In this document: in pieces, positions 1-25,608 of the stretch
How the letters are laid out: each line of letters starts with the position of its first letter
How positions within the stretch are numbered: the stretch's first letter is position 1
Origin: a virus
Virus record (IMG/VR): IMGVR_UViG_3300009285_002253
Coordinates: 1-25,608 of that record
Strand: one strand, 5' to 3'
Length of the DNA: 25,608 bases
Position numbers and translations under genes: made by a program
Notes under the pieces: generated by a model
What the model was told of the DNA's origin: nothing
The model's database searches: none
The model's input: the letters and a program-made list of their open reading frames with translations, nothing else

Positions 1-582
1 TCCAGTTGCAACGGGTTCAATGTCTTTTCTTTTTCTTGCCTTGTATAGTTTTTCATGTTGTTCCAAATCATCTACAATATTCCCATCTGAAATAATGTTT
101 TCAGACCTTGTATTCTTTGCTATAACATCTTGAAAAATTCGTATAGCGGTTTTCGTATCGCCTTTTGTGTATGATTCGCCCGATTGCACAAGAGCAAACT
201 GGATATTTCGCAATTCATATAATTCAATTAGCAAATCTTTATCAGCTTCAACTTTTTGCATATCCGATTCGGATAATGTGCGGTATACCCTTTCGGCAGC
301 GCCCAACCACAATTTCAGTTGCTTCGATCTTTTTTCATACTTTTGTATAAATGTCATATACCGTTTTACATAACGCTTGAATTTCGATATATCGGGCAAT
401 GCCCCATATTTACGGTAGTATGCGCCAGCTATACGATATGCGTCTATATGAAAAACATCGGTAAAATATTCGCGCTGAATAGTATCGTATGTGAATACCT
501 CTTTTGCAAAATTAATGTTTTGCAAAAGGTTGCGGATTATATTTCTTTCCGCAACAATGTCATAGTTATTATTTACTTCCAT
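1..582 (-). CDS. Probable DnaB-like replicative helicase, N-terminal part (cut by left edge)
   Basis: The frame starting with ATG at 582-580 stays open for 194 codons and runs off the left edge. The start overlaps the upstream stop by one base (TAATG), which implies translational coupling. The visible residues form a mostly helical N-terminal domain. They end in a charged stretch followed by IEPVATG. DnaB-family helicases have a similar 'PTGF..LD' junction just before the RecA-like ATPase domain, and about 190 residues is a usual length for the part before it. The Walker motifs would lie outside the window, so the call rests on this junction and on position after an initiator-like and a loader-like gene. 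Its role would be to unwind DNA at the phage fork. Another RecA-fold ATPase remains possible. Confidence 0.5.
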   Translation of the reverse strand, partial: MEVNNNYDIVAERNIIRNLLQNINFAKEVFTYDTIQREYFTDVFHIDAYRIAGAYYRKYGALPDISKFKRYVKRYMTFIQKYEKRSKQLKLWLGAAERVYRTLSESDMQKVEADKDLLIELYELRNIQFALVQSGESYTKGDTKTAIRIFQDVIAKNTRSENIISDGNIVDDLEQHEKLYKARKRKDIEPVATG

Positions 583-956
583 TATTGTTTGTATGCTTTG
601 TTGGATTTTTCATATTCCACCCTTATTGAATCCGGCATTTCTTTTTTAGCTTCTGGATAGAGTTCATAAAAATTCGGTTTGTATCTACTGTTTTGCTTCT
701 TCTTTTCCTTATTCCAGCACAATACATTACTCGCACCTATTTTTTTAGAGACACCGCTATCCACTATTTTAAATTGTATCCCGAATCTTTTATATAATTT
801 TTTGCACAAAAGTTTCGCCTTGTCATAATCTTTTGTGTGTGCCGCTTCGTTGCGCCAGTGCGTATACTCGATATATCTTGAATATCCGTACCGTTTTGCC
901 GATACATAAAACCGCCACATGCCAAACTTGCCACGCACAATTAAATAATATCTCAT
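582..956 (-). CDS. Hypothetical protein, 124 aa, basic and aromatic
   Basis: I do not recognise this protein. It starts at ATG (956-954), overlapping the upstream stop by four bases (ATGA), and its own stop overlaps the next start by one base. It is therefore part of a coupled replication operon. The product is strongly basic, with many Lys, Arg and Tyr (for example KLLCKKLYKRFG and NKEKKKQ). The N-terminus (MRYYLIVRGKFGMWRFYVS) looks like paired beta strands. Such small basic proteins in replication modules often bind nucleic acid, but no motif here proves it. No signal peptide or membrane segment is seen. Confidence 0.6.
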   Translation of the reverse strand: MRYYLIVRGKFGMWRFYVSAKRYGYSRYIEYTHWRNEAAHTKDYDKAKLLCKKLYKRFGIQFKIVDSGVSKKIGASNVLCWNKEKKKQNSRYKPNFYELYPEAKKEMPDSIRVEYEKSNKAYKQ

Positions 957-1438
957 ATTATTCTACCATCCGTTGTTTCGCATTTTTCAACTTCCAAACA
1001 ACCTACATATTTCTTCGCGTAATATTGTTGTATACTCGCTAAAGTATCTTCTGTTCTTTTAAATGCCACCAACTCATCTTGCAACCTACATACAAGCGTT
1101 TCCACATGATGTAAATATTCTTGCCGATCTTTGCGGATTCTTTTTGCAAATGGGAGTTTCAAATTTTTTGCATCTACGATTTTCATTGTTGGTAATTCGT
1201 TTTTTATTGGAAGCATTTCACATCCGCAATTGTCGCTTGCATAATACGGACCTTTATGTATATGTATACCCGATGCCGCGATAATCATTGCTTCATTTCT
1301 GTGATAACAAAAACGTATCCCGCCCAAAAATTCTATAACTGGTATACACCAACATTCCGGGTAATTATGTTTCTTTCCTTCCAAGTTTACAGGCATGAAA
1401 TGCAAATCGTTTTTAAAAGATTCAATGCGATATATCAT
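953..1438 (-). CDS. Hypothetical protein, 161 aa, Cys/His-containing
   Basis: Unrecognised. ATG at 1438-1436 is preceded by GAGG about eight bases upstream, a good ribosome binding site, nine bases after the loader-like gene ends. The N-terminal half is rich in Cys and His (PECWCIP, RFCYHRNEA, GIHIHKG, DNCGCE). This could be a small metal-binding fold, although the spacing fits no standard zinc finger that I know. The C-terminal half, from about residue 95, is helical and charged and may form a short coiled coil. The gene lies between the helicase-loader-like and helicase-like genes, so a role in replication is plausible but only inferred from position. Confidence 0.6.
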   Translation of the reverse strand: MIYRIESFKNDLHFMPVNLEGKKHNYPECWCIPVIEFLGGIRFCYHRNEAMIIAASGIHIHKGPYYASDNCGCEMLPIKNELPTMKIVDAKNLKLPFAKRIRKDRQEYLHHVETLVCRLQDELVAFKRTEDTLASIQQYYAKKYVGCLEVEKCETTDGRII

Positions 1439-1447
1439 TTTACAACC

Positions 1448-2038
1448 TCACAATTCTATATGTTTGAAAGTAGTTGTTTCCGTTTGAAAATAACGTATCA
1501 AATCGCCGTACATTTCTTTTGCGCTTTCACCTGCGGGAGTGAAAGCGCTCAAAACAATTTGTGTGCTCTTGCCTTTCGACATTATATAATCAAAAATATA
1601 CACCAATCTTTCTTTTGTTTTATCATCCAATCTCGATTCCCGTATACCATGCACCGCGACAACTTGATATTTACTTAATAATCCTAGAGCTGCCATATCC
1701 ACAAACCCGGTATCAAAACTGTATGATCCTTTTCCCTTGTACAATGCATATATCAAATCTTCCATACGCAACATTACCGCACCGTATGAATATTTGTTTA
1801 ATTTCAATCTGTATTTTATGTAATTCGCAATAAACGCAGTGCCTTGTTTTACCGATGCTGCCGTTACCAACATTGCATCATTTGTTAAATACTCATTGCA
1901 TCCTGTAATATTACCTAACCAAAACTTTTCCGGCACTCCAGCATTATTCATGTGTATGCACTCGCTCACACGTTTCCTGCCGTATGTTTCGCGCATACCC
2001 TTTATACTCTTTTGTGATATTACAAATGGATTATCCAA
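1448..2038 (-). CDS. DnaC/IstB-like helicase loader with degenerate ATPase motifs
   Basis: A 196-residue protein that follows the DnaC/IstB AAA+ pattern. Residues 55-100 match the region that in DnaC reads 'GLLLYGPVGTGKT.LA.AIA..L', and 'LLVIDDIG......ELL..II..R...GKPTIITSN' corresponds to residues 120-165. The catalytic residues are absent. Walker A is AASVKQGT (about 60-67), without GKT, and the Walker B position reads VVAVHGIR, without the paired acids. Arginine and hydrophobic framework positions remain. It would load the replicative helicase at the origin without hydrolysing ATP, as phage loaders such as lambda P do by a different fold. The start is probably TTG at 2038, with AGGA nine bases upstream. 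ATG at codon 15 is the alternative. Confidence 0.42.
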   Translation of the reverse strand: MDNPFVISQKSIKGMRETYGRKRVSECIHMNNAGVPEKFWLGNITGCNEYLTNDAMLVTAASVKQGTAFIANYIKYRLKLNKYSYGAVMLRMEDLIYALYKGKGSYSFDTGFVDMAALGLLSKYQVVAVHGIRESRLDDKTKERLVYIFDYIMSKGKSTQIVLSAFTPAGESAKEMYGDLIRYFQTETTTFKHIEL

Positions 2039-2052
2039 AATTCACAGTCCTG

Positions 2053-2119
2053 TTCTAAGCGTTTGAAAATTGCAAGGGTGTGCGAATGTATACCAAGCAA
2101 GAGAAAATCGATTCTAGGG
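2053..2119 (-). promoter_or_regulatory. Copy B of a duplicated 67-bp intergenic element
   Basis: Read on the minus strand, the element is CCCTAGAATCGATTT, exactly 43 bases, then CGCTTAGAA. The same two blocks with the same 43-base spacing occur at 3438-3504. Both copies also have ACCCT ending at spacer base 30, and each contains GTATAC. This copy ends 15 bases before the loader-like gene's start, so it is likely a phage promoter/operator or a 5'-UTR control element. No standard -35/-10 pair is convincing here. The rest of this 147-base gap holds a hairpin (CCCGCA/TGCGGG, 2136-2141 with 2159-2164, 17-base loop) just after the initiator gene. Confidence 0.5.
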
Positions 2120-2185
2120 TATTCTCTGTTCGTTTCCCGCACATAAGAGTAATACGTTTGCGGGTTGAATTTTCAAGAGCATACA

Positions 2186-3409
2186 TCAATAACTCCTATT
2201 CCGGCCTTTCATCGCTCCCCTGCTGTGGTAATATTCATGTATTGTTTTTTCTTTGAACAAAATATTAATGAATATCGCCGGGTTATTTACTTGGTCGAAT
2301 TTTTTGTCAAACGCCCAAACTAAATAATTACCAATATCGGCAGCACTTTTACCCATACGAATCATAATTCTTTTGCTATCGGCAGCGGCCTTTCTATCCC
2401 TGCCCGCATTATTGGTAAATGATCCGCTAAATATCGTACCAGTTTTTTTGTGATATAGCGCTTTTGTTATACCCAAAATATGCAATGCGTTCCAATGTTC
2501 CGCAATGGCAGGATTTTTTTTGTAATTCGCCAATTCATTTAACCACATTTTATTGTTATCCGTAGAGCGAATTAATAGTGTTTCTTTTTGTTCTTTCGCC
2601 GTTTCTTTTATCGCATATTTTTGCCTATTCGACATCATCTTGCCATCGCAAATAATTCGGTTTTTCCATGTCCCTTTAACGTCCAAACTTGCGAGAGATT
2701 CAAGGTGTTCATCCCTAAAAATCGTATTAGGACACAGCCTTGCGAATAATGCATGTATTTTATCGACAGTCATACTCATTTTCCCTATTACAACTACTTT
2801 TCTACTCTGTTTATTGCCTTTATTTTTGTTTAATTTCATTTTGGAACTACTTATAGTATATAAGCTATTAGAATTTACGTTATCTTTAAGATTAGGAATA
2901 TTAAGATTAGAATTAAAGAAGTTAGAAAAAGAGATTATGTTTAACACTACGCAAACTTCACCCAAAAAATCGCCCTTAACACTACATTGTTTTTTTCTAC
3001 CAAAAGTTTCTTTAACACTACGTAAAATTTCTTTTGTGTTATTATTCATGTATATATTCAAAAGTTTTATCACCTTTTGTTTTAAGTTTAAATCGGAATT
3101 TAGAACCTCTCTTATAACAAAAGATTTTTGTCTTTCGTTAAATCGATTTGTTGAGATATTAACAAAACTATCTTTTTTAAAATTCATTTTCGAATTTAGG
3201 AAAGCTCCTAATTTTTCAGAATTTTCAATACCACATTTAACAATAGTTTTTTCGATCTCTATTTTTTTACAATTTGAAAAATCTACTGTACATTTTTTCA
3301 AAAGTTCGGTCAAATCAATCGTAGGTTGAATTAACAAAACATTATCTTCTCTTATTTCAAAAGATGCCGTATAAACATTTTCCAAAACTGTTTGGCTCTG
3401 CTTTTTCAT
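2186..3409 (-). CDS. Putative replication initiation protein (lambda O-like organisation)
   Basis: A 407-residue protein with no family I can name by sequence. Three parts are visible. There is an N-terminal domain of about 165 residues. Next comes a flexible linker rich in Asn, Ser and Lys (about 165-205, with segments such as NSNLNIPN and KMKLNKNKGNKQ). The C-terminal basic domain of about 200 residues is rich in Lys, Arg and His. The DNA encoding the end of the first domain and the start of the linker carries three 10-base iterons and an AT-rich tandem repeat, as in lambda O, where the origin lies inside the initiator gene. A DnaC-like gene follows, as lambda P follows O. ATG at 3409 has GGAA about ten bases upstream. 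The initiator role is inferred from this organisation. A DNA-binding regulator is the main alternative. Confidence 0.45.
   Translation of the reverse strand: MKKQSQTVLENVYTASFEIREDNVLLIQPTIDLTELLKKCTVDFSNCKKIEIEKTIVKCGIENSEKLGAFLNSKMNFKKDSFVNISTNRFNERQKSFVIREVLNSDLNLKQKVIKLLNIYMNNNTKEILRSVKETFGRKKQCSVKGDFLGEVCVVLNIISFSNFFNSNLNIPNLKDNVNSNSLYTISSSKMKLNKNKGNKQSRKVVVIGKMSMTVDKIHALFARLCPNTIFRDEHLESLASLDVKGTWKNRIICDGKMMSNRQKYAIKETAKEQKETLLIRSTDNNKMWLNELANYKKNPAIAEHWNALHILGITKALYHKKTGTIFSGSFTNNAGRDRKAAADSKRIMIRMGKSAADIGNYLVWAFDKKFDQVNNPAIFINILFKEKTIHEYYHSRGAMKGRNRSY
2881..3021. repeat. Candidate replication origin: three iterons and an AT-rich tandem repeat
   Basis: The sequence TTAACACTAC occurs three times on the plus strand, at 2941-2950, 2976-2985 and 3012-3021, with spacings of 35 and 36 bases. 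Copies at 2941 and 3012 extend to TTTAACACTACGYAAA. The first spacing is not a multiple of three, so the copies are read as SVK, SVK and VVLN in the protein. Conservation is therefore in the DNA and not the protein. Beside them, at 2886-2895 and 2901-2910, TTAAGATTAG is repeated at a 15-base interval within a stretch that is nearly all A/T. This would suit a DNA-unwinding element. A related TCAACACTAC lies on the minus strand near 5727-5736. Confidence 0.5.
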
Positions 3410-3437
3410 GGGTATATTTCCGCTGTTTTGTTTTAAT

Positions 3438-3504
3438 TTCTAAGCGATTTTCACCGCATAGGGTATACTAACCTTGCCTAACGGCAAGTAAATCGATTCT
3501 AGGG
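3438..3504 (-). promoter_or_regulatory. Copy A of a duplicated 67-bp intergenic element
   Basis: This copy lies in the 124-base gap between the SNF2 helicase stop and the initiator gene, ending 29 bases before the initiator ATG. The minus strand reads CCCTAGAATCGATTT, 43 bases, CGCTTAGAA, the same blocks and spacing as at 2053-2119. The spacer contains a hairpin absent from copy B, CTTGCC-GTTA-GGCAAG (six-base-pair stem). A weak sigma70-like pair, TTTACT and TAGTAT with a 16-base gap, overlaps it. Likely a control region for the initiator gene; the binding factor is unknown. Confidence 0.5.
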
Positions 3505-3533
3505 CACTTTCTGCGCGAAATAAAATGCTTCCG

Positions 3534-5237
3534 TTACAACATTTCGAGTAGGTTTTGTCTTGTAATCCTCTTTTCAACATTCATATCATCCATAATGTCC
3601 GTTCCATCGTTTAATCTTGCGTACATTTTTTTATAGATTTTTTCTTCAATTGTATTTTTCGAGAAAAGATTTACAACAAATAATTGTGCATGCTTATTTG
3701 TCATTCTATCTATTCTGCCGACGCGCTGAACTAAATGTTGCGGGTTAAATGGGATGTCATAATTAATTAAATAATTTGCCGATGGAATATTATGAGATTC
3801 CCGCAACACATCCGTTGTTACCAAAACTTTATATTTGTTATCCGCATTAAATTCGGTTAGTAATTTAAACCTTACTTTTGGTTTTATTGATTGCCCGACA
3901 ATACCTAATGCTTTTATTTTATTCGCGGCCAATTTTTCCAAAAGTTCTTCTGCCGGATCAATAAAATGCGAGAATATCACTACCCTATCTTTTGGTTCCA
4001 ATCCATCCATAAATTCCAGTATATCATCTATCTTCGCATTGCGTATATCCTTTCCTTCAACTAATGATCTAGGGCAATTAATACATCTTAATAGCTTACC
4101 GAACACCGTTAGCGGATTTAATTCTATATTATCCAAAATTTCAGATTTAATTTCTTTGTACAACCTGTATTGATCGGGATGCAATTCTATTTTGTGATCG
4201 ATATACAAAATATTCGGTAACTGTTCTTGTACGTTTTCTTTTAATCGCCGAATGAAGTACGGTTTAATTTTGCTTTTTGCCAGCTTCCGTTTTTTATCTT
4301 CCAAATATCCACCCCAAAAATTAGCAACAACAAAATGGAAAATAAATCGTCCGACGTGTTCGCCGAAAACATTTGTATCGATATGCGACCATATACCGAA
4401 AATATCAAGTATCGTTATTTCATAGAATGATGCGGATAAACCCAAAACAAAACGCACATTTCTGCTTAAATGCAATGCTTTTTTACTACGTTGCGCCCTT
4501 TTGTTTTTCAACATTTGAATTTCATCATATATAACCAAAACTTGATTTACCCATGCATAATTAAATACATCTTCATCTCTTATAAGTTGATCGTAGTTCA
4601 TTAGAATATAGATACCAGTGTACTGCCTTGCTTCATTCCATAGTTGTGTTCTGTTGTTCTTATCACCTTCAATGAGTATGCTTTTTCTATCTGTGAATTT
4701 TTCTATTTCCGCTTCCCAATTATATTTTGAAGTTGATTTGCACAACACTATTACATTATCGATTTCCCCTTCCGACATTAGAGATTCCGCAACTGCAATA
4801 GATTGCGGCGTTTTGCCTAACCCTACCGGATCACCAATAACAAACCCACCACAATTCATTAGAGCAATTTTTGCAGCAATTGCGCCTATAGTTTGAAACG
4901 GGAGCAATTGCCCTTTGGGTACTTTTGGAATATTGTCTATTCTTGAAAAATCTCTTGTGCTATTTTTCTTTTTTGCAAGCGTCCTTATTTCATTTGTCCA
5001 AAATTTATATTTATCCCAAATCTTTTTTGCATCATCCGTTACCGTGTAATCGATTTTGTATTTATCAAAATAGTATTTTAACAAAGTTATTTCTTGAACA
5101 TGGATGCACCAACTATTATTAATGTATTGAAACGATGGAATGAATTTCAACAAAACGCCTTTTGCATCTGCGGTTTGTCCGCGCATTACAACGGCGATAA
5201 TGTTTTTTGAATCGAAGTATTTTTGTAAAATAACCAT
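3534..5237 (-). CDS. SNF2-type superfamily 2 DNA helicase/translocase
   Basis: A 567-residue two-domain SF2 ATPase. The motifs are in order. A Q-like LLPFQ lies near 111-115. Motif I is GDPVGLGKT at 135-143, and motif II is DEIQ at 238-241 (DEAH or DEGH in most relatives). Motif III is GLSAS at 266-270, where SNF2 proteins usually have LTATP. The second RecA domain has RVVIFSHF near 418-425, a motif V-like segment near 472-485 and motif VI QRVGRIDR at 504-511. SNF2-like phage helicases of this size act in replication or recombination by moving along duplex DNA or remodelling forks. It opens the replication module, followed by an initiator-like gene. ATG at 5237 has only a weak AGG six bases upstream. 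The first 100 residues match nothing I recognise. Confidence 0.85.
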   Translation of the reverse strand: MVILQKYFDSKNIIAVVMRGQTADAKGVLLKFIPSFQYINNSWCIHVQEITLLKYYFDKYKIDYTVTDDAKKIWDKYKFWTNEIRTLAKKKNSTRDFSRIDNIPKVPKGQLLPFQTIGAIAAKIALMNCGGFVIGDPVGLGKTPQSIAVAESLMSEGEIDNVIVLCKSTSKYNWEAEIEKFTDRKSILIEGDKNNRTQLWNEARQYTGIYILMNYDQLIRDEDVFNYAWVNQVLVIYDEIQMLKNKRAQRSKKALHLSRNVRFVLGLSASFYEITILDIFGIWSHIDTNVFGEHVGRFIFHFVVANFWGGYLEDKKRKLAKSKIKPYFIRRLKENVQEQLPNILYIDHKIELHPDQYRLYKEIKSEILDNIELNPLTVFGKLLRCINCPRSLVEGKDIRNAKIDDILEFMDGLEPKDRVVIFSHFIDPAEELLEKLAANKIKALGIVGQSIKPKVRFKLLTEFNADNKYKVLVTTDVLRESHNIPSANYLINYDIPFNPQHLVQRVGRIDRMTNKHAQLFVVNLFSKNTIEEKIYKKMYARLNDGTDIMDDMNVEKRITRQNLLEML

Positions 5238-5260
5238 AGCCTGTTTTTGTTTAGATAAAA

Positions 5261-5290
5261 TTACCCCTGCCGATTGTGCGACAGGGGTAA
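5261..5290. terminator. Intrinsic terminator after the 129-aa gene
   Basis: A nine-base-pair inverted repeat, TTACCCCTG (5261-5269) and CAGGGGTAA (5282-5290), with two more G-C pairs beyond a mismatch and a six-base loop. On the minus strand it is followed by AATTTTATC, and it begins 23 bases after the stop codon of the 129-residue gene. On the plus strand it is followed by AAAATAAAA, so it works best for minus-strand transcripts. It separates the single-gene unit from the replication module. Confidence 0.75.
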
Positions 5291-5313
5291 AATAAAATAC
5301 GTGAATTGTTTTG

Positions 5314-5703
5314 TTATACTGATTTCAGCGTCAAACCCTTTGCCAAAACCGGCCAACTGCCTTTGCCGTATTTGTCATTCAATCCCTGTACGGCAGCGGA
5401 TAGGAGCATTTCAAATGCATACCCATCAATTGATTCAAGGAAAAACGCCCAACCTTTGAATGCTACCAAATCATCCAACACAAGTGCTGCAACCTTGATA
5501 CGTTCTTCTTCGCTGCATAGATGATATTCGGAGTAAATTATCTCTGTTGCGAATACAACCTTCTTCGCAATGAAATAAATATCCTTGAATGATTTAATCG
5601 CATTCGCCCAGCTACCGAATGACAGATTGCCGATAGCATCGAAAACACCTTCCTCTAAAAGCATTTGTTTTGCTTTTTCCACCGCGATTTGTAAATTGCC
5701 CAT
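5314..5703 (-). CDS. Hypothetical protein, 129 aa, in its own transcription unit
   Basis: I do not recognise this protein. The start is taken at ATG 5703-5701 because AGAGGTGG lies about six bases upstream; an 18-codon upstream extension has no such site. The product is mainly helical and mixed in charge (MGNLQIAVEKAKQMLLEE at the start). It has amphipathic rather than membrane-spanning segments, a single Cys and no signal peptide. It stands alone, with a promoter candidate and palindrome about 60 bases upstream and an intrinsic terminator directly downstream, between late structural genes and the replication genes. This arrangement is typical of an independently controlled phage gene (a moron, an anti-defence factor or a regulator), but none of these can be chosen from the sequence. 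Confidence 0.7.
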   Translation of the reverse strand: MGNLQIAVEKAKQMLLEEGVFDAIGNLSFGSWANAIKSFKDIYFIAKKVVFATEIIYSEYHLCSEEERIKVAALVLDDLVAFKGWAFFLESIDGYAFEMLLSAAVQGLNDKYGKGSWPVLAKGLTLKSV

Positions 5704-5760
5704 TGTTGCCACCTCTTTTGTTAATGTGTAGTGTTGAGGGTATAAAAAACCGTACAAAAG

Positions 5761-5789
5761 ATAATACGCGGCGCGTTTATATTTTTAAA
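5761..5789 (-). promoter_or_regulatory. Sigma70-like promoter candidate with overlapping palindrome
   Basis: On the minus strand, TTTAAA (5789-5784) and TATTAT (5766-5761) are separated by exactly 17 bases. The GC-rich perfect palindrome ACGCGnCGCGT (5766-5776) sits inside the spacer and touches the -10 box, as a repressor operator would. It is upstream of the 129-residue gene. The remaining part of this 146-base gap (5704-5849) is AT-rich and shows nothing else clear except the iteron-like TCAACACTAC near 5727. Confidence 0.45.
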
Positions 5790-5849
5790 TCTTGCGCTTG
5801 ATTAAACTATCTTTTGTTATATTGCCGATTATTTTACCTTTTATTTTAT

Positions 5850-8800
5850 TTACCTAATCAATTTAGTAAATGTCAGCCCTAAATGCTGTAAGGCGAATGT
5901 TGGACTTTCAGCGCTTGAATTTGCATACAGATATAATGTTGTGCCGGTTGGATATTTTATAATACCAGAACCGGCCAAAATATTTATATCGTATGCGGTA
6001 TTTGTTTTAATAGTTCCAGCAACGGTTGACATAGCCGCTTCCGAAGTGCCTAACGTCAAACTATATGTTCCGGATAGGTTGACATCGAATGATGCGGTTA
6101 GAGTAACCATATATGTACTTGAATCCGGAATTGTTATAGAGCCGGTACTACTGTCCGTTGTGAAATCACCTGCGGTAACCGTTCTCCAATTTACTATTGC
6201 GGTATTTGAACCTGCGGCGGATAAATTGGTAACTAGGCTATCGCCCGTAGAATTATCGACATAGACAGAAGCAAATGTTGTTATTGGGCTTGTCTGATTT
6301 AGATTGCAACAAGTATCCAATTCAAGAACAAGGCTATCAACTTTACTTTGCAATAAAGTTGCATTGCCTTCCAATTCAATTACTCTATTTCTTAGAGAAT
6401 CAACAGCGGAATTTAATATAACAAATATTGAATCACCAACAGAATCAATAAATGCGCGCACCCTTGCTATTTGATATTGCATTTCAATTTTGCTTATATA
6501 ATTCGTGCCGCTTATGCCGGTTGTTGATCCACCGCCGCCGCAAGAATAATTGAATACAACGGTATTGCCGTTTTCTATATACGGATCAATACCGCCGATA
6601 CAATCATTTCTGAAATATATATCGCCGCAAATAGGCATCGATTGACCATTGGGCATAATCAACCTAGCGGTGCTGCAAGCGCAGGTGTCCGATATATATA
6701 ATTGAGAAGTATATCCGCCGGATGTTTTAAATTCAATAAACATTGTTGAATCAATTCTTATTGTGTCATACGAATACAGATTTATTATTTGATCGACACA
6801 CGGTATACCCAATTGATTATTCGGCATGTGATACCAGAAAGTATCCACCATCAAAACATTATTTGAAAATGGATCATAACATATCGCCAATCTGTATTTT
6901 TCCGTATAGCAAGCGCTGCCGAAAACACCCCTTGAATGAATGTTCTTCACGCCGCATTGCAGAGTATCGCATCCGAAAAGATTCATCAATGAATCAACGG
7001 GAAACCAAATATATATATCATAGTTTGGATGATATGGCGGCCATGATACTTGGTCATCCCACATGAATTCAGAATAAATTTGAAGTATGTTGCAACTCCA
7101 ACTAAGATTGTGATATGTTACATCATTTGTTTGCGTGTTCAATGTAGCATACCGCATTGGATAATATCCGTGTTTATATGCCGGTGTACCATACGCCGCA
7201 AACGGATTTTTCAAAGTGTCTACGATATAAGGCCAAAGTAATTTCAAACTATCCAAAGTATGCAAACTCATAAATGTGTTTGGACTGGACCAAGGCTCAT
7301 TTCTTGCATACGCATCCACAAAAAATGTTTCAACGCTGTCGATCACGACATACCAAGTATTTAAAGTATTGTCGGCGGGTATTGTGTCATAACCAATAAG
7401 CGTACTGTTGATTATCGGCATCGTTATATATGTCGTGTCGAAATATCCGGGCAATCCCTGTAATATATAGGCCTTTGGGCATTTATATAAACATTTGTCA
7501 TAAGCAATCAACGTGTCGCCGATATAAGAAAAGAATGTGTCGGCATATACGCCGGTTGGAATATTGTATACCGATATGCAAACAACGCTATCTTTCTTGA
7601 CTTTTGGATCATTCGCATAAATAAGGCAATCAACTATTTCCCTTGTGCTGTCAATCCAAAGAGTATTTGTTGGAGACATATCTATCAATTGCATATACAT
7701 AAGTAAAATACTTTTTCTTATACAGCATACCGCCGTTGTATCGCATTTTGTTCCTGTCTCGCATCCTCTAAATGGATAATTCGGATCACCTTCCTTCATA
7801 TTCGCCAACCAATTGCCGGGATTATATTTCCTTATGCAAATTGTTGGGTCATAGCTAGGTTGTATCCTGCTTGTATCGCACGGCAAGCCATACATTTGCC
7901 TTTGTATCTGCCTTATATTGGACATTTGTTCGTCGGTGAATACGGCGAAACTTGTATCTTTTGAAAATATGTTATATCGTGTGCAAACCGTATCGCAAAC
8001 CGTTATCGTATCCGATGGAATCACTTGGATGGATGTTACCCTGCGGAAATATATCGGTATCGTCAAAGTATCTTCGCAGAATTCCGTTTCAGCTTCCGTT
8101 ATGCAGTCCGCCGCATCATAAACAATGGTATCGGGAACATTGACAATTCTTGTGCCGTGTGTTGTATCCGATATAACAACCAATGGCGAAACACTTAATG
8201 TGTCATTTATTATATTTAATGTTGGAATTAGAGAATCAACACCTAATTTTCTATATATCTTTATGCATCCGCTATCTTGGAAAACAAAATTTCCTTTCGC
8301 CGCGCCAAATGTTGTACTATCCCTGTGTATCCTTGCGAATATCGTATCTTTTTCAACCGACGTTGTATCGAATCCAATCAATGCAATGGAATTGCCGAAC
8401 CATGTTACCTTTATCCCGTATGCGGTTTGTATCAAGCTATCTAAAAAATCTTCCGCCAAAACGGCGGAGCTACCGATACTGTCTTTTCGTATGCTATCTT
8501 TTAGAGCTTCACCTAAATCACCCCAATTTATATAACCCCATATATAATCGCCTATGCGTCTTTTGCGTATGGAATCTTTCACAGCTTCCGAAAGTTTTTC
8601 CCATTCGACGGCACTGTCCTTTATACCTATCGTCATTAATTGCACTAAATCATTTGTGAATTTATCCGCCATGAGATTCATTTTATTGGCGCCATGAAAT
8701 ACAGCTTCCTGCTTCAAAATTCCGCCTATGTAAATATCATATAAACCATATTCCAAACTATCTTTGTAATATGTACCGGGCGAATTCACATCTTCAACCA

Positions 8801-8978
8801 AATCAACATATTTCGCCGTATCACCCCATATATACAGGTCAACATCCAAACCGGTAATCGGTATGCCATTGTCATCCCTGATTACCCTTTGGAATATTGC
8901 TTTCAATGTTGTTTGGCTACACAATTCATTGCAACCAAATAATAAAAGCAAAACGATTATTACATACATTCTTTTCAT
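5850..8978 (-). CDS. Exported cysteine-rich tail fibre-like protein with C1q-like C-terminus
   Basis: A 1042-residue protein, last of the tail module. ATG at 8978 has AGAGGAAA upstream. The N-terminus is a signal sequence, MKRMYVIIVLLLLFGC, with a possible lipobox LFGC (Cys16). Cleavage by signal peptidase I after LCS is the alternative. Residues about 22-95 resemble a prealbumin-like beta domain (DNGIPITGLDVDLY). Two related segments follow, LSEAVKDSIRK (129-139) and LGEALKDSIRK (155-165). The middle is beta-rich and unrecognised. I count 30 Cys in all, in clusters such as CDTTAVCC, suggesting disulfides. A coiled coil (about 830-895) leads to a C-terminal beta domain of about 140 residues resembling C1q/TNF jelly rolls, which often trimerise and bind receptors. 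Position suggests a receptor-binding fibre. The export signal suggests a surface adhesin instead. Confidence 0.6.
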   Translation of the reverse strand: MKRMYVIIVLLLLFGCNELCSQTTLKAIFQRVIRDDNGIPITGLDVDLYIWGDTAKYVDLVEDVNSPGTYYKDSLEYGLYDIYIGGILKQEAVFHGANKMNLMADKFTNDLVQLMTIGIKDSAVEWEKLSEAVKDSIRKRRIGDYIWGYINWGDLGEALKDSIRKDSIGSSAVLAEDFLDSLIQTAYGIKVTWFGNSIALIGFDTTSVEKDTIFARIHRDSTTFGAAKGNFVFQDSGCIKIYRKLGVDSLIPTLNIINDTLSVSPLVVISDTTHGTRIVNVPDTIVYDAADCITEAETEFCEDTLTIPIYFRRVTSIQVIPSDTITVCDTVCTRYNIFSKDTSFAVFTDEQMSNIRQIQRQMYGLPCDTSRIQPSYDPTICIRKYNPGNWLANMKEGDPNYPFRGCETGTKCDTTAVCCIRKSILLMYMQLIDMSPTNTLWIDSTREIVDCLIYANDPKVKKDSVVCISVYNIPTGVYADTFFSYIGDTLIAYDKCLYKCPKAYILQGLPGYFDTTYITMPIINSTLIGYDTIPADNTLNTWYVVIDSVETFFVDAYARNEPWSSPNTFMSLHTLDSLKLLWPYIVDTLKNPFAAYGTPAYKHGYYPMRYATLNTQTNDVTYHNLSWSCNILQIYSEFMWDDQVSWPPYHPNYDIYIWFPVDSLMNLFGCDTLQCGVKNIHSRGVFGSACYTEKYRLAICYDPFSNNVLMVDTFWYHMPNNQLGIPCVDQIINLYSYDTIRIDSTMFIEFKTSGGYTSQLYISDTCACSTARLIMPNGQSMPICGDIYFRNDCIGGIDPYIENGNTVVFNYSCGGGGSTTGISGTNYISKIEMQYQIARVRAFIDSVGDSIFVILNSAVDSLRNRVIELEGNATLLQSKVDSLVLELDTCCNLNQTSPITTFASVYVDNSTGDSLVTNLSAAGSNTAIVNWRTVTAGDFTTDSSTGSITIPDSSTYMVTLTASFDVNLSGTYSLTLGTSEAAMSTVAGTIKTNTAYDINILAGSGIIKYPTGTTLYLYANSSAESPTFALQHLGLTFTKLIR

Positions 8979-9011
8979 TGCCGTTTCCTCTGTTGTATAT
9001 TTTGTTATATG

Positions 9012-9911
9012 TTACGATGATGGAAGGATTAAATTACCTTCTTCGATATACAGGGTATTCGTATCCGAATCCCATCTAGGCTGTGTCAACAAAAATTCAC
9101 TACCTTTAATCGGAGTATTGCCCGTATGTCCTTTAAATCTATCCCACGGATAGCGCCTATAAAAATCACCATCCCATTGTCCTTTAATACCCCATGATGA
9201 ATCTTTATGCGGCAACACAAAAAGCATATCAGCTTCGTTTATTTTTTGTCGTTTTAATTCATCTTCTTTTGAAAGATAATCCCATTCGGCATAATAGTGC
9301 GGTCGCCACCGTCTATTTATCTTTTGCAGTAATCCATCCCATCTTTCATTGCTGCCTGTCAACACTTCTTCAAATTGCAGATAACTTCTTTGCGGTTGCG
9401 GCAATTCTATATCTTCAAGAGCTTCCGTAAATAATACTTGGTCAAAATATAAATCCGCTTCCGATGCGATACTACCGTATATTCTAAAACTTACTTCCGC
9501 ACCCGCCGTCGCAAGTGTTTCAAGTGTTACGGCAAACATCACCCTTGTCGGTACTGTAGCGGCGGGGATTGCAACTGTTTGCACTATTGCAGTATCTACG
9601 CAAAATGCGATTTGAAAAGCGAATCCCGACATATAACGCAAACTCAAAAGAAATGTTCTATCCAATGGAGTGCTGGACATTAATTTTGTTACCGACACAT
9701 ACGTTGCCGACATTGCGGAATAATAAATCTTACCCATATATTCAGCGTATGCTTCATCTTTTATAGCAGCTTGCACTTGATACAGCCCGCCGTATCCTGT
9801 TACATTCCCATCCATAAAATACGGATTAGTGCAATAGTTTTCAGGATCAATTATAAGAAATCGCGGTACATCATACCCGCCTAAAATAAATGTTTCCCAC
9901 GGATGCGACAT
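9012..9911 (-). CDS. Minor tail protein, 299 aa
   Basis: ATG at 9911-9909 has AGGAG about eight bases upstream. The protein follows the 1440-residue tail hub with an 11-base gap and precedes the fibre gene, so it is most likely a baseplate or fibre-attachment component. The N-terminal 190 residues are beta-rich and begin with a segment (TNPYFMDGNVTGYGG) of the kind that opens carbohydrate-binding jelly-roll domains on phage tails. A DLYFDQVLF-like strand near residue 155 also fits such a fold. The C-terminal 110 residues are rich in Trp, Tyr, Arg and Lys (RRWRPHYYAEWD, YRRYPWDRF), possibly the part that docks to the hub or the fibre. No signal peptide is present, unlike its downstream neighbour. 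The exact family is not recognised. Confidence 0.6.
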   Translation of the reverse strand: MSHPWETFILGGYDVPRFLIIDPENYCTNPYFMDGNVTGYGGLYQVQAAIKDEAYAEYMGKIYYSAMSATYVSVTKLMSSTPLDRTFLLSLRYMSGFAFQIAFCVDTAIVQTVAIPAATVPTRVMFAVTLETLATAGAEVSFRIYGSIASEADLYFDQVLFTEALEDIELPQPQRSYLQFEEVLTGSNERWDGLLQKINRRWRPHYYAEWDYLSKEDELKRQKINEADMLFVLPHKDSSWGIKGQWDGDFYRRYPWDRFKGHTGNTPIKGSEFLLTQPRWDSDTNTLYIEEGNLILPSS

Positions 9912-9922
9912 TTTGTATACTC

Positions 9923-12900
9923 CTATATTTCGATGCCTGAAATGATTACGGATTTATCGGATTCCAATTTTGCCGATGTTGTTATAAAATCCGTTGTACT
10001 ATCTAAATCCACATCGCGCGGATTTAACAACAGATTAAACTTATCCATACATTCAATGTGGAATAGCGGCAAGAGCTTTAGGGTCTCGATAGCCAATCTG
10101 TATTTGTGGTAATATTCGTATTGCACTTCCGCGATTATTTGTGCTATGTATTTATTTTGTACTAACGGATTATCAATTTTCAATACACGTTTCATCCATC
10201 CATCGAAACCGATTTTCCTATCACCTGTATTTTTGTTAAATGGGTTTGCATATTTTACGCTGATCGCATCATAGTAATGTTTCCAGTAACCAATACCGGG
10301 AGTAGACCTTGCAACATTTTCATTAAATGATAATTGTATATTGCCATTCGTCACACCTCTGCGAGCTATCCTGATTTTCCTTTCATCGTGAATTATATAG
10401 TAATAATTCATCATCTGATTTACGAATTGCAATATGTTGCGTATGCTATCCGATTCACTAAATGCGGCAAGTTCAATTCGCGGGTAGAATTCTTTTGCAT
10501 ATTCCCATAGAATAAAATTGACATCTTTTGTTATACCAAATAAATGCCCGGTATCATTGCATGTTATCTGTGTTTGTGCTCCCCAATCTTCAACATCGAT
10601 CACGCCTAAATTATCTATTGTTATTTCATCATTTATTCTGTCGTATGTTGCGCGAAGTAACGCACTAGGTTTATCTTTATATCTAATATTTTGCGATATA
10701 AAATAAACCACATTTTCATCTTTTGCATATTTATGATTCTTGAATAATGCCGTTGTATCATATTCAAAATTATTACCTGCAATAATTGTTGTGTTCATAC
10801 CCGTTGTCGGATTTAACAAATCATATACAAAATATTGCCATTGGAATGGCGATACACCACTATCGGAAGATTTGTTAAAAAATGTGCCATGCAATGTGTC
10901 GCTATCCGCAAGGCATAACCATATAGGCATTAAATGAGATTCCGCACCTGCTGTATTTTCGTAAGAATCCCATAACACAACTTCTGTAATTCCTATTGTG
11001 TTTACTACAGCGCTACCCGATGCAAGTATCACACGTATATAATACAAACTTGCGGAACCATTAACGGAAACTTCCGCCCAATTATTCGGTATATCAAATG
11101 ACGCTATACCATTCGGAAAATTTGGATGTGTTGCATTCGGTACGGCAACCCATGCAGTACCGTTGTAATATTGTATAGCGTACACACCTGCGGGAACGTC
11201 AAATTTAATACTTCTAAACTTGTCTGAATTGCCGATATACATTGCATCCAATGGATTATTTAGCGGATAACTTGCAAGGTTGTTATCGTTATTTGCTTCC
11301 ACTGTAATATCACTATACCCGGCACCACTCCAATACATTACCGCATCCGCATTAATTATTCTGTTGCCGGATAACGCAACTTTTGTAATATATGATAACG
11401 ATACCGCATTATCCGTTGTGTATACACCTTTATCTATCCAATTTGTATGACCAAAATAAATATAATTGTTCGCTTCGTCAATTGCATTGCAAATTGGGAG
11501 CGTAGATTCATTAACATATTCAATGTCAATAAAAGAATCTCCGATAACATCATACATTCTGTAGTAATTATTTAGTGTCGGATCAACCTGCAATTTGAAT
11601 GAATAAAATTCGCCCGTGCTTTTTCTAAATGTGTTACCCTGTTGTCCGTAATCAATTTTCAATTCGAGTTTAGGTATTGGGGCACTTATGCCAGTCTGAT
11701 TCCCGCCGGTTAGTGTTCCCTGTTGCAAACAATAATATCCGGCTGAACTTACATATAATTCACCTTGTTTATCAAGATTTGGTTGTACAATATTATAATA
11801 ATTACCAAGTGAAAAAATCCATTCTGGTCTAATGAATCCAGCATGGAATAATATTGTATACAAATCCGGCATATCATACAAAAATATTGGATCATCAACA
11901 CCACTTGCGGCGTTTAATTTTACATGCAATGTTTGAGGGAATGGCACACAAATATTTTCGCCGCAATATCCGATAGTGCCATATATAGAAGTTATCTCAT
12001 ATTGCCCTATAGCCCTGAAATTTACACCACCACTTAAAGAAAGTTGTCCACCATTGCGTATTGATCTTTTCCCATCATACAAATTTGTTGCAATAAATCC
12101 CGTTCCATTTTCCAAAGTTGCTGTATCGTTGCTTTGGTCGTATGAATATATCATTGAAAAAATGGTAGCAAATTTTATATCTTTGTGTTGCACATCCAAA
12201 AATATTTTTGTGCCGTCAATCCAAATATCTTCTACCGTATATTTATATGATCCCATTGTGTACGGAATTATCTCTGTTATATACTCCCATTTCCCATCAA
12301 AATAACATCGCCACAATTCCAAACCTACCGCTATATATACATATTGACTTGTATAATCTACAACTAATGCACTAGGATTTCTCTCATAATTGTGTCGCGG
12401 AGATTTACCCCATATATTAAATGTCTTTTCGGATAACAAAAGTTTTGTATCCGATAATATTCTTTTATTGCTATAATAGAATGCTTCATTTAATGCAGAT
12501 TCCAGCAATGCGCGGACAGGGATGTTTTCATGCCACCCGCCAAACGCATAATTACCAGCTTTATCTAATTTAATTATCAATTCATCATCGGTATTTTTTC
12601 TAGTCAATAGAGATTGATTAAAATCTATTTCGATGAAGTCATTATCAATACCCCTTACTCTTATTATCCTGCGTATTTCTTTTAATTCAAGTGCACCCGT
12701 TGCGGTAACACGTTTAATTTCTATTGCATACCCTTTGTATTCAACATTACCAATTAATACCGTATTTTTTGTCCAATTTGTAGCGCTACTCCATCGTATT
12801 GTCGGATCATCTTTACTAGTAAAACCTGCTGTATTATCTACCAATCCATTTTGTATACTTGTCATAACGCTTGACATAAATGTATTGCCGCCGGTGCTAT

Positions 12901-14245
12901 AACGAAATTCTATATCCGATGCCGTAAACAACGTACCTAAATCAAATTTAATACCCCAAAATATACTATCGCTAAAGATATACAATTTATCCGTATCGGC
13001 AGCAAGTATTGCAACGCTTGTATAATCGGCATTGATTGGAACATTTGATATATCAGAAATTTCAGTAAGTGTGCCATCATCCGTTACGATAGCGAGAAAG
13101 TGTATCATAATCGCGGTAGCTGTGCCATTGTCAAAAGTTATTGTCGGGCCACCTTGATTATTAATTGCTTTCGAATCGCCATCATTTTTATCACTGTCTT
13201 TTATATTTACCCATATTTCAACATTCGAATCAGGGTAATCATTCAATCCGTTTGCATCGCCGAATTTTACTATTGCATATTCCGTACCGCCATTATCGAA
13301 TAATTGTTGCGTACCTTCGCTATTTATCGTATCCGATATTACAGCGATTTGAACCCATGCCCCATTATCCCATCTGAAATAATGCGGGTATCTATATTCC
13401 AAAATTTTGATACCGGATTTTGTACCTCCGCTAACCCGTTCAATGTCAACACCATCCAATCTTGTATTATCAAATGGTTTATAACTAATCTGTTTAATGC
13501 CAGTACTCGATTCGGAGCTTGGTTCGTATTTCAGGATATTAATACCGCCAATTTTTGGTAAATCAGTATGCGCCGTATCGATAACATTGTATGCCGGGTA
13601 TCTACCCAATTCGAATGTATGCCCGAATGCTTTTATCCTAAATGTTTTATCATACGGATTTGGCATTGTGTCCGTTAAGTCCGTTACAATACCTGCGAAA
13701 TATATTGTCCAATTGTCGCTAGACCCGACAACATACAACATATATTTAACCCAAAACACACCGTCAAAATTATTGAATAATCCGGTATCAGTTTTGTTAA
13801 AAAAATACCCATCCTTATTATCGAAAACTATTGTAATTTCTCCGCTATCGAATTCAAATAAACTAGCGCTTTCTATTTTTTGATCGACGCTTGAAATTCC
13901 GTTCAATGTGAGCTTATCGGATACAGCATATTTTTTCGCTATCGTTGCGCCAATTTCATCAACACTTAATGCGGCAGTCCCTGTTAAAACAATTTCCGTT
14001 GTGTCCGTTAATGCAGTATATGTTATCGTTGTTACCTGTCTTTCAATTTCGAATTCCGTCAAAGGCAATACTGCATAATCATTTATAATAAACAAAGTTG
14101 TAGCATCGCCAGCAACAACAACACTATTCCCTGTCGGCACATCCGTAATTAAACCGGAATATTGTTTATACAATATTACAGCATCACGAATATCTAACCC
14201 GACGTGTTTTTGTAATCGGAGTGTATTTATATTGATACTACGCAC
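9923..14245 (-). CDS. Large tail hub/central tail tip protein, 1440 aa
   Basis: The gene directly follows the tape measure and overlaps it by eight bases. There is no ATG; GTG at 14245 with AAGAGG seven bases upstream is the best start. TTG three bases earlier is possible but sits close to the ribosome site. The N-terminal 220 residues contain a beta-rich tail-protein segment (FEFDSGEITIVFDNKDGYFF). The middle has repeated beta domains, including one resembling discoidin-type modules (YYNGTAWVAVPN). The last 230 residues resemble the hub domain of Tal/gp27-like proteins: a helix around SIRNILQFVNQMM, then a segment with RIARRG, and an IDNPLV motif followed by helices. The gene's length and place suggest that it closes the tail tube and contacts the cell. 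No peptidase or lysozyme domain was recognised. Confidence 0.75.
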   Translation of the reverse strand: MRSININTLRLQKHVGLDIRDAVILYKQYSGLITDVPTGNSVVVAGDATTLFIINDYAVLPLTEFEIERQVTTITYTALTDTTEIVLTGTAALSVDEIGATIAKKYAVSDKLTLNGISSVDQKIESASLFEFDSGEITIVFDNKDGYFFNKTDTGLFNNFDGVFWVKYMLYVVGSSDNWTIYFAGIVTDLTDTMPNPYDKTFRIKAFGHTFELGRYPAYNVIDTAHTDLPKIGGINILKYEPSSESSTGIKQISYKPFDNTRLDGVDIERVSGGTKSGIKILEYRYPHYFRWDNGAWVQIAVISDTINSEGTQQLFDNGGTEYAIVKFGDANGLNDYPDSNVEIWVNIKDSDKNDGDSKAINNQGGPTITFDNGTATAIMIHFLAIVTDDGTLTEISDISNVPINADYTSVAILAADTDKLYIFSDSIFWGIKFDLGTLFTASDIEFRYSTGGNTFMSSVMTSIQNGLVDNTAGFTSKDDPTIRWSSATNWTKNTVLIGNVEYKGYAIEIKRVTATGALELKEIRRIIRVRGIDNDFIEIDFNQSLLTRKNTDDELIIKLDKAGNYAFGGWHENIPVRALLESALNEAFYYSNKRILSDTKLLLSEKTFNIWGKSPRHNYERNPSALVVDYTSQYVYIAVGLELWRCYFDGKWEYITEIIPYTMGSYKYTVEDIWIDGTKIFLDVQHKDIKFATIFSMIYSYDQSNDTATLENGTGFIATNLYDGKRSIRNGGQLSLSGGVNFRAIGQYEITSIYGTIGYCGENICVPFPQTLHVKLNAASGVDDPIFLYDMPDLYTILFHAGFIRPEWIFSLGNYYNIVQPNLDKQGELYVSSAGYYCLQQGTLTGGNQTGISAPIPKLELKIDYGQQGNTFRKSTGEFYSFKLQVDPTLNNYYRMYDVIGDSFIDIEYVNESTLPICNAIDEANNYIYFGHTNWIDKGVYTTDNAVSLSYITKVALSGNRIINADAVMYWSGAGYSDITVEANNDNNLASYPLNNPLDAMYIGNSDKFRSIKFDVPAGVYAIQYYNGTAWVAVPNATHPNFPNGIASFDIPNNWAEVSVNGSASLYYIRVILASGSAVVNTIGITEVVLWDSYENTAGAESHLMPIWLCLADSDTLHGTFFNKSSDSGVSPFQWQYFVYDLLNPTTGMNTTIIAGNNFEYDTTALFKNHKYAKDENVVYFISQNIRYKDKPSALLRATYDRINDEITIDNLGVIDVEDWGAQTQITCNDTGHLFGITKDVNFILWEYAKEFYPRIELAAFSESDSIRNILQFVNQMMNYYYIIHDERKIRIARRGVTNGNIQLSFNENVARSTPGIGYWKHYYDAISVKYANPFNKNTGDRKIGFDGWMKRVLKIDNPLVQNKYIAQIIAEVQYEYYHKYRLAIETLKLLPLFHIECMDKFNLLLNPRDVDLDSTTDFITTSAKLESDKSVIISGIEI

Positions 14246-17200
14246 CAATATACCTCTTATTTGAATTATTTATTGCAGGTACAATATGTTTATCGAACAC
14301 ATTATCCCAATATTTTTGATCGTCAACAACGGCACCATTTATATTTAGGTTTATTACGGGTGCTGTCGTAGAATTCCTGCTGAAACTATCGCTAATTCCT
14401 ACAACGGAATTATTACCGACACCCGCCGTAACAACACCTCTTGTAGTCCCTTCGCCCTTATGCAATTTCGCTGTGCCGGAATCTATGATACTGCCGCCGC
14501 CATTCAAACTTTGCATAATTCTTTTTGGTATAACTACTGTTCCTTTTGGTGTATAGTGTACGCCAGTTTTGGTAATTGGAGTAATCCCACTTGCTCCCAT
14601 TGCGACTTGTTTGTAAAATGCACTATTGCGCCTTGTGACTTGCGCGGCACCTTCCCCGCTATGCAAATTTTGTGCGCCACTTGTTCGTGTTTCGGAACCT
14701 ACAGCGCTACTAAATAAACTTGCGCTAGGTAAAACAGAACCGACACCGCCACTTATTACACTTGTGAGTAAACTGATTATTTTTGATTGTATAAAATCAG
14801 TAACCATTTTTGCTACCATTTGCCTAAATGATTTACCAATATCAGAGAATATATCTTTTATTCTAATCGATGCCAAGTCACCTGATTCCACCCATGAATC
14901 CATGGCACCATCGAATCCCGACATTATCACACCGGAAAAATTGTCTACCCAAAACTTTGTATCGGCACTCATTTCTTCTTCAATTGCTTTTTTATGTTCG
15001 CGCATATCGCGCATAGCTTCCAAATATTCAATACTTGTAGCGCCGTGCATTGCCGCAATTGTATCAAGTTTTGTTTGTAGTAATGCAGTCATTTCAGCAG
15101 CTTGTGCTTGCCAGTCTGACATATTATCTACAGCTTTTGCTTCTTCCATTTTCGCGGTAATTATCGCTATACTATCTTCCAAACCTTTCAATATTTTGTT
15201 ATCATCGGAATTAAACAATTCGTCAATCTCTTTTACCCTACCCATTAATGCCATATATTCAGCTTCGAATGCCAACCCATTAGCGCGTAGCGCATCCATT
15301 TTCAATACGAGCATAGCGCGAAATTGATTTAATTCATCTTTGTTTATTTGTTCTCCACTCTTTAACATGTTGAATTGTTTATCTATTGCTTTATCTATAA
15401 ATTCTTTTTCTATATCATCCATTTCTTTTTTGTGCCGCATCGCTTCCGTTTCTTTTTCGTTGTTGAATATTTGTTCAACTTTTGATAATTCAACATTACC
15501 TTCCGTTGCTGTTTTAATTCGCTCTTGATTTGCTTTTGTAATCTGTGCCATGTTCAATGCATTTTCAGCTATCGCAATGGCCTTGCGTTTTTCAAGTGTT
15601 TCGTTGCCTAGAGCTTTCAATCTTTCTAATTCTGACTTTGCAGCATCTTCACCAATTTTATTTGCAGCATCCGCTATCTGTCGTTGCTCTTCCCTTTGTT
15701 TGTCGGCTTGCGCTTTTCTTTCAGCGGCAGCTTCGGCATTCGCTTTTTTTCTTGCTTCATCAATTCTTGCCTGTTCTTCAATTTCTTCATCCGTTAATGG
15801 CACTTCACCACCATCTTTTTTCGCATCGGGTTTATTGTTTATTTCTTTTAATTTTGTTTGAGATTCTTCCAATGTTTGCAAGCTCTGTGCGTATGTATTC
15901 GCGGATACGGCAGCTTCCTCATATTTCGCGGCAATTTGAGACCATATTGCAAGTTCCATTTGAGCACCGCCCTTATCACTGTCTCTTTTCCCTTCGGCTA
16001 TATCAAATTGCACTTTTCCCGCCATTTCAGATGCTTTTGCAGCCATATCATTTAATTCATCAATAACCTGCATTTTCCCGCTTCTTATATCGCTAATTAA
16101 ATTCGGAAACATATCTTTTATTTCAAAAGTTTTTGAACCCAAAATCTTTTCACTCGATTGTATAGGCACCTTTGCAAATTTATCGAATACATATTGCAAT
16201 CTACTTATACCGCCTTTCACTTTTGCAATATTCGATTCCATGTTATCAGTTATTATACCTTCTAATTCATCCATTGATTCCCGCATACTTTTGTTTGCGG
16301 AAGTTATATTCATTTGCATTTCGGAGCGGGCAAGTGTTTTTTGCCTTTCACTTAATTTACCTAATTCTTGTTCAGCTTTTTTACCGGCAAGTGCAATTTG
16401 ATCTACAGCACTTGCATAATCCGATGTTTTGCTAATTATATCAGGATACTTCTGTCTCATTTCATCATGAATTGTTTGCATTCTTTTTTCTTGTTCTTCA
16501 CTTCTATTCTGTGTAGCGGCAAGTGTTTTATATTCATCCGCCATATCCTTGATAGACTTTTGATATTTAACTTGTGTATTCAATGATTCTTTTTGCCGTT
16601 GTATACCTTTGGCCATTGCTTCCATTCTTCTATCTTCGGCACCCATTAGCCACATTGTACCTGCCGCAAGTGCCGCAATAGCCGCAATGGTTAAACCGAC
16701 CGGGCTAAGCAATGCGGACATTGCAGTACCTAATACACCAACACCTGCCGTTATAGCGGGTAGCATACCCAACAATAAAGACAATGGCCCAACAAACCCT
16801 AATACGGCAGCAGCTATTACAGCTATTGCGGCGATTGCCGTTTTAATGCCCTTCGGCATAGCGTTAAACCATTGTACGACAGATTGTATAGTTGCGATTA
16901 CACTACGCAAAACAGGCACTAGCGCCGTACCGAATTGTATAGCGGTCTCCTGTATAGCGGATTTCAAAATTTTCATCGCACCTTCGAAAGTGTCAACCTG
17001 CATCGCGGCCATTGACGTTGCTTTATTCGTACCGGTAATTTGATCTTCGAATTTTTTGAAACCTTCTGCACCTGCATTCAACAAAACTTTCATTGCGGGT
17101 GCCGCGCGTTTATCGAATATCGTAGCAAGATCGCCCATTGCTTTTTTATTACCCATTCCAGCTTTGGACAATTTATCTACGATACTAATTAAATCATTGT

Positions 17201-17993
17201 TTACCGGGCTAACATCTTCCGCCGTTAAACCATATTTTCTTAATGCTTCTTCCGCCATTTGTGTAGGTTTCGCAAGAGCTAATAATGACTGACGTAGATT
17301 TGTACCTGCCTGACTTCCATCGATACCGGCATTATATAACAAACTTGCGGCGGCGGTTGCCTGTTCAATACTTATACCAAATGCATTTGCAACAGGCCCG
17401 ACATACTTCATTGTTTCGCCTAACTTCAACATCGTTGCTTGTGATCCTGAAATGGATGCTGCAAACAAATTGCTAACCCTGTCAGCTTCCTCCGCTTTTA
17501 ATTGGAATGCCGATAAATTAGATACAACAATTCTTGTGGTTTCAGCTAAATCATATTGTGTAGCGGCAGCTAAATCGAGCGTACCTTTTAATGCTCCCAT
17601 AGTTTGCTCTACATTCAAACCCGCCGATGCCAAATAATACATTGCATCGGCAGCTTCACTAGCAGAGAATACGGAAGTCTCGCCCATCTTTCTTGCATAG
17701 TTAGTCAAGATTTGCATTTCGGCAGCAGTAGCACCCATTACACTACCCGCATTAGCCATTGATTGTTCAAATTGGCCAAAGGTTTTCATTACCATATAAC
17801 CAAGCCCAACAATCGATGCACTAATACCCGTTGCTATTTTACCAAACTTCTTTAATTCGGCAGAAGATGATTTTATTTCAGCAACACTATTTTGTATAAT
17901 GTTTTTCGTTTCGCCAAACGCTTTACGCAATTCGTTAAAATTAGCGCCAATGTTTACGAATACTCCAAATGTTTTGCTACCACCTGCGCCCAT
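14238..17993 (-). CDS. Tail tape measure protein (TP901 core family)
   Basis: A 1251-residue protein with the TP901-type tape measure core at about 80-365, including phrases typical of the family (GETSVFSASEAADAMYYLA, AGIDGSQAGTNLRQ, IFDKRAAPAM). A hydrophobic alpha-helical stretch lies at about 384-450, probably the part inserted in the host membrane during DNA ejection. A long charged coiled-coil region follows (about 455-960), with clusters rich in Glu, Lys and Arg. ATG overlaps the upstream stop by one base (TAATG), and AGGAG lies about nine bases upstream. The protein fixes tail length and occupies the tail lumen. At about 0.15 nm per residue, a known rule for siphoviruses, the tail would be roughly 185 nm. 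Chaperones encoded just upstream keep it soluble. Confidence 0.95.
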   Translation of the reverse strand: MGAGGSKTFGVFVNIGANFNELRKAFGETKNIIQNSVAEIKSSSAELKKFGKIATGISASIVGLGYMVMKTFGQFEQSMANAGSVMGATAAEMQILTNYARKMGETSVFSASEAADAMYYLASAGLNVEQTMGALKGTLDLAAATQYDLAETTRIVVSNLSAFQLKAEEADRVSNLFAASISGSQATMLKLGETMKYVGPVANAFGISIEQATAAASLLYNAGIDGSQAGTNLRQSLLALAKPTQMAEEALRKYGLTAEDVSPVNNDLISIVDKLSKAGMGNKKAMGDLATIFDKRAAPAMKVLLNAGAEGFKKFEDQITGTNKATSMAAMQVDTFEGAMKILKSAIQETAIQFGTALVPVLRSVIATIQSVVQWFNAMPKGIKTAIAAIAVIAAAVLGFVGPLSLLLGMLPAITAGVGVLGTAMSALLSPVGLTIAAIAALAAGTMWLMGAEDRRMEAMAKGIQRQKESLNTQVKYQKSIKDMADEYKTLAATQNRSEEQEKRMQTIHDEMRQKYPDIISKTSDYASAVDQIALAGKKAEQELGKLSERQKTLARSEMQMNITSANKSMRESMDELEGIITDNMESNIAKVKGGISRLQYVFDKFAKVPIQSSEKILGSKTFEIKDMFPNLISDIRSGKMQVIDELNDMAAKASEMAGKVQFDIAEGKRDSDKGGAQMELAIWSQIAAKYEEAAVSANTYAQSLQTLEESQTKLKEINNKPDAKKDGGEVPLTDEEIEEQARIDEARKKANAEAAAERKAQADKQREEQRQIADAANKIGEDAAKSELERLKALGNETLEKRKAIAIAENALNMAQITKANQERIKTATEGNVELSKVEQIFNNEKETEAMRHKKEMDDIEKEFIDKAIDKQFNMLKSGEQINKDELNQFRAMLVLKMDALRANGLAFEAEYMALMGRVKEIDELFNSDDNKILKGLEDSIAIITAKMEEAKAVDNMSDWQAQAAEMTALLQTKLDTIAAMHGATSIEYLEAMRDMREHKKAIEEEMSADTKFWVDNFSGVIMSGFDGAMDSWVESGDLASIRIKDIFSDIGKSFRQMVAKMVTDFIQSKIISLLTSVISGGVGSVLPSASLFSSAVGSETRTSGAQNLHSGEGAAQVTRRNSAFYKQVAMGASGITPITKTGVHYTPKGTVVIPKRIMQSLNGGGSIIDSGTAKLHKGEGTTRGVVTAGVGNNSVVGISDSFSRNSTTAPVINLNINGAVVDDQKYWDNVFDKHIVPAINNSNKRYIGA

Positions 17994-18825
17994 TATGTTT
18001 TACTCCTATGCTTTTCAGCCAAGGCATTTAATTTCTTTCGTGCTTTTTCCGACATCTTAAAACCGGGATTGGATGTAAGTGCGAATATCATATTTAGTCC
18101 TTCCTCTGGATTCTTGAATACGTTTTTATTATCCCGCACTTCCATTTTTTTTGTTGTATTCTTTTGGATATTGACATTGTGAGTAACACCGTTGTCTTTC
18201 GATGTTGCGCTATCGTATCTTTCCTTGTCTATATCGCTTATTTCTTTTGCGCCATTTTGCAATACTTTAATTTGGTATACATCCAAATCCAGTATATCAT
18301 TCAATGTCCATCCGTATACGGCAGCGAAATTATGTATAACACCTTGATATGTTAGATTCCGTTCTGCGTTTGTTGGAGTAGATTCGGAATTCTGCTTTTT
18401 GTCATCTTCTCCAACCCGGTAAAAAAATCATTCACATCCATTACTAATTCTACGGCAGCGCTTAATACGCCAAGTGTGAATATTTCAAGACATTTTTCTT
18501 GTGTCATATCAGGGTGCATTTTTTTTAATGCAAGGTGTACAATTTCGGCAGAAGCATCCAACATTTCTTTTTTCCATTCCGTTGCACCTGTAGGTTTTGC
18601 CACATCAATTTCAGATGCGGCAGCTTCGTCAAAAAATATATTAACCAATTCTTCCAAATGCGGAATATCCCGCATAGGGGAAGGTGTTAAATGGAATGTT
18701 CGTATATCTTCTGTACCGTCATCTTTCATGCCGATCAAAAATTCAATCTTCGCACCATAACCCAAAACTTTTTTGATTACATCTGTTTTGGTTGGTAATT
18801 GTTGTGTATCGCTTGCATCATTCAT
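17993..18825 (-). CDS. Tail assembly chaperone, frameshifted long form (GT-type fusion)
   Basis: Reading 135 codons from ATG 18825 to the heptamer T TTT TTT (18427-18421), slipping back one base, then reading 142 codons to the stop at 17993 gives a 277-residue fusion. The -1 frame is open throughout this interval. The junction region encodes YGWTLNDILDLDVYQ, the conserved pattern of T-type tail chaperone extensions. The extension binds tail tube protein and the G part binds the tape measure in lambda-like systems. The downstream segment lacks its own ATG or clear ribosome site; its nearest start would be TTG 18304. Gene order (tube, chaperones, tape measure) is the standard one. Confidence 0.85.
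18352..18825 (-). CDS. Tail assembly chaperone, short form (G-type)
   Basis: The product is 157 residues. ATG at 18825-18823 has GGAG nine bases upstream; a TTG five codons earlier overlaps that ribosome site and is less likely. The C-terminal region (MTQEKCLEIFTLGVLSAAVE) is helical, as expected for chaperones of the tape measure. The protein would be made from the unshifted frame and is needed in excess over the frameshifted form. It stands behind a strong hairpin that follows the tube gene, which should keep its mRNA level below that of the abundant tube protein. It is not part of the finished virion in known relatives. Confidence 0.8.
   Translation of the reverse strand: MNDASDTQQLPTKTDVIKKVLGYGAKIEFLIGMKDDGTEDIRTFHLTPSPMRDIPHLEELVNIFFDEAAASEIDVAKPTGATEWKKEMLDASAEIVHLALKKMHPDMTQEKCLEIFTLGVLSAAVELVMDVNDFFTGLEKMTKSRIPNLLQQTQNGI
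18421..18427 (-). promoter_or_regulatory. Programmed -1 ribosomal frameshift site T TTT TTT
   Basis: On the minus strand the codons are GAT TTT TTT ACC, so the seven T bases have the X XXY YYZ phase needed for slippage by two tRNAs. The shifted frame is open for 142 codons into the tape-measure start. No strong downstream stem-loop was seen by eye. Confidence 0.85.
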
Positions 18826-18867
18826 TTTGAAAAACTCCAAATATATAATTGCCTGTTATTAAAATTT

Positions 18868-18920
18868 GCGGATAGTGTGTTTCGGGAAACAGGGCAAAAA
18901 CCCGAAACACAACTACCCGC
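18868..18920 (-). terminator. Strong hairpin terminator between tube and chaperone genes
   Basis: TGTGTTTCGGG (18876-18886) pairs perfectly with CCCGAAACACA (18901-18911) over 11 base pairs. It continues beyond a one-base bulge with TAG/CTA, and beyond a mismatch with GCGG/CCGC, around a 14-base loop. On the minus strand it is followed by AAATTTTAATAA. It may act as a partial terminator or as an mRNA-protecting hairpin that raises tube over chaperone expression. Confidence 0.7.
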
Positions 18921-18925
18921 ATTTA

Positions 18926-18954
18926 TTGGTTGCTGTTTTTACGCAGCTAACCAA
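18926..18954 (-). terminator. Second hairpin directly after the tail tube stop
   Basis: TTGGTTGCTG (18926-18935) pairs with CAGCTAACCAA (18944-18954), leaving a single unpaired T and an eight-base loop. It begins two bases after the tube stop codon and stands in tandem with the larger hairpin at 18868-18920. There is no T-run, so 3'-end protection of the tube mRNA is as likely as termination. Confidence 0.5.
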
Positions 18955-18956
18955 AT

Positions 18957-19409
18957 TTAACTAACGTCGCCAAGGTCAATTGTGGCAACAACACCGTCTG
19001 TGTCAGCTTCAATACCGAAATCGAAATTCGGAATAACATGCGAATCGCGCACAAATTGCAAAGACAATTTTGTACTACGCACTTTCGGAAATGTGATAGT
19101 AAATGATATACCATCGGTAATAAGTGTCAATACCATTGCGAAGCTACCGGGTTTCGATGCGTTATTTATTTCCATCGATGAACCTGTCAGAGTGCCGCCA
19201 AGAATTGTTTCAAATGCGTATGCATTCAAATCGGCAAACTCCGCATTGCCTGTAATTTCGCCGGTATGTGTCCGAATATCGGCAGGATACAATGAGCTTC
19301 CGCAACGCAACATTGCAGTCTCAAAAGAGAAATCAAGAGACAAACCTTGCAAACATCCGAATGTCTGATTTCTGTAGGTCAATTCGCAAATACCAAATTG
19401 AAAGGCCAT
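18957..19409 (-). CDS. Major tail tube protein
   Basis: A 150-residue, beta-rich protein in the standard tube position, after the tail terminator and before the tail chaperones and tape measure. ATG at 19409 has AGGAG nine bases upstream, one of the best ribosome sites in the window. Two strong hairpins follow, in keeping with high expression. The sequence shows alternating beta-strand patterns such as TGEITGNAEFADLNAYAFE, common in tube proteins in which a beta sandwich forms the ring. It polymerises as hexamer rings around the tape measure. Identification is by position, length and fold pattern; no signature motif exists. Confidence 0.8.
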   Translation of the reverse strand: MAFQFGICELTYRNQTFGCLQGLSLDFSFETAMLRCGSSLYPADIRTHTGEITGNAEFADLNAYAFETILGGTLTGSSMEINNASKPGSFAMVLTLITDGISFTITFPKVRSTKLSLQFVRDSHVIPNFDFGIEADTDGVVATIDLGDVS

Positions 19410-19451
19410 TTTGTTATTCTCCTGAAAATGGAATTGTGTATATATTGTTAT

Positions 19452-19916
19452 TTAGGTACAAACCAAAGTTTCGTTGCCGCAAACCATACGGTACATTATC
19501 GTCATCGTGTATGCTTGTATTTCAGCATCATAAATTCCAACACCATTTAATCTTTGTATAGTCCTGCAACGCAAATTTTTTGTTGAATAAAAATTCAAAT
19601 TACTTTTGTTCATTAGATAATCAATTCTCGCCGCTATCGAATCCCTTACATCCGGTGCTGCCGATACTTTTTCCGGCACCGTTACAACAATATCTAATGA
19701 GTATTCGCCACTTGGCAAGTTTATCATTTGTGTTGAAAAATCAGCTTGAAAATTTATTGCAGTATTTGTTGCAGCGGGTATTCCGTACTTCACCCCTATA
19801 TTATCAGAGCTATCGATATATTGCATTATGCTTAAAATGCCGGTAGTAATTACCGCATCATCGTCAATCAATGCATCATGCACAGCTTCATGTATTGCAA
19901 TTATTTTCGATTCCAT
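19452..19916 (-). CDS. Tail terminator/tail completion protein
   Basis: A 154-residue protein between the HK97 gp10-like gene and the tail tube gene, the usual site of tail terminator (gpU or DUF3168-type) proteins. These cap the tube and join it to the head. The N-terminal helix (ESKIIAIHEAVHDALIDDD) followed by beta strands (SLDIVVTVPE and a C-terminal TMTIMYRMVC) resembles this family, whose members begin with 'AI..aL..d' type helices. ATG at 19916 has a weak GGAT upstream, and the gene lies six bases after its predecessor, so it is probably translated by coupling. The C-terminus has three Cys close together, which is unremarkable in a cytosolic protein. Confidence 0.65.
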   Translation of the reverse strand: MESKIIAIHEAVHDALIDDDAVITTGILSIMQYIDSSDNIGVKYGIPAATNTAINFQADFSTQMINLPSGEYSLDIVVTVPEKVSAAPDVRDSIAARIDYLMNKSNLNFYSTKNLRCRTIQRLNGVGIYDAEIQAYTMTIMYRMVCGNETLVCT

Positions 19917-19922
19917 TTTGTG

Positions 19923-20336
19923 TTATCCGAAAATTGTGAATAACTTCGCGGTTGTGATATTGAAAATCTGTTGTATCTCTGCCTGTTTATCTTCAAGCGC
20001 ATCATCCATAAATGGCCTAGCTTCCATGTATACAGTACCTTCGTGTACATATATACCATAAAAAACAGTTGCGCCAGTACCTACCCTGCCAGATGCGAAA
20101 TTATCATTACCTAATGGCATTATTTCGTGTGTTACAGATTGACGCAATACACCTGTATCGAATGGTGGATGATAATAGCCACCCGATCTAATCAATTCTT
20201 TTGCACGACCTTCGACAATTATACAAGTTGATTTAATTGCAACCTGAAAAACATTTGGCGTTTGTTCAATGATTTTAGTTACTGTCCTAATCAATTTATC
20301 GGCACCAACCAATGATATACTCATTCCACTAAACAT
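19923..20336 (-). CDS. HK97 gp10-like head-tail joining protein
   Basis: The start is placed at ATG 20336, preceded by GAAGGA with a seven-base gap. This gives 137 residues and an eight-base overlap with the upstream gene. A longer reading from 20390 has no ribosome site, and ATG at 20324 is a close alternative. The family hallmark is clear in PPFDTGVLRQSVTHE and FYGIYVHEGT, followed by ARPFMDDAL, as in HK97 gp10 and relatives ('P.dTG.Lr.S', 'Y..yvEfGT', 'PFl.pAl'). The protein belongs to the neck between portal and tail in siphoviruses. Confidence 0.85.
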   Translation of the reverse strand: MFSGMSISLVGADKLIRTVTKIIEQTPNVFQVAIKSTCIIVEGRAKELIRSGGYYHPPFDTGVLRQSVTHEIMPLGNDNFASGRVGTGATVFYGIYVHEGTVYMEARPFMDDALEDKQAEIQQIFNITTAKLFTIFG

Positions 20337-20682
20337 CTGACATTCCTTCCACTCTGCTGCAATACATTTGGTAATGATTCGTTGTAACACCGCCCGGATT
20401 TTTTTCTACAAAATCAATTTTGTAATAAACATTAGATTTTGTTCTTATATAATATCCATTTTCTACCGTTGCGCTTGACAAAGAAAAAATCAAATGTGTA
20501 GACGTTGCATAAATACCGGAACCAGCAACAAATTGATTACCTTTATTTTGTGTTATTCGTACATAAATATCCGATTGCACAACTGATTCTATTTTTATTT
20601 TCGCACCTGTAGAAGTTCTCGTATTTGTGTTGTATGTAACAACATCCACAAGAGTATTCAAATATTTTTCTATGCTAGTCAT
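20329..20682 (-). CDS. Head-tail stopper/joining protein (SPP1 gp16-like)
   Basis: A 117-residue protein whose ATG overlaps the preceding stop by four bases (ATGA), so it is translated by coupling. It lies between a connector and an HK97 gp10-like gene, the standard place for the stopper protein that plugs the portal until the tail joins. The C-terminal part is beta-rich (YYIRTKSNVYYKIDFVEK followed by NHYQMYCSRVE), as in stopper proteins ('g..Y.I.....' then a final strand). Length also fits (about 100-120 residues). There is no membrane segment. Family membership is inferred from order and fold pattern rather than from strict motifs. Confidence 0.65.
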   Translation of the reverse strand: MTSIEKYLNTLVDVVTYNTNTRTSTGAKIKIESVVQSDIYVRITQNKGNQFVAGSGIYATSTHLIFSLSSATVENGYYIRTKSNVYYKIDFVEKNPGGVTTNHYQMYCSRVEGMSDV

Positions 20683-21323
20683 ACGGAAATCGCATATTTG
20701 CGTTTCAAAGTTTTCAATTGCATGGATAACATTGTATCAAACACATTACCCATTGCTGATATTCCTAAATCGTATGATTCGGAATAATCACCTATCTTTA
20801 CAGATTTCAAATTGCTTGCCGTTGTACCGATCATACCCGGATTTTTCAAAAGTTGCGCCATAATCGCATTTGCAAAATTTTGTATATCATCCGGCACAGT
20901 TGCATATCCGTATGTATATTCAACTTTTACGGCATTTAAACCAACTGCGAAATAACTATTGAAAATTGTGGTGTAATCAGTTTCATACGCGCTAATGGCG
21001 TTATTTAATTCTATGATACCTGCTTCCAAATCAACAATGTAATCCGTAGCGGCAAACAACACAGGTGTTACATTATTGTCATTGTATAGCGCCGTTATTT
21101 CTATGATCGGGCAATTATCCAATATAATAACGCTTTGGAATGATTTTTTTATCGTTATATATTCAGTTATCGAATGTTGATTAAATCCTTTATGATTTAT
21201 CGCATTGTCGATACATGAATTAACAAACCGCTTTACAGCATCGGATATGGCAGATGCTTCAATAGCACCATCCATAAGGTTTGCAACCTCTGTAACGCTG
21301 CCATAAAAAAAATCTTGTTCCAT
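20679..21323 (-). CDS. Head-tail connector/adaptor protein (gp6/gp15-like)
   Basis: A 214-residue protein with the features of phage adaptor proteins that dock to the portal. An N-terminal helical region of about 45 residues is followed by a beta part, with a segment around FNQHSITEYI and strands IILDNCPIIEITALYND. Then come VKVEYTYGYATVPDDIQNF and a helix. 'Y..GYa.vP.di..A' is the common signature in HK97 gp6 and SPP1 gp15 relatives. The C-terminal helix is longer than usual. ATG at 21323 has AAGGTG five bases upstream, the same ribosome site as two other genes in this region. The gene starts the head-tail module in the transcription direction. Confidence 0.8.
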   Translation of the reverse strand: MEQDFFYGSVTEVANLMDGAIEASAISDAVKRFVNSCIDNAINHKGFNQHSITEYITIKKSFQSVIILDNCPIIEITALYNDNNVTPVLFAATDYIVDLEAGIIELNNAISAYETDYTTIFNSYFAVGLNAVKVEYTYGYATVPDDIQNFANAIMAQLLKNPGMIGTTASNLKSVKIGDYSESYDLGISAMGNVFDTMLSMQLKTLKRKYAISV

Positions 21324-21371
21324 TATCGCACCTTGTTATTTAATTCAAACACATTTATTCGAAATATTATG

Positions 21372-21728
21372 TTATCGCTCACGTATTGTATCAGGGTTCA
21401 ATATTCTCAAAGAATCTTGTTCAGCTTTTATTCTCGCAGCTTCCCTTGTCTTTACTGTTTCAATGATCGGGTTTACTATCGCCCTTTCAGAAGTATTCAT
21501 TTTTTCGATAGCATCAATATTCCTGCGCTTGACAACTTCGGCAGCTTCGGATAAATGATTTTTTGTTGCTTCCAAAAGTTTGTCATCCAACCATTTTTGA
21601 TAATCAACACCATGCGCTTGTAACATTATTGATTGCTGCGCGGTTGTCAGTGTTACAGATACCGATTGCGCATTCATATTTATAACACACATGATAAGCA
21701 AAACAAATGTAATTAGTAGTGTTTTCAT
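21372..21728 (-). CDS. Exported small helical protein with signal peptide
   Basis: A 118-residue protein with a classic Sec signal peptide (MKTLLITFVLLIMCVINMNA, cut before Gln21), the pattern common in Bacteroidota. The mature part of 98 residues is helical and charged, with many Lys, Glu and Arg (YQKWLDDKLLEATKNHLSE, REAARIKAEQDSLRILN). It contains no Cys. ATG has AAGGA about ten bases upstream. It sits between the 61-residue membrane peptide and the head-tail connector, so it is in the same operon as virion genes. An exported helical protein could be a spanin-like lysis protein, a superinfection exclusion factor or a periplasmic chaperone, but there is no motif to decide. Confidence 0.7.
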   Translation of the reverse strand: MKTLLITFVLLIMCVINMNAQSVSVTLTTAQQSIMLQAHGVDYQKWLDDKLLEATKNHLSEAAEVVKRRNIDAIEKMNTSERAIVNPIIETVKTREAARIKAEQDSLRILNPDTIRER

Positions 21729-21770
21729 TTTTGTGTATCCTTTTATTTGTATGTTTGTATATTGAAACGT

Positions 21771-21956
21771 TTAGAAATATTTGTTTATCTCTAATTCTGC
21801 GCTATAAGGAAAGTCCATGGTGAACGCTCCCGCCGTTTGCGCCTGCGCGGTTTGACCGAAAGGAGCTTGCGCTCCGAATATCGCGGCTACGATAAGGACA
21901 AATAGGCCGATCCATTTCACGGCGGTCCAAAGTGTTTTTTTATCTGCTGGTGTCAT
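21771..21956 (-). CDS. Small single-span membrane protein, 61 aa
   Basis: The N-terminal basic segment (MTPADKKTLWTAVKW) is followed by a single membrane span of about 18 residues (IGLFVLIVAAIFGAQAPF) and a polar C-terminal tail of about 28 residues. The positive-inside rule suggests N-in, C-out. The base composition is higher in GC than in the flanking genes, like the tip of the fibre gene just upstream, so the two may have been acquired together. ATG at 21956 is preceded by AAGGAAATGACGCC; the spacing is rather long. Candidate roles are small holin or fibre-linked membrane factor; neither is shown by sequence. Confidence 0.65.
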   Translation of the reverse strand: MTPADKKTLWTAVKWIGLFVLIVAAIFGAQAPFGQTAQAQTAGAFTMDFPYSAELEINKYF

Positions 21957-22500
21957 GGCGTCATTTCCTTATTCTGATGTATGATAGCTTTCGTCCGTTG
22001 TCTCCGTAAATCGTGAGCGTGTTCGCCGCGAAGACATTGCTCCACGGGTGTATCGTGGGCGCTGTCGTGCCGCCGATGTACGATACCGCGATCACGTCCG
22101 TAGGCAGTACTCCCGTTACAGTCACGGTGATGGAGTCGCCAGCGTCCGCCGTAACTTGAGCCGCGAGCGTTTGCCCGTTTGGATTAAGTACGCCCGAGGT
22201 GTCGTCTATGGCCTCGGTGTACACAAGAGGCGTTTTCACAGCCACTTTTGCCTTGATCGTGGAATCACTTATGAGGTTACCGGCAAGTTCCAGTCTGTTT
22301 GCCGGATCAATTATACCAATTCCGAACGCCCCCCACGGAGTCAAATGCATATCCGTAACGCTCCCCCCTACGCCGTGTTTCCAGTATTGGCCGGATAGAG
22401 AGTTAAACGATAACTTGTTGCTAGTCACGTATTGCATACCCACGCTCGTGCTGGTGCCAACATAGCTGCTCGAAAGCAGGAACGTCCCTGCATCAAATAT
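21790..22500. other. GC-rich island covering fibre tip and 61-aa gene
   Basis: Counting by hand, bases 22021-22200 are about 61% G+C and 21841-21900 about 58%, against about 35% at 23041-23100. The shift covers roughly the last 180 codons of the fibre gene and the whole 61-residue gene. It fades towards 22500 on one side and ends near 21790 on the other. This is typical of horizontal replacement of a receptor-binding segment. Confidence 0.75.
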
Positions 22501-24255
22501 AGTTGCATTCATATTTGCCGCGACAATATTTCCTGCAACGTACAACTCACTCAACATTGTCACTGGTTTATATATAGTTATCGAATCTCTTTTAAGCGTA
22601 GCACCCGGCGCAAATAAGATACTATCTTGATTTATATACACGCTGCCATTGACCGACAAACTATATGCGGGCAGGTCATAATTGATACCAAAATTACCTT
22701 TCTCACTGAATGTTAAATCATATGAGCCATTATTTACTTTAAAAAATGCTCTATTATTCAAATAACCATTTCTCTTTTCGGTATCACCTACATAAAGACT
22801 GGTGCTGCCGCTAGAAATGTCATATGGATTATCTGAATAAATTGCCGTGTAATTGCCGGAATCTGCGGGATTGGTGCGGTAAAAATACATTTGCGTATAA
22901 CTGGGCGCTTTCAAGTTCATATATGTTATCGAATTAAATGCCGCAGGATCAAATGATAAAAATTCATAGGCATCTTTTCTGAAACTAAATTCACTGCCTA
23001 TTTTTTTCAATGCAAAAGTTGACCCCAATTTCAATGAATCAATTGCTATATATTTTGCGGTTACCGTACTATCAATTTTCAAGTTGCCCGCAATTTCAGT
23101 TTTATTCGCAGGGTTCAATACTCCAATACCTAATTTACCATCTTTTGTTAATGTCACATCATCAGCATCGCCCGCTATATTATTCGCCGATAATATAACT
23201 TTTCTCGCACCCAATTCTGAACCAAACAAACCCACTCCTCCATTAGGCGCAGCAGCATCACTACCAACAATATCAAGACGTGTTGCCGTTGAATATAGAA
23301 AATTACCATCCCATCCGTCACCCAACATCATAACAAAAAATGAATTTTTTCTTGCAAAATCTATTTGTTCATTGGTCAATTGCATTTGTGTATGCCAAGG
23401 AGTAACGAAGTCTTTTATATTAACACGGTAACTACCATCGGCACCAGACATTGTTACCACCGAATATGCTGTGTCGGGCACTTCCGCAAAACCTATTTGC
23501 GGCAATACTATATAATCAAACATACCGCCATTCGCAGATACCCAACCATTGGCATCAATTCTAAATGCCAAAGAATCATCAACATTTTTTGGTACTATCA
23601 CATCATAATTGCCATCTGTATACCTATTCCAACTGCCAGAGTTTGCAATCTCTGTTTCCAATGTATCAATTTTCAAAAGTAAATATCTAGCAATTGAATC
23701 TGCTATAAAAATAGAATCACCATACGCATGGCTTAACGCTGCTGACAATGAAACAAGATCAAGTGTTATTCTTTTTGGAAATGTTGTAGAATTGATTGTA
23801 AAGTATTGCGATAATTCCAATGAATCAAATGCATAAGTATTGCCAAACGAATCTTTAATCTGCAATACCGGCACAGCTATTATATATTGTGTAGCAAGTG
23901 CCGTTGCTCTTGTATATGATTCAAGCGACATTGTTGCGACATTGCCTATAATAACATCAACGGGTTTTTCAAAGCCCAACACATCCGGTCCTTGCAGTGT
24001 TACCGTTGAATTGCGCCAAACCTTAAAGCGTATATACCCATTCGTGTTGCTTGTATCGCATCTTTTTGGATATGCAATAAGGCCATTCGATAATTTTGTT
24101 TTAACAACACACAATGCCGCATTTCTTGCCGGTTGCAAATCTTGGCCATACACATAGCCATATAATATGCATGAATCTGCGGGATTCAATTGCGCGTATC
24201 CGTTATTAAACAAAAAAACGAATAACAAAAAATATATATAACTGATTTTATTCAA
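21961..24255 (-). CDS. Exported tail fibre-like protein, 764 aa
   Basis: The best start is TTG at 24255, since AGGTG lies five bases upstream, exactly as for two neighbouring genes. It yields a complete signal peptide (MNKISYIYFLLFVFLFNNGYA, cut before Gln22). After it comes a domain (about 30-115) resembling carboxypeptidase-regulatory or prealbumin folds (ILYGYVYGQDLQPARNAAL). Helices near 185-205 follow. The C-terminal half has three related modules with G..GIG...PAN...E.AGN, at about 373-391, 520-538 (weaker) and 642-660, a pattern common in phage fibres and metagenomic fibre proteins. Copies one and three also share DST..AK. The last 180 codons are GC-rich. Location inside the virion operon suggests a receptor-binding fibre; the signal peptide is unexpected. 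Confidence 0.65.
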   Translation of the reverse strand: MNKISYIYFLLFVFLFNNGYAQLNPADSCILYGYVYGQDLQPARNAALCVVKTKLSNGLIAYPKRCDTSNTNGYIRFKVWRNSTVTLQGPDVLGFEKPVDVIIGNVATMSLESYTRATALATQYIIAVPVLQIKDSFGNTYAFDSLELSQYFTINSTTFPKRITLDLVSLSAALSHAYGDSIFIADSIARYLLLKIDTLETEIANSGSWNRYTDGNYDVIVPKNVDDSLAFRIDANGWVSANGGMFDYIVLPQIGFAEVPDTAYSVVTMSGADGSYRVNIKDFVTPWHTQMQLTNEQIDFARKNSFFVMMLGDGWDGNFLYSTATRLDIVGSDAAAPNGGVGLFGSELGARKVILSANNIAGDADDVTLTKDGKLGIGVLNPANKTEIAGNLKIDSTVTAKYIAIDSLKLGSTFALKKIGSEFSFRKDAYEFLSFDPAAFNSITYMNLKAPSYTQMYFYRTNPADSGNYTAIYSDNPYDISSGSTSLYVGDTEKRNGYLNNRAFFKVNNGSYDLTFSEKGNFGINYDLPAYSLSVNGSVYINQDSILFAPGATLKRDSITIYKPVTMLSELYVAGNIVAANMNATIFDAGTFLLSSSYVGTSTSVGMQYVTSNKLSFNSLSGQYWKHGVGGSVTDMHLTPWGAFGIGIIDPANRLELAGNLISDSTIKAKVAVKTPLVYTEAIDDTSGVLNPNGQTLAAQVTADAGDSITVTVTGVLPTDVIAVSYIGGTTAPTIHPWSNVFAANTLTIYGDNGRKLSYIRIRK

Positions 24256-24299
24256 CGTCGCACCTGTCAAAAATTCAAAAGTTAGAATTGTTTTGTTTA

Positions 24300-24407
24300 T
24301 TACCGCTTCTTACTGCGCCAAATAAAATAAATACATGCAACGATTACAAAAAATCCACCTACATACATTGCTGCCGTTGTTAATGTATTCACTGTTGTTT
24401 GTTCCAT
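24300..24407 (-). CDS. Small single-span membrane peptide, 35 aa
   Basis: ATG at 24407 has AAGGTG five bases upstream; a longer reading from 24542 overlaps the previous gene without a ribosome site. The product is MEQTTVNTLTTAAMYV, then a single membrane span (about GGFFVIVACIYFIW), then a short basic tail RSKKR. The tail predicts N-out, C-in topology. At 35 residues it is among the smallest credible phage membrane proteins and could be a pinholin-type or accessory protein, but small size forbids confident assignment. It immediately precedes the fibre gene, which itself carries an export signal. Confidence 0.6.
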   Translation of the reverse strand: MEQTTVNTLTTAAMYVGGFFVIVACIYFIWRSKKR

Positions 24408-24456
24408 GATTGCACCTTGTTTTAATTCGTTTTTAATGTGTTGGAAATATACTACC

Positions 24457-24477
24457 GTTATTATGTATTGTAATAAC
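24457..24477. other. Small AT-rich hairpin after the 239-aa gene
   Basis: GTTATTA (24457-24463) and TAATAAC (24471-24477) form a perfect seven-base-pair stem with a seven-base loop, five bases after the stop of the 239-residue gene. It is AT-rich and lacks a T-run, so it is a weak candidate for 3'-end processing rather than a strong terminator. Confidence 0.3.
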
Positions 24478-24481
24478 AATG

Positions 24482-25201
24482 CTACTTTGTTTTCCTTTTT
24501 AGGAATGCATCGACAGTATTTTTTGTTATATACAATTGGCAAACGTTTTTCGGTTTGCCACCCTTGACAACATGCTCTTTTAGGATTGCTTCTTTTGTAA
24601 ATCCAATTTTTACCAATCTTTCAATTCTTGCTTTGTCCGTTGTAAATAATTGCATATACAACTTTCTAAAAGAATAATCATCTTCATTCGGTTTTAGAGC
24701 TTGCACCGTTGCCGCTTTAACTATTGTAGAATACAATTTCATATCGTCATCGAATTCCGGTATGACATTCACATCCAATTTAATTGTGCCATGATAGAGC
24801 GAATCTATTATTAATTCTACAATACCCAATTCTTTTTCAGTGCCAAGTACATGCGCGATATACGCATCATATTTGTTTTTTTTGCTATATTCATTTGCAT
24901 ACCAATCTTCATTTTCTATTTCGGTTATTTTCCTGTCAGTGAATAAGTGCCGCATGGCTACTGGATGTGATTTTGTTTGCCTATAAAATTCCAAATGCCG
25001 CAGCACAAATAAATCTTTTGCAATGTGTTTTAGTTCCATGTTAGCGCCTGTTTTTGTTGTCTTGCGTAAAAAGTTTTTTGTCGTTGTATGTAATTTGTTT
25101 ATTGGCTGTGCTACAATTAGCGGCATGTATTTTTCTTCCGGCACTTCATTCGCCGGATGCAAGCTAATTGTTTTAATGTTGATTACCGTTTTGCGTGACA
25201 T
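24482..25201 (-). CDS. Hypothetical protein, 239 aa
   Basis: Unrecognised. ATG at 25201 has AGGA about seven bases upstream. An internal ATG at 25042 (codon 54) is another option with a weaker AGGCG, so the first 53 residues are uncertain. They look unstructured and basic. The remainder is mainly helical and mixed in charge (VLRHLEFYRQTKSHP, AYIAHVLGTEKELG). The last 40 residues (RIERLVKIGFTKEAILKEHVV) have a pattern like a small DNA-binding helix-turn-helix, with a basic C-terminus (FLKRKTK), but this is not decisive. The gene starts four bases after the glycosyltransferase-like stop and is followed by the 35-residue membrane peptide. It could be a scaffold, a small terminase subunit-like or a regulatory protein. 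Confidence 0.6.
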   Translation of the reverse strand: MSRKTVINIKTISLHPANEVPEEKYMPLIVAQPINKLHTTTKNFLRKTTKTGANMELKHIAKDLFVLRHLEFYRQTKSHPVAMRHLFTDRKITEIENEDWYANEYSKKNKYDAYIAHVLGTEKELGIVELIIDSLYHGTIKLDVNVIPEFDDDMKLYSTIVKAATVQALKPNEDDYSFRKLYMQLFTTDKARIERLVKIGFTKEAILKEHVVKGGKPKNVCQLYITKNTVDAFLKRKTK

Positions 25202-25205
25202 TTGC

Positions 25206-25608
25206 TTATTCCTGATTTCTTATATCATCGATATTCGCATAAGGATGATTAAACAAAACGCTAGGCAATTCACCCGCGAAACTTTCACAACCTGATTTTT
25301 TTGTCTGTGTTGGTTGCGTGTTTTCCCCTTGCTTCCAACCTGTGACGGTATCATTTACCTGATTCGGATCTTCTATTCCCCTGTTCTTGTAGTATCTAAT
25401 CTTATTCTGTAATATATTCATTTTCCTGACATATCCAAAATGGTAGATACTTTCGCCCGAATATACAGCAGCTTTATATTTTGGTTCATCGACTTTTTCG
25501 AATTTCTTGTCATCCATTTTCGATTCGAAATAGTTGAATGATTTTCTATGCATAAAAGATTTGTTCCATCGCCATACGCGCGGGTGTACGCTACTCCATT
25601 TCCCGCCA
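25206..25608 (-). CDS. Glycosyltransferase-like protein, C-terminal part (cut by right edge)
   Basis: The minus-strand frame has no stop up to the right edge, giving 133 visible residues of a longer protein; the internal ATG at 25553 is probably not the start. The end segment RVWRWNKSFMHRKSFNYFE, then SIYHFGYVRK, then FAGELPSVLFNHPY matches the layout of the C-terminus in family 2-type glycosyltransferases. There, a line like 'iYHYGWVR' is followed by a K-rich helix, an acidic or aromatic segment and 'F.G.HP'. It may modify phage or host sugars, or phage proteins. The catalytic GT-A domain with DxD would lie outside the window, so the call is provisional. Confidence 0.5.
   Translation of the reverse strand, partial: GGKWSSVHPRVWRWNKSFMHRKSFNYFESKMDDKKFEKVDEPKYKAAVYSGESIYHFGYVRKMNILQNKIRYYKNRGIEDPNQVNDTVTGWKQGENTQPTQTKKSGCESFAGELPSVLFNHPYANIDDIRNQE

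Follow-up and report, generated by a model that had tools for sequence, protein, structure and literature searches.

The gene at positions 5850-8978 (minus strand) of the window, the whole 25.6-kb stretch of viral DNA analysed here (GC 37%), encodes a protein that, by homology of its first domain, belongs among known tail fibres and lies where a fibre gene is expected, behind the tail genes. On balance, we read it as a true tail fibre that probably leaves the cytoplasm by the Sec pathway, matures in the periplasm and only there or later becomes part of the virion.

Gene order in the window

The recognised genes of the window all lie on the minus strand. Along this strand run connector genes, a tail-tube-type protein, the tape measure, a 1441-aa tail protein, a 299-aa gene and 5850-8978, followed 3' on the same strand by a 147-aa gene, a helicase and further genes. 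The position of the fibre gene behind the tape measure and the large tail protein bears out the initial annotation, which had placed it at the end of a tail operon without naming a strand. The features discussed below are as follows (a slash marks a predicted cleavage site).

14238-17993, minus: tape measure protein (PF10145, E 1e-44; PHROG tape measure, E 1e-102)
9923-14248, minus: large tail protein, 1441 aa, probable hub or tip, without a signal peptide, upstream of the fibre gene
5850-8978, minus: signal-peptide-bearing tail fibre, 1042 aa, 30 Cys, called from the ORF and the homology of its N-terminal domain to prophage fibres
8916-8978, minus: predicted Sec signal of the fibre, residues 1-21, cleavage LCS/QTT, alternative lipobox LFGC16 (rule-based scan)
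8589-8915, minus: N-terminal fibre domain, residues 22-130, in a family with four Bacteroidota prophage fibres (profile homology)
6540-8267, minus: Cys-rich middle with recurring CDT motifs and 26 Cys, residues 238-813 (sequence)
6312-6497, minus: helical, coiled-coil-like stretch, residues 828-889, then CC (sequence; weak profile matches)
5853-6293, minus: putative C-terminal C1q/TNF-like jelly roll, residues 896-1042 (low-confidence model)
21961-24270, minus: second signal-bearing protein, 769 aa, fibre-like, repeated G.G...PAN..E.AGNL, signal NNGYA/QLN
21372-21728, minus: third signal-bearing protein, 118 aa, probably helical, signal NMNA/QSV

Family searches with the large tail protein gave zero matches, homologue searches with it and with the connector returned nothing useful, and the tape-measure relatives have none of the other window genes. 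A small protein with a single membrane segment, encoded at 24300-24542, is possibly holin-like; no endolysin was recognised among the window genes searched against families.

The fibre protein

The fibre ORF starts with ATG, about 8 nt downstream of an AGAGGA-type ribosome site. Before the first domain, ATG occurs only at codons 1 and 4, and TTG at codons 10 and 19. Because codon 4 is the only other ATG in this region, the hydrophobic N-terminus should be translated, and a mis-called start was thought unlikely on the same ground. Contamination or an annotation artefact was rejected, given the shared strand and operon, the ribosome site and a homology that starts at the signal boundary.

The 30 Cys in 1042 residues counted previously are present in this frame. 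Cys content is 2.9%, compared with 0.8% in the other window genes (P ~7e-9). Predicted cleavage would leave 28 of these residues, of which 26 fall in the Cys-rich middle and the remaining two form the CC at 890-891. The coiled coil proposed at first is retained in part: a helical stretch is found at about 828-889, but the coil-type profile matches are weak (E 0.012 and 0.05). The C-terminal 147 aa gave an all-beta model of low confidence (pLDDT 53), whose Foldseek matches to ExsFA, the C1q head, BclA and TNF ligands agree with the C1q-like end domain suggested earlier. The helical stretch and this end domain are thereby candidates for the trimerising stem and the receptor-binding tip of a fibre. 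Structure prediction of the first domain from its single sequence was uninformative (pLDDT 34).

Direct queries with the full-length protein recovered no homologue from Pfam, NCBIfam, PDB sequences, IMG/VR, phage records or genome contigs, and its matches to PHROGs are weak and partial. A relationship to Cor, a small exported superinfection exclusion protein, would call for full-length homology; the match is confined to residues 1-28 (E 0.16) and this candidate was rejected.

Predicted signal peptides in the window

All signal calls reported here are rule-based (hydrophobic core, residues at -3 and -1, and +1). The fibre begins with MKRMYVIIVLLLLFGCNELCS followed by QTT, a Sec signal with predicted cleavage after residue 21. 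The n-, h- and c-regions of such a signal are present in MKRMYVIIVLLLLFGCNELCSQTT, and the basic n-region, hydrophobic core (mean 4.1), Leu at -3, Ser at -1 and Gln at +1 correspond to a Q-rule SPI site. The signal sequence with a possible LFGC lipobox described initially is thus recovered by the rule-based call, and there are two possible sites, SPI at LCS/QTT or SPII at LFG/C (Cys16).

Two further signal genes, and the +1 Gln that they share with the fibre, had been overlooked in the initial annotation. One encodes the 769-aa fibre-like protein, which has a weak match to a cyanophage tail fibre. The other encodes the 118-aa protein, which lies between the fibre-like gene and connector genes and could be a lysis or fibre-assembly factor. 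As controls, none of 142 internal Met starts passed as a Q-type signal and shuffled N-termini did so at a rate of 0.8%, whereas three of the 22 window genes pass (P ~7e-4). Gln at +1 in all three window signals is the "Q-rule" of Bacteroidota signal peptidase I, most of whose substrates expose a Gln that is cyclised (PMC5837995). The three Q-rule signals point to a Bacteroidota host for the window virus and, since they agree with one another, favour SPI over SPII for the fibre.

A cut by SPII before Cys16 would instead yield a membrane-held lipoprotein active in phage exclusion or lysogenic conversion. LFGC is lipobox-like, suitably placed and overlaps the signal, and the lipoprotein exclusion factors known in phages provide a precedent. 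However, F at -2 is non-canonical for the lipobox [LVI][ASTVI][GAS]C, and the fibre has the Q-rule site too. Moreover, the two sister signals of the window and the signals of two homologous fibres have a Q-rule site and no lipobox, and the protein opens, past its signal, with a fibre domain and is encoded behind tail genes. The lipobox reading of the fibre signal, as far as these motifs tell, is weaker than that of a Q-rule SPI site, and we regard a lipoprotein as unlikely.

First domain and prophage fibres

A search of 395 Bacteroidota genomes gave a single weak match, located in a prophage where the matching gene follows the hub, and a follow-up two-row profile then retrieved further matches. 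In four prophages, G417 (L144), G523 (L145), G188 (L146) and G478 (L133), the fibre gene starts with this domain and is placed behind a hub gene and an intervening short gene (150-173 aa where complete). Within the domain, G417 and G523 are 44-46% identical to G188, and the window fibre ~42% over 67 residues; the homology of the window fibre to other fibres spans ~110 residues only. The G188 fibre, which has no signal, matches PHROG tail-fibre families (best E 1e-39). Together, the first-domain homology and the place behind the hub argue that the window gene belongs to the tail-fibre family. Profile A2 found no relative in IMG/VR, and profile A3 over 391 genomes gave one doubtful extra match only.

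A signal stands immediately before the domain in two of the four prophage fibres and is absent from the other two. The G417 fibre begins with MKLKIILLVLLLSFLALG followed by QTSTYV (cleavage FLALG/QTSTYV) and that of G523 with MKRILFIIFFIASIAAA followed by QTSSYV (cleavage ASIAAA/QTSSYV); at the same boundary, the window fibre has LCS/QTTLKAIF. The G188 and G478 fibres open with the domain itself, MATSKF. The alignment of the homologous fibres begins at the mature end, directly past the signal. By this comparison, members of this fibre family may have or lack the predicted signal, which where present directly precedes the first domain.

Signal-bearing tail-end proteins in virions

In three otherwise unrelated Cellulophaga phages, phi10:1, phi19:1 and phi39:1, 2-5 genes in a row at the tail end encode proteins with Sec signals. 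In phi10:1, all of gp091-095 have Q-rule signals and gp091-094 are noted in GenBank as experimental MS/MS structural proteins. The same note accompanies the Sec signals of phi19:1 gp101-104, of which gp104 lacks the +1 Gln, and of phi39:1 gp25-26. Under the same signal rules, 10 of the 11 signal-bearing tail-end proteins of these phages thus have MS/MS virion status, which is second-hand, being taken from GenBank record notes. As a pattern, the combination of Sec signals with presence in the virion is well supported in Bacteroidota phages. By sequence, the same signal pattern is seen in phi19:3, phi46:3 and Nekkels_1. PHROGs classes phi10:1 gp093 (L038:44100-46433, phrog_11548) as moron/auxiliary metabolism, yet GenBank notes it as an MS/MS virion protein.

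Residues 17-275 of phi46:3 gp083 are 85% identical to residues 541-799 of phi17:2 gp049, which has no signal peptide, and the match starts right behind the gp083 signal. Since related fibre modules occur with and without it, the signal seems to determine where the protein is sent rather than how it folds.

Of the 16 distinct N-terminal types that carry a signal, window and prophages included, 15 have Gln at +1, in line with what is known of Bacteroidota SPI substrates (P ~4e-10 against a generous background of 0.2, a value that is indicative, the set being drawn partly from Q-seeking scans). This bears on whether the hydrophobic N-terminus of the fibre is a working signal at all, or instead escapes cleavage and has a role in the virion or in folding of the fibre. 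Such proteins do occur in the virions of other phages, and the cytoplasm is the known assembly site of tailed phages; but if no cleavage took place, nothing would be expected to maintain the Gln, some homologous fibres lack the segment, and the alignment starts at the mature end. An uncleaved N-terminus therefore appears improbable.

The virion records bear likewise on the proposal that the protein is an adhesin exported onto the infected or lysogenic cell and never part of the virion. Lambda lom, whose exported product is encoded among tail genes, is a precedent. A study of Porphyromonas phages reads their Q-rule genes in this way (PMC10367356). Against this, similarly built tail-end proteins are noted as virion components of three phages, and behind the window hub the receptor-binding candidates are the fibre ORF and otherwise the 299-aa gene only. 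In addition, searches for type IX secretion domains found no outer-membrane secretion signal: no NCBIfam or Pfam sorting domain matched the C-terminus of the window fibre, and the comparison proteins were unmatched too. We consider such an adhesin quite unlikely. Of the options offered initially, joining the virion outside the cytoplasm is thus the better supported, through the prophage fibre family and the Cellulophaga MS/MS notes, and the exported surface adhesin fares worse for want of a type IX domain.

Signal-bearing fibres are a minority, and many Bacteroidota loci depart from the pattern: no clear large fibre with a signal was seen in the tail modules of 40 tape-measure loci from Bacteroidota genomes, nor in those of phi38:1, phi12:1, phi14:2 and phi17:2. 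Few Cys are present in most of the other fibres that carry a signal, so export cannot generally be explained by disulfides. An unrelated P2-like contig encodes, behind a gene-D-like tail gene, a 431-aa protein (L028:9038-10333) with the signal GLS/QAEF, 16 Cys and collagen-type repeats, apparently an independent signal-bearing, Cys-rich fibre. In Bacteroides Hankyphage p00, a 128-aa gene product (L034:20053-20439) has a Q-rule signal followed by membrane segments, and its gene adjoins the lysin gene.

Proposed assembly route

If the window gene encodes an exported fibre, its preprotein would be passed to the host Sec translocon and cut by signal peptidase I before Gln22, which host glutaminyl cyclase would convert to pyroglutamate. 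The Cys-rich middle could then oxidise in the periplasm; its 26 Cys would suit an oxidising compartment. Head and tail core would be assembled in the cytoplasm as usual. As no type IX secretion domain was matched, the exported fibre should stay periplasmic until lysis, and it would meet the tail tip, along with other exported components, most likely during or after lysis. Given that virions contain similarly built proteins, it is simplest to suppose that fibres are kept in the periplasm and attach to the tail tip when the cell lyses. Long tail fibres of T4 and tailspikes of P22 can be attached in vitro, which makes late attachment plausible. We infer cleavage, disulfides and the time and place of joining from these considerations.

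More broadly, assembly may take place in two compartments in some tailed phages of Bacteroidota, with head and tail core made in the cytoplasm, receptor-binding fibres processed in the periplasm by Sec, SPI and glutaminyl cyclase, the two united at lysis, and the signal gained or lost as a module. We judge this general scheme to be about as likely as not. Textbook tailed-phage assembly is cytoplasmic. If the scheme is true for some Bacteroidota phages, their fibres must be able to attach beyond the cytoplasm, and Sec, SPI and glutaminyl cyclase of the host would count among the assembly factors of the phage. Fibres rich in disulfides could then exist, and annotation of genes of this kind as morons, of which phi10:1 gp093 in PHROGs is an example, would mislead.

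Comparison with known systems

Signal peptides have been noted in the Bacteroides phages phiBrb01 and phiBrb02 (PMC5723332), and one sentence mentions them for lyase proteins of Nekkels and Ingeline (PMC8776804). In the open-licence papers covered, no earlier link of phage signal peptides to virion assembly was found. The Nekkels and Ingeline proteins resemble the window fibre as large phage proteins with signal peptides, and Nekkels gp53-55 fit the pattern; the lyase account, in the part consulted, differs in making no statement on virion assembly (PMC8776804). Similarly, the Porphyromonas gingivalis "Nixviridae" have phage genes with Q-rule signal peptides. However, these five genes, given no assigned function there, were suggested to modify the outer membrane and were not placed in virions (PMC10367356), unlike our reading of the window.

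The prophage fibres of G417, G523, G188 and G478 share with the window a homologous first domain right behind a hub and a 150-173-aa gene; they differ in that two have no signal and in their bodies and tips, which are lyase-like in G417. For the Cellulophaga tail-end proteins, no sequence homology to the window fibre was found; they are mostly Cys-poor and in several cases have pectate-lyase domains, but they are like it in their tail-end position, their mostly large size and their Sec signal.

Follow-up and report, generated by a model that had tools for sequence, protein, structure and literature searches.

Tailed phages are, in the textbook view, completed in the cytoplasm. In Bacteroidota, more than half of signal peptidase I substrates have Gln directly after the cleavage site, a preference named the "Q-rule" (PMC5837995), and a study of Porphyromonas phages described five Q-rule proteins of unknown function for which outer-membrane modification was proposed (PMC10367356). 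Benler et al. examined DGR target proteins of phages and detected signal peptides on none of them (PMC6199706). Our searches recovered no papers on exported virion fibres of tailed phages; subscription literature lay mostly outside these searches, and the novelty of the arrangement described here is accordingly provisional.

Among isolated phages, the nearest parallels are found in records of Cellulophaga phages, part of a small, chosen and non-random sample in which virion status is read from the record annotation ("experimental MS/MS proteomics") and not from the underlying data. The consecutive gp101 and gp102 of phi19:1 are signal-bearing and both annotated as MS/MS virion proteins; phi10:1 has five consecutive signal-bearing genes (gp91-95) with MS/MS notes on gp91-94; and gp85-87 of phi18:3 have Q-rule signals and MS/MS notes, giving nine MS/MS-annotated Q-rule proteins across the three phages. 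Virion preparations can carry co-purified envelope proteins, so such detection does not prove that a signal was cut or that export came first. The Cellulophaga cassettes consist of two to five consecutive Q-rule proteins, and similar cassettes, in three families, are present in phi13:2, phi46:3, phi18:3, phi19:3, phi10:1, Nekkels_1 and Ingeline_1. Proteins of the gp85 type (score 11.84) and phi10:1 gp95 (11.6) fall just below the threshold of the scorer described below, yet a cut before Gln is plain in both. Relatives of gp101 in phi19:1, phi13:2, phi10:1 and Ingeline differ in their N-termini and each keeps a signal, which suggests selection for the signal itself. The stretch from the fibre cassette to the endolysin, or just past the endolysin, holds small genes for membrane or signal-bearing proteins in phi18:3 (L078, 4393-6953) and phi10:1 (L077, 2485-4243). 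The scorer found no fibre-sized signal-bearing virion gene in phi18:1, phi12:1, 11b, B40-8 or P12024S; a tape-measure membrane segment flagged in phi18:1 and phi12:1 was discarded as a false positive.

Predicted export signals in the virion module

The window, by which we mean the whole 25.6-kb virus record analysed here, has its plausible genes all on the minus strand, and 24 genes were scored. Those recognised by profile or tblastn are the head-tail adaptor, Neck1 and the tape measure. The features used below are as follows.

5850-8978, minus strand: F1042, a 1042-residue fibre-like protein with predicted export (signal score 14.6)
8916-8978, minus strand: predicted F1042 signal peptide, MKRMYVIIVLLLLFGCNELCS, then Q; alternative lipobox LFG↓C16 (↓, cut)
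9923-14248, minus strand: 1441-residue tail protein without a signal
14238-17993, minus strand: tape measure protein, the query for finding relatives
19923-20390, minus strand: tail completion (Neck1) protein (phrog_5, E = 8.2e-20)
20679-21323, minus strand: head-tail adaptor, directly downstream of S118 (PHROG phrog_442, E = 2.6e-9)
21372-21728, minus strand: S118, an open reading frame of 118 residues with a predicted Sec signal cut before Gln21
21669-21728, minus strand: predicted S118 signal peptide, MKTLLITFVLLIMCVINMNA, then Q; cut placed by inspection
21771-21956, minus strand: T61, 61 residues; its single hydrophobic segment may be cut at FGA↓Q or may stay uncleaved as an anchor
21801-22570: the most GC-rich 770 bases of the window (GC 0.52 against a mean of 0.37, about 4.5 sd)
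21961-24255, minus strand: F764, an open reading frame for a 764-residue fibre-like protein with a TTG start and a predicted Sec signal cut before Gln22 (signal score 12.8)
F764 residues 376, 522 and 644: three GIG/GIN repeats of fibre type
24193-24255, minus strand: predicted F764 signal peptide, (M)NKISYIYFLLFVFLFNNGYA, then cut before Q
24300-24407, minus strand: T35, a 35-residue single-span membrane protein upstream of F764, with an AGGTGC box

A first-pass annotation had placed F764 and S118 at these coordinates, in agreement with our ORF calls. For F764, the TTG at 24255 is preceded by an AGGTGC box at the same spacing as in T35 and the neck gene, which supports this start and hence the placement. 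T61, between S118 and F764, had been overlooked, as had the GC-rich 3' end of F764. On the minus strand, equally spaced AGGTGC boxes stand before the starts at 24407 (T35), 24255 (F764) and 21323 (head-tail adaptor); the boxes before other late genes resemble GGAG or AAAGGA.

Export signals were sought with a custom scorer (threshold 12) requiring that the n-region be non-negative, that a hydrophobic core be present and that the residue at the cut be small. It flagged 4 of the 24 genes (F1042, F764, S118 and T61) and no others, each with the three regions (n, h and c) expected of a Sec signal, and so bears out the Sec signals proposed from the first reading for F764 (before Gln22), S118 (before Gln21) and F1042. 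F764, T61 and S118 form a run of three consecutive signal-bearing genes. Among controls, 1 of 162 internal Met positions was flagged, lying in the tape-measure membrane segment, as were 3 of 65 spurious plus-strand ORFs; the chance of flagging 4 genes in 24 is about 2e-5 at the internal-Met rate and about 2% at the spurious-ORF rate. Judged from sequence, the reality of the export signals in the four genes is well supported.

The predicted cuts are GYA↓Q22 in F764, LCS↓Q22 in F1042, MNA↓Q21 in S118 and FGA↓Q30 in T61; for S118 the scorer preferred a cut two residues past the Gln21 site, and Met at -3 is atypical. The LFG↓C16 lipobox of F1042 is borderline, Phe at -2 being unusual, and makes it possible that signal peptidase II processes this protein instead; F764 and S118 have no lipobox. 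Gln at +1 earns a small bonus from the scorer, so that the agreement on Gln is suggestive and no independent test, and the four signals are consistent with the Q-rule rather than proof of it. That all four proteins could be cut before Gln points to a Bacteroidota host, which we consider likely; these cuts are the sole pointer to host identity.

The fibre-like proteins

The genes for F764 and F1042 lie inside the virion module, as expected of caudovirus tail fibres. F764 shows a weak similarity to cyanophage tail fibre and structural proteins (42.9% over 49 residues, E = 6e-3), and fibre-type domains in either protein gave no Pfam or PHROG profile match of weight. Neither has a Pfam or NCBIfam match, the type IX sorting domain included. 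No homologues of F764, F1042 or S118 were found in viral contigs or phage records, nor any of the 1441-residue tail protein or a 299-residue protein in viral contigs, and F764 had no match in the whole records of 30 relatives. A search for solved structures likewise gave none. A tblastn search of phage records with S118 and F1042 gave no credible match, those to F1042 being Klebsiella phage RNA polymerases with E at least 0.4. S118 has no significant family match; DUF1366 (E = 0.0056, below cut-off) and the PorU N-terminus (E = 0.026, in a match that begins in the signal) were set aside. A helicase search returned distant helicases only (25-26%), and a tape-measure search of genome contigs two distant loci, in Alkaliphilus and a Sulfurimonas MAG.

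It had been proposed that both large proteins begin, after the signal, with a similar prealbumin-like (transthyretin-like) domain. We found no sequence similarity between the two N-domains, and neither has a Pfam match up to E = 10. Aligning F764 residues 22-141 with F1042 residues 22-131 gave a local score of 24.0 against a shuffle mean of 26.1 (sd 4.6), a score reached by 1402 of 2000 shuffles; single-sequence AlphaFold2 models were uninformative (mean pLDDT 36 and 33). Common ancestry of these N-domains is unsupported by their sequences.

Mature F1042 contains 28 Cys in 1021 residues (2.74%), against none in the tape measure and 8 (0.56%) in the 1441-residue tail protein, a content suited to an oxidising compartment; F764 has 3. 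An even number of Cys is found in 11 of 13 signal-bearing proteins with at least two, which is suggestive only. Cys enrichment was rejected as a general mark of signal-bearing fibres: it holds for F1042, for the loci L015 and L016 described below and for Bdellovibrio phage phi1422, and not for the Cellulophaga examples, which have 0-3 Cys.

The GC-rich block at 21801-22570 covers the 3' end of F764 (its last ~190 residues) together with T61, and probably marks a fibre tip that was exchanged along with the adjoining gene, as would suit a receptor-binding role. Recent exchange would also be expected if the genes were host-derived surface genes (morons) residing in the virion operon and unrelated to the particle, and GIG-type repeats such as those of F764 are known from Bacteroidota surface proteins too. 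We regard this origin as highly improbable, given that the genes occupy a virion operon on one strand and share the AGGTGC start box with the neck gene, that signal-bearing genes have a similar position in relatives, and that the GC shift is limited to the fibre tip and T61.

Uncultured relatives and the small signal-bearing genes

Searching with the conserved part of the tape measure identified 36 viral loci, several of which have a virion module with large signal-bearing proteins that are unrelated in sequence to F764 and F1042. In L038, a 724-residue protein with NTAVG repeats and with tail-spike and virion PHROG matches precedes two small membrane genes, after which come neck genes; in L043, a 345-residue signal-bearing protein is followed by one of 107 residues; and in L042, an 818-residue protein with a sub-threshold tail-collar match (E = 0.0039) is followed by a signal-bearing protein of 162 residues. 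L015 encodes signal-bearing proteins of 501 and 580 residues, and L016 one of 370. L038 and L043 share the window's arrangement, in which a fibre-like gene with a signal precedes small genes for membrane or signal-bearing proteins and the group lies upstream of neck or tail genes. They differ from it in that their fibre sequences are unrelated and that their kinship rests chiefly on the tape measure, to which L038 adds a weak adaptor match.

Across 34 loci, 21 of 599 genes were flagged. Adjacent flagged pairs numbered 6 against 1.23 expected (0 of 5000 permutations), a somewhat optimistic figure in that the window supplies two of the six pairs and a few loci share a record or related records. 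The suggestion made from the first reading, that long fibres and a small exported partner make up a system, is upheld by these pairs as a recurring kind of arrangement, and finds no support as regards a shared prealbumin-like N-domain.

In the related uncultured phages L041/L025 (3745-4101) and L045 (10083-10538), a signal-bearing protein of 118-151 residues stands directly before neck genes, and its N-terminal part is conserved (53% over 47 residues). The closest tape-measure relative is the single record G021, the source of L043 and L036, whose virion module includes a long series of genes that, judged by eye from their sequences, resemble those for glycosyltransferases, nucleotidyltransferases and epimerases.

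The mature part of S118 comprises 98 residues and is charged, probably helical and without Cys. S118 and T61 may aid the fibre, in the manner of fibre chaperones, or may have a part in lysis. Typical of lysis groups are small proteins, membrane-bound or exported, whose periplasmic portion is charged and helical, a type that S118, T61 and T35 would fit as a spanin- and holin-like set adjoining the fibre gene by chance. Small signal-bearing lipoproteins follow the endolysins of phi18:1 and Flavobacterium phage 11b, and neither an endolysin nor any other lysis gene was recognised in the window, which may be a partial contig. No endolysin adjoins S118, T61 or T35, however, as it would an inner-membrane/outer-membrane spanin pair; S118 lacks a lipobox and looks cleavable, and small signal-bearing proteins recur beside fibre genes in L042 and L043. 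A lysis group is for these reasons an unlikely explanation.

Proposed export, maturation and attachment of the fibres

We propose that a tailed phage with a Bacteroidota host would use F764 and F1042 as receptor-binding or accessory fibres and send them through Sec. Signal peptidase I would cut both before Gln, which a host enzyme would then cyclise to pyroglutamate, and both would take on their fold in the periplasm, with disulphides in the case of F1042. Small partners in that compartment, S118 and perhaps also T61, would aid fibre folding or solubility in a role for which fibre chaperones offer an analogy. The particle itself would be built in the cytoplasm and receive its fibres at lysis or later, when particles meet the periplasm. 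We put the probability of this whole model, export via Sec with periplasmic maturation and attachment at or after lysis, at roughly 0.45-0.5; that the signals work and that the large proteins are fibres, taken jointly, is probable from the sequences. We infer that this phage exports its fibres, that S118 is their partner and that they attach at lysis or later; the putative signals, their clustering, their operon position and the annotated MS/MS detection of comparable Cellulophaga proteins are read more directly from sequences and records. Secretion, periplasmic maturation and lysis-time attachment would be the simplest fit to the signals and to the virion annotations of the analogues.

Virion association would need no post-lysis assembly if the proteins were never exported and their hydrophobic N-termini were instead retained as an anchor or trimerisation segment docking the fibre on the particle, and the DGR targets without signal peptides indicate that ligand-binding proteins of phages are not normally exported (PMC6199706). 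Yet the segments show all three signal-peptide regions, unrelated proteins repeatedly have Gln just past the cut, the signal is kept where N-termini were replaced, and F1042 is rich in Cys, all of which makes retention distinctly unlikely. A second possibility accepts export and has the fibres acting mainly at the cell surface or on a periplasm-side receptor, as display or receptor-masking proteins that are not mainly virion parts: they might block superinfection, keep progeny off debris or, in the case of the pectate-lyase-like relatives, loosen host polysaccharide. The signals would bring the proteins to the envelope, where the receptor is, pectate lyases do occur among the analogues, and outer-membrane modification is what the Porphyromonas study proposes for its Q-rule phage proteins (PMC10367356). 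Against masking stand the annotation of comparable proteins as MS/MS-detected in virions, the position of the genes inside the virion module, and the lack of any known outer-membrane route for F764 and F1042, given that neither matches Pfam or NCBIfam (type IX sorting domain included); we think it rather unlikely.

If Sec export followed by attachment at lysis is correct, host secretion, signal-peptidase and perhaps oxidation machinery would be used by some phages for their receptor-binding parts, and adsorption specificity would be set outside the cytoplasm. Annotation and laboratory expression of Bacteroidota phage fibres would then need to heed such signals, since proteins expressed in the cytoplasm may misfold. 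More tentatively, and with some doubt, completion of the virion outside the cytoplasm, through a Sec-secreted cassette of fibres and partners, might hold for many tailed phages that infect Bacteroidota or certain other diderms. The question is directly testable in culturable Cellulophaga phages.

Comparison with known systems

The collagen-repeat tail fibres phi18:1 gp52 and phi12:1 gp50 resemble F764 in being encoded by a large fibre gene among neck genes and differ from it in not being flagged as signal-bearing; the neck-position fibre of phi18:1, having no signal, indicates that export is not required of Bacteroidota phage fibres. In Bdellovibrio phage phi1422, gp68 (614 residues, with a signal and 8 mature Cys) directly follows the tail fibre gene gp67, and a small signal-bearing protein, gp75, lies nearby, as in the window. 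Unlike the window, phi1422 has a host of another phylum and annotated baseplate wedge and spike genes, which indicate a different tail type, and no similarity was found between the two. The Porphyromonas gingivalis phages ("Nixviridae") share with the window phage proteins whose Bacteroidota signal peptidase I signals expose Gln, whereas their Q-rule proteins are described as proposed outer-membrane modifiers, with no mention of a place in fibres or virions. The fibre/pectate-lyase cassettes of Cellulophaga phages phi10:1, phi18:3 and phi19:1 resemble the window in that large fibre-like genes stand consecutively within the virion module and their products have a Sec signal cut before Gln. Their proteins have few Cys and no sequence similarity to F764 or F1042, and the cassettes of phi19:1 and phi10:1 are at the tail end of the module and not before the neck genes. 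No homologues having been detected for F764, F1042 and S118, their tie to the Cellulophaga proteins is one of kind and not of descent.
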